Origin: Bradyrhizobium diversitatis | Lineage (GTDB): Bacteria; Pseudomonadota; Alphaproteobacteria; Rhizobiales; Xanthobacteraceae | Reading direction: 5' to 3' | DNA length: 64,000 nucleotides | Assembly (NCBI RefSeq): GCF_016031635.1 | Contig: NZ_JACEGD010000016.1 | Span: 1-64,000 of the forward strand | Made by a program: the position numbers and the translations under genes | The notes under the pieces: generated by a model | Seen by the model: only the letters and a program-made list of their open reading frames with translations | The model's database searches: none | What the model was told of the DNA's origin: nothing | Shown: positions 1 to 64,000 of the stretch, one piece after another | Layout: the number at the start of each line of letters is the position of its first letter | How positions within the stretch are numbered: the stretch's first letter is position 1

Positions 1-531
1 TGCTCCGGCGGCATGCGCCAGCGCATCGCGATCGCGATCGCATTGTCCTGCGAGCCCAAGCTCTTGATCGCGGACGAGCCGACCACCGCGCTCGACGTCA
101 CCATCCAGGCGCAAATCCTCGATCTGCTCGCGCGCGAGCAGCGTCGCCGTCACATGGCGATGATCATCATCACCCATGATCTCGGTGTCGTCGCCGGCCG
201 TGCCGACGAGGTCGCGGTGATGTATGCGGGCAGGGTGGTCGAGCGCGCGCCGACCTCGGCGTTGTTCAAGCGCATGCACATGCCCTACACCGAGGCGCTG
301 CTGGCGGCGATCCCGAAGCTTGATGCCGCGCCGCATACGCCGCTGCCTGCCATCTCCGGCCGCCCGCCCGATCCGACACGGCCGCTGCGTGGCTGCTCCT
401 TCGCGCCGCGCTGCCGCTATGCCGCAGGACGCTGTCACGAGGCCAAGCCCGAGCTGAAGGACGCGGAGGCGCCTGGACATCTCTATGCCTGCTTCCATCC
501 GATCCGGATGACGGAAGGGATCGGCGCATGA
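1..531 (+). CDS. Peptide-type ABC transporter ATPase, DppD/OppD family (5' end outside window)
   Basis: This is the C-terminal part of an ATPase energising uptake of di- or oligopeptides or similar solutes at the inner membrane. The frame is open from base 1 and begins within the ABC signature (CSGGMRQR). Walker B follows ([12 protein letters not shown]), then the H-loop (IITHD). A C-terminal oligopeptide-transporter extension carries the Cys pair CSFAPRC. Walker A must lie upstream of the window. The stop overlaps the next ATPase gene in an ATGA, so the two are translationally coupled, as in dppDF operons. The substrate cannot be read from this fragment. Confidence 0.93.
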
Positions 532-1499
532 TGCAGCTTGCCGTGCGCCCCGAGCCGCTTCTGAATGTCGACAAGCTCGTCGTCGAATATGGTCTCGGCA
601 ACAAGACGGTGCACGCCGTCTCCGGCGTCAGTTTTCAGGTCGCGCGCGGCGAGACGCTGGGGCTGGTCGGCGAATCCGGCTGCGGCAAGTCGACGCTCGG
701 GCGCGCGGTGCTGCAATTGCGCCGCGCCAGATCCGGCCGTGTGCTGTTCGACGGCGAGGACCTCACGGCCATGGAGGGCGAGGCGCTGCGCAGGATGCGC
801 CGCCGGGTGCAGCTCATCTTCCAGGATCCGATCGCCTCGCTCAATCCGCGCCGTCGCATCGGCGATATCGTTGCCGAGCCGCTGATCATCGCCGGCGTCA
901 AGAATGCCGCCGAGCGCAAGCGGCGGGTTCAGGAGGTGCTCTCCGCGGTCGGGCTCGATCCCGATCTCGTGGCGGGCCGTCTACCGCACGAGTTCTCCGG
1001 CGGCCAGTGCCAGCGCATCTGCATCGCGCGAGCGCTGGTGCTCAACCCCGAGTTCATCGTCTGCGACGAGCCGGTGTCGGCGCTGGACGTTTCCATCCGC
1101 GCGCAGATCCTCAACCTGCTGGAGGAGATGAAGGCGCGCTTCGGTCTGACGCTGCTGTTCATCGCACATGACCTCGCGGTGGTCAAAGCGGTCAGCGATC
1201 GCGTCGCGGTCATGTATCTCGGCCGGCTCTGCGAGGTCGGGCCGTCGGAGCAATTGTTCGCAAGTCCCGCACATCCCTATACCGGGCTGCTGTTGCAGGC
1301 GATTCCGGTGCCCGATCCGGACGTTCGTCCCGCCGAGAGCGTAGCGACAGGCGAGCCGCCATCGCCGATTGCACCACCGTCCGGCTGCCGCTTCCGCACC
1401 CGCTGCCCGCGCGCCGATCAGCGATGCAGTGCGGAGATACCCGAGTTGCGCCAGATCGGACCCGGCCAGTTCGTGGCTTGCCATCATCCGCTGGCCTGA
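528..1499 (+). CDS. Peptide-type ABC transporter ATPase, DppF/OppF family
   Basis: Second ATPase of the same importer, 323 aa, the usual DppF length. Walker A (GESGCGKST) is at residues 48-56. The signature reads FSGGQCQR, Walker B is [12 protein letters not shown] and the H-loop is FIAHD. The oligopeptide C-terminal domain with CRFRTRCP lies near residue 285. It starts at the ATG overlapping the preceding stop; a second ATG follows immediately and could be used instead. It is the last gene of the transporter operon: the next gene is unrelated and has its own ribosome site. Confidence 0.93.
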
Positions 1500-1582
1500 A
1501 CTAAGACCGCTCGCGGGTTTGTCTCGTCTCGCCGGTCATGGCATGCTGCGCTGAGAACGAGAAGCATTCCGGGAGGACGCCA

Positions 1583-2650
1583 ATGAAGAGTTTCAAGGTT
1601 GCCGATTTCAAGGCGCCGCTGCAGGAGGTCGATGAGGCGACTCCGCAGCCATCGGGCACGCAGGTGTTGATCAAGGTGAAGGCGGCCGGCGTCTGCCACA
1701 GTGATCTCCACATCTGGGAAGGCGGTTACGATCTCGGCCATGGCCGCAAGCCGTTGTCACTGAAGGACCGCGGCATCAACCTGCCGCTCACGATGGGCCA
1801 CGAGACGGTCGGCGAGATTCTGGCTTTCGGCCCCGATGTGAAGCCGACCGATCAGGGCGATCTCAAGCTCGGCGACGTCGGCCTGGTCTATCCCTGGATC
1901 GGCTGCGGCAAGTGCCCCACATGCCTTGCCGGTGACGAGAACATGTGCCTGACGCCGCGCTCGCTCGGCGTCTATTGCGATGGCGGCTATTCCGACCACA
2001 TGCTGGTGCCGCATCCGCGCTATCTTCTCAATCTGAAAGGGCTCGATCCCGCGACGACCGCGCCTTATGCCTGCTCGGGCGTCACCACCTACAGCGCGCT
2101 GAAGAAGGTCGAGCAGTATTTCGACACGCCGATCGTGATGTTCGGCGCCGGCGGCCTCGGCCTGATGGCGCTGTCGCTGCTCAAGGCCATGGGCGGCAAG
2201 GGTGCGATCATGGTCGATATTGACGCGAAGAAGCGCGAGGCGGCCGAGAAGGCCGGCGCGCTGGCGACCGTCGATCCCAAGGCGCCGGATGCGCTTGAGC
2301 AACTTGCGAAGAAGGCAGGCGGCCCGATCCGCGCCGTGATCGACCTCGTCGGCAATGCCGCGACGACGCAGCTCGGCTTCGACTGCCTGACCAAGGGCGG
2401 CAAGCTCGTCATCGTCGGCCTGTTCGGCGGTGGCGCGACCTGGGCACTGCCGCTGATACCGATCAAGGCGGTGACGATCCAGGGCAGCTATGTCGGCAAT
2501 CTGCGCGAGACGCAGGAATTGCTCGAGCTGGTGCGAACGAAGAAGGTGCCGCCGATTCCGGTGACGCGGCAACCGCTCGCCAAGGCCAATGACGCGCTGC
2601 TGCAGCTGCAGCAGGGCGCGGTGGTCGGACGCACGGTGCTGACGCCGTAG
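1583..2650 (+). CDS. Zinc-dependent alcohol dehydrogenase (MDR family)
   Basis: Cytosolic NAD(P)-dependent medium-chain dehydrogenase, 355 aa. Catalytic zinc Cys38 lies in GVCHSDLH, with the GHETVGE motif following. A structural zinc loop has four Cys (CGKCPTCLAGDENMC). The Rossmann glycine motif is GAGGLGL near residue 190. I chose the ATG at 1583 because GGGAGGA sits six bases upstream and the conserved MDR fold begins just after it; the frame is open further upstream but without conserved content. The substrate is not evident. A dispersed palindromic repeat follows the stop. Confidence 0.9.
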   Translation: MKSFKVADFKAPLQEVDEATPQPSGTQVLIKVKAAGVCHSDLHIWEGGYDLGHGRKPLSLKDRGINLPLTMGHETVGEILAFGPDVKPTDQGDLKLGDVGLVYPWIGCGKCPTCLAGDENMCLTPRSLGVYCDGGYSDHMLVPHPRYLLNLKGLDPATTAPYACSGVTTYSALKKVEQYFDTPIVMFGAGGLGLMALSLLKAMGGKGAIMVDIDAKKREAAEKAGALATVDPKAPDALEQLAKKAGGPIRAVIDLVGNAATTQLGFDCLTKGGKLVIVGLFGGGATWALPLIPIKAVTIQGSYVGNLRETQELLELVRTKKVPPIPVTRQPLAKANDALLQLQQGAVVGRTVLTP

Positions 2651-2666
2651 TAACAACTCTCTCCTC

Positions 2667-2754
2667 CGTCATTGCGAGCGTAGCGAAGCAATCCAGAAGT
2701 TCCTCCGCGGACACAGTCTGGATTGCCTCGTCGCAAGAGCTCCTCGCAATGATG
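2667..2754. repeat. Dispersed palindromic repeat, family A copy 1
   Basis: Imperfect inverted repeat beginning CGTCATTGCGAGCG and ending in its near complement CTCGCAATGATG. The inner part has AAGCAATCCAG mirrored by CTGGATTGC. Three more copies occur at 31845-31924, 57343-57429 and 63868-63953. All are intergenic and about 80-88 bp long. The fold would be a long RNA hairpin. The element is common in Bradyrhizobium genomes as far as I know. Confidence 0.85.
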
Positions 2755-2784
2755 AGGCTAGACCTTCCTTCATACAGGAACCCC

Positions 2785-3864
2785 ATGTCTGCAAACAACG
2801 CCTTCCACATTGCCGTGCTCGCCGGTGACGGCATCGGTCCCGAAGTCATGGCGCCGGCGCTCGAGGTGTTGCGCAAGGTCGGCGAAAAGTCAGGCCTGCG
2901 CTTCCGGTTCACCGAGGCGCCGGCCGGGGCCAACAATTATCTCGCCACCGGCAAGTCGATGCCGGACACCACGATCAAGCTCTGCGAGGAGGCGGACGCG
3001 ATCCTGCTCGGGGCCTGCGGCCTGCCGTCGGTGCGCTACCCTGATAATACCGAGATCGCGCCGCAGATCGAGCTGCGCTTCATCTTCGATCTCTATGCCG
3101 GCGTGCGTCCGGCGCGGCTCATTCCGGGCGTGCCGAGCCCGATCGTCGGCGCCGACCGACGCGGCATCGATCTCGTCGTCATCAGGGAATCGACCGAAGG
3201 CCTGTTCGCCTCGATGGGCAAGGGCGTCGTCACCCATGAGGACGCGCGCGAGACCCTGGTGATCACCCGCAAGACATCCGAGCGCTTGTTCGAGTTCTCG
3301 TTCCGCCTGACCGAGCGGCGCAAGGCGCGGGGCAAGCCAGGAATGCTCACCTGCGTCGACAAGGCGAACGTGTTCAAGGCGTTTGCCTTCTTCCGCGGCA
3401 TCTTCGACGAGATCGCCAGGAAGCATCCCGAGGTGAAGACCGACCGCCTCTATGTCGATGCCTGCTCGGCGATGCTGGTGAAGCGTCCCTGGGATTTCGA
3501 CGTGATGGTGATGGAGAACATGTTCGGCGACATCGTCTCCGACATCACCGCCAGCCTGATCGGCGGACTCGGCATGGCGCCCTCGGCCGACATCGGCGAC
3601 AAGTACGCGGTGTTCCAGCCATGCCACGGCACCGCGCCCGACATCATGGGGCAGGGCAAGGCCAATCCGACCGGCATGATCCTGTCTGCGGCGATGATGC
3701 TGGACTGGCTCGCCGACAAGCACGGCATCGAGAGCGCGGCCGAGGCGGGCGAGACCATCGAGCGTGCGGTGGACCAGATCTATGCCGGCGGTATCAAGCC
3801 GATGGAGTTCGGCGGCAGCAACGGCACGGCGGATATCACGAAGGCCGTGTTGGGGGCCCTGTAA
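2785..3864 (+). CDS. Isocitrate/isopropylmalate dehydrogenase family protein
   Basis: Oxidative decarboxylase of the beta-hydroxyacid dehydrogenase superfamily, 359 aa. The N-terminus has GDGIGPE at residues 14-20. The substrate and metal region includes the conserved ESTEGLF and VDKANVFKA motifs. The acidic stretch ENMFGDIVSDITASLIGG and the nucleotide-site CHGTAPDI are present. Family members use isocitrate, 3-isopropylmalate, tartrate or homoisocitrate. It stands apart from leucine genes, so an accessory role such as tartrate/malate oxidation is possible. Start chosen at the ATG preceded by AGGAA; an upstream in-frame ATG lies next to the repeat. A strong terminator follows. Confidence 0.87.
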   Translation: MSANNAFHIAVLAGDGIGPEVMAPALEVLRKVGEKSGLRFRFTEAPAGANNYLATGKSMPDTTIKLCEEADAILLGACGLPSVRYPDNTEIAPQIELRFIFDLYAGVRPARLIPGVPSPIVGADRRGIDLVVIRESTEGLFASMGKGVVTHEDARETLVITRKTSERLFEFSFRLTERRKARGKPGMLTCVDKANVFKAFAFFRGIFDEIARKHPEVKTDRLYVDACSAMLVKRPWDFDVMVMENMFGDIVSDITASLIGGLGMAPSADIGDKYAVFQPCHGTAPDIMGQGKANPTGMILSAAMMLDWLADKHGIESAAEAGETIERAVDQIYAGGIKPMEFGGSNGTADITKAVLGAL

Positions 3865-3871
3865 TGAAAGG

Positions 3872-3893
3872 AAAGGGGCCCGAGGGCCCCTTT
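3872..3893 (+). terminator. Rho-independent terminator after the dehydrogenase
   Basis: Perfect stem AAAGGGGCCC / GGGCCCCTTT with a two-base loop (GA), seven bases after the stop at 3864. The 3' arm ends in TTT. It also separates the dehydrogenase from the convergent small gene. Confidence 0.8.
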
Positions 3894-3898
3894 GTCGT

Positions 3899-4180
3899 TC
3901 ACCAGCGACGCCAGTGATGGTGATGACGCCAGCCCCACGGACGCGGGCCGTAGAAGCGCGGGCCGCCGTAATAGCCGTAGGCGCGATAATAGTTCGGGCG
4001 CCACCAGCAGCGGCCCCAGGGGTTACACACCCAACGCACCTGCTCGATGTCGGCGGACGGACCGATTGCAATCTTGTCGGCCTGCGGGATGCCGTTGGGC
4101 ATTGCCGCGAGGGTCGGTCCCGAGGCGAGGGCCACACTGCCGACGGCAGCCAGACCAAGAACAGCAGATTTCAGTGTCAT
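3899..4180 (-). CDS. Small secreted protein rich in Tyr, Trp, Arg and His
   Basis: A 93-aa protein with a Sec signal peptide: a basic N-terminus, a hydrophobic core over residues 5-20 and a likely cut after Ala26 (TLAA). The mature part has the pair VCNPWGRCWWRP, then a tail of Gly/Tyr/Pro/Arg and a run of His/Trp. Similar short exported proteins of unknown function are frequent in Bradyrhizobium and Rhodopseudomonas. The GGGAG ribosome site is well placed. It is monocistronic between two hairpin-bearing or unrelated regions. A periplasmic or envelope location is inferred; no function is claimed. Confidence 0.75.
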   Translation of the reverse strand: MTLKSAVLGLAAVGSVALASGPTLAAMPNGIPQADKIAIGPSADIEQVRWVCNPWGRCWWRPNYYRAYGYYGGPRFYGPRPWGWRHHHHWRRW

Positions 4181-4284
4181 CGTAATCTCCCTCGTTGGTG
4201 GCGGGAGAACTTTCGCGACATCAAGTGGTTGCGGCTGTGTAAAGTTGCACGAGGAATTTAATCTACCTGAACGCCGGTTCAGCT

Positions 4285-5106
4285 TCAGCGCCCCCGGAAC
4301 TTCGGCTTGCGCTTCTCCATGAAGGCCTGCCGGCCCTCGCGGAAATCCTCCGAGTCCATGCAGGCGTTGCCGATTGCCTTGATCGCCTCCATGTCGCGCG
4401 CGCTTTCGTCCTTCAGCACCTGCGCGATGGTGATCTTGGCGGCCTTGATCGCGAGCGGGGCGTTCTGCGCGATCGTCTCGGCGATCGTCATGGTCTCGCC
4501 CCAGAGCTCACCCGCCGGGAACAGGCGCTCGACGAGACCGATGCGCAGCGCCTCGGCGGAATCGATCCGCATGCCCGTGTACATCAGAAGCCGCGCCCAG
4601 GCCGGACCGGCCAGCGACACCAGATGCCGCAAGCCGTCATAGCCGTAGGCGATACCGAGCCTGGCTGCAGGAATGCCGAACTGGCTGCCGTGCGAGGCGA
4701 GGCGGATGTCGGCGAGCATCGCGACCTGCATGCCGCCGCCAAGGCAATAGCCGTCGATGCAGGCGATGGTCGGCTTCGGATAGTCGGCGAGCAGCGCGCG
4801 CTGGGCGGCGCTGCGCTTGGCGTACTCCTCCGACGCCGCTGCATTGTGCCGCGTCTTTTCGAACTGGCTGATGTCGGCGCCCGAGACGAACGCCTTGCCG
4901 CCGGCGCCGCGCAGGATCACGACGCGCACGGTGTCGTCGTCGCGCAAGGCCGCCAGCGCCTCGCCAAATCCCTCCCACATCTCCAGCGACATCGCATTGC
5001 GCTTGTCGGGATTGTTGAAGGTGACCACGCCGACACCATCGGCCGCGTGCTTGAGGATCTTGCCGCCGGCGTAAGGAGTTCCGGTCGTGCTGGAAATGTC
5101 GGGCAT
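4285..5106 (-). CDS. Enoyl-CoA hydratase/isomerase family protein
   Basis: Crotonase-fold acyl-CoA enzyme, 273 aa. The first oxyanion-hole segment is GKAFVSGADISQF; the second is GYCLGGGMQVAMLADIRLA near residue 115. The length matches the family. I start at the ATG giving MPDISS because upstream in-frame codons to about 5382 encode low-complexity Arg/Pro sequence with no family similarity. A 306-base gap separates it from the XRE regulator on the same strand. The exact substrate cannot be told from crotonase motifs alone. Confidence 0.87.
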   Translation of the reverse strand: MPDISSTTGTPYAGGKILKHAADGVGVVTFNNPDKRNAMSLEMWEGFGEALAALRDDDTVRVVILRGAGGKAFVSGADISQFEKTRHNAAASEEYAKRSAAQRALLADYPKPTIACIDGYCLGGGMQVAMLADIRLASHGSQFGIPAARLGIAYGYDGLRHLVSLAGPAWARLLMYTGMRIDSAEALRIGLVERLFPAGELWGETMTIAETIAQNAPLAIKAAKITIAQVLKDESARDMEAIKAIGNACMDSEDFREGRQAFMEKRKPKFRGR

Positions 5107-5412
5107 CGCGCGCTCGCTTGTCGGTGGCCGAGCGCAATGTGCGGCGTCGCCGCTGCCGCGGTCAACCGGCACAGGGGAGGAGAGCTTGCATCCGCCTGTG
5201 CTGCGATTGCATGGCGCGCGGAGTTCGGCAAATGGCGGCAAACCGCCAAGAAGAAAGGGCCACCAGGCCGCCCCGAGACAGGCCACCCGAAGACAGACCT
5301 CGCGCAAGCGCGCGGGCGCAGGCATATCCCGTCGGCTCTCGTTCAATCCGGCCGCGCCCCCGTGACGCGGCGGATTGAACATCGGCCGTAAAGGCCAGAG
5401 CGCCGACCGACC
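5107..5412. other. Intergenic region without a recognised gene
   Basis: Gap between the XRE gene and the enoyl-CoA hydratase, both leftward. Frames run open through part of it but show no conserved content or ribosome site. No hairpin or promoter stood out. Confidence 0.5.
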
Positions 5413-5805
5413 TCAGCTCTCGTTCGCCGCGATCGATTCCATCAGCGAGACGAGCTGACGCTGCACCGTCTGGTCCTTGATCTTGCTGTAGGCGCGCAGC
5501 AGGCGGAGGCTAAAGGCGCTGTCGAGGAAGAGCAGGCTCTCGACTTCGCGGGCCTTGTTGTCGCCGTCGTAGAAGAAGGTCACGGGCACATCGAGGGCGG
5601 AGGCGATCTGCTGAAGCCGAGCCGCGCCGACGCGATTGACGCCCTTCTCGTATTTCTGAACCTGCTGGAAGCTGACACCCAGCTTCTCGCCGAGCTCGGC
5701 CTGCGAGATCTTCATCTCGACGCGCCGCAGACGGATCCGCTTGCCAAGCTCAATGTCCGGCTTGCCGGCACTGCGCTGCTTCATTCTTTTGGCCGCTGCT
5801 TTCAT
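5413..5805 (-). CDS. XRE-family HTH transcriptional regulator
   Basis: Small DNA-binding protein, 130 aa. A Cro/C1-type helix-turn-helix spans about residues 20-75 (GKRIRLRRVEMKISQAELGE, then FQQVQKYEKG). A basic N-terminal arm (KAAAKRMKQR) precedes it. The C-terminal half is short and helical with no sensor domain; VTFFYDG follows the HTH as in many rhizobial members. It begins eight bases after the LysR gene ends, so the two are probably co-transcribed. Targets unknown. Confidence 0.88.
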   Translation of the reverse strand: MKAAAKRMKQRSAGKPDIELGKRIRLRRVEMKISQAELGEKLGVSFQQVQKYEKGVNRVGAARLQQIASALDVPVTFFYDGDNKAREVESLLFLDSAFSLRLLRAYSKIKDQTVQRQLVSLMESIAANES

Positions 5806-5812
5806 ATTCGTC

Positions 5813-6862
5813 TCACCTTTGTTCTTCGGTTGAAAATCCCCCGAAGAGCTGGGTCAGGGGTTCGCCCATATACGAGTCCTTGAATTCATGCGGGTGCACG
5901 AACTCTTCCTTAAACCACGGGAAGCGAGCCGGATTGAAAGCGTCGATCAGCCAGTCAATCATGTGCCGCACGCGGGGAATGCGGCCGCTACCGGGATGGT
6001 AGGACAGCCAGATATCCAGCGGTCGGTTCAGCTCGACCTCCAGTGGAATCAACTTCCCGCCAAGCGCAATGGCATAGCTCGGGAATACGCCTATGCCGGC
6101 GCCATTCGCGACCGCCCAGTAGTTGGCGCTCGAGACGTTGGTCTTCATGACCAGGAGGTCGCGTTCCGAAACGCCCGGGAAGAAGCTCTCGAATGTCTCC
6201 TTGGCGGCAAGCTGGTCGGCGAATTGCAGCACCAGGCGGTGCTTGATCAATTCCGCCGCCGAGCGCGGCGCGCCATGTCTTGCGATATATTTCTCCGAGG
6301 CCCAGAACATCAGATGCATGCGGCCGAGCCGCACCAGCTTGACGTCGAGCGCCGAGGGACGCGACAGATGGATGGCGACGTCGGCCTCATGGCGGGAGAC
6401 GTCGGCCGAGCGCATCGCGCAATGCAGGTCGACCAGGATCTTCGGATAAGCTTGCTGGAATTCGACCAGCCGCGGGGCGAGCCAGAACGTCCCGAGGCCT
6501 TCGGTGACGGCGACGCGGACCTCGCCGGACAGGACGTTGGCGGTCGAATCGCTTGTTCGCAGCACGTCGAAGGCCGCGGCCTCCATGCGCTCGACGGCGG
6601 AGACCACCATCGCACCTTCGTCGGTCAGATGGGTGCCGTGGACGTCGCGGGTGAACAGGGTGGTGCCGGTCTGACGCTCGAAATCATCGATCCGGCGGCG
6701 GACGGCGTTGATCGACAGCGACAGGCGTTCGGCCGCCGAGCGGAAACTTCCGCATCGGACGACTTCCAGGAAAATGCGGGCCGCATCCCAATCGGAGAGG
6801 CCGCTGATAATTGTCTTTGGGCGTTCTTCCAGCGGAACGCCCCTTTCCGCCAAGGAGTGCAT
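5813..6862 (-). CDS. LysR-family transcriptional regulator
   Basis: 349 aa. The winged HTH spans about residues 25-85 (DAARIFLEVVRCGSFRSAAE, then LSINAVRRRIDDFERQTG). A LysR substrate-binding domain follows, with VRVAVTEGLGTFWLAPRL near residue 110. A C-terminal extension of about 40 residues is longer than usual. The start is supported by AAGGAAA seven bases upstream. It precedes the XRE gene closely. The upstream region to 7344 has no divergent partner gene immediately next to it, so its target is not obvious from context. Confidence 0.88.
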   Translation of the reverse strand: MHSLAERGVPLEERPKTIISGLSDWDAARIFLEVVRCGSFRSAAERLSLSINAVRRRIDDFERQTGTTLFTRDVHGTHLTDEGAMVVSAVERMEAAAFDVLRTSDSTANVLSGEVRVAVTEGLGTFWLAPRLVEFQQAYPKILVDLHCAMRSADVSRHEADVAIHLSRPSALDVKLVRLGRMHLMFWASEKYIARHGAPRSAAELIKHRLVLQFADQLAAKETFESFFPGVSERDLLVMKTNVSSANYWAVANGAGIGVFPSYAIALGGKLIPLEVELNRPLDIWLSYHPGSGRIPRVRHMIDWLIDAFNPARFPWFKEEFVHPHEFKDSYMGEPLTQLFGGFSTEEQR

Positions 6863-7344
6863 ACAATTTCCTTCAGGTAGCTAAACTGGCAGAATCTGAC
6901 GCAAACCACAACCACGGCGGGTTGGGGAATGACGAGTTTTGAACGTCATCCTTATCAACTTGTGGGCGGTATTGGGGTGCTGTCTTGGGGTGGGATTGGG
7001 CAGGCTATCGCCCGTTGAGGGGAATGTGGCGTGAGTTCCGTTGCGAGCCGTGAAATGGCTGCGGGATGGCCGGCGCTGTCCGTGATGGAAATTCATGCGC
7101 GAAGGCAAATGCCGTCTCACGCGATGGATCGATCGCACCGCGCAAGACGTTCGCTCCTGGACCAGTTCGGCGATCGCCAATGCTGCTGCGGGGCGAGTGC
7201 GGCCGGAACCGCGGTCCCACGGCAGAAACACACTGAAATCAGGTTCGGAGGCGCAGTAGCCTCGTGCTATCTTTGGTCGTCCATGCGGGCCAAAGGGGGC
7301 GCCACAAATACGTCTCGCAGGCCGAATTAACGGAAAGAGCGCAA
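6863..7344. other. Intergenic region between LysR gene and small orphan gene
   Basis: About 480 bases upstream of both flanking genes and likely to hold their promoters. Short open frames on both strands lack ribosome sites and recognisable content. No repeat or RNA element identified. Confidence 0.45.
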
Positions 7345-7611
7345 GTGTCGCATTCAGACGAACAGTTGCAGTCGGTGCTGGGAACGCTCGAGGAGTGCCG
7401 CAGGGCTCTCAACGAGTGCAACAACCGTGAGTCGGCCGAGATGCTGTCCATTGTCATCCTTGACGTGCGGATGAAGCTGAAAGGAATTGACAGTGCCGAT
7501 CTCAAGGCGCTGTGCGACGAAATGCTGCGGAGCGCTGCGAGCGAGCCGCCGACCCCTTCCAAGCAGACGCAGGACCAGCCCCGGCGTCCGCTGCTCCGCG
7601 TGGTGAAGTAG
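7345..7611 (+). CDS. Small hypothetical protein, helical
   Basis: An 88-aa protein starting at GTG (MSHSDEQLQS) with GGAAAGAG six bases upstream. The first 60 residues read as amphipathic helices (TLEECRRALNECNN, then VRMKLKGIDSADLKALCDEM). The tail is Pro/Gln/Arg-rich. No signal peptide, membrane segment or known domain seen. The frame is open upstream but that part lacks a ribosome site. It stands alone before ccdA. Function unknown. Confidence 0.55.
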   Translation: MSHSDEQLQSVLGTLEECRRALNECNNRESAEMLSIVILDVRMKLKGIDSADLKALCDEMLRSAASEPPTPSKQTQDQPRRPLLRVVK

Positions 7612-7818
7612 CCGCGCCGCCGAATCTCGCTTTTTGGCGAGGTTTGTGCGCGTCCCGATGCCGCATCTGTGATCACGGATGGCATCGGGAGGAGCCCTGG
7701 TTTTCGTGCGCCTCTGTTGCGCATTCTCAGCCATCGGCTACACCAGAGCCGGTTCGGCTCCGGCCGGGCGCATTCCCTTGCGCGCCGTTCCGGTGCCTGA
7801 GATGGCTTCGACTGCATC

Positions 7819-8550
7819 ATGCAAAATGTTTCGATCCCGGCGGCGCTGATTGCCGGCCTCGTCAGCTTCCTCTCGCCCTGCGTCCTGCCTCTGGTTCCGC
7901 CCTATCTGGTCTACCTGACGGGCGCCACGATCGAGCATGTTGAGAGCGACGAGCCGGCCGCGGCCTCCAAGCGCGCGATCATGATGTCGGCGCTTCTGTT
8001 CGTGCTCGGCTTTTCCACGGTGTTCGTGGCGCTCGGCGCCAGCGCTTCGCTGGTCGGCGGGCTGATCCGAGCCTGGTCGGCGGAGCTGTCGATTCTCGCC
8101 GGCATCGTCATCATCATTATGGGCCTGCACTTCCTCGGCCTGACGCGCATCGGCCTCTTGATGCGCGAGGGACGGCTGCCGATCCCCAAACCGGTCGGCC
8201 TCTGGGGCGCCTATATCATGGGTCTCGCTTTCGCCTTCGGCTGGACGCCCTGTATCGGCCCGATCCTCGCCGCGATCCTCTCGATCGCCGCGGCCGAAGC
8301 CACGGTGACGAAGGGCGCCGGCCTGCTCGCGGTCTATTCCGCGGGCCTCGGCATTCCCTTCCTGATCGCCGCGCTGATGATCGAACAGTTCTCCGCGCTG
8401 TTCGCACGCATGAAGGGCCATCTCGTCAATGTCGAGCGCGCCATGGGCGTCTTGATGGTGATCACCGGCATCGGCTTTCTCACCGGCGCGGTCTCGAATG
8501 TGAGCATCTGGCTGCTCGAGACGTTCCCGGCACTGCAGACGATCGGTTAG
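7819..8550 (+). CDS. ccdA: Cytochrome c biogenesis / thiol transport protein CcdA
   Basis: Inner-membrane thiol-disulfide transporter of the DsbD/CcdA family, 243 aa with six predicted membrane segments. The two redox Cys sit in the conserved contexts FLSPCVLPLVPPYL near residue 18 and GWTPCIGPILAAIL near residue 143. It moves reducing power from cytoplasmic thioredoxin to periplasmic partners, for example for apocytochrome c maturation. The length is typical of the alphaproteobacterial single-domain form. No thioredoxin-like partner lies next to it. Confidence 0.92.
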   Translation: MQNVSIPAALIAGLVSFLSPCVLPLVPPYLVYLTGATIEHVESDEPAAASKRAIMMSALLFVLGFSTVFVALGASASLVGGLIRAWSAELSILAGIVIIIMGLHFLGLTRIGLLMREGRLPIPKPVGLWGAYIMGLAFAFGWTPCIGPILAAILSIAAAEATVTKGAGLLAVYSAGLGIPFLIAALMIEQFSALFARMKGHLVNVERAMGVLMVITGIGFLTGAVSNVSIWLLETFPALQTIG

Positions 8551-8690
8551 GACGCGGAGACCGGGTTTTCACGGACAAGAAAGTAGAGGAACCGTTGAAA
8601 TCCGTCAGGCATGCTGTCGCGGAACGACGATGCCAAACCTTTCCAGTCCCGAGGCGTTGCATCGGGGGACACTCGCATGGTGGAGATCAC

Positions 8691-8963
8691 GTGAACAAGA
8701 CACTGCGCATAGAACCCTTGTCGGACAACGCTGCTTTGGTTGCCTGGCAGTTTTTGGGACAGCCGTTGCAGGAGTGGCCGAGCTGGGTTCAGTCGAATTG
8801 CTCGCTGCAGAAGGATGCCGATGGAAAATTCGAGCTTCGGCACGAGCGGCGCAGCGGCACCCAGATCGTCTATCTCGGCGAGTGGCTGGTGAGAGATCTC
8901 GATGGCGGCGTGGACTTCTACACGGACGCCGAGATCTGGTCGCGGTTCGCAGCCAAACGCTGA
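8691..8963 (+). CDS. Small hypothetical protein
   Basis: A 90-aa protein starting at GTG (MNKTLRIEPL) with GGAG seven bases upstream. The sequence is compact and soluble-looking. It is rich in aromatic residues (Trp five times, Phe/Tyr several) and ends in FYTDAEIWSRFAAKR. No signal peptide or membrane segment. I do not recognise a family. It lies 140 bases after ccdA on the same strand but need not be co-transcribed. Confidence 0.55.
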   Translation: MNKTLRIEPLSDNAALVAWQFLGQPLQEWPSWVQSNCSLQKDADGKFELRHERRSGTQIVYLGEWLVRDLDGGVDFYTDAEIWSRFAAKR

Positions 8964-9095
8964 CGCGCAAAGGAGATTGAGCGGGCGCGTCGATCGCGCC
9001 TTAGTCTTTCCCGCTCGAGCTCAAGACGATCAAAAGCCTGTGTCGTTGGTGGGGCAAAAAGCCTCGTCGGTGGGACTCACTGACAGAATGCAATC

Positions 9096-9120
9096 TGTAG
9101 TAATATTTCGTTGTACTACA
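9096..9120. promoter_or_regulatory. Inverted repeat, possible operator upstream of haem peroxidase
   Basis: TGTAGTA and TACTACA form perfect 7-base arms with an 11-base AT-rich spacer, about 105 bases before the peroxidase start. The AT-richness contrasts with the surrounding GC-rich DNA. The size suits a dimeric repressor or activator. The regulator is unknown. Confidence 0.45.
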
Positions 9121-9224
9121 CCCTGAGGGGCAATTCTTCTGAACATATACTGAAACGAGAATTTTAGACCAAGCGACATCTTCGGCGCCCCTCTCCCTTA
9201 AGCATTCTGAAGCAGGAGCAAGCG

Positions 9225-10772
9225 ATGGGAACCGACGTGAATGTTCATCCCGGTCATGGCAAGGCCGGACGTCAGCCGACGCGACAATTTCTGGATACGC
9301 TTTCCGGACACGACGATCCGGGCATGTTTGGCCGGATGTTTCCGACCCTGGAGCCGCTGGCTGTCGACGACGGTCCGCTGCATGAGCTCGCCGACGCGAT
9401 GAAGGATCCCGCCCCCGGCGACGCCGCGGGAAACAATCTCAACGTCCCGGCGGGATTCACCTATCTCGGCCAATTCGTCGATCATGACATCACGCTCGAT
9501 CTGACCTCCTTCGGCGAGAAGGAAGCCGATCCGACGGCGGTCACGAATTTTCGCACGCCCGCACTCGATCTCGACAGCATCTACGGTCTCGGTCCCGACG
9601 GAAGCCGTCATCTGTACGCGCGCAATTCGGCGAGCGACAGCGGCAAGACACCGGGTCCCAAGCTGCTGATAGGCAAGACCGTCAACGTCGACGCCATCAC
9701 CGGCAATCATCGCAACGACCTGCCGCGCAATCCGGAGGGGTTTGCGCTGATCGGCGATCACCGCAACGACGAGAACCTTCTCGTCGCGCAAACCCATCTT
9801 GCGATGCTGAAGTTTCACAACAAGGTCTGCGATCAGCTCGCGGCGTCCGGCAAGCCGGCGGGCGAGATCTTCGAGGAAGCGCGCCGCATCGTGACCTGGC
9901 ACTACCAATGGATGGTCCTGCACGATTTCGTGGAGCGGATCACCGAGAAGGGCATCGTCGCAAAGATCCTCGAGCAGGGTCGGCGCTTCTATCGCTTCAA
10001 GAAGATTCCCTACATGCCTGTCGAGTTTTCAGGGGCGGTCTATCGTCTCGGTCATAGCATGGTTCGCCAGGTCTATAGCCACAACAGGATCTTCACGCCC
10101 GGCCCGGGCGGTATTCCTGCAACTCTCGATTTGCTGTTCAGGTTCACCGGTCTTTCGGGAGGAATCATCGGAGACCTCGCACCCAATCCGATTCAGCCGC
10201 CGCTCCCACTTCCGGTGCTTTCAAGCAACTGGATCATCGACTGGCGGCGCTACTTCCAAGTGCTGCCGAACAATCCTGCGGGCGTGACGCTCAATCCGTC
10301 GCGCAAGATCGATCCTTTCATCGTGCCGCAACTCCACACACTGCCCGGTGACGGCGGCAGCCTGCCGTTCCGCAATCTCAAGCGCGGCGTGTTGCTGGGA
10401 TTGCCGTCGGGGCAGGACGTCGCCAAGGCCATGAAGATCAAGAATCCACTGTCTCCGGAAGAGATCTCCAAGGGGAGCGACGGTGCCGTGGCGAAGAAGC
10501 ATGGCCTGCACCAGCACACCCCGCTCTGGTACTACATCCTCAAGGAGGCGGAGCAGCGGGGAGGCGGTGAACGGCTCGGGCCGGTCGGCGCGACGCTGCT
10601 CGCCGAGGTCTTCATCGGCCTCGTCCACGGCGATCACCAGTCGTACCTGTGGCTCAAGGGCAAGACCTGGAAGCCGACGCTTCCATCGCAAGTGCCGGGC
10701 GAATTCACGATGGCCGACCTGCTGCGCTTCGTCGGCGATATCAGCCCGATCGACGGCATTACGACGGTCTAG
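9225..10772 (+). CDS. Animal-type haem peroxidase family protein
   Basis: 515-aa member of the peroxidase-cyclooxygenase superfamily. A distal-side His lies in YLGQFVDHDITLD (about residue 88), and the proximal His candidate is in RLGHSMVRQVY (about residue 280). It uses H2O2 to oxidise small molecules or halides. No signal peptide is visible at the N-terminus (MGTDVNVHPGHGKAGRQ), so a cytosolic or non-Sec location is inferred. The AGGAG ribosome site is good. It stands alone, with an inverted-repeat operator candidate upstream and hairpins after the stop. Confidence 0.87.
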   Translation: MGTDVNVHPGHGKAGRQPTRQFLDTLSGHDDPGMFGRMFPTLEPLAVDDGPLHELADAMKDPAPGDAAGNNLNVPAGFTYLGQFVDHDITLDLTSFGEKEADPTAVTNFRTPALDLDSIYGLGPDGSRHLYARNSASDSGKTPGPKLLIGKTVNVDAITGNHRNDLPRNPEGFALIGDHRNDENLLVAQTHLAMLKFHNKVCDQLAASGKPAGEIFEEARRIVTWHYQWMVLHDFVERITEKGIVAKILEQGRRFYRFKKIPYMPVEFSGAVYRLGHSMVRQVYSHNRIFTPGPGGIPATLDLLFRFTGLSGGIIGDLAPNPIQPPLPLPVLSSNWIIDWRRYFQVLPNNPAGVTLNPSRKIDPFIVPQLHTLPGDGGSLPFRNLKRGVLLGLPSGQDVAKAMKIKNPLSPEEISKGSDGAVAKKHGLHQHTPLWYYILKEAEQRGGGERLGPVGATLLAEVFIGLVHGDHQSYLWLKGKTWKPTLPSQVPGEFTMADLLRFVGDISPIDGITTV

Positions 10773-10778
10773 ATCTCC

Positions 10779-10798
10779 CGCCCGGCGATCGCCGGGCG
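10779..10798. terminator. Palindromic hairpin after the haem peroxidase
   Basis: A perfect 20-base palindrome, CGCCCGGCGA joined to its complement TCGCCGGGCG, seven bases after the stop. No T-run follows, so it may act together with the stronger hairpin at 10845-10879. Confidence 0.5.
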
Positions 10799-10844
10799 CA
10801 TCGATGCAGTCGGGCCTGGAACGTTTCCGTCCTTGCTGGCGATG

Positions 10845-10879
10845 GCCCAGACCGGCGCGCATGGCGCGCCGGTCTGGGC
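10845..10879. terminator. Strong bidirectional hairpin between convergent genes
   Basis: A perfect 16-bp stem (GCCCAGACCGGCGCGC and its complement) with a three-base loop ATG. It lies between the ends of the peroxidase and the leftward sensor kinase. Its symmetry suits transcription end from both sides, although neither flank has a clear T-run. Confidence 0.6.
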
Positions 10880-10913
10880 GTGCAGGACGCTCGTGTTGCG
10901 CTTGCGCCCTGGA

Positions 10914-12422
10914 TCAGGGCGCCTCGTCCAGCGTGCAGATCACGGTGCAGACCACGCCGCGCGGCAGGAAGTCGACGGTTGCCTCACCGTCGAGCTGGTC
11001 GCGCGCGCTGCGCTCGATCAGGCGCGAGCCGAAGCCGCGTTGCACCGGCGCCGTCACCGGCGGCCCGCCGGTCTCGGTCCATATCAGCCGCAGTCGCGGC
11101 TTCGGCGCATCAGCGATGACCTCCCAGTCCAGCGTCACCCGGCCGGTCTCGTTGGACAGCGCGCCGTATTTCGCGGCGTTGGTGGCGATCTCGTGCACGA
11201 TCATCGACAGCACCACGGCGAGCCGCGGCGACAGCGGCACGGCCGGGCCGGCCATGCGGATGCGGTCGTGATTGCTCATCCGGAACGGCTGGAGCGCGCG
11301 GGTGATCACGTCCCGGAGTTCCGAGCCCGCCCATTTCTCCTGGCTCAGGAGATTATGCGCCTCGGCCAGCGCGCCGAGCCGTCCCTCGAACTTGGTCCGC
11401 TCGTCCCGACTTGCGCTGCGGAAGGTCTGCACCGCGATCGCCTGCATCAGGGCCAGCGTGTTCTTGACGCGATGGTTGAGCTCCTCGATCAGGAGATCGT
11501 GCAGCATCTCGCCGCGTGCGATCGTGGTCGCCATCCTGACTGCAAAGGTGAGGCCGACCAGCAGCAGGATGCCGCCGATCAGGCCGGTGATCGCGATGTC
11601 GCGCCAGAGCGGCGCGATCAGCGAGCTCTCGCTGACGCCGGCCACGACCGTCCAGCCGGTCAGCTGCGATCTGGTGAAGGCGGAGGAGAGCGCGACGCCG
11701 TCGAGCGAAACGGTCGAAAGCGCGGCCTCCGGTGTGTGGGACATCGCATCGTAGAGTGCGCCGGAAGCCTGCTTGCCGAACGTCTCGGCAGGGTTGGGTG
11801 TACGCGCGAACACGCGAGCCTTGGTATCCAGCAGCGACACCGTCCATTGATCGTTTGGCCGCTGCTGCTCGACCAGTTTCTGGAATATCGCGATCGGCGG
11901 ACTGAAGGAGAGCGCATAGGCCACTTCGCCATTGCGAAGCACGGGAACTTCCACGGTCACGATCGGCCGTTTCTCGGTCGAACCGACGAACAGGTCAGAA
12001 TATTGCGGCGCCTTGCTTGCAAACACCCGCTCGACGATCTCTCGATTGTTGCGCGGCGGCAGGCTCGCTGCTTCCGTCGTCACGGTCGAAAACAGCTGCC
12101 GGCCGGATCTGTCGGCCAGCAGCAGGACGCTGTCTCCGCCATACTGGCTCGTGAATTCGACCGCCAGCCGGCGGAAGCCGTCGAAATCGCCGCTTTGCAG
12201 GGAATCGCCGAGCGCGAGCACCTGCAAGCCGCCCGTCATCCGCTGCACCTCGGAGTCGAGCACGAGGCGCATGCTTCGCACGGTCTCCAGCACCCGGCGC
12301 GTTGCCTCGCTGCGATCCTGGCGATAGTTGGAATAGGCGAGGCCGACGGCAAAGACGATCAGCGGCAACATCGTTCCCGCGACCAGGAGGGCGAGCCGGA
12401 CCGGCAGGGTAAGCTTTGACAA
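10914..12422 (-). CDS. Membrane sensor histidine kinase, HWE/HisKA_2 type
   Basis: 502-aa membrane kinase. A first membrane segment (residues 8-28) and a second (about 270-292) enclose a periplasmic sensing region of roughly 240 residues. The phospho-acceptor helix ELNHRVKNTLALMQAIA carries the His, and the ATPase domain has EIATNAAKYGALS and GFGSRLIE. These are marks of the HWE/HisKA_2 class, which often works with response regulators of the general stress response. No response regulator lies beside it. The divergent neighbour is a TRAP transporter, so control of that operon is possible but not shown. Confidence 0.88.
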   Translation of the reverse strand: MSKLTLPVRLALLVAGTMLPLIVFAVGLAYSNYRQDRSEATRRVLETVRSMRLVLDSEVQRMTGGLQVLALGDSLQSGDFDGFRRLAVEFTSQYGGDSVLLLADRSGRQLFSTVTTEAASLPPRNNREIVERVFASKAPQYSDLFVGSTEKRPIVTVEVPVLRNGEVAYALSFSPPIAIFQKLVEQQRPNDQWTVSLLDTKARVFARTPNPAETFGKQASGALYDAMSHTPEAALSTVSLDGVALSSAFTRSQLTGWTVVAGVSESSLIAPLWRDIAITGLIGGILLLVGLTFAVRMATTIARGEMLHDLLIEELNHRVKNTLALMQAIAVQTFRSASRDERTKFEGRLGALAEAHNLLSQEKWAGSELRDVITRALQPFRMSNHDRIRMAGPAVPLSPRLAVVLSMIVHEIATNAAKYGALSNETGRVTLDWEVIADAPKPRLRLIWTETGGPPVTAPVQRGFGSRLIERSARDQLDGEATVDFLPRGVVCTVICTLDEAP

Positions 12423-12751
12423 GCGTGGGCGTCCCGGTTCCAGCGCAGCGGCGCCGGATCATGATTTTGGGAGAACCATAAGGGCAGTACTTGCCCGGTG
12501 CCACGATTTTCACGGCCGGAGCGATCCCGCGAAAGACGCTGCGACGCAGTCTGGAGTGGCGTCAGATCATCGCGATCGCGGCAGTGCAGCAGGCGGCACC
12601 GGCGGAGCTCTGCGACGAAGAGGACGTCCAGCCCAAGCGAAATGACTTCCGTCCCGCCGTAGTTTTTCATACGCTCCATGAATGCAAGCCGCATAGCGGC
12701 TGCGCTCACGCCCCGGCGACAGGGGCGGAGCCTCAAAGGGAGGGGAGACGG
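12423..12751. other. Divergent intergenic region, kinase and TRAP operon
   Basis: Holds the promoters of the leftward kinase and the rightward TRAP genes. The only clear element is the ribosome site GGGAGGGGAG just before 12752. An open frame runs through it into the TRAP gene but lacks conserved sequence. Confidence 0.45.
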
Positions 12752-13750
12752 ATGAAGCGAAGGTCATTTCTCGCTGGTATCGGTGCGACCACTGCGGCGG
12801 CTGCGCTCGGCATGCCGTCGATCCTCAGGGCGCAAGCCCCGATTACGCTGAACGGCGCGGTCCAGTTCAATGACGACCATGCCTTCAACCGGGCGCTGAT
12901 CCGGTTCGAGGAGCTGGTGAAGAAGTACTACGGCAAGCCGGTCAACTTCACCCTGCACAAGAACTCCTCGCTCGGCCTCGAGAAGCAGTATTTCGAGTAC
13001 ATGTCGCAGGGCAAGGCTGTCGATTACGGCATCGTTTCCCCGGCTCACATGTCGACCTTCGCCAAGGCGGCCCCGTTCATCGACGCGCCCTTCGTGTTCA
13101 AGGGCATCGATCACATGAACAAGGTCGTCGAAGCCAACATCCTGGCGCCGATCGCCGACGAGGTCGCCGCCAAGGCCGAGGTCGTTCTGATCGGTTATGC
13201 CGGCGGCGGCATCCGCAACATCTTCGCCAACAAGCCGCTCAAGAATCTTGCCGACCTCAAGGGGCTCAAGGTCCGAGTGCAGGGCGCGCCGATCTGGTCG
13301 AAGACCTTTGCGGCCGTCGGCATGAGCCCGACCGTGATCGCCTACAACGAAATCTACAACGCGATCCAGAACGGGGTGATCTCGGCCGGCGAGAACGAGG
13401 CGGCCGGCGTCGAGGCGATGAAGTTCTATGAAGTGGCCCCGCATCTCAACCTGACCCAGCACGCCGTGTCGATCCGGCCGATCTGCTTCTCGGTGAAGAC
13501 GCTGAAGACCTTGCCGAAGGATCTGCAGGACGCGATCATGAAGGCCGGCAAGGAGGCCGGCGACTACGGCCGCCAGCTCGAATCGAGCGAAGAGGTCGTC
13601 AAGCTCGACACGCTCGAGAAGGCCGGCAAGCTCAAGCGCGTTCCCTTCGAGGAGCGCGACGCCATGAAGAAGCTCGCCGATCCCGTGATGGCCACCTACG
13701 CCAAGGAAATCGGCGCCGAGGGCATTTTCGAGAAGATCAACGTCGTCTGA
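12752..13750 (+). CDS. TRAP transporter solute-binding protein, DctP family
   Basis: Periplasmic binding protein, 332 aa. A twin-arginine-like signal is present (MKRRSFLAGIGATTAAAA; likely cleavage after LRAQA near residue 29). The DctP fold shows in LKGLKVRVQGAPIWSKTFAA and in SAGENEAAGVEAMKF. It captures an organic acid or similar ligand for the DctQM permease encoded next. GGGAGGGGAG precedes the ATG. The ligand cannot be read; nothing specific to C4-dicarboxylates was recognised. Confidence 0.9.
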   Translation: MKRRSFLAGIGATTAAAALGMPSILRAQAPITLNGAVQFNDDHAFNRALIRFEELVKKYYGKPVNFTLHKNSSLGLEKQYFEYMSQGKAVDYGIVSPAHMSTFAKAAPFIDAPFVFKGIDHMNKVVEANILAPIADEVAAKAEVVLIGYAGGGIRNIFANKPLKNLADLKGLKVRVQGAPIWSKTFAAVGMSPTVIAYNEIYNAIQNGVISAGENEAAGVEAMKFYEVAPHLNLTQHAVSIRPICFSVKTLKTLPKDLQDAIMKAGKEAGDYGRQLESSEEVVKLDTLEKAGKLKRVPFEERDAMKKLADPVMATYAKEIGAEGIFEKINVV

Positions 13751-13833
13751 GGTCGATTGATCCGCCGTCGGCATTCCGGGCAGGCCCCGCTTCCTGCCCG
13801 GACATGGCGGATGAGTCGCCGCACGGAGCTCCA

Positions 13834-14349
13834 ATGTCCGAAATGCACGTCCCGTCCACACCGTCGCTGTGGCGCCGCATCACGGCGGCCTATGCGAAAT
13901 TGCTGGAAATCCTGCTGGCCGCCTGCGTCGGCATCCTCGTTGTTCCGGTCACGCTCCAAATCATCTCACGCTACACGCCGTTCATTCCGTCCTACATCTG
14001 GACCGAGGAAATGGCGCGCTTCCTGTTCATCTGGACGATCATGATCGGGGCCATGGTCGGTGTGAGGGAAGCGCAGCATTTCGAGGTGGATGTGTGGCCC
14101 GACCTGTCGCGGCGGTCGGAGGCCGCGGTGCGGATCCTCGCGCGACTCGGCGTGCTGGCGCTGGCGCTGGTGTTCGTCACCGCCGGCATCGAGTTCACCC
14201 GTTTTGCCTGGAACAGAACGTCGGAATTGGCCGATCTGCCGCTCTGGCTGATCCACGTCGCCTGGCCGGTGGCCGGTCTTACGTGGATCGTCTTTGCGGG
14301 TGAACAGATCATCGATGAAATACGCGTTCTGGTCGGGGCACAGAGATGA
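13834..14349 (+). CDS. TRAP transporter small permease, DctQ family
   Basis: Four-helix small membrane subunit, 171 aa. It has the usual EEMARFLFIW motif near residue 60 and a C-terminal helix pair ending in GLTWIVFAGEQIIDE. It pairs with the large subunit encoded immediately downstream; the stop overlaps that start in ATGA. I prefer the ATG at 13834 with GGAG six bases upstream; an in-frame ATG at 13804 would add ten residues. Confidence 0.9.
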   Translation: MSEMHVPSTPSLWRRITAAYAKLLEILLAACVGILVVPVTLQIISRYTPFIPSYIWTEEMARFLFIWTIMIGAMVGVREAQHFEVDVWPDLSRRSEAAVRILARLGVLALALVFVTAGIEFTRFAWNRTSELADLPLWLIHVAWPVAGLTWIVFAGEQIIDEIRVLVGAQR

Positions 14350-15665
14350 GCGGCACCGTACTTTCTGCCGGACAGGCTGCGATGGTGCTGTTCGGGGCCT
14401 TCATCGGCCTGCTCATCGCACGCGTGCCGGTTGCCTTCGCGCTCGGCCTTGCCTGCGTGCCGATCCTGCTGATCGAGCCGCGCCTGTCGCTGATGATGCT
14501 CGCGCAGGAGACCTTCAATGCGTACAATTCATTCATCCTGCTCGCGGTGCCGTTCTTCCTGCTGACGGCGAACCTGATGAGCATCGGCGGCATCACCGAT
14601 CGCCTCGTGACGCTGTCGCGCTCGATGGTCGGGCACTGGCCGGGATCCCTGGCGCAGATCAACGTCGTGCTGTCGGTGTTCTTTGCCGGCATCTCGGGCT
14701 CCTCCACCGCCGATGCGGCGAGCCAGTCCAAGATCTTCATCGATGCGCAGAACAAGGAGGGCTATGACCTTTCGTTCTCCATCGCCATCACCGCGGTGTC
14801 GGCGGTGCTTGCAGTCATCATTCCGCCGTCGATCCTGATGATCGTGTGGGGCGGGCTGATCTCGACCTCGATTGCGGCGATGTATCTGGCCGGCATCGTG
14901 CCGGGCCTGCTGATCGCGGGCGCGCAGATGGTGACGGTGCACATCTATGCCGTGCGCCGGGGCTACCCCACCTACCCGAAATCGACCTGGGTCGAGATGG
15001 GATACGCCATCTGGCGGTCGATACCGGCGCTGACGACGCCGTTCATCGTCGTCGGCGGCATTCTGCTCGGCTGGTTCACCGCGACGGAGTCCGCCTGCGT
15101 CGCGGTGCTCTATTCCGTGGCGCTCTCGACGTTCTTCTACCGCGAGACGGGCCTGCGCGAATTGTACAAGGCCTTGCTCGACACCGGGCGCCTTGCCGGC
15201 GTGGCGCTGTTCTGTGTCGGCACCGCAAGTGCATTCGGCTGGCTGCTCGCCTACTACAAGATCCCGCAAGAGCTGCTGGCCAACGTCTCGACCTGGGGCA
15301 TGGGCGCTGTTGCGGCCGGTTTCTTCATCTCGTTCTGCTTTCTGGTCGTGGGCTGCTTCCTCGACGCCATCCCGGCGATCATCATCGTCGGCACCGTGCT
15401 GGAGCCGCTCGCCAAGTCGGTCGATCTCCATCCGGTCCAGTTCGCGATCATTTCCATCGTATCGCTGGCCTTCGGACTGGTGACGCCACCCTACGGCCTG
15501 TGTCTGATGATCGCCTGCTCGATCGCCGGCGTGCGGCTGCGCTATGCCCTGAAGGACACGGTGATCATGCTGATCCCGATGCTGCTGGTGCTGGCGGCCG
15601 TCATCGTCTGGCCCAGCGTATCGTTGTTCCTGCCGCGTCTGATCGTGCCGGAGATGCTTAAATGA
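14346..15665 (+). CDS. TRAP transporter large permease, DctM family
   Basis: 439-aa channel-forming subunit with about 12 membrane segments. The family motif region FAGISGSSTADAASQSKIF and the later GLVTPPYGLCLM are present. It moves the ligand across the inner membrane, driven by an ion gradient. This is the third gene of a complete P-Q-M operon, translationally coupled to dctQ. A hairpin follows the stop. Confidence 0.92.
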   Translation: MSGTVLSAGQAAMVLFGAFIGLLIARVPVAFALGLACVPILLIEPRLSLMMLAQETFNAYNSFILLAVPFFLLTANLMSIGGITDRLVTLSRSMVGHWPGSLAQINVVLSVFFAGISGSSTADAASQSKIFIDAQNKEGYDLSFSIAITAVSAVLAVIIPPSILMIVWGGLISTSIAAMYLAGIVPGLLIAGAQMVTVHIYAVRRGYPTYPKSTWVEMGYAIWRSIPALTTPFIVVGGILLGWFTATESACVAVLYSVALSTFFYRETGLRELYKALLDTGRLAGVALFCVGTASAFGWLLAYYKIPQELLANVSTWGMGAVAAGFFISFCFLVVGCFLDAIPAIIIVGTVLEPLAKSVDLHPVQFAIISIVSLAFGLVTPPYGLCLMIACSIAGVRLRYALKDTVIMLIPMLLVLAAVIVWPSVSLFLPRLIVPEMLK

Positions 15666-15670
15666 GATGC

Positions 15671-15697
15671 GATCCCGCGGACGACGGCCGCGGGATC
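15671..15697. terminator. Hairpin between convergent TRAP and hydrolase genes
   Basis: Perfect 10-bp stem (GATCCCGCGG and its complement) with a seven-base loop, five bases after the dctM stop. No T-run on the plus side. It probably ends transcription from the TRAP operon. Confidence 0.6.
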
Positions 15698-15709
15698 GGC
15701 CGCGATTGG

Positions 15710-16984
15710 TTACAGATTGCTCTCGGTGATGGCCGCGTAGACCATGCTGCGCAGCTCGCGGCGGATCGGATAGGCGCTCGACGGCAGCACCTGCGTCATG
15801 AAGATCGTGATCAGCTCCTCGGCCGGATCGATCCAGAACGAGGTCGTGGCCGCGCCGCCCCAATTGTACTCGCCGGGGCTGCCGGCGATCAGCGTCTCCG
15901 CCGGGCGCATGGTGACGGCGAAGCCGAGGCCGAAGCCGATGCCGTTATAGGTGGCTTCGGAGAACAGCGAGCGCGACACCTCGGGCAGCGCGCGTCCGCC
16001 CGGGATGTGGTTCGTCGTCATCAGCGCCAGCGTCTTCGGCCCGATCAGCCTGACACCGCCGAGCTCACCACCATTGAGCAGGGCGCGGCAGAAGGTGAGA
16101 TAGTCGGCGACCGTCGAGCACAATCCGCCGCCGCCGGAGATGAAGGAGGGCGGTGACAGGAACGAGCTCGTCGTCGGATCGTCCTGCAGCGTGATGCCCT
16201 CGCGGCGCTGGCCCGCATGGAAGGTCATGCCGCCGCCGGGATCGGCGGAATAGCAGGCGGCGAAGCGATGCGCCTTCGACGCCGGCACGTGGAAATCGGT
16301 GTCGGACATGCCGAGCGGATCGAGAATCCGCAGCTTGAGAAACTGCTCGAAAGGCATCCCCGAGATCTTGCCGACGAGGTAGCCGATCACGTCGGTTGAG
16401 ACGGAGTAGTTCCAGGATTCGCCCGGCGAGAATTCCAGCGGGATCTTTGCCAATCCCTCGATCATGGTCTGGAGCGTGCCTGACTTCTCGACCTCACCGA
16501 TCTTCTCGCTGCGATAGGCGGCATCGACATTGGAGCGCTGCTGGAAGCCGTAGGTGAGGCCGGAGGTGTGGCGCAGCAGGTCGACGATCAGCATCGGCCG
16601 GGACGGCGGCCGGGTCAGGAAGGCCGGGTAGGTGCCGGCGACGAAGACGCCGAGATCCTTCCATTCCGGAATGTATTTGGCAACGGGCTCGTCGATCGCG
16701 ACGAGGCCTTCCTCGACCAGCATCATGAAGGCGACGCTGGTGAGCGGCTTGGTCATGGAATAGATGCGGTAGATGGTGTCGTCCTTCACCGGCGCCTTGC
16801 GCTCGACATCGGCGAAGCCCTGCACCGAGCTGTGGGCGACCTTGCCGCGGCGATAGACGAGAAGCTGTGTCCCCGGGAAACGGCCGGCATCGATGTACCG
16901 GTTCTTCAGATGGGCATCGACGCGGTCAAGCGCGGCCTTGGACATGCCGACGGATTCGGGCGAGGCGGGGGTGGGGGCGAGCAT
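15710..16984 (-). CDS. Serine hydrolase of the beta-lactamase / class C esterase fold
   Basis: 424 aa. The nucleophile motif Ser-x-x-Lys appears in YSMTKPLTS near residue 77, and the Tyr-x-Ser partner in NYSVSTD near residue 192. Family members are esterases, peptidases or penicillin-binding-like hydrolases; few are true beta-lactamases. No signal peptide is visible, which suggests a cytosolic esterase. GGAGGAA is an excellent ribosome site. It is divergent from the dioxygenase gene 163 bases away. Confidence 0.87.
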   Translation of the reverse strand: MLAPTPASPESVGMSKAALDRVDAHLKNRYIDAGRFPGTQLLVYRRGKVAHSSVQGFADVERKAPVKDDTIYRIYSMTKPLTSVAFMMLVEEGLVAIDEPVAKYIPEWKDLGVFVAGTYPAFLTRPPSRPMLIVDLLRHTSGLTYGFQQRSNVDAAYRSEKIGEVEKSGTLQTMIEGLAKIPLEFSPGESWNYSVSTDVIGYLVGKISGMPFEQFLKLRILDPLGMSDTDFHVPASKAHRFAACYSADPGGGMTFHAGQRREGITLQDDPTTSSFLSPPSFISGGGGLCSTVADYLTFCRALLNGGELGGVRLIGPKTLALMTTNHIPGGRALPEVSRSLFSEATYNGIGFGLGFAVTMRPAETLIAGSPGEYNWGGAATTSFWIDPAEELITIFMTQVLPSSAYPIRRELRSMVYAAITESNL

Positions 16985-17147
16985 CAGTTCCTCCGGGGCG
17001 TTTTGTCGGAAAGTTGATACCGAAATGGCGGCCCCATTCCAAGTCGGTTGCGCTTAACGCGGCTGGGGCGACTGGTGTAGGCTCGGCGGCGGAACGCCTC
17101 CAGGGAGCCCGGCCGGGCCAACGAGAAAAACGCGAGGGCAACGCATC

Positions 17148-18065
17148 ATGACGCAGTTCAACGAGACCGAACTCACCGAAGCCGTCGTTCGGAGCTTCGA
17201 CCAGACGCCTGATACACGGGCAAAATTCCTGCTGCAGGAATTGGTGAAGTCGCTGCACGATTACGTGAGCAAGACCGGCCTGACCTTCGAGGAATGGGAA
17301 TACGCCATCGATTTCCTGACCCGGACCGGGCAGAAATGCACCGACACGCGCCAGGAGTTCATCCTGTTGTCCGACGTGCTCGGCGTCTCCATGCTGGTCG
17401 ACGCCGTCAACCACCGCGACCGCGAGAGCGCGACCCAAACGACAGTGCTCGGTCCGTTCTATGTCGGCGAGCACAAGGTGACCGCGCACGGCACTGACAT
17501 CTCGCCGAACAATCAGACGGGCGAACGGATGTTCGTGCGGAGCCGCGTCACCGATCTCAAGGGCAAGCCGCTCGCGAACGTTCCCGTCGACGTCTGGCAT
17601 GCCGACGATGACGGCTTCTACGACTCCCAAAAACCGAACTATGACGAGATCGGCGCCTCGGCGCGGGCGCGTTTCATCACCGATGACGACGGCCGCTTCT
17701 TCTTCCGCACTATCCTGCCGTGCAGCTACCCGATCCCGACCGACGGGCCGGTCGGCGAGATGATCGTGCAGACGGGTCGCCACCCGATGCGCCCGGCGCA
17801 TGTGCACTTCCTGGTCAATGCGAAGGGCTACGAGCCGTTGATCACCCACGTCTTCATCGGGGGCGACAAATACCTGGACTCGGACGTGGTGTTCGGCGTC
17901 AAGGACGAACTCATCGCCAAGGTCGAGCCGCGCAACGATCCTGAGATGCCCGACGGCAGCAAGGCAAACGGGCCGTGGCACCTGATGACCTACGAATTCT
18001 ACCTCAAGCCCGGCGGCGGCATGGCGCCGAAGCCGCTGGGGGTGAAGGCGGCGGAGCCGGCGTGA
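17148..18065 (+). CDS. Intradiol ring-cleavage dioxygenase (catechol/hydroxyquinol type)
   Basis: Non-haem Fe(III) dioxygenase, 305 aa. An N-terminal helical dimerisation domain spans about residues 15-100. The Fe ligands lie in the catalytic domain: Tyr in VWHADDDGFYDSQ, Tyr in PCSYPIPTDGP, and the His pair in HPMRPAHVHF. It opens catechol or hydroxyquinol rings to muconate-type acids. The N-terminal domain favours catechol or hydroxyquinol over protocatechuate. No other aromatic genes lie next to it, so the substrate stays open. Confidence 0.88.
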   Translation: MTQFNETELTEAVVRSFDQTPDTRAKFLLQELVKSLHDYVSKTGLTFEEWEYAIDFLTRTGQKCTDTRQEFILLSDVLGVSMLVDAVNHRDRESATQTTVLGPFYVGEHKVTAHGTDISPNNQTGERMFVRSRVTDLKGKPLANVPVDVWHADDDGFYDSQKPNYDEIGASARARFITDDDGRFFFRTILPCSYPIPTDGPVGEMIVQTGRHPMRPAHVHFLVNAKGYEPLITHVFIGGDKYLDSDVVFGVKDELIAKVEPRNDPEMPDGSKANGPWHLMTYEFYLKPGGGMAPKPLGVKAAEPA

Positions 18066-18146
18066 GGGCTCCCCGCCGGCGGTGCGTGACAGCAAGCTGG
18101 CGGCCAAGAGCGGCAATCGCCGCTCGCGTGAACCGGCGCGGAGTGC

Positions 18147-19187
18147 TTAGTCGACCCGTGCCGGAATATCCACGGCCTTCTCTCGTCTCGGGGCATCCGA
18201 GGTCCGTTGGTCGGCGCTCCACCTGCGGCCCCATCCGATGAGCGGCGCCTCAATGATGATGTGCAAGACCCAGGCGAGGCCGATGGAGAGCACAATGCTG
18301 GCGACGATTGTCGCGGCCGTCGATAACAGCCACACCTCGGTAAAGTTGATCATCCATCGTATCACCAGGTAATGGACGATATACAGCGAGTACGAAATCT
18401 TGCCGAACCATTGCAGGATCGGCGAAAAGGACCGCCCTTCGATCTCGGCAGACACCACGGCATGGATGAGCAATCCCGCAGCGAGGCCGTAGGTTGGCAC
18501 GCGCGCGAATTGCGGGTCGGCCGATCCGGACACGAATATCCAGTACCAGCCGACGGCGAACAGGCCGGCTGAAGTTGCCAGAACATGGCGCGAAAAGTGC
18601 AATCGACCGTTCCTGTGGAGATAGGCAATGCCGACGCCGGCGCCGAATTCCAGGACCAGCGGATGGGAATAGATGCCAAGCTGCAGGCGGAGTACGAGGG
18701 CAATAACGACCATGCCGAGCCCTGCGAACAGCAGTTCGAACAACCGGTTCGGCGCGATGGCGAGGATGGCCGCAACTGCGGCATAGAAGTGCAATTCGAA
18801 AGCAATCGACCAGGCCGGGCCAAGGTACCAGTTCGGATATGTCCACGCGAAGATGAGGCCAAGGTCGAGCGGCGGACGTTTCTCCGGCGACAGATCGATC
18901 CAGGACGAACTGGCGAACGCCGCCAGCAACACAAGCCAGTAGACCGGATAAATTCGAACCGCTCGTCTGAAGATGAAGCTCAACGGGTCGCGGTGCGCCG
19001 TCGCCGTGGTTGCTATGATGAAGCCGGAAATGACAAAGAAGATGTCGACGCCGCTTGCAAGAATGGTGAGGACGCCTTCGGCAACGGCCGGGCCGACCAT
19101 GTCGGGTCGCGCGCTGACCGCGTGTCCGCAGACCACCGACAGCGCAGCAACGCCGCGCATTGCCTCTACACCCGCGAAGATGCGCAA
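18147..19187 (-). CDS. Membrane acyltransferase (OafA/YrhL, acyltransferase 3 family)
   Basis: 346-aa integral membrane protein with about ten membrane segments. The N-terminal family motif is EAMRGVAALSVVCGHAV, with the catalytic His at the end of the first helix. It adds acyl groups to surface sugars or exported glycans. The start is TTG, chosen for the AGGGGCG ribosome site; the next in-frame ATG would cut into the first helix. It lies alone, convergent with the dioxygenase. Confidence 0.85.
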   Translation of the reverse strand: MRIFAGVEAMRGVAALSVVCGHAVSARPDMVGPAVAEGVLTILASGVDIFFVISGFIIATTATAHRDPLSFIFRRAVRIYPVYWLVLLAAFASSSWIDLSPEKRPPLDLGLIFAWTYPNWYLGPAWSIAFELHFYAAVAAILAIAPNRLFELLFAGLGMVVIALVLRLQLGIYSHPLVLEFGAGVGIAYLHRNGRLHFSRHVLATSAGLFAVGWYWIFVSGSADPQFARVPTYGLAAGLLIHAVVSAEIEGRSFSPILQWFGKISYSLYIVHYLVIRWMINFTEVWLLSTAATIVASIVLSIGLAWVLHIIIEAPLIGWGRRWSADQRTSDAPRREKAVDIPARVD

Positions 19188-19413
19188 AACGCCCCTGCAC
19201 AGTCAATTACAAGTTGAAATCTATCTGCACGCAAGGATACTAATAAATGGTTGCGTGGGGCCGAGAAACTCTACGCTAGGATGTATTAAGTGGGCTGGGG
19301 CGGGACGGCATCTTGCCAGGACCGCTCGGAGGCAGGGAGCGACTGTGCGCCGACCAGCCCCAGATTCCGTTTGGCCGCCAGACGCTCACGTCTGCGCCTC
19401 ATGAGCGCACACT

Positions 19414-21150
19414 CTAGCGCGCGTGCAGCATAGCCAGCAGCACGATGACCGCGCAGGCGAGCGCCGCCGACGTCACCTTCCAGAACATCAGCGGGTTGCG
19501 CTCGAGGAGCGGCGTCATTCGCGTGTCGAGATAGGCCGGGTTGGGCGTGCGAAGCTCGTGGACGAATTCGGACAGGTCCTCGTGTCGTTTGTAGGGATCG
19601 GGATGGAGCGCGCGCCTGAGCGCGCCATCGACCCAGGCCGGCACATTGCGGTCATCGTCGGCCGGGCGATACTGGAGCCTGCGCACGTCCGCCTTGCGCC
19701 GGATCCTGGCGACCTGTGTGCCGTAGGGCAGCTTTCCCGTCAGCATCTGGTAGCAGATCACGGCCAGCGAAAACATGTCGGAGCGCGGCGAGCCGCCTTG
19801 CCCGAGAAGATACTCCGGCGCCGTGTACTGCATCGTTCCCAGGATTTCGTTGGCCTCGTCCGGCGGCGCGGCCTCCGCGACGCCGGCCACCCTGACCGAT
19901 CCGAAGTCGATGATCTTGGCGGTGCCGGTCTTGTCGACCAGGATGTTGTCGGGCCTGAGGTCCTGATGCAGCATCTCCATGCGGTGGAAGGCGCGCAGGC
20001 CCGCCGCGATCTGCTCGACCAGCCCGCGGACGGTTTCGAGATCGGGGCGCGGATTGTCGATCATCCACTGCTTCAGGGTCTGTCCCTCGACGAATTCAGT
20101 CGCGACGTAGAGGTAGCTGCGCCGCCTCGACTGTGACCGCGGCTTCAGCACGTGCGGGCTGTCGATGCGGCGCGCGATCCACTCCTCCATTAGGAAGCGC
20201 TTCAGGTACGCGGCATTGTCGCGCAGGTCGACCGACGGCAGCTTGAGCGCGACCGGCTCCCCGGTCTCCACATCGACGGCAAGATAGATGTGGCTGCGGC
20301 TGCTGCCGTGAATCTCGCGGACGATCCGGTAGCCGTCGAAGATCGCGCGGGGTTCCGGCAGCGAAGGCAGCGGCAATTGTGCGGTCTGATTGAAGATGCC
20401 GGCCGGCTCGCGCTGCGGCACCGCATCGATGCGCAGGATCTGGACGGTGATGTTGTCGTCGCTGCCGCGCCGGTAGGCTTCCTCGACGATGGCCTTCGCC
20501 GCCGCGTCGAGATCGCCCGCATGCTCGTTCAGCGCGCTCGTGACGAAGCGTGCGTCGACGAATTCGTAAGCGCCGTCGGTTGCCAGCAGAAAGGTGTCGC
20601 CGGCCTCGACCTCGAACGCCTGATAGTCGATCTCGAGCTGCGGATTGATGCCGAGCGCGCGGCCGAGATAGGTCTGCTCGGACGACACGATGATGCGGTG
20701 ATCGTCGGTCAGCTGCTCGAGCGCCTTTCCGGCGACGCGGTAGACCCGGCAATCGCCGACATGGAAGATGTGCGCGGTGGTCGCTTTGATGACCATGGCG
20801 CTCAGGGTGCAGACATATCCCTTGTCGCGGTCATAGGCGTATTGGCTCTTGCGCGTCTGCGCGTGCAGCCAGGAATTGGTCGCGTCCAGCACGCGGCGGG
20901 CGGAGGTCTTCACCGTCCAGGATTCCGACGTGCAGTAATAGTCCATCAGGAAACTCTTGACCGCCGACTCGCTGGCGATCTGGCTCACCGCGCTGGAGGA
21001 GATGCCGTCGGCGAGAACCGCCGCGATGCCCTTCAGGCTGAGCAGCGGCTCCTCCGGAATCAGGACGCCGTGAAAGTCCTGGTTGACGGGCTTGCGACCC
21101 TTGTCGGAATGCTGGCCGACGGAGATCTGGAGTCCGCGGGTCATCGTCAT
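19414..21150 (-). CDS. PP2C phosphatase fused to Ser/Thr protein kinase, membrane-anchored
   Basis: 578 aa. An N-terminal PP2C domain spans about residues 5-240: KGRKPVNQDFHG, AVLADGISSS, LLATDGAYEFVD and GSDDNITVQIL give the metal-binding Asp set. A protein kinase domain covers about 265-530: VALKLP, HQDLRPDN and IIDFGSVRV (catalytic loop and DFG). A single membrane helix ends the protein (SAALACAVIVLLAMLHA). It follows the formate/nitrite channel gene and probably shares its NtrC/sigma-54 promoter. A role in controlling nitrate or nitrite uptake by phosphorylation is inferred from position only. Start taken at the ATG; a TTG three codons earlier is possible. Confidence 0.87.
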   Translation of the reverse strand: MTMTRGLQISVGQHSDKGRKPVNQDFHGVLIPEEPLLSLKGIAAVLADGISSSAVSQIASESAVKSFLMDYYCTSESWTVKTSARRVLDATNSWLHAQTRKSQYAYDRDKGYVCTLSAMVIKATTAHIFHVGDCRVYRVAGKALEQLTDDHRIIVSSEQTYLGRALGINPQLEIDYQAFEVEAGDTFLLATDGAYEFVDARFVTSALNEHAGDLDAAAKAIVEEAYRRGSDDNITVQILRIDAVPQREPAGIFNQTAQLPLPSLPEPRAIFDGYRIVREIHGSSRSHIYLAVDVETGEPVALKLPSVDLRDNAAYLKRFLMEEWIARRIDSPHVLKPRSQSRRRSYLYVATEFVEGQTLKQWMIDNPRPDLETVRGLVEQIAAGLRAFHRMEMLHQDLRPDNILVDKTGTAKIIDFGSVRVAGVAEAAPPDEANEILGTMQYTAPEYLLGQGGSPRSDMFSLAVICYQMLTGKLPYGTQVARIRRKADVRRLQYRPADDDRNVPAWVDGALRRALHPDPYKRHEDLSEFVHELRTPNPAYLDTRMTPLLERNPLMFWKVTSAALACAVIVLLAMLHAR

Positions 21151-21210
21151 AACCTGCAAAGCGGAGCCTCACCCTGATCGGGCGAGGCTCCCCTGTCGAG
21201 ATGGGTTCGA

Positions 21211-22050
21211 TCAGGCCGCAACGCGGGGCTTCGCAGCCTTGGCGGCCTGGCGCTTCGGCAGGGTCATGACGTGCGTGGCATAGAGGGTCATGCCGGTGAA
21301 GGCGAGGCCGCCGACGAGGTTGCCGAGCACGGTCGGGATCTCGTTCCAGATCAGATAGTCCATGATCGAGAACTTCGCGCCGAGCAGCAGCCCGGACGGG
21401 AACAGGAACATGTTCACGACGGAATGCTCGAACACCATGTAGAAGAACACCAGGATCGGCATCCACATCGCGATGACCTTGCCGGGGACCGAGGTCGAGA
21501 TCATGGCGCCGACGACGCCGGTCGAGACCATCCAGTTGCAGAGCATGCCGCGCATGAACAGCGTCGCCATGCCGGCCGCCCCGTGCGCGGCGTAGCCCAG
21601 CGTGCGCCCTTCGCCGATATTGCCGATGGCGGCGCCGACCTTGTCGGGCCCCTGGGTGAAGCCGAACGTCGTGACGAAAGCCATCATGAAGGCCACCGTG
21701 AAGGCGCCGGCGAAGTTGCCGACGAACACGAGACCCCAATTGCGCAGCACGCCACTGAGCGTGACGCCCGGACGCTTGTCGATCAGGGCGAGCGGGGAAA
21801 GCACGAAGACGCCGGTGAGGAGATCGAAACCCAGCAGATAGAGCATGACGAAGCCGACCGGAAACAGCAGCGCGCCGATCAGCGGTTGGCCCGTGTTGAC
21901 GTTGATCGTCACGGCGAACCAGGCCGCCAGCGCCAGGATGGCGCCCGCCATATAGGCTCGGATGATAGTATCCCGGGTGGACATGAAGATCTTGGACTCG
22001 CCCGCATCCACCATCTTGGTGACGAATTCCGAAGGCGCGAGATACGACAT
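21211..22050 (-). CDS. Formate/nitrite transporter family channel (FocA/NirC type)
   Basis: 279-aa pentameric channel protein with six membrane segments. Family marks include the LGFDLLTGVFVL helix and the NWGLVFVGNFAGA segment. It passes nitrite or formate across the inner membrane. Next to nitrate uptake and reductase genes, nitrite is the likely substrate. AAGGAA precedes the ATG. It is transcribed away from nrtA; a sigma-54 promoter at 22289-22304 would give a leader of about 230 bases. Confidence 0.9.
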   Translation of the reverse strand: MSYLAPSEFVTKMVDAGESKIFMSTRDTIIRAYMAGAILALAAWFAVTINVNTGQPLIGALLFPVGFVMLYLLGFDLLTGVFVLSPLALIDKRPGVTLSGVLRNWGLVFVGNFAGAFTVAFMMAFVTTFGFTQGPDKVGAAIGNIGEGRTLGYAAHGAAGMATLFMRGMLCNWMVSTGVVGAMISTSVPGKVIAMWMPILVFFYMVFEHSVVNMFLFPSGLLLGAKFSIMDYLIWNEIPTVLGNLVGGLAFTGMTLYATHVMTLPKRQAAKAAKPRVAA

Positions 22051-22288
22051 CAATGGTTCCTTTGCTTCGTAAGGGAGATCGACACGCTCCGGAGAGCGCG
22101 GCTGGACGTGATCGGCCGTGCGGGCTGGCCCGCCGCGCACGAGGGCTATGGAAAATCTGGAAGCTTTGGGAATCGCGTCACGAGGACTTTGAGCCGGGAG
22201 GGCCGCGAAGCAGTTGAGCTTCCGGGATGCGGCCGCCAGAGGCTGCATCAATGCGGCAAGCCGCAGTCTTCGTTGACGGCGAAAGAAA

Positions 22289-22304
22289 AGCAAGTTGCGT
22301 GCCG
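22289..22304 (-). promoter_or_regulatory. Sigma-54 promoter for the formate/nitrite channel operon
   Basis: Read on the minus strand: CGGCACGCAACTTGCT, against consensus TGGCACG-N4-TTGCW. Only the first base differs. GG and GC are ten bases apart as required. It points toward the channel gene and the kinase-phosphatase. The NtrC-like dyads begin 94 bases upstream. Confidence 0.72.
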
Positions 22305-22397
22305 GCGCGTAGGGTTAAAAATACCGAGTAATATCAGTGTGATGCCGCTCTGCCCGATCTGATTCTGACGTCGCCTCGGCCTTTTCCTTAAGCTGTT

Positions 22398-22430
22398 GCA
22401 CAAGCTTTGTGCGCCGCACAAGCAATGTGC
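22398..22430. promoter_or_regulatory. Tandem NtrC-like sites shared by two divergent promoters
   Basis: Two dyads of the form GCAC-N7-GTGC, at 22398-22412 and 22416-22430, separated by three bases. This is the core of the enteric NtrC consensus. Outward-pointing sigma-54 promoters lie 94 bases to the left and 95 to the right, so one enhancer probably serves both operons. Confidence 0.75.
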
Positions 22431-22524
22431 AGGTCGCAAATTTCGCATGCGGAACTGACCTGCGACAGTCTGACGCGACCGCTATAATGCATTGATTTCT
22501 TTGTTCTTTTCATAGCGCCGGGCT

Positions 22525-22540
22525 TGGCATGAAGCTTGAA
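22525..22540 (+). promoter_or_regulatory. Sigma-54 promoter for nrtABC
   Basis: TGGCATGAAGCTTGAA against consensus TGGCACG-N4-TTGCW. GG is kept at -24, the ten-base gap is kept, and -12 has GA in place of GC. Its -12 half (TTGAA) matches the one before narK. It implies a start near 22551 and a leader of about 170 bases. Confidence 0.68.
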
Positions 22541-22605
22541 TAGTTCCAGCCGACGCCATTGAAGCCGTCCCGCGAGAATTCTCATCCGATTTGCTGACGC
22601 CACCA

Positions 22606-22624
22606 GACGGGGGTCATCCCCGTC
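22606..22624 (+). promoter_or_regulatory. Hairpin in the nrtA leader RNA
   Basis: GACGGGG and CCCCGTC form a 7-bp stem with a five-base loop (GTCAT) in the predicted leader. Nitrate genes of this group are controlled in leaders by the antiterminator NasT, so this could be part of such a switch. The expected six-base ANTAR loop was not found. Confidence 0.35.
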
Positions 22625-22722
22625 GCGTTTGCATGCGCCAAATTCGGCGCCACCGGACGGACGGGCTGCTCGCGCACACAGCCGCAAATCATTCCGCAAA
22701 GACGCAAAGGACGACACAGCCT

Positions 22723-24039
22723 ATGACCAAGCGCATTCGCCGGCCCTTCAAGACTGGCATCAACCGCCGTCAATTGTTGAAAGCCACCGGCGCGACCGCC
22801 GCACTTCTCGCTGCCGCAAAACTGAATTTCCCCGCCGGCGCCTTCGCGCAGGACGCAGGCCCCGAGGTCAAGGGCGCCAAGCTCGGCTTCATCGCGCTGA
22901 CGGACGCCACGCCACTATTCGTCGCCAAGGAAAAGGGCTTCTTTGCCAAATATGGCATGCCCGATGTCGAGGTGCAGAAGCAGGCTTCCTGGGGCACCAC
23001 GCGCGACAACCTCGTGCTGGGCTCGGAAGGCAATGGCATCGACGGCGCGCACATCCTCACCCCGATGCCGTATCTGATCTCGGCCGGCAAGGTGACGCAG
23101 AACAACCAGCCGACGCCGATGTACATCCTGGCGCGCCTCAACCTGAACGGTCAGTGCATCTCAGTCGCCAAGGAATATGCCGATCTCAAGATCGGCGTGG
23201 ATACCGCGCCCTTCAAGCCGGCACTCGAGAAGAAGAAGGCGTCAGGCAAGGCGGTGAAGGCGGCGATGACCTTTCCCGGCGGCACACATGACCTTTGGAT
23301 TCGCTATTGGCTCGCCGCTGGCGGCATCGATCCGGACAAGGATATCGAAACCATCGTGGTTCCGCCGGCACAGATGGTGGCCAATATGAAAGTTGGCACC
23401 ATGGACTGCTTCTGTGTCTGCGAGCCGTGGAATCTGCAGCTCATCCACCAGAACATCGGCTACACCGCGATCACCACCGGTGAGCTCTGGGACAAGCATC
23501 CCGAAAAGTCGTTCGGCTTGCGCGCGGCCTGGGTCGACAAATGTCCGAAGGCAGCGAAGGCGCTGCTGATGGCAGTGATGGAAGCGCAGCAATGGGCCGA
23601 GAAGATGGAAAATCGCGAGGAAGCCGCGGTGATCTGCGCCAAGCGCCAATGGATCAACTGCCCGGTAGAAGACATTACCGATCGCATGAAGGGCAAGTTC
23701 GACTACGGTACCGGCCGAGTGGTCGACAACTCGCCGCAGCAGATGCGCTTCTGGAAGGATCATGCCTCCTATCCGTTCCAGAGCCACGATCTCTGGTTCA
23801 TGACCGAGGACATCCGCTGGGGCAAATACGAAGCCGGCTTCGACACCAAGGCGCTGATCGCCAAGGTCAACCGCGAGGACCTCTGGAAGGACGCGGCCAA
23901 GACTCTCGGAGTCGCGGCCTCGGACATCCCGACCTCCACCTCGCGCGGTAAGGAGACCTTCTTCGACGGCAAGGTGTTCGATCCGGAAAATCCGGCCGCC
24001 TATCTGAAGTCGCTCGCGATCAAGCGCGTCGAAGTCTGA
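22723..24039 (+). CDS. nrtA: Nitrate ABC transporter substrate-binding protein NrtA
   Basis: 438-aa periplasmic binding protein of the NrtA/CmpA family. A twin-arginine signal is present (NRRQLLKATGATAALLAAAK; likely cut after GAFAQ near residue 44). The NMT1/SsuA-type fold shows in VKGAKLGFIALTDATPLFVA, with FPGGTHDLWIRYWLAAGGID in the second half. It delivers nitrate to NrtBC. It is the first gene of the rightward uptake operon behind an NtrC/sigma-54 control region. The start gives an N-terminus MTKRIRRPF typical of rhizobial NrtA. Confidence 0.92.
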   Translation: MTKRIRRPFKTGINRRQLLKATGATAALLAAAKLNFPAGAFAQDAGPEVKGAKLGFIALTDATPLFVAKEKGFFAKYGMPDVEVQKQASWGTTRDNLVLGSEGNGIDGAHILTPMPYLISAGKVTQNNQPTPMYILARLNLNGQCISVAKEYADLKIGVDTAPFKPALEKKKASGKAVKAAMTFPGGTHDLWIRYWLAAGGIDPDKDIETIVVPPAQMVANMKVGTMDCFCVCEPWNLQLIHQNIGYTAITTGELWDKHPEKSFGLRAAWVDKCPKAAKALLMAVMEAQQWAEKMENREEAAVICAKRQWINCPVEDITDRMKGKFDYGTGRVVDNSPQQMRFWKDHASYPFQSHDLWFMTEDIRWGKYEAGFDTKALIAKVNREDLWKDAAKTLGVAASDIPTSTSRGKETFFDGKVFDPENPAAYLKSLAIKRVEV

Positions 24040-24099
24040 TGGAGCCAGCGGCCGCTTTCGGGCGGCCGCATCGTCCCTTGGAGCCGGAGAGATATTGCG

Positions 24100-24996
24100 A
24101 TGAACATGACTGCCACCAAGATCGAGGTTGAGACCGCGACGCCCGCCGCAACGGTTGCGCCAGTCGTCGCGCTGACGCCGAAGCGTCCCCCGCGCACTGA
24201 GGCTTACGCTCGCATGGTCCGGGAGACGGCCGTGCGCGTGATTCCGCCGCTGGTCGTGATCGCGCTGCTGACGCTGATATGGGAGCTGATCTGCCGCCGC
24301 GCCGGCTCGGCGCTGCCGCCGCCGTCGAAAGTTTTCAGTGATACCAAGGAGCTGATCTTCGATCCGTTCTTCGACAACGGAGGCATCGACAAGGGGCTGT
24401 TCTGGCATCTGTCCGCCAGTCTCCAGCGCGTCGCCTTCGGCTACTCGCTGTCGGCCATTGCCGGCATCGGGCTTGGCGTGCTGGTCGGGCAGTCGGTCTG
24501 GGCCATGCGCGGGCTCGATCCGTTGTTCCAGGTGCTGCGCACGATTCCGCCGCTGGCCTGGCTGCCGCTCTCGCTCGCGGCCTTCCGCGACGGCCAGCCT
24601 TCGGCGATCTTCGTCATCTTCATCACGTCGATCTGGCCGATCATCATCAACACCGCGGTCGGCATCCGCAACATCCCGCAGGACTATCGCAACGTCGCCG
24701 CGGTGGTGCAGCTCAATCCGCTCGAATTCTTCGCAAAGATCATGATCCCGGCGGCGGCGCCCTACATCTTCACCGGCCTTCGCATCGGCATCGGCCTGTC
24801 GTGGCTTGCGATCGTCGCGGCGGAAATGCTGATCGGCGGCGTCGGCATCGGCTTCTTCATTTGGGACGCCTGGAACTCCTCGCATATCAGCGAGATCATC
24901 CTGGCGCTGTTCTATGTCGGCATCATCGGCTTCGTGCTGGATCGCCTGATCGCGGGGCTCGGCAAGTTCGTCACCCACGGTACCGCGCAGAACTGA
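24100..24996 (+). CDS. nrtB: Nitrate ABC transporter permease NrtB
   Basis: 298-aa inner-membrane permease. Six membrane segments follow a cytoplasmic N-terminus of about 45 residues. The EAA-type coupling loop lies in QDYRNVAAVVQLNPLEFFAKIMIPAAAP. It partners NrtA and the ATPase NrtC. A 60-base gap with GGAG separates it from nrtA. The length and the TIPPLAWLPLSLAAF segment fit the NrtB/SsuC group. Confidence 0.92.
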   Translation: MNMTATKIEVETATPAATVAPVVALTPKRPPRTEAYARMVRETAVRVIPPLVVIALLTLIWELICRRAGSALPPPSKVFSDTKELIFDPFFDNGGIDKGLFWHLSASLQRVAFGYSLSAIAGIGLGVLVGQSVWAMRGLDPLFQVLRTIPPLAWLPLSLAAFRDGQPSAIFVIFITSIWPIIINTAVGIRNIPQDYRNVAAVVQLNPLEFFAKIMIPAAAPYIFTGLRIGIGLSWLAIVAAEMLIGGVGIGFFIWDAWNSSHISEIILALFYVGIIGFVLDRLIAGLGKFVTHGTAQN

Positions 24997-25007
24997 GGAG
25001 AGGGGAC

Positions 25008-25802
25008 ATGACCGCTTATCTGAAGCTCGACCACATCGACAAGGTCTTCACCCGCGGCGCCGCCACCACGGAGGTGCTGAAGGACATCAACCTCACGATC
25101 GAGAAGGGCGAGTACGTTTCGATCATCGGCCATTCCGGCTGCGGCAAGTCGACCCTGCTCAACATCATCGCGGGGCTGACCGGCGCCACCACGGGTGGCG
25201 TGCTGCTGGAAAACCGCGAGGTGAACTCGCCGGGGCCGGATCGCGCCGTGGTGTTCCAGAATCACAGCCTGCTGCCGTGGCTGACCGTCTACGAGAACGT
25301 GAGGCTCGGCGTCGACAAGGTCTTCGCCAGGACCAAGTCCCGTGCCGAGCGCGACGCCTGGGTGATGCACAATCTCAACCTGGTGCAGATGGCCCATGCC
25401 AGGGACAAGCGTCCTTCGGAGATCTCCGGCGGCATGAAGCAGCGCGTCGGCATCGCGCGGGCGCTGGCGATGGAGCCGAAGGTGCTGCTGCTCGACGAGC
25501 CGTTCGGCGCGCTCGACGCGCTGACCCGCGCGCATTTGCAGGACTCGGTGATGGCGCTGCATCAAAAGCTCGGCAACACCATCCTGATGATCACCCACGA
25601 CGTCGACGAGGCCGTGTTGTTGTCCGACCGCATCGTCATGATGACCAACGGGCCGAGCGCGCGCATCGGCGAGGTGCTGGAGGTGCCGCTGGCGCGGCCG
25701 CGCAAGCGGCTCGAACTCGCGACCAACACCACCTATCTGAAGTGCCGCCAGCGCGTGCTCGAATTCCTCTACGAGCGCCACCGCTTCGTCGAGGCCGCGT
25801 AA
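25008..25802 (+). CDS. nrtC: Nitrate ABC transporter ATPase NrtC/NrtD type
   Basis: 264-aa ATPase with a complete motif set: Walker A GHSGCGKST (about residues 43-51), Q-loop VVFQNHSLLPW, signature SEISGGMKQR, Walker B VLLLDEPFGALD and H-loop MITHD. It lacks the extra regulatory domain of cyanobacterial NrtC, so it is the short form used in Bradyrhizobium. GAGGAGAGGGG just before the ATG is a strong ribosome site. It is an intact in-window reference for the shortened ATPase at 60.4 kb. Confidence 0.93.
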   Translation: MTAYLKLDHIDKVFTRGAATTEVLKDINLTIEKGEYVSIIGHSGCGKSTLLNIIAGLTGATTGGVLLENREVNSPGPDRAVVFQNHSLLPWLTVYENVRLGVDKVFARTKSRAERDAWVMHNLNLVQMAHARDKRPSEISGGMKQRVGIARALAMEPKVLLLDEPFGALDALTRAHLQDSVMALHQKLGNTILMITHDVDEAVLLSDRIVMMTNGPSARIGEVLEVPLARPRKRLELATNTTYLKCRQRVLEFLYERHRFVEAA

Positions 25803-25852
25803 ACGAAGAGTTCAACGCGACCACACGTGCGCGCCCAAATAATCGTCATCTC

Positions 25853-25885
25853 GCTCAATCCTTGTGCGTCGCACAAGGATTGAGC
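25853..25885. promoter_or_regulatory. Tandem NtrC-like sites upstream of narK
   Basis: GCTC-N7-GTGC (25853-25867) and GCAC-N7-GAGC (25871-25885), three bases apart. The inner half sites GTGC and GCAC match consensus and the outer ones carry one change each. They are embedded in a perfect 17-bp inverted repeat, 25851-25887, with loop GTC. The arrangement equals that before nrtA. Confidence 0.7.
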
Positions 25886-25979
25886 GAATCGCAAACCAAG
25901 CGTGCGAATAAGCCCTGCGAACATTTCGGGCGAGACGAACAACATCCTGAAATCCCTGCGTTTCCAGGATGCACGCAAC

Positions 25980-25995
25980 TGGCACGGAAATTGAA
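25980..25995 (+). promoter_or_regulatory. Sigma-54 promoter for narK-bjgb-flp-nasC
   Basis: TGGCACGGAAATTGAA: the -24 half TGGCACG is perfect and the -12 half is TTGAA, as at nrtA. It starts 95 bases after the NtrC-like pair, the same distance as at nrtA. The predicted start near 26006 leaves a leader of about 138 bases. Confidence 0.75.
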
Positions 25996-26082
25996 GCGCA
26001 TTTGCGCGACGCCAACGACGACGTCCCTCAACATCATCAATCAGCATCGTGAACTCGCCACCGGGGTGAAGCCTCGGAGCGC

Positions 26083-26100
26083 GCCTCCCTGTCTGGAGGC
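26083..26100 (+). promoter_or_regulatory. Hairpin in the narK leader RNA
   Basis: GCCTCC and GGAGGC pair around a six-base loop (CTGTCT). An upstream GCCTC at 26071-26075 could compete for the same 3' arm, which would allow two alternative folds. This would suit NasT-type leader control, but the loop does not carry the A and G expected for ANTAR binding. Confidence 0.35.
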
Positions 26101-26143
26101 TGAGCCTGCAACGACGCAGCGGTGAGACTGGAAGGGATATGCA

Positions 26144-27523
26144 ATGACGAAGAGTCCCACTTGGATTTCTGACTGGCGCCCCGAGGATGAGGCGTTCTGG
26201 AATACGACCGGCAAGTCGATCGCGCGGCGCAATCTGATCTGGTCGATCGTAGCCGAACATATCGGCTTCTCGGTCTGGCTGATCTGGAGCATCGTCACCA
26301 CCAAGCTGCCGCAGGCGGGCTTCCATTACACCACCGACCAGCTGTTCCAACTCGTCGCCGTGCCGGGGCTGATCGGCGCCTTGATGCGCTTTCCCTACAC
26401 TTTCGCAGTGACGACGTTCGGCGGCCGTAACTGGACCATCTTCAGCGCGGCGATCCTGTTCATTCCGACCTTGTCGCTCGCCTATTTCGTGAGCCAGCCC
26501 GACACGCCGTTCTGGCTCATGCTGCTGGTCGCCTCGACCGCGGGTCTCGGCGGCGGCAATTTCGCCTCCAGCATGACCAACATCTCCTTCTTCTTCCCCG
26601 ACCGGATGAAGGGATGGGCGCTCGGCCTCAACGCGGCCGGCGGCAATATCGGTGTCTCCAGCGTGCAGCTCTTGACCCCGATCCTGATGACGCTCGCCGT
26701 CTTCAATCTGTTCCAGGCAACGCCCGTCGACGGCATCTTCCTGCAGAATGCCGGCCTGATGTGGGTGCTGCCGATCGCGATCGCGGTGTTCGGCGCGGTG
26801 TTCTTCATGAACAATCTCACCACGGCGAAATCGTCGGTGAAGAACCAGCTTGCGATCGTCAAGCGCAAGCACACCTGGATCATGGCGTATCTCTACATCG
26901 GCACGTTCGGGTCTTTCATCGGCTATTCCGCGGCGTTTCCGCTTCTGATCAAGACGCAATTCCCTACCGTGACGATCTCGATCGCCTTCCTCGGCCCGCT
27001 GGTCGGCTCGCTGTCGCGTCCGCTCGGCGGCTGGCTCGCAGACCGGGTCGGCGGCTCCATCATCACCTTCTGGAACTTCATCGCGATGGCGGGCGCCACG
27101 GTCGGCGTGCTCTACTTCGTCGGGCAGAAGGATTTCATCGGCTTCCTGTCGATGTTCCTGATCCTGTTCGTGACGACCGGCATCGGCAACGGCTCGACCT
27201 ACCGCATGATCCCCTCGATCTTCCGCGAGGAGAACCTGTTCAAGGTGCGCGGCAAGGGCGATGCGGCACGTAGCGCCGCGCTGAAGACCGCGAGCATCGA
27301 AAGCGGCGCTGCGGTTGGCTTCATCGGCGCGATCGGTGCCGTCGGCGGCTACCTGATCCCCAGCGGCTTCGGCAAGTCGATCGCCATGACCGGAGGGCCG
27401 CAGCTCGCGCTCGCGATCTATCTCGCCTTCTACGCCTCGTGCCTCGCTCTGACCTGGTGGTTCTACCTGCGTCGCAGCCCGCAGGGTGAAGGCGCGCCGA
27501 GCCTCGCCGAAGCGCGGGTGTAG
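26144..27523 (+). CDS. narK: Nitrate/nitrite MFS transporter NarK
   Basis: 459-aa major facilitator with about 12 membrane segments. Family marks are the glycine-rich GLGGGNFASSMTNISFFFP and the later GIGNGSTYRMIPSIF, both typical of nitrate/nitrite porters. It imports nitrate or exchanges it for nitrite at the inner membrane. It heads the narK-bjgb-flp-nasC operon behind its own NtrC/sigma-54 control region. The ribosome site GGAAGGG lies eight bases before the ATG. Confidence 0.92.
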   Translation: MTKSPTWISDWRPEDEAFWNTTGKSIARRNLIWSIVAEHIGFSVWLIWSIVTTKLPQAGFHYTTDQLFQLVAVPGLIGALMRFPYTFAVTTFGGRNWTIFSAAILFIPTLSLAYFVSQPDTPFWLMLLVASTAGLGGGNFASSMTNISFFFPDRMKGWALGLNAAGGNIGVSSVQLLTPILMTLAVFNLFQATPVDGIFLQNAGLMWVLPIAIAVFGAVFFMNNLTTAKSSVKNQLAIVKRKHTWIMAYLYIGTFGSFIGYSAAFPLLIKTQFPTVTISIAFLGPLVGSLSRPLGGWLADRVGGSIITFWNFIAMAGATVGVLYFVGQKDFIGFLSMFLILFVTTGIGNGSTYRMIPSIFREENLFKVRGKGDAARSAALKTASIESGAAVGFIGAIGAVGGYLIPSGFGKSIAMTGGPQLALAIYLAFYASCLALTWWFYLRRSPQGEGAPSLAEARV

Positions 27524-27571
27524 AGCATGATCCGGAAAAGTGTGAAGCGGTTTTCCGACTAGATCATGCTC
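27523..27571. repeat. Dispersed palindromic repeat beginning GAGCATGATCCGGAAAAG
   Basis: A 49-bp element starting at the last base of the narK stop codon and ending in AGATCATGCTC, the complement of its start. The inner part has CCGGAAAAG mirrored by a near complement, GGTTTTCCG. It is a well-known intergenic palindrome of Bradyrhizobium and Rhodopseudomonas. It lies inside the nitrate operon between narK and the globin gene. Confidence 0.8.
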
Positions 27572-27598
27572 AGAAGATAGTACTTGGCACGAATGTCG

Positions 27599-27622
27599 CT
27601 TCTCCCCGTACGCGGGGAGAAG
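27599..27622. repeat. Short palindrome related to repeat family E
   Basis: CTTCTCCCCG and its complement CGGGGAGAAG form 10-bp arms around TACG. It looks like a cut-down copy of the CTCCCCC/GGGGGAG element at 61111-61231. A hairpin here could trim or attenuate the transcript between narK and the globin gene. Confidence 0.6.
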
Positions 27623-27701
27623 TTCTCTGATGACGTTTGACCCATGAACTTTTTCCGCAATGGCGCGGACGAAGGCAGACCGAAACAGACAGGAGAACAT
27701 C

Positions 27702-28130
27702 ATGACGCCAGAACAGATTACTCTCATTCAGCAGAGCTTCTCCAAGGTCGCGCCGATATCCGAGCAGGCCGCGGTGCTGTTCTACGATCGCCTGTTCGAG
27801 GTGGCGCCGTCCGTGCGCGCGATGTTTCCCGAGGACATGACCGAGCAGCGCAAGAAGCTGATGGGCATGCTCGCCGCCGTGGTCGGAGGCCTGTCGAACC
27901 TCGAGTCGATTCTTCCCGCGGCCTCCGCCCTCGCCAAGCGACACGTCGCCTACGGCGCCAAGGCCGAGCACTACCCTGTGGTCGGCGCGACCTTGCTGTG
28001 GACCCTGGAGAAGGGTCTTGGCGAAGCCTGGACGCCAGATCTCGCCAAGGCCTGGACCGACACCTACGGCGTGTTGTCCGGCTACATGATATCCGAGGCC
28101 TATGGCGCACAAGCGCAGGCCGCCGAATAG
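27702..28130 (+). CDS. bjgb: Single-domain bacterial haemoglobin (Bjgb-like)
   Basis: 142-aa globin without a reductase domain. The distal region is PSVRAMFPEDMTEQRKKL. The proximal His candidate is in KRHVAYGAKAEHYPVVG, around residue 85-95. In B. japonicum the protein encoded at this position (Bjgb) takes part in nitric oxide detoxification linked to nitrate assimilation. The ATG at 27702 has AGGAGA six bases upstream. The gap to flp is only ten bases, so co-expression is expected. Confidence 0.9.
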   Translation: MTPEQITLIQQSFSKVAPISEQAAVLFYDRLFEVAPSVRAMFPEDMTEQRKKLMGMLAAVVGGLSNLESILPAASALAKRHVAYGAKAEHYPVVGATLLWTLEKGLGEAWTPDLAKAWTDTYGVLSGYMISEAYGAQAQAAE

Positions 28131-28140
28131 GAGTTGCGTC

Positions 28141-29124
28141 GTGAGTGAACCGCTGGTCATCGTCGGTAACGGTATGGCGGCCGCGCGTCTGGTCGACGAG
28201 CTCGCCAGGACCGCGCTCGGCCGCTATGCGGTCGCCGTGATCGGCGAAGAGCCGCGGCTCGCTTACAACCGCGTGCTGCTCTCCTCCGTGCTGGCGGGCG
28301 AGACCGGCTCGCACGAGATCGAACTGCGGCCGGCCGAGTGGTGGCGCCATCGCGGCGTCACGGTGCGCTACGGCTATCGTGTCACCGAGATCGATACCGG
28401 CCGCCGCGAGCTGAAGATCGCAGGCGAGGAGAGCATGGAATATTCCAAGCTCGTGCTCGCCACGGGATCGACGCCGCTGCGGCTCAACGTGCCGGGGGCC
28501 GATCTCGCCGGCGTGCACACCTTTCGCGACACCCGCGACGTCGACCTGCTGCTGACGCTGGCCGCGGCGAAGAAGCGCGTCGTGGTGGTCGGCGGCGGCG
28601 ATGCGGTGATCTTCGCCGCCGGCATCAAGCCGAACGTCGCGCTGGCGAAAGAGGCGGGGATCGCGGTCAACCGCGGCGTCGTCGTCAACGACGTCATGCA
28701 GACCTCCTCGTCCGACATCTTCGCGCTCGGCGAATGCGCCGAGCATCGCGGCACCTGCTATGGCCTTGTCGAACCCGCTTATGAGCAGGCGCGCGTGCTG
28801 GCACGGCATCTTGCCGGCCGCCCCGCCGCCTATCAGGGCAGCGTGGTCTCGACCAATCTGAAGGTCTCCGGCGTCAGCGTGTTCTCCGCCGGCGACTTCA
28901 TGGGCGGGGAGGGCAGCGAGAGCCTCGTGCTGTCGGACCGCAGCCGCGGCACCTACAAGAAGCTCGTGATCGCCGACGGCCGGCTCACCGGCGCCGTGCT
29001 GATCGGCGATACCGTCGATGCGCTCTGGTACCTCGAGCTGATCCGCAACCGCGACAAGGTTGCGCCGATGCGTACAGACATGATGTTCGGCCGCGCGGTG
29101 GCGCAGCCTTCGAAAGCGGCGTGA
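28141..29124 (+). CDS. flp: FAD-dependent NAD(P)H oxidoreductase Flp, internally shortened
   Basis: In the homologous operon Flp passes electrons from NAD(P)H to nitrate reductase and haemoglobin. The FAD motif VIVGNGMAAARLVDEL is intact near residue 5, and the C-terminal FAD part has SSDIFALGECAEH. The protein is only 327 aa. At residues 149-156 the NAD(P)H-site strand reads VVVVGGGD and jumps directly to AVIFAAGIKPN. Compared with the intact relative at 53216-54436, about 79 residues are missing, in frame: the rest of the GxGxxG motif and most of the NAD(P)H domain. Starts at GTG with AGGAG; overlaps neither neighbour. Activity as written is doubtful. Confidence 0.85.
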   Translation: MSEPLVIVGNGMAAARLVDELARTALGRYAVAVIGEEPRLAYNRVLLSSVLAGETGSHEIELRPAEWWRHRGVTVRYGYRVTEIDTGRRELKIAGEESMEYSKLVLATGSTPLRLNVPGADLAGVHTFRDTRDVDLLLTLAAAKKRVVVVGGGDAVIFAAGIKPNVALAKEAGIAVNRGVVVNDVMQTSSSDIFALGECAEHRGTCYGLVEPAYEQARVLARHLAGRPAAYQGSVVSTNLKVSGVSVFSAGDFMGGEGSESLVLSDRSRGTYKKLVIADGRLTGAVLIGDTVDALWYLELIRNRDKVAPMRTDMMFGRAVAQPSKAA

Positions 29125-29125
29125 C

Positions 29126-31828
29126 ATGACGGCGATCGATCCAAATCTCCGCACCACCAAGACGACGTGTCCCTATTGCGGCGTCGGCTGCGGCGTGCTG
29201 GCGACGCCCGACGGCAAGGGTGGTGCAGCAATCGCGGGCGATACCGATCATCCCGCCAATTTCGGCCGGCTGTGCTCGAAGGGCTCGGCGCTCGGCGAGA
29301 CCGTCGGGCTCGAAGGCCGGCTGCTCTACCCGATGATCCGCTGCAAGGGCTTGTTGGAGCGCGTCGCCTGGAGCGATGCGCTCGATCATGTCGCCCATCG
29401 CATGCAGCACATCGTGGCGCGCGACGGCGCCGACGCGGTCGCCTTCTATCTCTCCGGCCAGCTCCTCACCGAGGACTATTATGTCGCCAACAAGCTGATG
29501 AAGGGGTTTGTCGGCACGGCGAATGTCGACACCAATTCGCGGCTCTGCATGTCCTCTTCAGTTGCGGGCCATCGCCGCGCCTTCGGTGCCGACACCGTGC
29601 CCGGCTGCTACGAGGATCTCGACCAGGCCGACCTGCTCGTCTTCGTCGGCTCGAATGCGGCCTGGTGCCATCCCGTCCTGTTCCAGCGCATGCTGAAGAA
29701 CCGTGGGGAGCGCGGCGCGCGCATGGTCGTGATCGACCCGCGCCGTACCGACACCGCCGGCGATGTCGATCTGTTCCTCGGCCTCAAGCCCGGCACCGAC
29801 ACGGCGCTGTTCTCCGGCCTCTTCGTCCATCTCGCCGACAATGGCGCACTCGATCGGGACTACATCGCGCAGAACACCAGCGGATACGACGACGCGCTGG
29901 CGCGTGCGCGCAACATCGCCGGCAGTGTCACTGCGACGGCGCTTGCCACGGGCCTCTCCGAGCAGGACGTCGCCTCCTTCTTCAGGATGTTCCGCGACAC
30001 CGAAAAGGTCGTCACGCTCTATTCGCAAGGGGTCAACCAGTCGGCGCAGGGCACCGACAAGGTCAACGCCATCCTGAACTGCCATCTTGCGACGGGGCGT
30101 ATCGGCAAGCCCGGTGCTGCGCCGTTCTCGCTCACCGGCCAGCCCAATGCGATGGGCGGCCGCGAGGTCGGCGGCCTCGCCAATATGCTTGCCGCCCATA
30201 TGGGTTTCACGCCGCCCGACATCGATCGCGTCAGGCGGTTCTGGAAGGCGCCGCGCATCGCCACCCATGAGGGGCTGAAGGCGGTGCAATTGTTCGAGGC
30301 CATCAACCGCGGCGAGATCAAGGCGCTCTGGGTGATGGGTACCAACCCCGCGGTGTCGCTGCCCGATGCCGACATGGTCCGCGATGCCCTAAAGAAGCTC
30401 GAGCTGTTCGTGGTCTCCGAGAACGTGCTCTCCAACGACACCGTCGCGGCCGGCCCGCATGTGTTGCTGCCGGCGCTGGCCTGGGGCGAGAAGTCGGGCA
30501 CCGTGACCAATTCCGAGCGGCGCATCTCGCGCCAGCGCGCCTTCCTGCCGGCGCCCGGCGAGGCGCGCCCTGACTGGTGGATTCTCAGCGAGATCGCAAA
30601 ACGTTTCGGTTTCGGCGACAGCTTCAACTACAAATCCGCCGCCGATATCTTTCGTGAGCATGCCGCACTCTCGGCCTTTGAGAACAATGGCAGCCGTGAT
30701 TTCGACATCGGCGCGCTGAGTTCGGTGTCCGACGAAGCATTCGACGCCTTGGAGCCGGTGCAATGGCCCGCGCGCGAGGGGCAGACGCCCGGCGAGCGCT
30801 TCTTTGCGAGCGGCGGGTTCTTCACCAATGACGGCAAGGGCCGCTTCGTCGCGCCGGAGGTGCCGGCCCTGCGCGGCGAGACCGGTCCGTCGCGCCCCTT
30901 GCGGCTCAACACCGGGCGCATCCGCGACCAGTGGCACACCATGACACGCACGGGGCTCAGCCAGCGGCTGGGCGCGCATTTGCCGGAGCCCTTCGTCGAG
31001 ATTCATCCCGATGACGCCAGCAAATACGGCATCGCCCATGACAGCTATGCCCGCATCACCACCGATCATGGCAAGTGCATCCTGAAGGCCGTCGTGAGCG
31101 ACCGGCAGCAGCGCGGCACCCTGTTCGTGCCGATCCACTGGAGCGCGATGAATACCTCGCACGGCCGCGTCGGCGCGCTGGTGCAGTCCTTCACCGATCC
31201 GTTCTCGGGCCAGCCGGAGGCGAAGGCGACGCCGTCCGCGATCGCTCCTTACGAATTCGTCTTCCGCGGCTTCGCGCTGTCGCGAAAGCAGATCGACCTG
31301 CCGGAGAACCTGTTGTGGACCCGCGTCACGGTCGCCGGCGGCTTCGGTTATCTCTTCGCGGACAACGGCGATCTTTCGCGCTGGCCCGCCTGGCTCGAGA
31401 ACGTCGCGGGCGAGGACGTTGCCGAGTACCGCGACTTCGGCGGCGGGGTCTATCGCGCCGCCTCGTTCGCAGGCGACCGCATCGAGACCTGCCTGTTCGT
31501 CGGACCCGCGCACGATGCCGGCGATTGGGAGGTGGTGAAAAGCGCATTCGCCGCCGACCAGGTGACCGACGAGCAGCGCCGTATGCTGCTGTCCGGCAAG
31601 TCGATAGAGGGCGCCGCGTCGACCGGGCCGATCGTCTGCGCCTGCTTCGGCGTCGGCCGCGGCACCATCTGCGACACAATCGCAGGCGGCGCCCGCACCG
31701 CCGCCGAGATCGGCGCTAGGCTCAAGGCCGGTACTAATTGCGGCTCCTGCATCCCCGAGATGAAGCGCCTGATTGCGACGACCGAAGCGCCGGTGAAGCC
31801 GGCCAAGGTCGTGGGCGCGGCGGGGTAG
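29126..31828 (+). CDS. nasC: Assimilatory nitrate reductase catalytic subunit NasC
   Basis: 900-aa cytoplasmic molybdenum enzyme reducing nitrate to nitrite. The N-terminal [4Fe-4S] site is CPYCGVGCG plus a fourth Cys in GRLCSKG, residues 13-53. Molybdopterin domains follow: DTNSRLCMSSSVAG, and VMGTNPAVSLPDAD near residue 410. The MGD-binding C-terminal domain has RDQWHTMTRTGLSQRL. The end is a BFD-like [2Fe-2S] domain with CACFGVG and NCGSC. The length is full for the family. It begins two bases after the flp stop and is the last gene of the operon; a family A repeat follows. Confidence 0.94.
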   Translation: MTAIDPNLRTTKTTCPYCGVGCGVLATPDGKGGAAIAGDTDHPANFGRLCSKGSALGETVGLEGRLLYPMIRCKGLLERVAWSDALDHVAHRMQHIVARDGADAVAFYLSGQLLTEDYYVANKLMKGFVGTANVDTNSRLCMSSSVAGHRRAFGADTVPGCYEDLDQADLLVFVGSNAAWCHPVLFQRMLKNRGERGARMVVIDPRRTDTAGDVDLFLGLKPGTDTALFSGLFVHLADNGALDRDYIAQNTSGYDDALARARNIAGSVTATALATGLSEQDVASFFRMFRDTEKVVTLYSQGVNQSAQGTDKVNAILNCHLATGRIGKPGAAPFSLTGQPNAMGGREVGGLANMLAAHMGFTPPDIDRVRRFWKAPRIATHEGLKAVQLFEAINRGEIKALWVMGTNPAVSLPDADMVRDALKKLELFVVSENVLSNDTVAAGPHVLLPALAWGEKSGTVTNSERRISRQRAFLPAPGEARPDWWILSEIAKRFGFGDSFNYKSAADIFREHAALSAFENNGSRDFDIGALSSVSDEAFDALEPVQWPAREGQTPGERFFASGGFFTNDGKGRFVAPEVPALRGETGPSRPLRLNTGRIRDQWHTMTRTGLSQRLGAHLPEPFVEIHPDDASKYGIAHDSYARITTDHGKCILKAVVSDRQQRGTLFVPIHWSAMNTSHGRVGALVQSFTDPFSGQPEAKATPSAIAPYEFVFRGFALSRKQIDLPENLLWTRVTVAGGFGYLFADNGDLSRWPAWLENVAGEDVAEYRDFGGGVYRAASFAGDRIETCLFVGPAHDAGDWEVVKSAFAADQVTDEQRRMLLSGKSIEGAASTGPIVCACFGVGRGTICDTIAGGARTAAEIGARLKAGTNCGSCIPEMKRLIATTEAPVKPAKVVGAAG

Positions 31829-31844
31829 GGCTGGCTCTCTCCAG

Positions 31845-31924
31845 CGTCATTGCGAGCGCAGCAAAGCAATCCAGGGTCTTTCCGCGAAGATAGTCTGGAT
31901 TGCTTTGCTGCGCTCGCAATGACG
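31845..31924. repeat. Dispersed palindromic repeat, family A copy 2
   Basis: CGTCATTGCGAGCG at the left end is mirrored by CGCTCGCAATGACG at the right end, with AAAGCAATCCAG and CTGGATTGCTTT inside. It is the most symmetrical of the four copies and lies just after the nasC stop, where it may act as a transcript end. Confidence 0.85.
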
Positions 31925-31955
31925 GTTTGGATGCAGGTGTGTGCCAAAACTACGA

Positions 31956-32100
31956 TCTCGTGCCCCGGACGCAGCGCAGCGTCTCTCCGACGGTGCGCTG
32001 CAGAGCCGGGGCCCATGCTACGCCGAGTTGCGTGGCTTCTGTTGGGTCCCGGCTCTGCGCCGCAACGCTTGCGCGTTGCAGCGCGTCCGGGACACGAGAG
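31956..32100. repeat. Dispersed palindromic repeat, family C copy 1
   Basis: Begins CTCGTGCCCCGGACGC and ends GCGTCCGGGACACGAG. Inside, GAGCCGGGGCCCA pairs with TGGGTCCCGGCTC. A related element lies at 40376-40513. Together with the family A copy it fills the gap between nasC and the lactonase gene. Confidence 0.75.
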
Positions 32101-32200
32101 TGGTATGGGCTGGCACGCAGCCATGCCGCCCGCGCCAATCGACGCGCCCGCCATTGTGCCCTATGTTGCCGCGGCTTCCACCTCAGCAGCCATAACAGCA

Positions 32201-33100
32201 ATGATGTACCTGGAAACGCCGCCGCGCCTGATCGAGACCGCGATCTTCTCCGTCATGCCCGACAAGTTCCGCCGCAAGGGCGTGCGGACGGATTGGGCCG
32301 ATGCCAACCGGCCGGGCATTGCCACCGACAGCTTCATCGAAGGTCCTTCATTCGACAAGGATGGCAACCTCTATGTTGTCGACATTCCCTTCGGCCGCAT
32401 CTTCCGTATCGCGCGTGACGGCGAGTGGTCGCAGGTCGCCGAATACGAGGGCTGGCCGAACGGGCTGAAGATCGCATCCGACTGCCGCATCCTGGTCGCT
32501 GACTACATGCACGGCATCATGGAGCTTGACGCGAATGCCGGGCGGATCAAGCCGGTGCTGACGGCGCGCAATTCGGAATCGTTCCGCGGCTGCAACGATC
32601 TCCACCTCGCCAGCAATGGTGACGTCTATTTCACCGGTCAGGGCCAGACCGGCCTGCACGACCCCAGCGGCCGGGTCTATCGTCTCGCGTCGAACGGCCG
32701 GCTCGATTGCCTGATCGATACCGGCATCAGCCCGAATGGTCTCGTGCTCGACCCGACCGAGACCGTGCTGTTCGTCGCGATGACGCGCGACAACGCGGTG
32801 TGGCGGTTGCCCTTCATGAAGGACGGCAGCGTGTCCAAGGTCGGCCGCTTCTGCTCGCTGTTCGGCACCAGCGGTCCTGACGGCATGACCATGGATGCCA
32901 AGGGCCGCCTGTTCGTCGGTCATGCCTCGCTCGGCCATGTCTTCGTGTTCGCGCCGAACGGCGAACTGATCGCGCGGATCAAGTCCTGCGCGGGGCCGAA
33001 CTGCACCAATGTCGCGATCGGTGGCGCAAAGAAGGATCGGCTCTATATCACGGAGTCGGCGACGGGCAGCGTGCTGGTTGCCGACATCAGTGATCTCTAG
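32201..33100 (+). CDS. SMP-30/gluconolactonase/LRE family protein
   Basis: Six-bladed beta-propeller lactonase-type protein, 299 aa. Family marks are EGPSFDKDGNLYVVDIPFGR (metal-site Glu near residue 47), NGLKIASDCRILVADY, the Asn region SFRGCNDLHLA, and SPNGLVLDPTETVLFVA. Such enzymes hydrolyse sugar lactones. The start is one of two adjacent ATG codons; the ribosome site is weak, and the open frame continues upstream through a repeat, which I exclude. The gene is followed 18 bases later by an aldo/keto reductase, a plausible pair in sugar oxidation. Confidence 0.85.
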   Translation: MMYLETPPRLIETAIFSVMPDKFRRKGVRTDWADANRPGIATDSFIEGPSFDKDGNLYVVDIPFGRIFRIARDGEWSQVAEYEGWPNGLKIASDCRILVADYMHGIMELDANAGRIKPVLTARNSESFRGCNDLHLASNGDVYFTGQGQTGLHDPSGRVYRLASNGRLDCLIDTGISPNGLVLDPTETVLFVAMTRDNAVWRLPFMKDGSVSKVGRFCSLFGTSGPDGMTMDAKGRLFVGHASLGHVFVFAPNGELIARIKSCAGPNCTNVAIGGAKKDRLYITESATGSVLVADISDL

Positions 33101-33118
33101 AGCCTCTGAGGGAATAAC

Positions 33119-33955
33119 ATGAACACACATCCCTTCGGCCAGACCGGCGCCAACGTCTCCGTCATCGGGCAAGGCACCTGGTATCTCGACCACGGCGATC
33201 GCAAGCGCGCGATCGCGGCGCTTCAGCGCGGGCTTGATCTCGGCATGACCCATATCGACACCGCCGAAATGTATGGCGATGCTGAACTCGTCATCGCGGA
33301 TGCGATTGCGGGCCGTCGCGACGAGGTGTTTCTCGTTTCGAAAGTGCTGCCGAGCAACGCCTCGCGCCGCGGAACCATAGCGGCCTGCGAGCGCTCGCTG
33401 AAGCGGCTCAAGACCGACCGGCTCGACTGCTATCTCCTGCATTGGCGCGGCTCTTATCCACTGGAGGACACCGTCGCTGCGTTCGAGGAACTGGTGCAAT
33501 CAGGCAAGATCAAATCCTGGGGCGTCTCCAATTTCGATGCCGACGATCTCGACGAGATTCTCGAAGTCGCAGGCGAGAGCCGGATCGCCTGCAACCAGGT
33601 ACTCTATCATCTGAAGGAGCGCGCGATCGAGCATGAGGTGATCCCGTGGTGCGAGCGGCACAATGTCGCCGTCGTCGCCTACTCGCCGTTCGGTCATGAC
33701 GATTTCCCGGCGAGCAGCAGCAAGGGCGGCGCGGTGCTGGCGCGCATCGCGGAGACGCGCCGCGCGACACCGCGTCAGGTCGCGCTGAGCTTTCTCACCC
33801 GTGCGACTACGGTGTTCGCTATACCGAAAGCCTCGTCTGCGGAACATGCCGGCGAGAATGCGGCAGGCGACCTCGTGCTGACGAAGGACGAGATTGCCGC
33901 GCTGGACGCGGCGTTTCCCCGCGGGCCGAAGCCGCGCGGCCTGCCCATGCTGTAG
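33119..33955 (+). CDS. Aldo/keto reductase
   Basis: 278-aa NAD(P)H-dependent reductase of the TIM-barrel AKR family. The catalytic tetrad is visible: Asp in HIDTAEMYG, Tyr in the same motif, Lys in FLVSKVLPS and His in YLLHWRG. The coenzyme-binding end is FAIPKASSAEHAGENA. It converts sugar or aliphatic aldehydes and ketones. GAGGGAA lies seven bases before the ATG. It is close behind the SMP-30 gene and may share its transcript. Confidence 0.9.
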   Translation: MNTHPFGQTGANVSVIGQGTWYLDHGDRKRAIAALQRGLDLGMTHIDTAEMYGDAELVIADAIAGRRDEVFLVSKVLPSNASRRGTIAACERSLKRLKTDRLDCYLLHWRGSYPLEDTVAAFEELVQSGKIKSWGVSNFDADDLDEILEVAGESRIACNQVLYHLKERAIEHEVIPWCERHNVAVVAYSPFGHDDFPASSSKGGAVLARIAETRRATPRQVALSFLTRATTVFAIPKASSAEHAGENAAGDLVLTKDEIAALDAAFPRGPKPRGLPML

Positions 33956-34142
33956 TGCACAATTGGCAATGTTAACGGAGCATTGACGCGCGCGGCGGCT
34001 CGCGCATATCGGCATCCTGTTTTCGGAAGTTGTGAACGGGGCGCATTTGTCGTTTTTTACGGCCGTTCTCGATTCGCATTTTGCCCGGGTTCCAGCCGTG
34101 ACACCGCCGCCCGCCGCAGCCGCAAGGCTCGACAGTATTCCC

Positions 34143-35084
34143 ATGCCCGCACCGGAGAAGAAGCAGCAGGCTCGCCGCGCGCCTGCGCGCGTCGATCATC
34201 CCTTCAAGGGCATTGCGCTGATCCTGCTCTCGACGGTGTTTCTCGGCTGCTCCGACGTCACTGCGAAATATCTCTCGACCAGCCTGCCGTCGATCGAGAT
34301 CACCTGGATCCGCTTCCTCACCTTCACGCTGCTGTTCACGCCGGTGATGCTGCCGGCCTCGCCGTTCTATGCGATGCGGACCAAGCGTCCCGGCCTGCAC
34401 GTGATGCGCGGGGCGGCGCTGCTCGGCTCCTCGCTGTTCTTCATCACGGGTCTCGGCTTCCTGCCGATCGCGGAGGCATCGGCCACCGGCTTCGTTGCGC
34501 CGCTGTTCGTCACCGCGCTCTCGATCGTCTTCCTCGGCGAGAAGGTCGGCATGCGCCGCTGGCTTGCCACCGCGCTCGGCCTTATCGGCGTGCTGATCAT
34601 CCTGCGCCCGGGCACCAGCGCATTTCACCCCGCCGCAGTCTTTCCGTTGGTCTCAGCCGCGTGCTGGGCCGGCACGTTGATCCTGACGCGCATGATGAGC
34701 GGGCGGGAAGCCGTCGTCACCACCATGGCCTATTCCTCGCTGACGGGCCTTGCGATCCTGACCGCGCTGGTGCCGTTCGTCTGGGTTACGCCATCCTGGA
34801 CCGCGATCGCGCTCGGCATCTTCATCGGCGTCGCCTCGACCGCGGGCCAGTGGATCGTCGTGCTCGCCTATCGCTACGGCGATGCCTCGGTGCTGGCGCC
34901 GTTCTCCTACACGCAGCTGCTCTGGGTCAGCATTCTGGGCTTCTTCATCTTCGGCGAAGTGCCCGATGTCTTCACCATCACCGGCGCGGCCTTCATCGTG
35001 GCCAGTGGCCTCTACATCGCCCATCGCGAGCGTGTCCGCCGCGCCCAGCTCCTGGTGCTGGAGGAGCGTTCCCCGAACGCCTGA
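34143..35084 (+). CDS. DMT-superfamily transporter (two EamA domains)
   Basis: 313-aa membrane protein with ten predicted segments in two EamA repeats: the first around residues 22-160, the second around 175-305. SEQ features include FLGCSDVTAKYLS, RGAALLGSSLFF, GEKVGMRRWLATALGLIGV and TAGQWIVVLAYRYG. Members export amino acids, nucleosides or other metabolites. The start at 34143 fits the family length; a GTG at 34032 would add 37 residues of uncertain value. The ribosome site is weak for both. Transport substrate unknown. Confidence 0.85.
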   Translation: MPAPEKKQQARRAPARVDHPFKGIALILLSTVFLGCSDVTAKYLSTSLPSIEITWIRFLTFTLLFTPVMLPASPFYAMRTKRPGLHVMRGAALLGSSLFFITGLGFLPIAEASATGFVAPLFVTALSIVFLGEKVGMRRWLATALGLIGVLIILRPGTSAFHPAAVFPLVSAACWAGTLILTRMMSGREAVVTTMAYSSLTGLAILTALVPFVWVTPSWTAIALGIFIGVASTAGQWIVVLAYRYGDASVLAPFSYTQLLWVSILGFFIFGEVPDVFTITGAAFIVASGLYIAHRERVRRAQLLVLEERSPNA

Positions 35085-35144
35085 CGCAAGTTCGCTCCTC
35101 GTGCTTTGTGGTATCAGCGCTCCAAACAATATGGGAGGAGCCGG

Positions 35145-36224
35145 ATGCGGGCCGCGATTTTCAGGAACGGAGAGATCGTCGTCGACCGGATCGCCGAGCC
35201 GAAGCCGGGGCCCGGCCAGGTGCTGGTCAGGACGCTCGCCTGCGGCATCTGCGGCTCCGACCTGCATGCGCGCCAGCACGCCCATCGCATGGTGGAGATG
35301 GCACGGAAGGTCGGGCGCAAGCCGATGGACCTCTCCCGTGACGTCGTGTTCGGCCACGAGTTCTGCTGCGAGGTCGTCGACTACGGCACCGGCACCGAAC
35401 GCAAGCTCAAGCCCGGCACCCGCGTCTGCTCGCTGCCGGCGCTGCTGACGCCTGAGGGCATCGAGGGCATCGGCTATTCCAACGACAATGTCGGCGGCTA
35501 TGCCGAGGCGATGCTGCTCAGCGAAGCGCTGCTGCTTGAGGTGCCCAACGGGCTTGCGCCCGAGCATGCCGCGCTCACCGAGCCGCTGGCGGTCGGCGTC
35601 CACGCCGTGGCGAAAGCCAACATCAGCGGCGGCGAGGTGCCGCTCGTGATCGGCTGCGGCCCGGTCGGCCTCGCGGTGATCGCCGCGCTGAAGCTTAGGG
35701 GCTTGCACCCGATCGTCGCCGCCGACTATTCGCCGGCGCGCCGCGCGCTCGCCGCCAGGCTCGGTGCCGACATCGTCGTGGACCCGAGGGTGTCGCAGCC
35801 CTATGCGACCTGGGCCGAGCACGCGCGGATGTCGGAGGCGGAGAAGGCGGCGCGCCCGCCGTTCCAGGCGATGCTGCCGGCGCTGAAGCCGGCGATCATC
35901 TTCGAATGTGTCGGCGTGCCCGGCCTGCTGCAGCAGGTGTTCGAAGGCGCGCCGCGCGATGCACGCATCGTCGTGGTCGGCGTCTGCATGGAGACCGACA
36001 AAAGCGAGCCCATGCTCGGCATCATGAAGGAGCTGAGCGTCCAGTACGTGCTCGGCTACACGCCGGACGAATTCGCAAGCTCATTGCGCCTGATCGCGGA
36101 AGGGCAGGTGGATGCGGCCGCGATGGTGACCGCCGAAGTCGGCATCGACGGAGTCGCCAAAGCATTCGCCGATCTCGCCAATCCCGAGATGCATACCAAG
36201 ATCATCGTGCAGCCGTGGCGATAG
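35145..36224 (+). CDS. Zinc-binding alcohol dehydrogenase, second MDR enzyme
   Basis: 359 aa. The catalytic zinc region is LACGICGSDLHAR, with Cys at about residues 34 and 37, then a distant GHEF. The Rossmann motif is GCGPVGLAVIAALKLRG near residue 170. The usual four-Cys structural-zinc loop is absent; the corresponding stretch reads VCSLPALLTPEGIEGIGYS, as in a separate subgroup of MDR enzymes. GGGAGGAG is a strong ribosome site five bases before the ATG. The substrate is not evident. Confidence 0.88.
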   Translation: MRAAIFRNGEIVVDRIAEPKPGPGQVLVRTLACGICGSDLHARQHAHRMVEMARKVGRKPMDLSRDVVFGHEFCCEVVDYGTGTERKLKPGTRVCSLPALLTPEGIEGIGYSNDNVGGYAEAMLLSEALLLEVPNGLAPEHAALTEPLAVGVHAVAKANISGGEVPLVIGCGPVGLAVIAALKLRGLHPIVAADYSPARRALAARLGADIVVDPRVSQPYATWAEHARMSEAEKAARPPFQAMLPALKPAIIFECVGVPGLLQQVFEGAPRDARIVVVGVCMETDKSEPMLGIMKELSVQYVLGYTPDEFASSLRLIAEGQVDAAAMVTAEVGIDGVAKAFADLANPEMHTKIIVQPWR

Positions 36225-36241
36225 CAACTTGGCAGGGTGCT

Positions 36242-36379
36242 GTAGGGTGGGTTAGCCCTACGACTGCGCGAAGCGCAGTTCGCACGGCGTAACCCACCAC
36301 TTCTCTTGCGGCGGAGACAGAAGAGGGGGGTACGCCGAGCAAATGCGCTGCGCGCATCAGCCCGTCTAACCCACCCTAC
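36242..36379. repeat. Dispersed inverted repeat, family G copy 1
   Basis: The ends GTAGGGTGGGTTAG and CTAACCCACCCTAC are perfect complements 138 bp apart; inside are TGCGCGAAGCGCA and a GTAACCCACC copy. A shorter relative is at 42159-42248. It fills the space between the convergent alcohol dehydrogenase and PPK2 genes. Confidence 0.85.
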
Positions 36380-36389
36380 GAGATCTCGC

Positions 36390-37310
36390 TCAATACTTCG
36401 CCGGCACGTACATCTCCGGCGGGACCGGCCCTCGCTGATAGTCGGGATTGCGCACGCGCGGCGGCAGCGTCACCGGAGCCCGCACGACCTCCTGGTACGG
36501 GATCTGAGTCAATAGATGTGCGATGCAGTTGAGCCGGGCGCGCTTCTTGTCCACGGCATCGACGATCCACCACGGGCTATCCGGCAGATGCGTGTGCTCC
36601 AGCATCGTCTCCTTGGCCTTGGTGTAAGCCTCCCAGCGACTGCGTGACTCCACGTCCATCGGGCTCAGCTTCCACTGCTTCAGGGGATCCTTGATGCGCA
36701 TCGTGAAGCGGAATTGCTGCTCGTCGTCGGTGATCGAGAACCAGTACTTGACCAGGATGATGCCGGAGCGGATCAGCATGCGCTCGAACTCCGGCACTGT
36801 CTTGAAGAACTCCTGATATTCGTCCTCCGAGCAGAAGCCCATCACGCGCTCGACGCCGGCGCGATTGTACCAGCTACGATCGAACAGCACGATCTCGCCG
36901 CCGGCCGGCAGGTGCGCGACGTAGCGCTGGAAATACCATTGCGTGCGCTCGCGCTCGTTCGGCGCCGGAAGCGCCGCGACGCGGCAGATGCGGGGATTGA
37001 GGCGCTGGGTGATGCGCTTGATCACGCCGCCTTTGCCGGCGGAGTCGCGGCCCTCGAACAGCACCACGACCTTCTTCTTCTCGCTCTGCACCCAGTCCTG
37101 GAGCTTGACGAGCTCGCCCTGGAGGCGAAGCAGTTCCCGGAAATAGAGCCTGCGATCGACCGTCGGTTTCAGTGTTCCGGCCTCGTCGAGGAGCTCGTCG
37201 AGACGGGTATCATCCAGCTCCATCTCCAGTTCCTCGTCGAGATCGTCGGCCATTTCCTGGATGATGCGGGCGCGCTTGGAGATCTCGGATTTGCGATCGG
37301 CTGCGGTCAT
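36390..37310 (-). CDS. ppk2: Polyphosphate kinase 2 family protein
   Basis: 306-aa nucleotide kinase that transfers phosphate between polyphosphate and nucleoside di- or triphosphates. Walker A is FEGRDSAGKGG (about residues 88-98) and the conserved VLFDRSWYNRAGVERVMGF lies near 150. The lid region DPLKQWKLSPMD is present. An acidic N-terminal stretch (DDLDEELEMELDDTRLDELL) precedes the core. It sits between a repeat and an Lrp-type gene on the same strand, with no polyphosphate synthesis partner close by. Confidence 0.9.
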   Translation of the reverse strand: MTAADRKSEISKRARIIQEMADDLDEELEMELDDTRLDELLDEAGTLKPTVDRRLYFRELLRLQGELVKLQDWVQSEKKKVVVLFEGRDSAGKGGVIKRITQRLNPRICRVAALPAPNERERTQWYFQRYVAHLPAGGEIVLFDRSWYNRAGVERVMGFCSEDEYQEFFKTVPEFERMLIRSGIILVKYWFSITDDEQQFRFTMRIKDPLKQWKLSPMDVESRSRWEAYTKAKETMLEHTHLPDSPWWIVDAVDKKRARLNCIAHLLTQIPYQEVVRAPVTLPPRVRNPDYQRGPVPPEMYVPAKY

Positions 37311-37401
37311 GGGTGCTTCTCTCGGCTCGAATACCAGTCACAACGACCATCGGCGGGGTTTGTTGCGACCATGTGACAACGTGGGATCCCGCTGACGCAG
37401 G

Positions 37402-37863
37402 TCACACCGGCAGCGCGATCGAATATTTCACCTGGCTGAGCGCAAAGCTCGACTCGATCGAGGCGATGCCGTCGAGCCGGGTCAGCTTGGTCTTGAGGAA
37501 CGTCTCGTAGGAGGCGAGGTCGGCCGCCACCACGCGGAGCAGATAGTCGCGGTTGCCGGTCATCAGATAGCACTCCAGGACCTCGTCCCATTTCGAGATC
37601 GCGCGGGCGAAGCGGTTGAGGTCCTCCTCCTTCTGCCGCGCCAGCTTGATCGAGATGAAGACGCTGACATGCAGGCCGAGCGCCTTCTGGTCCACGGTCG
37701 CGATGTAGCGGCTGATGACGCCGCGTTCCTCCAGCAGCCTGACCCGGCGATGGCAGGGCGAGACTGAGAGCCCGACCTTGTCGGCAAGCTCCTGCATGGT
37801 CATCCGGCTGTCGTTCTGGAGATGGCTGAGGATTTTCCGGTCGATGGCGTCGAGCTCTGGCAT
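37402..37863 (-). CDS. Lrp/AsnC-family transcriptional regulator
   Basis: 153 aa. The N-terminal HTH spans residues 5-60 (LDAIDRKILSHLQNDSRM, then LADKVGLSVSPCHRRVRLLE). The C-terminal RAM ligand-binding domain spans about 68-145, with HVSVFISIKLARQ and VLECYLMTGNRDYLLRVVAAD. It probably senses an amino acid. It is divergent from the AceE-like gene, with an inverted repeat between them, so control of that gene is likely. I start at the ATG giving MPELDAIDRK; a TTG 16 codons earlier is in frame but overlaps the likely operator. Confidence 0.9.
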   Translation of the reverse strand: MPELDAIDRKILSHLQNDSRMTMQELADKVGLSVSPCHRRVRLLEERGVISRYIATVDQKALGLHVSVFISIKLARQKEEDLNRFARAISKWDEVLECYLMTGNRDYLLRVVAADLASYETFLKTKLTRLDGIASIESSFALSQVKYSIALPV

Positions 37864-37893
37864 TGGGAAGGGACCTGGGTCAGGAGGCGTCTG

Positions 37894-37912
37894 ATTGGTA
37901 AAATATCCCAAT
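37894..37912. promoter_or_regulatory. Inverted repeat between Lrp gene and AceE-like gene
   Basis: ATTGG and CCAAT flank the nine-base AT-rich centre TAAAATATC. The size and AT-rich middle fit Lrp/AsnC operators, which commonly lie between a regulator and its divergent target. Confidence 0.5.
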
Positions 37913-37995
37913 ATCGGCCGGTATGGCGCGAAAAATTGAGAAGTTTGGCGCGGCCCGCGGGCGTATGATCAGTGCTTATTTCCCGGAGCATCGCC

Positions 37996-40359
37996 ATGCC
38001 CGTTGACCCTGCTCGCCTCGACACCCTGACCGCGCTCGCCCGCAAGGCACTGTGGCTGTCGTCCTGGACCATCCACCACGCCAACCACATCCGCGCCAAT
38101 GCGGACGGCCTCAAGGTCGGCGGCCACCAGGCCTCCTCCGCCTCGCTCGCGACCATCATGTCCGCGCTGTACTTCCACGTGCTGCGCCCCGAGGACCGCG
38201 TCGCGGTGAAGCCGCATGCGAGCCCGGTGTTCCACGCCATCCAGTATCTGTTCGGCCGCCAGACCCGCGAGAAGCTGGAGAATTTTCGCGGCTTCAAGGG
38301 CGCGCAGTCCTATCCGTCGCGCACCAAGGACGTCGACGACGTCGATTTCTCCACCGGCTCGGTCGGCCTCGGCGTCGCGCAGACGCTGTTCTCTTCGCTG
38401 GTGCAGGACTACGTCAAGGCGCATGGCTGGATGAAGGACCGCCGCGAAGGGCGGATGATTGCGCTTGTCGGCGATGCCGAAATGGACGAGGGCAACATCT
38501 TCGAGGCGCTCGCGGAGGGCTGGAAGCACGGCCTGCGCAACACCTGGTGGGTGGTCGACTATAACCGCCAGTCGCTCGATGCCGTCGTGCGCGAAGGTCT
38601 TTGGGAAAAGTTCGAGACCATGTTCCGCAATTTCGGCTGGGACGTGGTGATCGTGAAATATGGCCGCCTGATGCGCGAGGCGTTCGCGGAGCCAGGCGGC
38701 GAAGCCTTGAAGCGCTGGATCGACAACTGCCCGAACGCGCTTTACGCGGCACTGTGCTTTCAGGGCGGCGCGGCCTTCCGCAAGCATCTGCACGACGAGA
38801 TCGGCGACCAGGGCCCCATCACCAAGTTAATCGACAGGCGCAGCGACGAGGAACTGCTCGCGCTGATGTCGAATCTCGGCGGCCATGACATGGCGAGCAT
38901 GCTGGAGGCATTCGACGCGATCGATCACGATCGTCCGGTCTGCTTCATCGCCTACACCATCAAGGGCGTCGGCCTGCCTTTCCAGGGCCACAAGGACAAC
39001 CATGCCGGCCTGATGACCGTCGCGCAGATGGAGAAGTACCGCGACAGCCAGAACATCCGGCCCGGACACGAATGGGACAAGTTCGAAGGGCTGACGCAGG
39101 ATGCGGCCGAACTGGAAGCGTTCCTCGCGCGGGTGCCGTTCAACCGGGACGGCCGCCGGCTGACGGCGCCCGTCGTCGAGGTGCCCCAGCAGCTCGCCTT
39201 CAAGCCGTCGCCGCAGATGTCGACCCAGCAGGGCTTTGGCCTCGTCCTCAACGAGATCGCGCGCAGCGACGGCGAGCTGGCAAAGCGCATCGTCACGACC
39301 TCGCCCGACGTCACGGTCTCGACCAATCTCGGCCCCTGGGTCAACCGCCGCGGGCTGTTCGCGCGCGCCGAAAAGGCGGATTTATTCCGCAGCGAGAAAA
39401 TTCCCTCGACCTACAACTGGGACGCCTCGCCCAGGGGCCAGCATCTCGAGCTCGGTATTGCCGAGATGAACCTGTTCATCATGCTCTCCGCGCTCGGCTT
39501 GTCGCACCAGATCAACGGCGAGCGGCTGCTGCCGGTCGGCACGCTCTACGATCCCTTCATCGAACGCGGCCTCGATGCGCTGAACTATGCCTGCTACCAG
39601 GATGCCCGCTTCATGGTGGCGGCGACGCCGTCGGGCATCACGCTCGCGCCGGAGGGCGGCGCGCACCAGTCGATCGCGACGCCCTTGATCGGCATGGCGC
39701 AGGACGGCCTCGCCTCATTCGAGCCGGCCTTTGTCGACGAGCTCGCCGTGATCATGGCTTTCGGCTTTGAGCACATGCAGCGCGATCCCGGCGAGGGCGG
39801 TTCTGTGTATTTGCGGCTTTCCACGCGCAGCATCGAGCAGGCGCAGCGGATCATGACGCCGGAGCTGAGGCAGGGCATCACCGACGGTGCTTATTGGTTG
39901 CGCAAGCCGGGCCCGAATGCCGAAGTCGTGATCGCCTATACCGGCGCAGTCGCGCCGGAAGCGATCGAGGCCACCGGCTTCATCGGCGAGAGCCGTCGCG
40001 ATATCGGGCTGCTTGCGATCACCTCGGCCGACCGTCTCCACGCCGGGTGGACCGCCGCGCGAAAGTTGCGGCGCGACCGCCGCGGCGTGCAGCATCTCAG
40101 CCACATCGAAAAGCTGCTGGCGCCGCTGCCGCGTGACTGCGGCATCGTGACCGTGATCGACGGCCACCCGTCCGCGCTCGGCTGGCTCGGCAGCGTCCGT
40201 GGCCACCGCGTCGAGGCTCTCGGCGTCGAGCAGTTCGGCCAGACCGGCAGCATCGCGGACCTTTATCGGCACTACGGCATCGATGCCAACGCCATCATCG
40301 ATGCGGCCGAAAGCCTCACCACCGGTGCGCCGGTGCTGCACCGGAAGATGGCGGTGTAG
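37996..40359 (+). CDS. Transketolase / AceE-like thiamine diphosphate enzyme
   Basis: 787-aa protein resembling the homodimeric pyruvate dehydrogenase E1 (AceE) and transketolase. The TPP-binding region is GDAEMDEGNIFEALAEG, ending in VVDYNRQSLD near residue 190. The pyrimidine domain follows around 400-590 (HLELGIAEMNLFIMLSALGL), then a transketolase C-domain with AITSADRLHAGW. It probably decarboxylates a 2-oxo acid. No E2 or E3 gene is adjacent. The divergent Lrp regulator suggests an amino-acid-derived keto acid. GGAG lies seven bases before the ATG at 37996; an earlier in-frame ATG at 37972 has no ribosome site. Confidence 0.85.
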   Translation: MPVDPARLDTLTALARKALWLSSWTIHHANHIRANADGLKVGGHQASSASLATIMSALYFHVLRPEDRVAVKPHASPVFHAIQYLFGRQTREKLENFRGFKGAQSYPSRTKDVDDVDFSTGSVGLGVAQTLFSSLVQDYVKAHGWMKDRREGRMIALVGDAEMDEGNIFEALAEGWKHGLRNTWWVVDYNRQSLDAVVREGLWEKFETMFRNFGWDVVIVKYGRLMREAFAEPGGEALKRWIDNCPNALYAALCFQGGAAFRKHLHDEIGDQGPITKLIDRRSDEELLALMSNLGGHDMASMLEAFDAIDHDRPVCFIAYTIKGVGLPFQGHKDNHAGLMTVAQMEKYRDSQNIRPGHEWDKFEGLTQDAAELEAFLARVPFNRDGRRLTAPVVEVPQQLAFKPSPQMSTQQGFGLVLNEIARSDGELAKRIVTTSPDVTVSTNLGPWVNRRGLFARAEKADLFRSEKIPSTYNWDASPRGQHLELGIAEMNLFIMLSALGLSHQINGERLLPVGTLYDPFIERGLDALNYACYQDARFMVAATPSGITLAPEGGAHQSIATPLIGMAQDGLASFEPAFVDELAVIMAFGFEHMQRDPGEGGSVYLRLSTRSIEQAQRIMTPELRQGITDGAYWLRKPGPNAEVVIAYTGAVAPEAIEATGFIGESRRDIGLLAITSADRLHAGWTAARKLRRDRRGVQHLSHIEKLLAPLPRDCGIVTVIDGHPSALGWLGSVRGHRVEALGVEQFGQTGSIADLYRHYGIDANAIIDAAESLTTGAPVLHRKMAV

Positions 40360-40375
40360 TCGAGGTAACCACGCG

Positions 40376-40513
40376 CATGGGCCCCGGCTCTGCAGCGCAT
40401 CACTGAAGAAGTGCTGCGCTGCGTCCGGGGCACGAGCGTGTTTGCACTCGCTCCAATCTCGTGTCCCGGACAAGGCGCGACATGAAATGTCGCGACGCCG
40501 AGCCGGGACCCAG
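40376..40513. repeat. Dispersed palindromic repeat, family C copy 2
   Basis: Two nested stems: GGGCCCCGGCTCTGCAGCGC with a following CTGCGTCCGGGGCACGAG, then CTCGTGTCCCGGAC, and an inner GCGACATGAAATGTCGC. It shares blocks with 31956-32100. It occupies most of the 300 bases between the AceE-like and aldehyde dehydrogenase genes. Confidence 0.7.
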
Positions 40514-40660
40514 AGCCGCTTGCCTCGCTTCAAATCGCGTCCCATATTCCGCGCGCTCGCCGCAACGCTGGCCCCGCATATGGCGGGTTCAATTGCCGGC
40601 GCTTTCGTGCAAGGATGCCTGCCGAAACGCCCCCTCCAAGCCCCCAAGAAGAGGTTAACG

Positions 40661-42091
40661 ATGGTCAATCGCATGCAATTCTACATCGACGGCGCCTGGG
40701 TCGATCCCGCCGTCAAGAAATCCACCGCCGTGGTCAATCCGGCGACGGAAGAGGCGATGTACGAGGTTGCGCTGGGCTCCAAGGCTGACGTCGACAAGGC
40801 CGTCGCCGCCGCCAAGCGCGCCTTTGCCACCTTCTCCCAGACCAGCCGCGAGGAGCGCGTCGCGCTGCTGTCGAAGGTCATCGAGGTCTACAAGGGCCGC
40901 CTCAAGGAGATCGGCGCTGCCGTCTCCGACGAGATGGGCGCGCCGCTGCCGATGGCGGAAAAGCTCCAGGCCGGCGCCGGCCTCGGCCATCTCATGACCA
41001 CGCTCGACGTGCTCAAGAACTACCATTTCGAGGAGCCGGTCGGCACCGCCATGGTGCTGCGCGAGCCGATCGGCGTGGTCGGCATGATCACGCCCTGGAA
41101 CTGGCCGCTGAACCAGATCGCCTGCAAGGTCGCGCCCGCGCTCGCCGCCGGCTGCACCATGATCCTCAAGCCCAGCGAGTTCACCCCGACCTCGGCGCTG
41201 ATCTTCGCCGAGATCCTGCATGAAGCCGGCGTGCCCAAGGGCGTGTTCAACCTCGTCAACGGTCTCGGCCCCGAGGTCGGCGCCGCCATGAGCGAGCATC
41301 CTGATATCGACATGATCTCCTTCACCGGCTCGACCCGCGCCGGCATCGACGTGGCCAAGCGCGCGGCTCCCACGGTCAAGCGCGTCAGCCAGGAGCTCGG
41401 CGGCAAGTCGCCGAACGTCATCCTCGAAGGCGCCGACCTCACGAAGGCGGTGACCGGCGGCGTGATGCACATGTTCAACAACTCCGGCCAGTCCTGCAAT
41501 GCACCGTCGCGCATGATCGTGCCACTGTCGAAGATGAAGGAAGTCGCAGCGATCGCGAAGGCCGTGGCCGACAAGACCAAGGCCGGCGATCCCCGCGCCG
41601 AAGGCACCATCATCGGCCCGGTCGTCAACCGCGGCCAGTGGGACAAGATCCAGGGCCTTATCAAGAAGGGCATCGACGAGGGCGCTACCCTCGTCGCCGG
41701 CGGCCCGGGCCTGCCCGAAGGCGTCAACAAGGGCTTCTATGTCCGTCCGACCATCTTCGCCGATGTCACTCCCGAGATGACAATCGCGCGCGAAGAGATC
41801 TTCGGACCGGTGCTGACCATCATCGGCGCCAAGGACGAAGCCGACGCGGTCAAGATCGCCAACGATACGCCGTATGGCCTCGCCGGCTACGTCACGGGTC
41901 CGACGGTCGAGGACGCCAAGCGCGTCGGCCGCCAGATCCGCGCCGGCAACGTCAACCTGCAGGGCGTGCCCAACGACCGAACCGCGCCGTTCGGCGGCTA
42001 CAAGCAGTCCGGCAACGGCCGCGAGTGGGGCAAGTTCGGCCTCGAGGACTTCCTCGAAGTGAAGGCCGTCGCGGGCTTCAACGCGGCGTAA
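40661..42091 (+). CDS. NAD(P)-dependent aldehyde dehydrogenase
   Basis: 476-aa aldehyde dehydrogenase superfamily enzyme. The general base Glu is in VSQELGGKSPNVILEGADL (about residue 246) and the nucleophile Cys in NNSGQSCNAPSRMI (about 280). The NAD-site TPWNWPLNQIACKVAPALAA and the C-terminal GGYKQSGNGREWGKFGLED are canonical. It oxidises aldehydes to acids. Start at MVNRMQFY with AAGAAGAGG upstream; a second ATG four codons later is possible. A textbook terminator follows. The aldehyde is not identified. Confidence 0.92.
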   Translation: MVNRMQFYIDGAWVDPAVKKSTAVVNPATEEAMYEVALGSKADVDKAVAAAKRAFATFSQTSREERVALLSKVIEVYKGRLKEIGAAVSDEMGAPLPMAEKLQAGAGLGHLMTTLDVLKNYHFEEPVGTAMVLREPIGVVGMITPWNWPLNQIACKVAPALAAGCTMILKPSEFTPTSALIFAEILHEAGVPKGVFNLVNGLGPEVGAAMSEHPDIDMISFTGSTRAGIDVAKRAAPTVKRVSQELGGKSPNVILEGADLTKAVTGGVMHMFNNSGQSCNAPSRMIVPLSKMKEVAAIAKAVADKTKAGDPRAEGTIIGPVVNRGQWDKIQGLIKKGIDEGATLVAGGPGLPEGVNKGFYVRPTIFADVTPEMTIAREEIFGPVLTIIGAKDEADAVKIANDTPYGLAGYVTGPTVEDAKRVGRQIRAGNVNLQGVPNDRTAPFGGYKQSGNGREWGKFGLEDFLEVKAVAGFNAA

Positions 42092-42113
42092 GTTCGAGCG
42101 GTTGGAAAGAATG

Positions 42114-42150
42114 ACGCCGGAGCGGGAGGCCGCTCCGGCGTTTTTGTTTT
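42114..42150 (+). terminator. Rho-independent terminator after aldehyde dehydrogenase
   Basis: A 12-bp perfect stem ACGCCGGAGCGG / CCGCTCCGGCGT, loop GAGG, followed by TTTTGTTTT. The clearest intrinsic terminator in the window. Confidence 0.92.
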
Positions 42151-42158
42151 GCGGAGTT

Positions 42159-42248
42159 CGTAGGGTGGATTAGCGAAGCGTAATCCACCATGTATGTCGC
42201 CGTGGAGACCAAAGAGGTGGGTTACGCCTTCGGCTAACCCACCCTACG
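42159..42248. repeat. Dispersed inverted repeat, family G copy 2
   Basis: Starts CGTAGGGTGGATTAGCG and ends CTAACCCACCCTACG; inner blocks AGCGTAATCCACC and GGTGGGTTACGCC mirror each other. It lies directly after the terminator, between convergent genes, as copy 1 does. Confidence 0.8.
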
Positions 42249-42256
42249 ATTTCGAA

Positions 42257-43234
<978 letters not shown>

Positions 43235-43322
43235 GTCGATTCTCTCGTTTCGTTCCCTCTGGACAATCCTGCTAACATTGGAGACATGTGACCGCAAATC
43301 GGTAAACACAGGCGAGGAAGAC

Positions 43323-44147
43323 ATGCCGCGTATCTTGATGACGGGAGCTTCGGGCGGAATCGGCACCAGCCTGCGGAAACTGCTGCCGCCGATCTATCCG
43401 GATCTGCTGCTGTCCGACATCAAGCCACCGGCCGATCTCGGCGCAGATGAAAAATTCAAGATGGCCGACCTCGCCGATCTCGCGCAGTGCGAGGCCATGT
43501 GCGAGGGCGTCGACGGCATCCTCCATTTCGGCGGCTATTCGGTCGAAGGCACCTGGGATCAAATCCTCCAGGCCAACATCATCGGCGGCTACAATCTGTT
43601 CGAGGCCGCACGCAAGAAGGGCGTCAAGCGCGTGGTGTTCGCCTCGTCGAATCACGCCGTCGGCTTCTATCCGCGCCACCACAGGATCGGCACCGACGTC
43701 ACTGCGCGGCCGGACAGCCGCTACGGCGTCAGCAAGGTGTTCGGCGAGGCCGTCGGCGCGCTCTACGCGGATAAGCATGGCCTCAAGGTAACTTGCCTGC
43801 GCATCGGCAATTTCGGCGACATGCCGCTGGACCAGCGTCGACTCTCGATCTGGCTCAAGCCTGAAGACCTCGTGCAGCTCTGCCGCATCGGGCTCGAACA
43901 TCCCGACATCCATTTCGAAGTCTTCTACGGCGCCTCCTTCAACGAGCGCGCCTGGTGGGACAATCACCGCGCCTACGAGCTCGGCTATCGCCCGACCGGC
44001 CGCGCCGAAGACTTCCGCGAGCACGCGATGGCCGAGCAGGCCAAGCTCAAGCCGGATCCGGTCGGCGATTACTTCCAGGGCGGCACGTTCTGCAGCATGG
44101 AGTTCGATGCCGACCCAGACCGCGTGATCGACTGGACCAAGCGGTAG
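43323..44147 (+). CDS. NAD-dependent epimerase/dehydratase family, uronate dehydrogenase-like
   Basis: 274-aa extended SDR enzyme. The NAD motif is TGASGGIG (residues 7-14), the catalytic Tyr-x-x-x-Lys is RYGVSKVFGE near residue 140, and VFASSNHAVGFYPRH precedes it. The late motifs WWDNHRAYELGY and YFQGGTF are those I associate with uronate dehydrogenases, which oxidise hexuronates to aldarolactones. GAGGAAG lies upstream of the ATG. The divergent SMP-30 lactonase supports a hexuronate or related sugar-acid route, though specificity is inferred. Confidence 0.85.
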   Translation: MPRILMTGASGGIGTSLRKLLPPIYPDLLLSDIKPPADLGADEKFKMADLADLAQCEAMCEGVDGILHFGGYSVEGTWDQILQANIIGGYNLFEAARKKGVKRVVFASSNHAVGFYPRHHRIGTDVTARPDSRYGVSKVFGEAVGALYADKHGLKVTCLRIGNFGDMPLDQRRLSIWLKPEDLVQLCRIGLEHPDIHFEVFYGASFNERAWWDNHRAYELGYRPTGRAEDFREHAMAEQAKLKPDPVGDYFQGGTFCSMEFDADPDRVIDWTKR

Positions 44148-44154
44148 AAGCGGC

Positions 44155-44565
44155 TCACCGGCCGAGCGTCAACAGCGGCTTGCCTGTCTCGACAATATAG
44201 GTCGCAAGCTCCGCCGCGTTGCCGCTGCCGACGTTCGTCACCGCATGGTGTACGCCGTGAGGAATGAGCAGCACGTCGCCGGCCTTCAGGGTCACCGGCG
44301 GCCTGCCGTCGAGCCGATATTCCAGCTCGCCTTCGATCATATAGACGAGCTCTTCGCCCGGGTGATTGTGCCTGACGGCGACAACACCCGGAGGAAAATC
44401 GACGCGGACCTGGACGACCTCGCGTCCGGGGACGCTCAGAGCTTCCTTCATGAGATGTGTGCGCTTGATGTCTCCCAGCCGTGGCTCTTCGGATCGGGCG
44501 GCGAGCGAAGTCAGGCTGGTTGCGGCGATCAGCGCCGCCGCAACGATGATTCCATATCTCTTCAT
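44155..44565 (-). CDS. Secreted cupin-domain protein
   Basis: 136 aa. A signal peptide spans residues 1-26 (MKRYGIIVAAALIAATSLTS). A single cupin barrel follows: VAVRHNHPGEELVYMIEGELEY gives the His/His/Glu metal set, and LIPHGVHHAVTN the later His. It is probably a periplasmic metal-binding cupin of unknown substrate. It is the last gene of a leftward group with an AhpD-like protein, a DUF417 protein and a broken SDR. The start is chosen at the signal-peptide Met; upstream frame is not conserved. Confidence 0.85.
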   Translation of the reverse strand: MKRYGIIVAAALIAATSLTSLAARSEEPRLGDIKRTHLMKEALSVPGREVVQVRVDFPPGVVAVRHNHPGEELVYMIEGELEYRLDGRPPVTLKAGDVLLIPHGVHHAVTNVGSGNAAELATYIVETGKPLLTLGR

Positions 44566-44608
44566 GTGAATGGCCTTTCGGTTGTGCGCGACGTTGCGCT
44601 TGTGTCGA

Positions 44609-45064
44609 TCAGGCGGCGGCCGCTGCCGCGGGTGTTGCGCGGAAGCTGATGGCCATGCGGTTGTAGGCATTCATCAGGCTGATCGCGATCGTGAGGTCCA
44701 CGAGCTCACGCTCCTCGAATATGGCGCGTGCGGCCTGATATGCCTCGTCGGGGACGCCGGTTTCGGCAACCCGTGTCACCGTTTCCGCCCATGCCAGGGC
44801 GGCCCGCTCGCGTTCGTCGAAGAGATTGCCGGCCTCGCGCCAGGCCTGCAGCAGCGCGATCTTCTCGACCTTCTCTCCCATCTTGAGCAGGTCGCGCGTG
44901 TGCATGTCGATGCAGTAGGCGCAATTGTTGATCTGGGAGATCCGCAGATAGACCAGCTCAATCAGCGTGGCGGAAAGGCGGCTCTGCAGGATGTAGCCGT
45001 AGACGCCGCCGAGCGCCTTGATGCCTGCCGGCGCGATCTGGTTGTAGTCGAGACGCTTACTCAT
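44609..45064 (-). CDS. Carboxymuconolactone decarboxylase family, AhpD-like
   Basis: 151-aa all-helical protein with the redox motif CAYCIDMH (Cys-x-x-Cys-x-x-x-His, about residues 48-55), as in AhpD-type alkylhydroperoxidases. It likely acts in peroxide or thiol redox defence rather than muconolactone breakdown. AAGGAGAA lies six bases before the ATG. It lies between the cupin and DUF417 genes in a leftward operon. Confidence 0.9.
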   Translation of the reverse strand: MSKRLDYNQIAPAGIKALGGVYGYILQSRLSATLIELVYLRISQINNCAYCIDMHTRDLLKMGEKVEKIALLQAWREAGNLFDERERAALAWAETVTRVAETGVPDEAYQAARAIFEERELVDLTIAISLMNAYNRMAISFRATPAAAAAA

Positions 45065-45134
45065 GGTCTTCTCCTTGATGAGTGGCCGGTTTCTTGGCCG
45101 GCATTGACGACGAACACCGCTTGTGTGCGCCTGT

Positions 45135-45668
45135 TCACCTGCGGATGACGGCCTTCAGCGAGTCCGTGAACACCCAGAAGGAAGCGGCCAACAGGCCGAC
45201 GTCCTTCAGCAGGAACTGCCCCGGTGCGACCGTGATCGCGGGCGCCCCGAGCTCCGGCACGACGACGCCAGGCGTCGAGATCATGAAGCTCAGCGTCGTG
45301 ACGAACAGCCCGGCCGAGAGAAGGCCGCCGGCTGCGGAATAGATCGGGCTTGCCAGCCGAAGCGCGATCAAAGACCCGATGCTCAGTTCGACGAAGCCGA
45401 GAAAGGTGGAGAAGCCGCGGACCGAGAACAGCGCGTAGAACCAGCGCAACAGTGGGCTGTTCTCCACCAGGGGAACCAGCCCCTGCGCTTCGTAATCGGT
45501 GAACTTCATCCCGCCGAACCAGGCGTAGATGATTGCAAGCGATGCATAGAGGCCGATCCGGCTGACCGGTTCGGCGTAGGCGAGCAGGCGTTCAGACTGG
45601 TCGCGCCAACTGATGGTGCGGCGCAGGGCGATGGATGAGGTGGGCGAGTGGCTGATGATGCGTGACAT
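45135..45668 (-). CDS. DUF417 (YkgB) family membrane protein
   Basis: 177 aa with four membrane segments, beginning near residue 35 (IGLYASLAIIYAWFGGMKF). The motif FTDYEAQGLVPLVENSPLLRW is characteristic of the YkgB/DUF417 family. In several bacteria such genes are induced by reactive chlorine or other redox stress, which agrees with the AhpD-like neighbour. The ribosome site GGAGACAA lies just upstream. Its biochemical role is not established. Confidence 0.86.
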   Translation of the reverse strand: MSRIISHSPTSSIALRRTISWRDQSERLLAYAEPVSRIGLYASLAIIYAWFGGMKFTDYEAQGLVPLVENSPLLRWFYALFSVRGFSTFLGFVELSIGSLIALRLASPIYSAAGGLLSAGLFVTTLSFMISTPGVVVPELGAPAITVAPGQFLLKDVGLLAASFWVFTDSLKAVIRR

Positions 45669-45698
45669 GGTTGTCTCCGTTTTGATGCTGGGTTTCGC

Positions 45699-46267
45699 TC
45701 ACGCATTCACGCGCGTGTGCAGGTTGTAGCGAGGGGCGGGAATGGCGCTCGAGAGCTTGTTCGTCATGGCGAGCCGCGTGCTCTCGTGGCGATCCCACGC
45801 GGACCTGTCGGCCAGCGCCGGGATCGTCAGATCGCGGCGATGGAGGCGATGTTGATGATCGTGCCGTGGCCGCGGTCGATGAATCCGGGGACCGCCGCGT
45901 AGGTCAGGCGCGTTAGCGCGCCGACGTTGAGGCGGATCATGTCCTCCAGCTTGTCGATGTCGGAGGCGATCAGCGGGGCTGAGGCGCCGACGCCGGCGTT
46001 GTTGACCAGCACCGAGATGCCGGGCTCGGTTCTGAGGAGTTGCTCGACATGGCGCAGGTCGGACGGGGATGTGAGATCGGCTTGCACCGTCTCCATCTTG
46101 CGGCCGCTTTCATTGGCGAGCCTGCGCGCCAGCGATGCGAGCCGCTGCCTGTTGCGCGCAACGAGGATGAGGTCGTGGCCGCGCTTCGCCAGGCGGTCGG
46201 CGTAGATCGCGCCGATTCCGGTCGAAGCACCGGTGATGAGGGCGGTGCCTTTTCTGGTCTGGGTCAT
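45699..46267 (-). pseudogene. Short-chain dehydrogenase with internal frameshifting deletion
   Basis: The N-terminal half is a normal SDR: TGASTGIGAIYADRLAKRG gives the NAD site and VNNAGVGASAPL follows. It reaches the beta-5 strand GTIINIASIAAI at about residue 146 and hits a stop at 45827-45829. The catalytic Tyr-x-x-x-Lys segment never appears. In another frame the DNA continues as TIPALADRSAWDRHESTRLA and ends APRYNLHTRVNA, which resembles the C-terminus of the same SDR group. So roughly 80 codons of the middle are missing and the frame is broken near 45830. It heads the redox operon, divergent from LysR. Confidence 0.8.
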
Positions 46268-46300
46268 TTTCGTCTCTCCGTTTCGGTGCGGAGAGGAATA

Positions 46301-46366
46301 GGCACTTCCGGAAATGATGGGTATCTGGCAAATTCGGGATCTATCCTTCCAGAATATGGAAGTGCC
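46301..46366. promoter_or_regulatory. Inverted repeats between LysR gene and the SDR operon
   Basis: GGCACTTCC (46301-46309) is repeated as its exact complement GGAAGTGCC (46358-46366). A smaller dyad TTCCA-N5-TGGAA lies at 46347-46361. Both are in the divergent control region, where a LysR protein would bind. The right arm overlaps the ribosome site of the LysR gene, which suggests self-repression. Confidence 0.5.
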
Positions 46367-46368
46367 CC

Positions 46369-47301
46369 ATGGATCGTCTCGAAAGCATGTCGGTCGTTTT
46401 GGCGGTGGCAGAGGCCGGCAGCCTGTCCGCCGCCGCACGCCGCCAGAAAATGCCGCTGGCGACGGTGAGCCGGAAGGTCTCGGAGCTCGAGGAGCACCTC
46501 CAGACCAAGCTGTTTCATCGATCGAGCCGCGCGCTCGTCCCAACGGACGCCGGGCGCTCCTACGTCGCCGCGGCCAAGCGAATTCTCGCCGATCTCACCG
46601 AAGCCGAGCGCGTTGCCGCCGGCGAATACACCACGCCGCGTGGAGATCTGAGCATCACGACGCTGGTCGCGCTCGGTCGCCTCTGCTTGCAGCCGATCCT
46701 TGCCGAGTTCCTTGCGGCGTTTCCGGAAGTGGACGTTCAGCTCATCTTGCAGGACCGGACGCTCAACCTCCTGGACGAGCACATTGATGTCGCGCTTCGC
46801 GTCGGCGATCTCGCCGACAGCGGCCTGATCGCCGTACGGGTGGGGGACATTCACCGCGTCGCCTGCGCAAGCCCGTCCTATCTGAAGCTGCGGGGAACGC
46901 CGAAGGCTCCCGATGATCTCTCCGCCCACGACTGCATCAGCTATCCTGCGCTACAATCACCGGGCACATGGCGATTCAAACGAGGGCAGACCGAATATGC
47001 TGTCCCGGTGCGGTCGCGCTTCATCGCGAGCAATCTGGAATCGGCCATCGATGCCGCACGCGCAGGCATCGGGATCACCGTCGTGTTCTCCTACCTGGCG
47101 TCGGATGCGCTGCGGTCCGGAGAGCTGATCGCGCTTCTGCAGGACTTTCAGCCGCCGCCGCAGCCGGTCAACTTCGTCTATTCGCCCAACCGCTTCATGC
47201 CGGCCAAACTGCGAGCCTTTCTCGATTTTGCAGTACCGCGCCTGAGGGCGCGCTTGGCCGACATGCCCCGGGACGTGGCGTCGCGGAAGCAACGGGCGTG
47301 A
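46369..47301 (+). CDS. LysR-family transcriptional regulator
   Basis: 310 aa. The HTH spans residues 1-60 (ESMSVVLAVAEAGSLSAAAR, then LATVSRKVSELEEHL). The effector domain runs from about 88, with DLSITTLVALGRLCLQPIL and VALRVGDLADSGLIA. The sequence type matches the group that controls a divergent oxidoreductase. The start overlaps the inverted-repeat region and has GGAAG upstream. Its probable target is the leftward redox operon, whose first gene is broken here. Confidence 0.9.
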   Translation: MDRLESMSVVLAVAEAGSLSAAARRQKMPLATVSRKVSELEEHLQTKLFHRSSRALVPTDAGRSYVAAAKRILADLTEAERVAAGEYTTPRGDLSITTLVALGRLCLQPILAEFLAAFPEVDVQLILQDRTLNLLDEHIDVALRVGDLADSGLIAVRVGDIHRVACASPSYLKLRGTPKAPDDLSAHDCISYPALQSPGTWRFKRGQTEYAVPVRSRFIASNLESAIDAARAGIGITVVFSYLASDALRSGELIALLQDFQPPPQPVNFVYSPNRFMPAKLRAFLDFAVPRLRARLADMPRDVASRKQRA

Positions 47302-47319
47302 CTGTGTCGGGCGCGGACA

Positions 47320-48294
47320 TCAGAAATGCAGATTGATCCTCAGCAGCGCCTGGTGCCGCTCGAATTGCTCGAGGTTGAGGCTCCGGTTGTCGCCGAGTGC
47401 TTTGCCCGCGACCTGCATCTGCCAAGTGCCGGAAATGCCGACTTCCTTCGAGATACTGTAGGAGAAGGTCGGGCCGGCGAAGACTGCGTCTCCCAAAAAG
47501 CGGTCGAGGCCGCTGCCATCATAGGCCCGCGCGTAGCGTATGCCGAGGCCGAACAAGAGCTCGGGCTGCACTGCGTACGAGATCGCCGCCTGGAGCTGCA
47601 TCTCTGAATCGTGTCGCCAGAGATTGGTGACGATCTCGCGGGTTCCGCCGGTCCCGTACCAGACGTTGAAGGCCGCAAACAGCCTGTCCTTGACCAGCTC
47701 GCGATCGAACAACGCGGCAAACTCCGCGCCATATTGCGCGATATTCATGCCGGTGGCGTCGTCGATCCGGCTCCAGCCGGGCTGTGCATGGAGAGTCAAA
47801 CCGAACGGCGCGACAGCACGATCGACCAACTTGTAGCGCAGTTCGAGCGCGGCGCCGCTGAAAGCGACGTCCCGATGATCGGCAAGTCCCGGAACGCCGC
47901 TGATGTGCTGCCCGCTCAGCGAAAATCCCGGCGCGATCCGGAAATTGTCCGAGACCGTGTATTTGACTTGATTGAGATTGGCCAAGGCTGCGTAGCTGCC
48001 GGAGCGCTTGCCGAACGCGCCGACATTCTCGAACTCGACCTCGATCTCGCCGGGCTTGCCGATGTCGGAGCCCATGCTGAAACCGAAAATGTGCTCGGTG
48101 TCGATCTCCGCGTGAGCTGACGGCAGGTTCTGCGCAGGCTTCGAGGCGGCATGGCTGAGCGGGCCGCGAGGCGTGCCATATGTGCGCCCCGGCTTGTCGT
48201 CGGCCAAGGCCAAGGCACAGCTCGCCAGCTGACTGGCCACGATCGTTGCCGCCGCTACGGCGTGCGGGAAGCTCAATATTCCAGACACGAACAA
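47320..48294 (-). CDS. Probable outer-membrane beta-barrel protein
   Basis: 324 aa. A signal-like N-terminus spans about residues 1-31 (AVAAATIVASQLASCALALA). The rest alternates polar and hydrophobic residues in short strands, for example FSLSGQHISGV and LRYKLVDRAVAPFGLTL. The C-terminus ends in Phe (LLRINLHF), the usual mark for outer-membrane assembly. No specific porin family was recognised. It is monocistronic and convergent with the LysR gene; pore function is inferred only. Confidence 0.72.
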   Translation of the reverse strand: MFVSGILSFPHAVAAATIVASQLASCALALADDKPGRTYGTPRGPLSHAASKPAQNLPSAHAEIDTEHIFGFSMGSDIGKPGEIEVEFENVGAFGKRSGSYAALANLNQVKYTVSDNFRIAPGFSLSGQHISGVPGLADHRDVAFSGAALELRYKLVDRAVAPFGLTLHAQPGWSRIDDATGMNIAQYGAEFAALFDRELVKDRLFAAFNVWYGTGGTREIVTNLWRHDSEMQLQAAISYAVQPELLFGLGIRYARAYDGSGLDRFLGDAVFAGPTFSYSISKEVGISGTWQMQVAGKALGDNRSLNLEQFERHQALLRINLHF

Positions 48295-48694
48295 TTCACC
48301 TCTAAGCCGGGACTCGCTGATGGACGGAAGGTCTCAGGCAAGCGCCGACCGTATGCAAATGCAAGTCATTCGCAAGACATTCCATGAAATTGCCCCCGAT
48401 GCAATTGTTGCGACTCGTTCTTAGTTGCGTTCAAGTGTCGCGGCTGGACTGAGCTCCAGCGCAAATCGCCTTGGGGAGGCGGGGGGCCGGGAATTCGCGC
48501 GGGTCGGGCCCCAATTAATGCAAGATCAGGTGGCCGCACCGACTATGCCATGCCAGTGCGGATCGCGAGCGGCTGGGACGATTGAGCGGTTCTTGCGCGC
48601 TTGCGGGCCACGGCGTGCCGGCCGGAGGCATTGACCGTGCTGCCGGCAAGAGGCTGCGAAAGGACGTCTGCCGGACCAGTCAGGCTTATCGAAA
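48295..48694. other. Intergenic region without a recognised gene
   Basis: 400 bases between two leftward genes. It presumably holds the promoter of the outer-membrane protein gene. No conserved frame, repeat or hairpin was recognised. Confidence 0.45.
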
Positions 48695-49615
48695 TCAACC
48701 TCTGGCGATGTCCCGGCTTATCTTCTGCAATCGTGCAAAGGCGGCCCACGCGTTTGGATATTGGGCGTCTCTTGAATCGATCGTGAGCAGCGCGCGGCAG
48801 GCCTCGTTGATGTCGTCCGCTGAAGGACGCATGGAGATGTCGCCCGATGACTCCGCCCGCTTCCAGCGGTCCTCGACCTCTTTCGCCAGGGCCAGCGCTT
48901 CCGACGGGGTTTGCTTCCGGGTTGGCTTCGCCAATGCGTGGTCCGGAGGGAATGTGGGCCAGGCGGTGGGAGGCCGATCGGCGCGCCAGTCGCCTTCCTT
49001 GGTGGCCTCGCGCTTCGCGGGCGGATTTGCCTGTCCAGGTACGGCATCAGGCGGAACGGTCCGGCCGGCCAACTCGCGGATCTGCTGCTCCATTGTCCCG
49101 CCAGATGACGATCCGCCCGCCGAGGGCGCTGTCAGGACGGGCGCAATCGACGTCTGCACGTCGGGGGCAATCTTCTGGACGGTCTTGACGACAGCCGACG
49201 CGCCGGGTGACAGAGCCGGTCGCTGTTGCGCGACCTTGTCGTCCTCGGTGGGGCAGGGCCGGTATCCCGAACGCTGACGTGTGATGCGTCCGTCATCATC
49301 GATGCGGGCAAAATCAATGGCCACAGTGTAGACGAAAGCGGCGTCGATGACCTGGCCGGACTTGTCCCTTGCCTTGACACCGCCGCAAACATACCTCGCC
49401 GCGCCGGCTTCGACTGAACGCAACGCGCCGAATGTGGCCGTCCCTGGATCGATCAGCGCATGTCGAACGGCTGCGCGAGCTTTCATGTGTTCGGTCGATA
49501 GCGCGCTGATCAGGACGTCAGGGTTGATCAAATCGGGCTGGTAGTACCACACATACTCGACGGCAAAAAAAGCTGCGCCGAAAGCGGCTGCGATCAGGAC
49601 ACCGGGTACATTCAT
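48695..49615 (-). CDS. Hypothetical membrane-anchored protein
   Basis: 306 aa. One N-terminal membrane segment spans about residues 4-24 (GVLIAAAFGAAFFAVEYVWY), so the rest is likely periplasmic. The middle part (about 45-120) looks like a folded domain, with DPGTATFGALRSVEAG and RYVCGGVKARDKSG. A long disordered Pro/Ser/Ala region follows (about 125-230) and a helical end. No known family identified. GGAGAAA lies upstream of the chosen ATG; an in-frame start 16 codons earlier is less likely. Confidence 0.65.
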   Translation of the reverse strand: MNVPGVLIAAAFGAAFFAVEYVWYYQPDLINPDVLISALSTEHMKARAAVRHALIDPGTATFGALRSVEAGAARYVCGGVKARDKSGQVIDAAFVYTVAIDFARIDDDGRITRQRSGYRPCPTEDDKVAQQRPALSPGASAVVKTVQKIAPDVQTSIAPVLTAPSAGGSSSGGTMEQQIRELAGRTVPPDAVPGQANPPAKREATKEGDWRADRPPTAWPTFPPDHALAKPTRKQTPSEALALAKEVEDRWKRAESSGDISMRPSADDINEACRALLTIDSRDAQYPNAWAAFARLQKISRDIARG

Positions 49616-49835
49616 GGGATTTCTCCGGGTGAAGGAACCCGGCATGGTTGTTATTTGTTTCAAGAACCATTTGCGCTAGAGTCTTCTAACAAGGCGTTAA
49701 TCGGTTGTGCGATCGAGGAGAATCTATCAGACGATGGTCCTCGGGAGGGATGAGCTCCGCCGGATCCATCTGCGCGCCTTGTTGACAATGCGGGGCGAGG
49801 CGGTACCACCATGGCAAAATGGACGGAGCAACCTG

Positions 49836-51554
49836 ATGACGAGTGGCTTGCGCAAGGGTTTGACGAGCTATGGCGATGCCGGCTTCTCGCTGTTCCTGCG
49901 CAAGGCGTTCATCAAGGCGATGGGCTATTCCGACGACGCGCTGGAGCGCCCGATCGTCGGCATCACCAACACCTATAGCGACTACAATCCGTGCCACGGC
50001 AACGTCCCTGACATCATCGAAGCCGCCAAGCGCGGCGTGATGCTGTCCGGCGCCATGCCTTTCGTGTTTCCGACCATCTCGATCGCCGAAAGCTTTGCGC
50101 ATCCGACCTCGATGTACCTGCGTAACCTGATGGCGATGGACACCGAGGAGATGATCCGCGCCCAGCCGATGGATTCGGTGATCGTGATCGGCGGCTGCGA
50201 CAAGACGCTGCCGGCGCAGGTGATGGCGGCGATCAGCGCCGATTTGCCTACGGTGGTCATTCCGGTAGGTCCCATGGTGGTCGGTCATCACAAGGGCGAG
50301 GTGCTGGGCGCCTGCACCGATTGCCGCCGTCTCTGGGCCAAATATCGCGCCGGTGACATGGACGACGCCGAGATCGAGGCGGTGAATGGGCGCCTGGCGC
50401 CGTCGGTCGGCACCTGCATGGTGATGGGCACGGCCTCGACCATGGCCTGCATGATCGAAGCCATGGGCCTGTCGCTGCCGATGAGCGCAACGATCCCGGC
50501 GCCGCACGCCGAGCGTTTCCGTCTCGCCGAGGCGAGCGGCAAGGTGGCCGCCGAGATGGCGAAGACCAAGGGGCCGAAGCCCAGCGAGTTGTTGACGCCT
50601 GCCTCTTTCAGGAATGCGCAGGTCGTCCTCCAGGCGATCGGCGGATCGACCAATGGCCTGATCCATCTGACCGCGATGGCGCATCGCTCGCCGCACCGGC
50701 TCGATCTCGAGGTGTTCGACCGGATCGGCCGCGAGGTGCCGGTGCTGGTCGACCTGAAGCCGTCCGGCGAGCACTATATGGAGCACTTCCACCACGCCGG
50801 CGGTGTGCCGAAGCTGCTGGCGCAGCTCGGCGATCTCATCGATCTCGATGCCAGGACCATTTCGGGCCAGACGCTGCGCGATGTCGTCGCGAATGCGGAG
50901 GACGTGCCCGGCCAGGATGCGATCCGTCCGCGTGACAATCCGATCAAGAAGGAAGGCGGCCTCGCCATCCTGCACGGCAATCTCGCGCCGCGCGGCGCCG
51001 TCATCAAGCAATCGGCGGCGAGCCCGAAGCTGCTCAAGCATACGGGCCGCGCGGTGGTGTTCGAATCCGTCGAGGACATGACGCTGCGGGTCGACGATCC
51101 CGATCTCGACGTGAACTCCGACGACGTGCTGGTGCTGCGCAATGCCGGCCCCAAGGGCGCACCCGGCATGCCCGAGGCCGGCTATCTGCCGATCCCCAAG
51201 AAGCTCGCGCGCGGCGGCACCAAGGACATGGTGCGCATCTCGGATGCGCGCATGAGCGGCACCGCGTTCGGCACCATCGTGCTGCACATCACCCCGGAGT
51301 CCGCCGTCGGCGGGACGCTGGCGCTGGTCGAGAACGGCGACATGATCCGCCTCGATGTCGAAAAGCGCAGCATCGAGCTTCTGGTCGATGCCGCCGAGCT
51401 GGAGCGGCGCCGCGCCGCGCTGAAGCCGGCCGCCGTCCCCGAGGAAACGCGGCGCGGCTACGCCTGGCTGTTCAACGAGACCATCATGCAGGCCGACGAG
51501 GGCTGCGACTTCGACTTCATGCAGAGGACCGGGAAACAGACGGAGAAGCATTGA
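49836..51554 (+). CDS. IlvD/Edd family sugar-acid dehydratase
   Basis: 572-aa Fe-S dehydratase. Cluster-region Cys lie in YNPCHGNVPD, IGGCDKTLPAQ and LGACTDCRRL, followed by GTCMVMGTASTMA. The late motif SDARMSGTAFG is typical. Members include dihydroxyacid dehydratase, arabonate dehydratase and 6-phosphogluconate dehydratase. The length and the C-terminal GCDFDFMQ favour the pentonate/hexonate dehydratase branch. A sugar-acid role fits the nearby sugar kinases, but specificity is not shown. GGAG lies nine bases before the ATG. Confidence 0.88.
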   Translation: MTSGLRKGLTSYGDAGFSLFLRKAFIKAMGYSDDALERPIVGITNTYSDYNPCHGNVPDIIEAAKRGVMLSGAMPFVFPTISIAESFAHPTSMYLRNLMAMDTEEMIRAQPMDSVIVIGGCDKTLPAQVMAAISADLPTVVIPVGPMVVGHHKGEVLGACTDCRRLWAKYRAGDMDDAEIEAVNGRLAPSVGTCMVMGTASTMACMIEAMGLSLPMSATIPAPHAERFRLAEASGKVAAEMAKTKGPKPSELLTPASFRNAQVVLQAIGGSTNGLIHLTAMAHRSPHRLDLEVFDRIGREVPVLVDLKPSGEHYMEHFHHAGGVPKLLAQLGDLIDLDARTISGQTLRDVVANAEDVPGQDAIRPRDNPIKKEGGLAILHGNLAPRGAVIKQSAASPKLLKHTGRAVVFESVEDMTLRVDDPDLDVNSDDVLVLRNAGPKGAPGMPEAGYLPIPKKLARGGTKDMVRISDARMSGTAFGTIVLHITPESAVGGTLALVENGDMIRLDVEKRSIELLVDAAELERRRAALKPAAVPEETRRGYAWLFNETIMQADEGCDFDFMQRTGKQTEKH

Positions 51555-51621
51555 TCGGCCGCGCGAACGAACGCTCGGATCGGCTGCTTCAAATTGCCGG
51601 CGGAGACAGGCTGCATCTGTC

Positions 51622-52197
51622 CTAGGTAACGACCTGCTCGATCCGCCACTGCGCGTCTTCGTGCAGGTAGCGGAACGGCGTGCCGTGGCTGTTCTTGAAA
51701 TAGCTGCCACATAGTGCGTTTGCCATGGCTTGCATCACGGCGTCGTGGCAGACGAACAGGAAATTGTCGTCGGGATGGCGCGCGAGCCACCCCGAGACGC
51801 AGGCCAGCGACCGTCCGGCCATGGCGTCCCAGCTTTCGCCGTCGGCCGGCAGGATCGACACGAGACCCGTCGCGGATTTGACGCCGTGCTTGATCATGAG
51901 GTCGCGGACGGGAAGGCCTTCAAAACTGCCGAAATCGAACTCAATGATGCCGTCGTCTATCGCGAGCGGCACCGCGATCACGTCCGCGATGATCTCGGCC
52001 GTCCGCGCCGCGCGTACCAGGGGGCTTGCGACGATGCGGCTGATGCCGACGCCGTGCAGCGCGTGCGCGGCCTCGCGCGCTTGTCGCAGGCCATCGTCGT
52101 TCAGCGGATTGTCGGTGCGGCCCTGGAATCGCCCCTCGCGATTCCAGTCGGTGGCGCCGTGGCGGAGGCCGTAGAAACTGCGCGCGGGCCTCGTCAC
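51622..52197 (-). CDS. Histidine phosphatase family protein
   Basis: 191-aa phosphatase of the phosphoglycerate-mutase-like superfamily. The catalytic RHG lies in GLRHGATDWNREGRF (residues 10-24), and the second His is in FLFVCHDAVMQA near residue 150. The conserved Arg and Glu positions are present (ASPLVRAARTAE). It starts at GTG whose first bases overlap the stop of the enoyl-CoA hydratase gene, so it is translationally coupled to it. The substrate is unknown. Confidence 0.88.
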   Translation of the reverse strand: MTRPARSFYGLRHGATDWNREGRFQGRTDNPLNDDGLRQAREAAHALHGVGISRIVASPLVRAARTAEIIADVIAVPLAIDDGIIEFDFGSFEGLPVRDLMIKHGVKSATGLVSILPADGESWDAMAGRSLACVSGWLARHPDDNFLFVCHDAVMQAMANALCGSYFKNSHGTPFRYLHEDAQWRIEQVVT

Positions 52198-52988
52198 TTC
52201 GACTTGCTCGTGAACTTCTTCACGGCGGAGCGAAACGCCTCCGTGTTCATCGCCATGATGATCTTGTGCTCCTCGGCATCCAGCTGCTGCTTCACCGGCG
52301 TGGTGGCGGCCTGGTCGACCAGCTGCTTGGTGCCGGCGATCGCGGCCGGCGGGTTCTGCGCCAGCCGTTCGGCAAGCTGCCGCGTCGCCGCCTTCAGCTC
52401 GGTTGCGGGAACGGTCTTGGCGACCAGGCCCCATTCATAGGCCTGCTGCGCGGTAAAATTGTCCTCGGCGAGAAAAATCTGCAGCGCGCGGCGCGAGCCC
52501 ACCGTGCCGACGATGCCGACCGTCGAGCCGCCGTCCGGCGACACCCCGATCTTGGCATAGGCGGGCGTGAACCTGGCATCATCAGCGGCGATGCAAAGGT
52601 CGGTGACGAAGGCGAGGCCCATGCCGGCGCCGGCGGCCGAGCCGTGCACGCTGGACAGCGAGATCTTCGGCATGCGCCTGACGATCTCGATGAAGGCATG
52701 ATAGTGCTTGAGCAGCTCGCCGACGACTGAAGTCACCGTGCCGGCTTCGGCGGCGGCTCCGATCGTCTGCAGATCGCCGCCGGCGCAGAAGGCGCGGCCT
52801 TCGCCTTCGAGGACGACGACGCGGATGTCGTCCGCGCCTTCGATATAGGTGGCGAGCTGTTCGAGCTTCTGGGCAATCGCAAGGTTGATCGCGTTGAACG
52901 CAGCGGGGCGGTTCAGCGTGATGGTTGCGATCGGGCCGTCGATCCGCAGCAGGGCGGGATCATCGGGCTTTGAGACGGGAGCGGTCAT
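52194..52988 (-). CDS. Enoyl-CoA hydratase/isomerase family protein, second copy
   Basis: 264-aa crotonase-fold enzyme. Oxyanion-hole segments are GRAFCAGGDLQTIG (about residue 68) and VHGSAAGAGMGLAFVTDLCIA (about 110). A catalytic-region DGGSTVGIVGTVGSRRA near 145 follows. The N-terminus MTAPVSKPDDP precedes the fold; upstream in-frame codons lack similarity. It is co-translated with the histidine phosphatase. It may act in fatty-acid or aromatic acyl-CoA breakdown. Confidence 0.88.
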   Translation of the reverse strand: MTAPVSKPDDPALLRIDGPIATITLNRPAAFNAINLAIAQKLEQLATYIEGADDIRVVVLEGEGRAFCAGGDLQTIGAAAEAGTVTSVVGELLKHYHAFIEIVRRMPKISLSSVHGSAAGAGMGLAFVTDLCIAADDARFTPAYAKIGVSPDGGSTVGIVGTVGSRRALQIFLAEDNFTAQQAYEWGLVAKTVPATELKAATRQLAERLAQNPPAAIAGTKQLVDQAATTPVKQQLDAEEHKIIMAMNTEAFRSAVKKFTSKSK

Positions 52989-53215
52989 CTGGAAAATCCC
53001 CGGCAGGAGGTCGAGACTCGAACTAAATCGCAGAAGGGCAGGGGTGACAATCCCCGGCCGCCGCTCTTGCGCCGGGCGGAACGATCGGCTCAAATGGGGC
53101 TGCCTTCGTCAAGGGACGGACACGAGCGCCGGCTCCTCCTAAGGCCAGCAACCAGAATCAGCGAGAGAGGAGACGGCATGGGTTACGCTCGTGTCTTCCG
53201 GAAATGGGCTGTCCA

Positions 53216-54436
53216 ATGACGGGCGGTCCTGTGATCATCGTCGGCGCCGGCCATGGCGGCTATCAGGTCGCAGCATCGTTGCGCCAGGCCGGCTTTTCGG
53301 AGCGCATCTGCCTGATCAATGACGAGGCGCATCTGCCCTATCAGCGCCCGCCACTGTCGAAGGCCTACATCAAGGGCTCTGCCGGACCGGAGAGCCTGAT
53401 GTTCCGGCCCGAGAAATTCTATCAGGACCAGAAGATCGAGCTGATCGCGGGCCGCGCCGCCTCGATCGACCGCGCCGGGCACAAGGTGCATCTCGCATCC
53501 GGCGAGACGCTGGCTTACGGCCACCTCGTGCTGGCGACCGGCGCGCGCAACCGCCTGCTCGACCTGCCCAATGCCAACCTGCCCGACGTGAGATATTTGC
53601 GCATCCTCGACGACAGCGAGGCGCTGCGCAAGATCATGCCGTCGAAGACACGTGCGGTGATCATCGGCGCCGGCTTCATCGGCCTCGAATTCGCCGCGAC
53701 CGCTCGCATCAAGGGCCTCGAGGTCGACGTGCTCGAGCTCGCCCCGCGCGTGATGGCGCGGGCGGTGACATCAGAGGTCTCGGAGTATTTTCAGGAACGC
53801 CATCGCGAGGCCGGGATCCGCATTCACCTTGGCGTGCAGGCCACCTCGATCGAGGCGGAGGGCGGCAAGGTCACCGGCATCTCCTTGAGCGACGGCCAGC
53901 ATCTGCCGGCCGACCTCGTCGTGGTCGGCGTCGGCGTGCTGCCGAATATCGAGCTTGCGGCGGAGGCGGGGCTTCCAGTCGCCGCCGGCATCATCGTCGA
54001 CGAATATCTTGCGACGGCCGATCCTGATATCTCCGCGATCGGCGATTGCGCGCTGTTCGCAAGCCCGCGCTTCGGCGGATCGCTGCGGCTGGAATCAGTG
54101 CAGAACGCCACCGATCACGCCCGCTGCCTTGCAGCAAAGCTGACCGGCGACAAGAAGCCCTACGACAGCCATCCCTGGTTCTGGAGCGACCAGGGCGACG
54201 ACAAGCTCCAGATCGCTGGCCTCACCACCGGCTACGACCGCGTCGTGCTGCGCGGAGACCCCGCCAAGAAGGCGTTCTCGGCGTTCTGCTATCACGGCGA
54301 CAGGCTGCTCGGCATCGAATCCATCAACCGCGCCGGCGACCACATGTTCGGCCGCCGCTTGCAGGGCATGGACCGCTCGATCACGCCGGAGCAGGCCGCG
54401 GACGAGAGTTTTGACCTGAAGAGCGCGCTGGCGTGA
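53216..54436 (+). CDS. Ferredoxin reductase-like FAD/NAD(P)H oxidoreductase
   Basis: 406-aa flavoprotein of the ferredoxin/rubredoxin reductase type. FAD motif VIIVGAGHGGYQVAASL at residues 6-22, NAD(P)H motif AVIIGAGFIGLEFAA near 148, and FAD end ISAIGDCALF near 280. A C-terminal reductase domain ends the protein. It normally passes electrons to a ferredoxin serving an oxygenase. No oxygenase gene is adjacent. It is intact, so it serves as an in-window comparison for the shortened flp. The start at MTGGP is preferred over an ATG four codons earlier. Confidence 0.9.
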   Translation: MTGGPVIIVGAGHGGYQVAASLRQAGFSERICLINDEAHLPYQRPPLSKAYIKGSAGPESLMFRPEKFYQDQKIELIAGRAASIDRAGHKVHLASGETLAYGHLVLATGARNRLLDLPNANLPDVRYLRILDDSEALRKIMPSKTRAVIIGAGFIGLEFAATARIKGLEVDVLELAPRVMARAVTSEVSEYFQERHREAGIRIHLGVQATSIEAEGGKVTGISLSDGQHLPADLVVVGVGVLPNIELAAEAGLPVAAGIIVDEYLATADPDISAIGDCALFASPRFGGSLRLESVQNATDHARCLAAKLTGDKKPYDSHPWFWSDQGDDKLQIAGLTTGYDRVVLRGDPAKKAFSAFCYHGDRLLGIESINRAGDHMFGRRLQGMDRSITPEQAADESFDLKSALA

Positions 54437-54440
54437 GTGC

Positions 54441-55355
54441 TTAGCGCGGCAAAACCGCCGCCACCTCCGCGGCCGTCGGCATCGACGGCCCGGCGCCCAT
54501 CCGCTGCACGCTGATCGAGGCGGCGGCATTGGCGAAGGCGAGGGCGGTGCGCAAGGGCACATCGTCGGCCAGTTGCGCGGCCAGCGCGCCGACGAAGCAA
54601 TCGCCGGCGCCCGTGGTGTCGAGCGCCCTGACCACGCGGCCGGGCACGGCAATATCCTCGCGCCCCGCGAGCGCGAGCACGCCGCGCTTGCCGAGCGTGA
54701 CGCAGATGGTCTGGTCCTCGCGCGCCTGAAGCTGCCGCGCCACGGCAATGATCCTTGTGGCCTCGTCGTTCTCGGAGAGCCCGCTGCCTGCGAGGAAGCC
54801 GAGTTCGGTCTCGTTCAGCACGAGGATGTCGACGAGCGCGAGCAGCTCGCGGGACATGGCCTGCGCCGGTGCCGGATTGAGCACCGTCGTGGCCCCGGCG
54901 GCGCGGGCGCGTCGGAAGAACGCGGCGATCGTCAGCAGCGGAATCTCGAACTGGCTGACGGCGACGTCGCCCGCCAGCAGCGGCACGACCTCGACGTCGT
55001 CGGCGCCGACCAGCCCGTTCGCCCCGGGAATGACGACGATGGTGTTGTCGGCCTCCGCCACCGTGATGATGGCGGTGCCGGTGTGGGCCTCCGCCGTGTC
55101 CTTGACGTAACCGAGATCGATGCCCTGGCCGCCGAGAAAGGCCTTCAGCTCGCCTCCGAATGAATCCTTCCCCAGCCGCCCGATCAGCGTGGTCCGCGCG
55201 CCAAGCCGTGACGCCGCGACCGCTTGGTTCGCGCCCTTGCCGCCCGGGAAATACAGCACCTGCCGGCCGGCGACGGTCTCGCCGACGCGTGGATGGCGAT
55301 CGGCCGTCGCCACCACATCCATGTTGATGCTGCCGGCGACGAAGACGCGCCCCAT
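54441..55355 (-). CDS. Ribokinase-type carbohydrate kinase
   Basis: 304-aa PfkB-family kinase. The N-terminal signature FPGGKGANQAVAASRLG is the ribokinase sugar-binding motif (about residues 38-54). The ATP and anion-hole motif DTTGAGDCFVGALAA lies near 250, with the catalytic Asp. It phosphorylates ribose or another sugar. It begins 18 bases after the second kinase ends and is surely in the same operon. The ends of this gene and the flavoprotein gene are only a few bases apart. Confidence 0.9.
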   Translation of the reverse strand: MGRVFVAGSINMDVVATADRHPRVGETVAGRQVLYFPGGKGANQAVAASRLGARTTLIGRLGKDSFGGELKAFLGGQGIDLGYVKDTAEAHTGTAIITVAEADNTIVVIPGANGLVGADDVEVVPLLAGDVAVSQFEIPLLTIAAFFRRARAAGATTVLNPAPAQAMSRELLALVDILVLNETELGFLAGSGLSENDEATRIIAVARQLQAREDQTICVTLGKRGVLALAGREDIAVPGRVVRALDTTGAGDCFVGALAAQLADDVPLRTALAFANAAASISVQRMGAGPSMPTAAEVAAVLPR

Positions 55356-55373
55356 AGGAGACCTCGGCGACCG

Positions 55374-56267
55374 CTAGACTCTGACCTCGAACTCGTGCCT
55401 GACCTTGGCGATGTCGACGAGTGTCGGCAGGCCGGCCTCGTTGCCGAGGCGCTGGATCTTGAAGGTCGAGGCGGCGCGGGCGAAATCGAAATGCTCGCGC
55501 CAGCTCTTTCCGGGATGGGCGAGGTAGGAATAGACGTAAGCGCCGTGGAAGACGTCGCCGGCGCCGTTGGTGTCGATCACGCGCTCGCGCGGGATCGGCA
55601 TCGCCGGCATCACCTGCACCGTTCCTGTCTCGTCGTACCAGAAGAGGCCCTTCTCGCCCATGGTGACGCCGCCGATCCTGCAGCCGCGGCCCTTGAGGTA
55701 GTCGAGCATCTTCTCCGGCGTCAGGTCCATCTGCTCGCACAGCCGTTCGGCGACGATGGCGACGTCGATATATTCGAGCAGCTCATGCGTGTTGGTGCGC
55801 AGGCCGCCGCCGTCGAGCGAGGTCAGGATGCCCGCCTCGCGGCACACCTTGGCGTAGTGGATCGCGGCGTCCGGCTGGTGGCCGTCGACGTGCAGCGCGC
55901 GGCAGCCGCCGAGATTGAGCATCGGGAAGGGGTGGATGTGCTCGTCGTCGCGGCAGCGGACGATGGCGCGCTTGCCGTCCTTGGGCATGATGAAGGAGAG
56001 CGAGGACTGGTTGACCTTGCGCCCGTGCAACGAGATGCCGTACTTGGCGCACATGTCCTGGAACATGCGCCCCAGCCAGTCATTGGCCGCCGTGGCGATG
56101 AGATCGGGCACGATGCCGAGCTTGGCGCAGCAGAACGCCGCCGTCACCGCATTGCCGCCGAAGGAGACCGCGTAGTCCGAGGCCACGTGCTTCTCGTCGC
56201 CGGTCGGCATGTGGTCGGTGATGAAGACGACGTCGATATAGGTCTGTCCGATGAAGAGAGCCTGCAT
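55374..56267 (-). CDS. PfkB-family carbohydrate kinase, second kinase
   Basis: 297 aa. The N-terminal region AVSFGGNAVTAAFCCAKLG corresponds to the PfkB substrate motif (about residues 33-51), and DTNGAGDVFHGAYVYS near 235 carries the catalytic Asp. It is about as long as, but clearly different from, the following ribokinase. Possible substrates are sugars, sugar acids or nucleosides. Start at MQALFIG; no strong ribosome site was seen. Confidence 0.87.
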   Translation of the reverse strand: MQALFIGQTYIDVVFITDHMPTGDEKHVASDYAVSFGGNAVTAAFCCAKLGIVPDLIATAANDWLGRMFQDMCAKYGISLHGRKVNQSSLSFIMPKDGKRAIVRCRDDEHIHPFPMLNLGGCRALHVDGHQPDAAIHYAKVCREAGILTSLDGGGLRTNTHELLEYIDVAIVAERLCEQMDLTPEKMLDYLKGRGCRIGGVTMGEKGLFWYDETGTVQVMPAMPIPRERVIDTNGAGDVFHGAYVYSYLAHPGKSWREHFDFARAASTFKIQRLGNEAGLPTLVDIAKVRHEFEVRV

Positions 56268-56479
56268 TGCTTGTCCGTGATGCGCTTGTGGTCCCGGCCG
56301 GCGGGATTACTCTAGCACCGGTTCCGCTCCGGAGGGACGCTGAAATTATTCGCAAAACTGCCGCCCGAAGCGCTTGAGGTCAGCATGGTGCCGGAATACG
56401 ACCATGTCGGCCCAATGCCAAGCCCGGACAAACGCCGTCTGTCGGTCCCTGGGTTCCAAGTCGATCAAAAGGGTGCAGG

Positions 56480-57328
56480 ATGATCACCGGCCTCGATCAC
56501 ATCGTCGTTCTGGTGAGGGATATCGGTGCGGCCAAGGCGGCCTATCAGACGCTGCTGGCCCGCGCGCCGGCCTGGCAGAATTCCGGCGAGGGCGCTGACC
56601 GGGTGCTGTTCACCCTCGACAACATGACGATCGAGCTGATGGCCCCTCACGGCTTCAGCGCCACCGGCGACCGCATGCGCGCACTGCTCGAGGACCAGGA
56701 GGGCATGCTCGCCAGCCTGTGCTTTCGTGTCGCGGACATCGGCAAGATGCACCGGCGGCTGGAGCGGGTGGCCTTGAGGCCCGACCCGGTTGCGGAAGTC
56801 GAAAGCAGCGATGCGGTCAGCGATGCCGTGCTGCACTGGAAGCGCACGCGGGCTGCCACGGAGCTCACGCGCGGCGTGCGCATGTTCTTCCTTGAGCTTG
56901 CCGACGAGCGTCCGAAGTCGGTCGCGACCGACATCGCGCCGATCGACGCGCTCGACCACGTCGTCATCACCACCGAGGATTCCGAGCGCGCCGCCGCGCT
57001 CTATGGAGCGCGGCTCGGGCTCGACCTCGCGCTCGACCGCTCGCACCAGGACTGGGGCCAGCTGATGTTCTTCCGCTGCGGCGATCTCATCGTCGAGGTG
57101 GTGCGCCGGCCCGTGGCCGGCGGTGACCTCACGCATGACCGGCTCTGGGGCCTGAGCTGGCGTGTCGCCGACATCGACGCCACCCGCGCCCGCCTGATCG
57201 CCGCCGGCCTCGACGTCAGCGAAGTCCGCAATGGCCGCAAGCCGGGCACGCGCATCATGACGGTGCGGAACGGGACCTGCGGGATTCAGACCGTGCTCTT
57301 GGAGCGCTCGCCGAAGCCGGTGGAATAG
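56480..57328 (+). CDS. VOC (glyoxalase/dioxygenase-fold) family protein
   Basis: 282-aa protein with two VOC modules, beginning ITGLDHIVVLVRDIGAAKAA (residues 2-21) and ALDHVVITTEDSERAAALYG (about 156-175). His at the start of each module and the later Glu (LIVEVVRRP) are candidate metal ligands. Members are lyases, isomerases or extradiol dioxygenases. It lies just upstream of a TetR gene and an ABC operon. The reaction is not predicted. Confidence 0.85.
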   Translation: MITGLDHIVVLVRDIGAAKAAYQTLLARAPAWQNSGEGADRVLFTLDNMTIELMAPHGFSATGDRMRALLEDQEGMLASLCFRVADIGKMHRRLERVALRPDPVAEVESSDAVSDAVLHWKRTRAATELTRGVRMFFLELADERPKSVATDIAPIDALDHVVITTEDSERAAALYGARLGLDLALDRSHQDWGQLMFFRCGDLIVEVVRRPVAGGDLTHDRLWGLSWRVADIDATRARLIAAGLDVSEVRNGRKPGTRIMTVRNGTCGIQTVLLERSPKPVE

Positions 57329-57342
57329 GGCAGTCTGTCCTC

Positions 57343-57429
57343 CGTCATTGCGAGCGCAGCGAAACAATCCAGAATCCCTCCGCGGTGGCAGTCTGGATTG
57401 CTTCGTCGCAAGGGCTCCTCGCAATGACG
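57343..57429. repeat. Dispersed palindromic repeat, family A copy 3
   Basis: CGTCATTGCGAGCGCAGCG at the left is mirrored by CTCGCAATGACG at the right, with AACAATCCAGA and TCTGGATTGC inside. It lies 15 bases after the VOC stop. Confidence 0.85.
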
Positions 57430-57478
57430 GCTTCCTCGTGTTACACGCTGACCCGAGAACCTCCAGCGAGCAACCGGT

Positions 57479-58186
57479 TTGGCGAAGGCAAAGCGAACTC
57501 TGAAATGGCAGCGCGATCCCGAGGGGATGCGGCTGCGCATTCTCGAAGCCGCCAAGCAGGAGTTCTCCGCCCATGGGCTCGCCGGCGCGCGCGTCGACCG
57601 CATCGCGGCCAAGGCCGGCGCCAACAAGCGCATGCTGTACTATCACGTCGGCAACAAGGACGAGCTCTATCTCGCGGTGCTCGAAGGCGCCTATGACAAG
57701 ATCCGCAGCGAGGAGCGCGGGCTCGATCTCGAGCATCTCGATCCGCCCGAGGCCATCCGCCGCCTGATCGAGTTCACCTGGAATTACTTCCTGCGCAATC
57801 CCGAGTTCCTGTCTTTGCTCCAGACCGAGAACCTCGCGCGCGCAAAGCACCTGAAGAAATCGACCAAGGTCAAGTCGATGCACTCGCCCTTCGTCGAGAT
57901 GATCCGCACCGTGGTGCGCCGCGGCGTCGATAGCGGGGATTTCCAGGTCGCGGTCGATCCGGTGCAGCTCTACATCTCCATTGCGGCGCTGAGCTTCTTC
58001 TATCTCTCCAATTCGGCCACGCTCAGCGTGATCTTCGGCCGTGATCTCCTGGACAAGAAGGCCAAGGACGAGCGGCTGGCTCACATGTCCGGGCTCGTGC
58101 TGGCGGCATTGACCGGCAAGTCCGTCGCGCTGTTCGAGATCGCGAAGGCCCCGAAGCAGCGCAGCGCGGTGGCGCAGACGGTTTAG
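57479..58186 (+). CDS. TetR/AcrR-family transcriptional regulator
   Basis: 235 aa. The N-terminal HTH (about residues 18-65) has ILEAAKQEFSAHGLAGARVD and ANKRMLYYHVGNKDELY. The C-terminal ligand domain includes an EFLSLLQTENLARAKHLKKS helix typical of the RutR-like group. The start is TTG, because an ATG occurs only inside the HTH. It precedes the THI5/SsuA-type ABC operon and may control it or pyrimidine/purine-related uptake; this is inference. Confidence 0.88.
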   Translation: MAKAKRTLKWQRDPEGMRLRILEAAKQEFSAHGLAGARVDRIAAKAGANKRMLYYHVGNKDELYLAVLEGAYDKIRSEERGLDLEHLDPPEAIRRLIEFTWNYFLRNPEFLSLLQTENLARAKHLKKSTKVKSMHSPFVEMIRTVVRRGVDSGDFQVAVDPVQLYISIAALSFFYLSNSATLSVIFGRDLLDKKAKDERLAHMSGLVLAALTGKSVALFEIAKAPKQRSAVAQTV

Positions 58187-58204
58187 CGCTCCATTCTCTC
58201 TGCT

Positions 58205-58282
58205 GTCATTCCGGGGCGGTCCGTAGGACCGAACCCGGAATCTCGAGATTCCGGGTCGATGCTTCGCATCGTCCGGAATGAC
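58205..58282. repeat. Dispersed palindromic repeat, family B
   Basis: GTCATTCCGG and CCGGAATGAC form the ends, with AACCCGGAATCTC mirrored by GAGATTCCGGGT in the middle. One copy only in this window. It separates the TetR gene and the ABC operon. Confidence 0.8.
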
Positions 58283-58396
58283 GACGATTTCGGGGGGCGG
58301 AACCCCGGCGCAAAACGTCACAGGGAAAGCTCTGGACAGTATTTATCCAACGGGTTAATTTCTCCCCACAACCAAGAAGACTGCCGGGAGTGAAAA

Positions 58397-59206
58397 TTGG
58401 CCGAGCCCAAGCCGCAAAACGCTGTTTCCAAGCTGCTGAATGCGGCCTGGGTTCGGCCGTTCCTGTTCCTGGTCTTCATCGTCGTCGCCTGGGATCTCGC
58501 GATCCGAATCTTCAGGATTCCCGCTTACCAGATCCCGTCGCCGCTCGATGTCGTCGCCGTGCTGCGCACCGAATGGCCGGAGCTGCTGCGCCAGTCCTGG
58601 CCGACCACCTACGCCACCGTCTGCGGCTTCCTGCTCTCGGCGCTGTTCGGCATTCCCGTGGCGATGCTGATCGCGGGCTCCAAGACGGTGGAGAGCTACG
58701 TCTATCCATTGCTGGTGTTCTCGCAATCCGTGCCGAAGATCGCGATCGCGCCGCTGTTCGTGGTCTGGTTCGGTTTCGGCATCATTCCCAAGGTGATCTC
58801 GGCGTTCCTGCTCGGCTTCTTTCCAGTCGTCGTCTCCGCGGTCCAGGGCTTCAAGTCGGTCGACCCCGACATGGTCGATCTCGCCCGTGCCATGCAGGGC
58901 AGCCGTTTCCAGGTGTTTCGCGCGGTGAACCTGCCGCATGCGCTGCCGGCGATCTTCTCCGGGCTCAAAGTGTCGGTGACGCTCGCCGTGGTCGGCGCCG
59001 TCGTCGGCGAGTTCGTCGGCTCCAATTCCGGCATCGGCTACGTGATGCAGCGCTCGATCGGCACCTTCGATCTGCCGACGATGTTCGCGGCGCTGGTGAT
59101 CCTGGCGCTGCTCGGCGTGGTCCTGTTCTGGATCGTGGACCGGATCGAGAAGCTGGTCATTCCCTGGCACGTCAGCCAGCGCGAGGACGTGATCTTTGCA
59201 TCCTGA
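58397..59206 (+). CDS. ABC transporter permease (SsuC/ThiX-type)
   Basis: 269-aa inner-membrane permease with six segments after a short cytoplasmic N-terminus. The coupling loop is in DPDMVDLARAMQGSRFQVFRAVNLPHALP. It is the first gene of a permease - binding protein - ATPase group. Start at TTG with GGGAG seven bases upstream; no in-frame ATG lies close enough. Aliphatic sulfonate, nitrate-like or thiamine-precursor transporters share this architecture. Confidence 0.88.
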   Translation: MAEPKPQNAVSKLLNAAWVRPFLFLVFIVVAWDLAIRIFRIPAYQIPSPLDVVAVLRTEWPELLRQSWPTTYATVCGFLLSALFGIPVAMLIAGSKTVESYVYPLLVFSQSVPKIAIAPLFVVWFGFGIIPKVISAFLLGFFPVVVSAVQGFKSVDPDMVDLARAMQGSRFQVFRAVNLPHALPAIFSGLKVSVTLAVVGAVVGEFVGSNSGIGYVMQRSIGTFDLPTMFAALVILALLGVVLFWIVDRIEKLVIPWHVSQREDVIFAS

Positions 59207-59263
59207 CTAAAGCAACGAGCGGCCACCAACGGCCGACGCAACCAACGGGAAGGGAGAGAAACG

Positions 59264-60256
59264 ATGAAGCGGTGGATTGGAGCTGCATCCGTGGCACTGA
59301 TGGCGTTCGCAGCCATGCCGGCGCAGGCAGCCGATAAGGTCGTGCTGATGCTGAACTGGTACGTCTATGGCGAGCACGCGCCGTTCTATTACGGCAAGGC
59401 CAAGGGCATCTACGCGGCCGAAGGCATCGAGCTCGAGATCCAGGAAGGCCGCGGCTCGGCTGCGACCACGCAGGCGGTTGCCGCCAAGACCGCCGATTTC
59501 GGCTATGTCGACGTCCCCACCATGATGCGCGCCGCGATCAAGGGCGCGCCCGTGGTTGCGACCGGCGTGCTGCTGCAGACCTCACCGATGTCCGCGATGG
59601 GCTTCGCCGACAAGAACATCAGGAAGCCCGAGGACATCAAGGGCAAGACGGTGGCGATCACGCCGGCGGACTCGATGACGCAGATCTGGCCGCTGTTCCT
59701 GAAGAAGACCGGCCTGAAGGAGAGCGACTTCAAGACCGTCGCCGGCGACGGCCAGACCAAGCTCAATGCCGTCATCAACGGCCAAGCTGATCTTCTGCTC
59801 GGCTACGTCATGGACCAGTCGATGAAGATCAAGGACGCCACCGGCAAGGACGTCTATCCGATCAAGTTCGCCGACTACGGCATCAACATGGTGTCGTCCG
59901 GCATCATCGCCAACACCGACTATGTGAAGGCCAACGCCGATCTCGTCCGCCGCTTCATGTCGGCAACGACGAAAGCGGTGGAAGCCGCCGAGAAGGAACC
60001 GAAGGCCGCGGCGCAGTCGATCCTCGATGCCAATCCGAAGGGCGGCAAGATCGACACGCTGACGCAGGGCTTTGAGCTGACCATCCCGCTCTACCGGACC
60101 GCGGAGACCAAGGGCAAGCGTCCGTTCCAGGTCACCGACCAGAACATGACCGAGACCGTCAATCTGCTGGTCGAATATGGCGGCCTCGATGCCAAGGCCA
60201 AGGAGAACCCGAAGGCCTTCTACACCAACGACTACCTGCCGAAGAGCGGCTCGTGA
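59264..60256 (+). CDS. ABC transporter substrate-binding protein (NMT1/THI5-like)
   Basis: 330-aa periplasmic binding protein. A signal peptide spans residues 1-22 (GAASVALMAFAAMPAQA, cut before ADKV). The motif LMLNWYVYGEHAPFYYGKAKG near residue 28 is typical of THI5-like pyrimidine-precursor binders. The ligand is not certain. GGGAGAGA lies six bases before the ATG. The ATPase gene follows after a 118-bp inverted-repeat element. Confidence 0.88.
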   Translation: MKRWIGAASVALMAFAAMPAQAADKVVLMLNWYVYGEHAPFYYGKAKGIYAAEGIELEIQEGRGSAATTQAVAAKTADFGYVDVPTMMRAAIKGAPVVATGVLLQTSPMSAMGFADKNIRKPEDIKGKTVAITPADSMTQIWPLFLKKTGLKESDFKTVAGDGQTKLNAVINGQADLLLGYVMDQSMKIKDATGKDVYPIKFADYGINMVSSGIIANTDYVKANADLVRRFMSATTKAVEAAEKEPKAAAQSILDANPKGGKIDTLTQGFELTIPLYRTAETKGKRPFQVTDQNMTETVNLLVEYGGLDAKAKENPKAFYTNDYLPKSGS

Positions 60257-60272
60257 GCAATCAATCTCCACT

Positions 60273-60390
60273 GTCGTCCCTGCGAACGCAGGGACCCATA
60301 ACCACCGGCCTTGATGGTTACGGAAGGTCTCAACCCGCGTGCCCGAACGCTCCGGCGCGGCGTATGGGTCCCTGCGTTCGCAGGGACGAC
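60273..60390. repeat. Dispersed inverted repeat, family D, inside an ABC operon
   Basis: The ends GTCGTCCCTGCGAACGCAGG and its complement pair almost perfectly over about 28 bp, and each end is itself a hairpin (CCCTGCGAACGCAGGG). It occupies the space between the binding-protein stop and the ATPase ribosome site, which begins five bases after the right end. Confidence 0.85.
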
Positions 60391-60407
60391 GCGTGGAGAG
60401 GGTTATG

Positions 60408-61070
60408 ATGAACCCTGCGACCAAGCCAGTCGATATCAACCAGCCGGCCGCGCATCTGCGCCTGGTGAGCGACCGGGCGGGCGATGCCTCGGGCATCAAG
60501 CTGTCAGGCGTGTCGAAGACCTACCGGACGCGCGACGGCGATGTGCCGTCGCTGCGGCCGCTCGACTTCCACATCAATGACGGCGAGTTCTTCGTCGTGG
60601 TCGGCCCATCCGGCTGCGGCAAGTCCACGCTGCTCAAGCTGATCTCGGGCCTGCTGGCGCCGACCACGGGCGAGATCCTGGTCGAGGGCCAGAAGGTGAC
60701 GACGCCGCACGGCGGCATGCAGCAGCGCGCCTCGATCTGCCGCGCCCTGGTGCACGATCCCAGGATCATGCTGATGGACGAGCCGTTCGGCGCGCTCGAC
60801 GCGCTGACGCGCGAGCGCATGAATGTCGAATTGATGCGGATCCAGCGCGAGACCAAGAAGACCGTGCTCTTGATCACGCATTCGATTCCCGAGGCTGTGT
60901 TCCTCGCCGACCGTGTCCTGGTCATGACCGAGCGCCCCGGCGCGATCGCCGCGATCTACGACGTGCCGCTGCCGCGCCCGCGCTCGCTCGACGCGATGGC
61001 CGATCCTGTCTTCACCGAGCTCGTGCAGCGCATCCGCAAGCACTTCTTCTCGCAAGGCGCATTGGATTAG
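60408..61070 (+). CDS. ABC transporter ATPase with missing Q-loop region
   Basis: 220 aa, short for the family (about 260). Walker A GPSGCGKST is intact near residues 65-73. Walker B (MLMDEPFGALD) and the H-loop (LITHS) are normal. Between them, VTTPH joins directly to GGMQQRASICRALV. The intact NrtC at 25008-25802 has about 65 residues at this place, including the Q-loop (VVFQ) and the LSG part of the signature. About 64 residues are therefore missing, in frame, around 60705-60716. ATP-dependent coupling to the permease should be lost as written. Start at the second of two ATG codons behind GGAGAGGG. Confidence 0.85.
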   Translation: MNPATKPVDINQPAAHLRLVSDRAGDASGIKLSGVSKTYRTRDGDVPSLRPLDFHINDGEFFVVVGPSGCGKSTLLKLISGLLAPTTGEILVEGQKVTTPHGGMQQRASICRALVHDPRIMLMDEPFGALDALTRERMNVELMRIQRETKKTVLLITHSIPEAVFLADRVLVMTERPGAIAAIYDVPLPRPRSLDAMADPVFTELVQRIRKHFFSQGALD

Positions 61071-61110
61071 GAGCGAGTGATGTTCTCTGGAGCCGCCACA
61101 AGCACGGTGC

Positions 61111-61231
61111 GCTCCCTCCCCCGCTTGCGGGGGAGGGGTGGGGAGAGGGTGTCTCCGCATCGGGAGTGTCCCGTTGCGGATAGAACCCTCACCCGGCGCT
61201 GCGCGCCGGCTTCTCCCGCAAGCGGGAGAGG
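61111..61231. repeat. Dispersed inverted repeat, family E
   Basis: GCTCCCTCCCCCGCTTGCGG with GGGGGAGGGG at the left is mirrored by TTCTCCCGCAAGCGGGAGAG at the right; ACCCTCACCCGGCGCTGCGC lies inside. A related short form is at 27599-27622. It separates the ABC operon and the next operon. Confidence 0.75.
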
Positions 61232-61288
61232 CGAGTCGCCCGCGGTCATGCCTGTCGCACCACGTTCAACTCGTTTCGTTGTGAGATC

Positions 61289-62686
61289 ATGTCCCCCCGC
61301 CTGAAGCTGCGAGACATCGCCTTCTTCGAACGTCCCGTGCAATTCGCGCGGCCGTTCCGCTTCGGCGCGATCACGATCAACGCGACGCCGCAGCTGTTCG
61401 TGCGGGCCGAGATCGAGATCGAGGGCAGGGGGAGCGCAGTCGGCGCCAGCGCCGAGCTGCTGGTACCGAAATGGTTCGACAAGCGGCCGGAGCTGTCGCC
61501 GGCACAGACGGTCGATGGGCTGCGTCGCTCGCTGGGGATCGCGCGCGGACTCTATCTGGCTCGCACCGGATATCAGACCGCGTTCGATCTGCATGCCTCG
61601 TGCATCGGTGCCCAGATCGCGACCTGCGCGAAGAAGAACATCCCGGCGCTTGCTGCGGCTTATGGCCCCGCGGAGATCGACAAGGCCATCCTCGATGCGC
61701 TGCTCCGCGCCGTCGAGACCAATTTCTTTGACGGGATGGCCGGCAATATCGCGGGTATCGATGCGCGGCTTTCTCCTGATCTGAGCGAGAGGGACATCAG
61801 GACGTTTCTCTCCGGCCGGGTGCCGCTGGAGCGTGTTGCCATCAGGCATACCGTCGGCCTTGATGATGTCGTGGAAGGCGAGGGCGGCGTTGCCGATCCG
61901 CGCGAGAATACCGGCGCGCGCTACTTCAAGCTCAAGCTGTCCGGAGATCCGGCTGCCGATGCGGTGCGGCTGGCGCGGATCGGCAAGGAGCTCGATACGC
62001 TGGGGTATGACTACAGGGTGACGCTCGACGCCAACGAGCAGTACGCCGACCTCGCGGCGTTGCGGGCGTTGATCGACCGGCTTGATCATGACGCCGCGCT
62101 GCGCCAGATCGCGGCGCGATTGCTTTATGTCGAACAGCCAATGCCGCGCGACATCACCCGGCAATCGCCGCTGGGCGCACTGGCAGATCGCGGTTTCATC
62201 ATCGACGAAGCCGACGATTCCTACGATGCTTTTCCGGCCGCCCGAGCCCTCGGCTATCGCGGCATCTCCTCCAAATCCTGCAAGGGTCTCTACAAGTCCA
62301 TCGTCAATGCCACGCGCGCGGTGAAATGGAGCGCGGAAGGCGAGGCCTTCTTCGTGACCGGCGAGGATCTCACCTGCCAGGCCGGTCTCGCCGTGCAGCA
62401 GGACCTCGCGCTCGGAGCCTTCATCGGCGTCACCCATGCCGAACGCAACGGCCACCACTATGTCGACGGCTTTGGCGAGACGCCCGCCCCTGAAGCTGCG
62501 GCCTTCGCGGCCGCGCATCCCGATCTCTACGCCGATGCCGGTCAGGGCATCCGCCTCTCCATTCACGACGGCGATCTCCTGACGGGATCGCTTCACACAG
62601 CAGGCTTTGCCACCGCGGTCCATCCGGACTGGTCGGCGCTGCGCCCGCTCGAACAGCCAAATTCACTTCAGGAGCAGTTAGCATGA
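61289..62686 (+). CDS. Enolase-superfamily (mandelate racemase-like) enzyme
   Basis: 465 aa. A capping domain is followed by a TIM barrel. Candidate catalytic Lys lie in YFKLKLSGDP (about residue 213). Metal ligands follow: TLDANEQY (Asp, about 246), YVEQPMPRD (Glu, about 282) and FIIDEADDSYD (about 306). Members abstract a proton next to a carboxylate, as in sugar-acid dehydration. It is longer than typical members (about 370-400). The stop overlaps the next gene in ATGA, so the two enzymes work on one route. Substrate unknown. Confidence 0.82.
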   Translation: MSPRLKLRDIAFFERPVQFARPFRFGAITINATPQLFVRAEIEIEGRGSAVGASAELLVPKWFDKRPELSPAQTVDGLRRSLGIARGLYLARTGYQTAFDLHASCIGAQIATCAKKNIPALAAAYGPAEIDKAILDALLRAVETNFFDGMAGNIAGIDARLSPDLSERDIRTFLSGRVPLERVAIRHTVGLDDVVEGEGGVADPRENTGARYFKLKLSGDPAADAVRLARIGKELDTLGYDYRVTLDANEQYADLAALRALIDRLDHDAALRQIAARLLYVEQPMPRDITRQSPLGALADRGFIIDEADDSYDAFPAARALGYRGISSKSCKGLYKSIVNATRAVKWSAEGEAFFVTGEDLTCQAGLAVQQDLALGAFIGVTHAERNGHHYVDGFGETPAPEAAAFAAAHPDLYADAGQGIRLSIHDGDLLTGSLHTAGFATAVHPDWSALRPLEQPNSLQEQLA

Positions 62687-63834
62687 CCACCCAACGCCTC
62701 GGCCTCATCATGAACGGCGTCACCGGACGCATGGGGCTCAACCAGCATCTGATCCGCTCGATCGTCGCCATCCGTGACCAGGGCGGCGTCCGCCTGAAGA
62801 ACGGCGATCGCGTCATACCCGACCCGATCCTGGTCGGCCGCAGCGCCGAGAAGGTCGAGGCGCTGGCCAAGCGCTTCAACATCACGCGCTGGACCACCGA
62901 CCTCGACGCCGCGCTCGCCGACAAGAACGACACCATGTTCTTCGACGCCGCGACGACGCAGGCGCGCCCCGGTCTTCTGACCCAGGCCATCAACGCCGGC
63001 AAGCACGTCTATTGCGAGAAGCCGATCGCCACGAACTTCGAAGAAGCGCTCGAAGTGGTCAAGCTCGCCAATGCCAAGGGCGTCAAGCACGGCACGGTGC
63101 AGGACAAGCTGTTCCTGCCGGGTCTGAAGAAGATCGCCTTCCTGCGCGACTCCGGCTTCTTCGGCCGCATCCTCTCGGTGCGCGGCGAGTTCGGCTATTG
63201 GGTGTTCGAAGGCGGCTGGCAGGAGGCGCAGCGGCCGTCCTGGAACTACCGCGACGAGGACGGTGGCGGCATCATCCTCGACATGGTCTGCCACTGGCGC
63301 TACGTGCTCGACAACCTCTTCGGCAACGTCCAGAGCGTGGTCTGCATCGGCAACACCGACATCCCCGAGCGCTACGACGAGCAGGGCAAGAAGTACAAGG
63401 CGACCGCGGACGATTCCGCCTACGCGACGTTCCAGCTCGAGGGCGGCATCATCGCCCACATCAACATGTCCTGGGTGACGCGCGTCTATCGCGACGACCT
63501 CGTCACCTTCCAGGTTGACGGCACCCACGGCTCGGCGGTCGCAGGCCTCACCGACTGCATGATCCAGGCGCGGCAGGCGACCCCGCGGCCGGTGTGGAAT
63601 CCGGACGAGAAGCGGCTGCATGATTTCTACGGCGACTGGCAGAAGCTGCCCGACAACGTCACCTACGACAACGGCTTCAAGGAGCAGTGGGAGTTGTTCA
63701 TCCGCCACGTCTACGAGGACGCCCCCTACAAGTTCACGCTGCTCGAAGGCGCCAAGGGCGTGCAGCTCGCCGAATGCGCGCTGAAGAGCTGGAAAGAGCG
63801 GCGCTGGATCGACGTCGCCCCGATCAAGGCGTGA
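62683..63834 (+). CDS. Gfo/Idh/MocA-family oxidoreductase
   Basis: 383-aa NAD(P)-dependent oxidoreductase. The Rossmann start is GLIMNGVTGRMGLNQHLIRS (residues 6-25), with the GKHVYCEKPIATNFEEAL motif holding the conserved EKP near residue 110. The C-terminal alpha/beta domain has DEDGGGIILDMVCHWRYVLD, where the His may act in catalysis. It is translationally coupled to the enolase-superfamily gene. The pair suggests oxidation and dehydration of a sugar or sugar acid. Confidence 0.88.
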   Translation: MTTQRLGLIMNGVTGRMGLNQHLIRSIVAIRDQGGVRLKNGDRVIPDPILVGRSAEKVEALAKRFNITRWTTDLDAALADKNDTMFFDAATTQARPGLLTQAINAGKHVYCEKPIATNFEEALEVVKLANAKGVKHGTVQDKLFLPGLKKIAFLRDSGFFGRILSVRGEFGYWVFEGGWQEAQRPSWNYRDEDGGGIILDMVCHWRYVLDNLFGNVQSVVCIGNTDIPERYDEQGKKYKATADDSAYATFQLEGGIIAHINMSWVTRVYRDDLVTFQVDGTHGSAVAGLTDCMIQARQATPRPVWNPDEKRLHDFYGDWQKLPDNVTYDNGFKEQWELFIRHVYEDAPYKFTLLEGAKGVQLAECALKSWKERRWIDVAPIKA

Positions 63835-63867
63835 GGTCGTTCGGATAAACCCCGATGTCCACCAAGC

Positions 63868-63953
63868 CGTCATTGCGAGCGAAGCGAAGCAATCCAGGAT
63901 CTCTCCGCGGCAACAGTCTGGATTGCTTCGTCGCTTCGCTCCTCGCAATGACG
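63868..63953. repeat. Dispersed palindromic repeat, family A copy 4
   Basis: CGTCATTGCGAGCGAAGCG at the left and CTCCTCGCAATGACG at the right, with AAGCAATCCAGG and CTGGATTGCTTCG inside. It lies 33 bases after the oxidoreductase stop. Confidence 0.85.
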
Positions 63954-63969
63954 GGGAGAGGTCTGAGCC

Positions 63970-64000
63970 ATGAATAAACCCGTCCAGCCGATGTCGTCAT
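63970..64000 (+). CDS. Possible start of the next gene (cut by window end)
   Basis: An ATG (MNKPVQPMSS) follows GGGGAGAGG by about nine bases and stays open to the end of the window. Only ten codons are visible, so the product cannot be named. It could continue the sugar-acid operon after the family A repeat. Confidence 0.4.
   Translation, partial: MNKPVQPMSS

Follow-up and report, generated by a model that had tools for sequence, protein, structure and literature searches.

The window analysed here is a 64,000-nucleotide stretch of Bradyrhizobium diversitatis DNA in which the spacer at 22289-22540 separates two divergent operons: a leftward one for a formate/nitrite transporter (FNT) channel and a PP2C phosphatase-kinase fusion protein, and a rightward one, nrtABC, with a presumed role in nitrate uptake. 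We consider it very likely, from the patterns in the DNA, that this spacer is a bidirectional NtrC/sigma-54 control region for both operons, that it has a twin upstream of narK, and that the transcripts begin with leaders of the NasT type. From the same patterns we infer the identity of the activator as NtrC, the use of one enhancer by both promoters, and the exact transcript starts. Shared nitrogen control of nrtABC and the channel-kinase operon, of the sigma-54/NtrC type, had been proposed in an earlier note on this DNA, and the proposal is supported by the conserved architecture of the spacer, by the dyads at glnK, by rpoN mutant data from strain DOA9 and by the co-induction of the two operons in nifH-mutant nodules. 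The features are collected in Table 1.

Table 1. Predicted control elements and genes of the nitrate locus (window coordinates)
Feature	Position	Strand	Remarks
PP2C phosphatase + Ser/Thr kinase fusion gene	19417..21144	-	PF13672 + PF00069; directly downstream of FNT
FNT (formate/nitrite transporter) channel gene	21214..22050	-	PF01226, E 5e-61
Start of predicted FNT leader	22245..22277	-	hairpins GUC-AACGAA-GAC (22277-22266) and GC-AUUGAU-GC (22254-22245); both loops A1/G4
Predicted -24/-12 (sigma-54) promoter of the FNT/PP2C-kinase operon, CGGCACGCAACTTGCT	22289..22304	-	one mismatch, GG-N10-GC intact
Predicted enhancer core: pair of NtrC-type dyads with a 3-bp spacer	22398..22430		family form GCNCAA-N3-TTGTGC-GNC-GCACAA-N3-TTGNGC
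Third, weaker dyad, GCAAATTTCGCATGC	22436..22450		two mismatches; 5 bases past dyad 2, on the nrtA side only
Predicted -24/-12 (sigma-54) promoter of nrtABC, TGGCATGAAGCTTGAA	22525..22540	+	two mismatches, one in the -12 dinucleotide (GA for GC)
Start of predicted nrtA leader	22552..22569	+	hairpin GACGCC-AUUGAA-GCCGUC; loop A1/G4
nrtA, nitrate-binding protein, first gene of nrtABC	22723..24039	+	PF13379, E 5e-109
Second predicted enhancer core, upstream of narK	25853..25885		near-perfect 33-bp palindrome (32/33 positions)
Third dyad of the narK copy, GCAAACCAAGCGTGC	25891..25905		weaker; at most two mismatches in 23/23 narK loci
Predicted -24/-12 promoter of narK-bjgb-flp-nasC, TGGCACGGAAATTGAA	25980..25995	+	94 bases from the second core
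Predicted narK leader hairpin	26008..26025	+	GACGCC-AACGAC-GACGUC; loop A1/G4, starts at about +3

Enhancers for NtrC consist of GCAC-N7-GTGC-type dyads, usually paired and placed about 70-150 bases upstream, and the core dyads of the spacer have this form. The letters are as first read, namely two GCAC-N7-GTGC dyads three bases apart, GCACAAGCTTTGTGC (dyad 1, 22398-22412) and GCACAAGCAATGTGC (dyad 2, 22416-22430), which lie 18 bp centre to centre. The single motif occurs 260 times in the 8.45-Mb genome, versus 115 times for the reversed control. The exact double dyad with a three-base spacer occurs once, in this spacer, and about 0.008 such pairs would be expected on the assumption that the 260 sites are placed independently. 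The four-half-site family pattern, with at most three mismatches, has two matches genome-wide, both at the nitrate locus, and its reversed control has none.

The FNT protein was searched for in 117 genomes of the genus, of which 107 gave a match; 92 matches were close (at least 79% identity) and 90 loci were taken, G099 and G100 being left out for a contig edge or a partial gene. A divergent nrtA is present at 38 of the 90 loci, and these form the 38-species alignment. Four loci with a distant nrtA-like protein as the divergent gene (L035, L043, L047 and L051) stay outside the alignment and are counted among the other 52. The comparison of this spacer across Bradyrhizobium genomes, which the earlier note had suggested, found the two promoters, the paired dyads and their spacing kept in every one of the 38 species with this gene pair. 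The double dyad with its three-base spacer (at most two mismatches), the right promoter TGGCAYRAAGCTTGAA and the GG-N10-GC of the left promoter are each present in 38/38. The gap between core and left promoter is 92-95 bases in 37 species and 83 in one; the gap to the right promoter is 94-95 in 37 and 88 in one (for L011 the aligned site was taken, not a nearer chance match). Mean column identity is 0.94 in the left promoter, 0.89 in the enhancer and 0.98 in the right promoter, and 0.66 and 0.72 in the stretches between them.

The core had been described as almost exactly midway between the promoters, at 94 and 95 bases. These figures are coordinate differences, and the gaps proper are 93 bases to the left and 94 to the right, so the core pair is nearly centred; the third dyad of Table 1, which the earlier note does not list, breaks the symmetry. 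With at most two mismatches it is present in 33/38 species (13 of them with one mismatch), while control offsets gave 1/114 and the mirror position on the FNT side 0/38. Since this dyad occurs on the nrtA side only, the symmetry is incomplete and the whole enhancer is lopsided towards nrtA, which the third dyad may favour. A fully symmetric element was therefore dropped as a description of the spacer.

The sigma-54 consensus used was GG-N10-GC within TGGCACG-N4-TTGCW. By this measure the leftward promoter has the single mismatch that had been claimed for it. The rightward promoter is also kept in 38/38 species; it has two mismatches, and the GA at -12 had gone unmentioned. The -12 element of nrtA is TTGAA, with GA in place of GC in 38/38 species, and thus departs from the strict GG-N10-GC rule. 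TTGAA is also the -12 element at narK and nirA, and TTGAT that at glnK; GA at -12 looks like the local norm. The window holds 87 single -24/-12 matches (at most three mismatches), versus a shuffle mean of 109, so a lone match of such quality is not rare and the weight rests on conservation.

The same architecture was looked for at named nrtA and narK loci. The named-genome set has 80 nrtA loci, five with too little upstream DNA, and 57 of the 75 tested have both enhancer and promoter (0/3750 shuffles); these loci and the other Bradyrhizobium genomes overlap in species, and the counts are not independent. Gaps among the 57 are 93-98 bases (47 loci), 108-109 (nine) and 120 (one), a series that might hint at helical phasing but comes from few lineages. 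The 18 loci that fail the strict architecture test come from Rhodopseudomonas, Methylobacterium, Xanthobacter, Afipia, Tardiphaga, several MAGs, a record titled Streptomyces and one Bradyrhizobium (L156); a weaker element is present in four of them (L130, L137, L156 and L176). The nrtA of the record titled Streptomyces sp. AcH 505 (L130) shares 91% identity with the window's own, and the record is probably a contaminant or a mislabelled contig. All 23 named narK loci have enhancer and promoter, with a gap of 94 bases in 19 and 95 in four (0/1150 shuffles), and control offsets for the third dyad of the narK copy gave 2/69.

These counts bear on whether the whole pattern could be chance, an explanation which we regard as practically negligible. 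Strings resembling -24/-12 promoters are indeed common in this GC-rich window. Against chance, the double dyad occurs once against the small expectation given above, conservation across the 38 species has already been found, and none of the 3750 and 1150 shuffles reproduces the architecture.

The narK copy could also be read as a terminator of nrtABC rather than an enhancer, since a long hairpin is possible roughly 50 bases past the end of that operon's last gene. However, the palindrome is followed by no T run, the nrtA-FNT spacer has the same core although no gene ends there, and the gap to the narK promoter is held at 94-95 bases in 23/23 loci. We judge the terminator reading very unlikely and treat the narK copy as a probable second enhancer.

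A gene taken as nirA from a reading of its neighbourhood (L194) has a perfect TGGCACG-N4-TTGAA promoter 188 bases before its start codon, and no four-half-site core was found in the stretch scanned there. The first NIR_SIR match (L193) was rejected as nirA, its neighbours reading as a cysG-like cluster.

It is also conceivable that the dyads mainly serve nrtA and that the FNT-kinase promoter is driven in part by other sites. The third dyad lies on the nrtA or narK side only, nrtA genes without an FNT neighbour retain the element at 94-120 bases, and FNT genes that lack an nrtA neighbour still have a sigma-54 promoter, with its dyads spaced differently. A sigma-54-type site is present upstream of FNT in 90/90 Bradyrhizobium loci. 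These include all 52 loci where no nrtA orthologue turned up on the divergent side. Among these 52, a few of which have little upstream DNA, the double dyad with a three-base spacer (at most three mismatches) occurs in 15, further upstream, a doubtful match in L092 being excluded; 26 of the remaining 37 fit either of two more permissive patterns that allow a wider spacer, for which there is no shuffle control, and 11 fit none. Against this explanation, the spacers of the 38 species contain no other double dyad at up to three mismatches, the only further dyad between the promoters at up to one mismatch is the third dyad itself (13/38 species), and the left gap is as tightly held as described above. 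We think it improbable that nrtA is the main client, and we prefer an enhancer shared by both promoters.

As for the activator, the glnK gene beside amtB is a standard NtrC target and can serve as a local reference. The glnK promoter is near-invariant, TGGCACGGCATTTGAT in 29/30 genomes, and has GA at -12 as well. Upstream of glnK, 28/30 genomes have one or more exact TGCNC-N7-GNGCA dyads, versus 2.4% of shuffles; with one mismatch allowed the dyad is found in 30/30 genomes, but also in 26% of shuffles, and such dyads lie at 143-145 bases in 30/30 and at 104 bases in 23/30. Because glnK shares both the 4-7-4 dyads and the TTGA, the 4-7-4 dyad is likely the Ntr site used locally, TTGA can be taken as an ordinary -12 element, and the common dyad geometry points to NtrC. 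The genome's NtrC matches TIGR01818 with 746 bits, over the cut-off, and has the GAFTGA motif. NtrX was set aside as the activator, as the NtrX of this genome is without GAFTGA. The genome also has two glnK-amtB pairs in tandem (L110-L112, G000:C46:129500-135000), with a clear sigma-54 promoter before the second glnK only.

A different sigma-54 enhancer-binding protein might nevertheless occupy the dyads, or the central palindrome TTGTGCGNCGCACAA might be bound by another regulator of the nitrate module that works with sigma-54. At least one further enhancer-binding protein of the genome, L228, has GAFTGA. There are just two genomic copies of the full element, each at the nitrate locus, and a scan of the nirA stretch gave none. 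In addition, the inner half-sites are better conserved than the outer ones: across the 38 species the inner two, which belong to different dyads, hardly vary, and the outer ones read GCAC, GCAT, GCTC or GCCC. On the other side, outer and inner half-sites together form the same 4-7-4 dyads as the glnK promoter, and the lack of GAFTGA speaks against NtrX. Caulobacter NtrC also gives a ChIP-seq peak at narK, according to the available text of PMC10274813, though that NtrC is itself without GAFTGA. We give little weight to another activator and continue with NtrC.

The predicted leader RNAs add a second layer. By convention the GG of a sigma-54 promoter is placed at -25/-24. The promoter positions then put +1 near 22278 for FNT, near 22551 for nrtA and at 26006 for narK, and on all three predicted transcripts a hairpin with a six-base loop begins at about +2/+3, a placement which supports the promoter calls. 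FNT leaders have GTC-N6-GAC with A1/G4 in 90/90 loci, with five loop sequences; nrtA leaders have GACGCC-N6-GCCGTC in 58/70, with eight loop sequences in which A1 and G4 are invariant. A more general stem test (at least five pairs, one mismatch allowed, A1/G4 hexaloop) was passed by 66/70 nrtA leaders (9% of shuffles) and 59/90 FNT leaders (13% of shuffles), the other 31 FNT leaders failing the five-pair stem. A second hairpin, GC-A..G..-GC, follows in 34/42 FNT leaders, as counted with a pattern that itself demands A1/G4, and no clear second tandem hairpin was seen in nrtA leaders. The narK and nirA leaders of this genome also carry A1/G4 hairpins, that of nirA by a four-pair stem.

A1 and G4 of the hexaloop are what ANTAR proteins require (PMC3369931, in its available part), and NasT hairpins were predicted earlier for narK, bjgb, nirA and coxS (PMC6759348, likewise); a term search of the main text of the latter paper found neither bll2801 nor blr2803. 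Six-base A1/G4 loops on short stems are thus shared with the ANTAR/NasT leader RNAs of PMC3369931, as far as its accessible portion describes them, but here a second hairpin was seen for FNT only. The nrtA leader has a strong hairpin without a U run. Rfam gave no match in the window or the spacer, single-sequence folding of the two leaders was unremarkable (z -1.2 and -0.8), and a long consensus fold of the 38 nrtA leaders was rejected because it rests mostly on invariant columns. Hairpins of the ANTAR/NasT type at the transcript starts would make the nrtA and FNT leaders targets of NasT, and both operons would then probably need nitrogen limitation as well as nitrate. The 45 bases that open the nrtA leader (22551-22595) are 98% identical across the 38 species, and those of the FNT leader (22234-22278, minus strand) are 97% conserved in the same species. 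For nrtA this conservation goes beyond the needs of one hairpin, and a second RNA function is possible.

Published expression data fit shared control. RNA-seq of rpoN mutants of strain DOA9 lists nrtA, nrtB, fnt, prkC, nirA and glnK as repressed, and prkC, fnt and nrtA adjoin in that genome as BRADOA9_v1_41482-41484 (PMC13207237, available part). The earlier note knew of no description of a tie between the kinase and nitrogen status; the control is supported, but RpoN dependence of the DOA9 'prkC' was already published in that paper, with the promoters placed elsewhere. The RpoN sites it predicts are CGGGGGTTCCCCCGT at -103 for nrtA and CGGCAGGCCGCCCGC at -74 for fnt and prkC. Mapped on the DOA9 locus (L158), the sites as given there fall inside the predicted leaders, one of them in an nrtA-leader hairpin; from these sites it is another 85 and 174 bases upstream to the conserved promoters. 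The same portion of PMC13207237 reads prkC as a cell-wall kinase and describes no enhancer at this locus.

In nifH-mutant nodules of B. diazoefficiens, compared with wild type, the log2 changes are 4.2 for bll2801 (FNT), 4.2 for blr2803 (nrtA) and 5.0 for nirA (PMC4926349 Table 3). The authors of that study, in its available part, report nitrogen limitation in these nodules but propose that elevated NO may lie behind the induction of the nitrate cluster. Deletion of blr2803-05 in B. japonicum left growth on nitrate unimpaired (PMC4724949, accessible text). The narK-bjgb-flp-nasC operon and nirA of B. diazoefficiens are nitrate regulated via NasS-NasT, and the available parts of the two papers that say so (PMC4724949, PMC6759348) describe no NtrC/sigma-54 enhancer at the narK or nirA promoters. 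In the open-licence literature, as far as its available text goes, we found no prior account of the shared enhancer, of its narK twin or of NasT-type hairpins on nrtA and FNT; a search for a known kinase in nitrate clusters returned nothing useful.

The mechanism that we propose would work as follows. Under nitrogen limitation phosphorylated NtrC would bind the paired core dyads, presumably helped by the third dyad, and would oligomerise there. DNA looping would then allow it to activate sigma-54 RNA polymerase at two near-equidistant promoters, with nrtABC as the rightward output and the nitrite/formate channel plus its PP2C-kinase partner as the leftward one, while the second copy of the enhancer would drive narK-bjgb-flp-nasC. 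As each transcript would open with a hairpin such as the antiterminator NasT recognises, the operons would reach full expression only if NasS also senses nitrate or nitrite.

Each part of this arrangement has relatives. Single enhancer regions for divergent sigma-54 promoters are known from hyc/hyp with FhlA and from nifH/fixA with NifA, where likewise the activator site or sites lie in one intergenic region and serve two operons. To our knowledge, two promoters near-equidistant from one dyad pair and kept so across a genus are unusual. NtrC/sigma-54 promoters of the glnK-amtB type are alike in having 4-7-4 dyads upstream of -24/-12 and a TTGA -12 element; here, in contrast, the dyads are 18 bp apart centre to centre, they make up a larger near-palindrome flanked by a third dyad, and they lie about equally far from two divergent promoters. 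The narK-bjgb-flp-nasC promoter belongs to the same module and has the same enhancer, gap and leader hairpin, and the nirA promoter shares the sigma-54 site and the leader hairpin. The DOA9 RpoN regulon agrees in that nrtA, fnt and the kinase gene are reported to depend on RpoN, but its sites, as placed in the available part of PMC13207237, lie downstream of the conserved promoters.

The locus would offer a precise promoter map for genes that are already published as RpoN dependent, though with other promoter positions, and it would join two known layers of control, NtrC/sigma-54 and NasT, at one locus of a soybean-symbiont genus, in which nitrate use bears on nodulation and N2O. It would also place a bacterial kinase-phosphatase within the nitrate/nitrite assimilation circuit. 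The near-equidistant promoter pair would be a natural test of whether one assembly of an enhancer-binding protein can fire two promoters.

The channel-kinase pair reaches beyond the genus. Relatives of the kinase (E <= 1e-80) are present in 72 of 249 genomes sampled across the phylum. At the best 20 kinase loci, 14 of them outside the genus, FNT adjoins the kinase in 20/20; it lies upstream on the same strand in 19, and the genes converge in one (L249). The survey gave 84 matches, four of them without DNA, and 60 further loci were added to the best 20. Counted over 74 loci besides the first six, two of the 74 being second copies within the genus, FNT is present near the kinase in 25 and was not found in 49. 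Reading frames similar to NirB, NarK, NasC or NrtA lie nearby in 21 of these 49; an NCBIfam scan of nine of the 21 gave one over the cut-off, several of the frames being partial. Outside the genus a sigma-54-like site lies upstream of FNT in 11/24 loci, versus 23/2400 shuffles, six of the 11 coming from one family, and none was found in the other 13. A tentative reading, which we put forward as a possibility and would not yet favour, is that FNT and the PP2C-kinase are a widely inherited nitrite-uptake signalling unit of the Pseudomonadota, wired to nitrogen status twice in Bradyrhizobium, through NtrC/sigma-54 by way of the nitrate-pump enhancer and through NasT at the RNA, and that the kinase-phosphatase gates the channel or nitrite assimilation by reversible phosphorylation.

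Some Bradyrhizobium genomes encode a second FNT, about 46% identical to the first (L097-L109). No kinase was detected near it in the DNA examined there; this paralogue stands beside a distant NrtA-like protein and has TGGCAC...TTGAA upstream in 13 loci.
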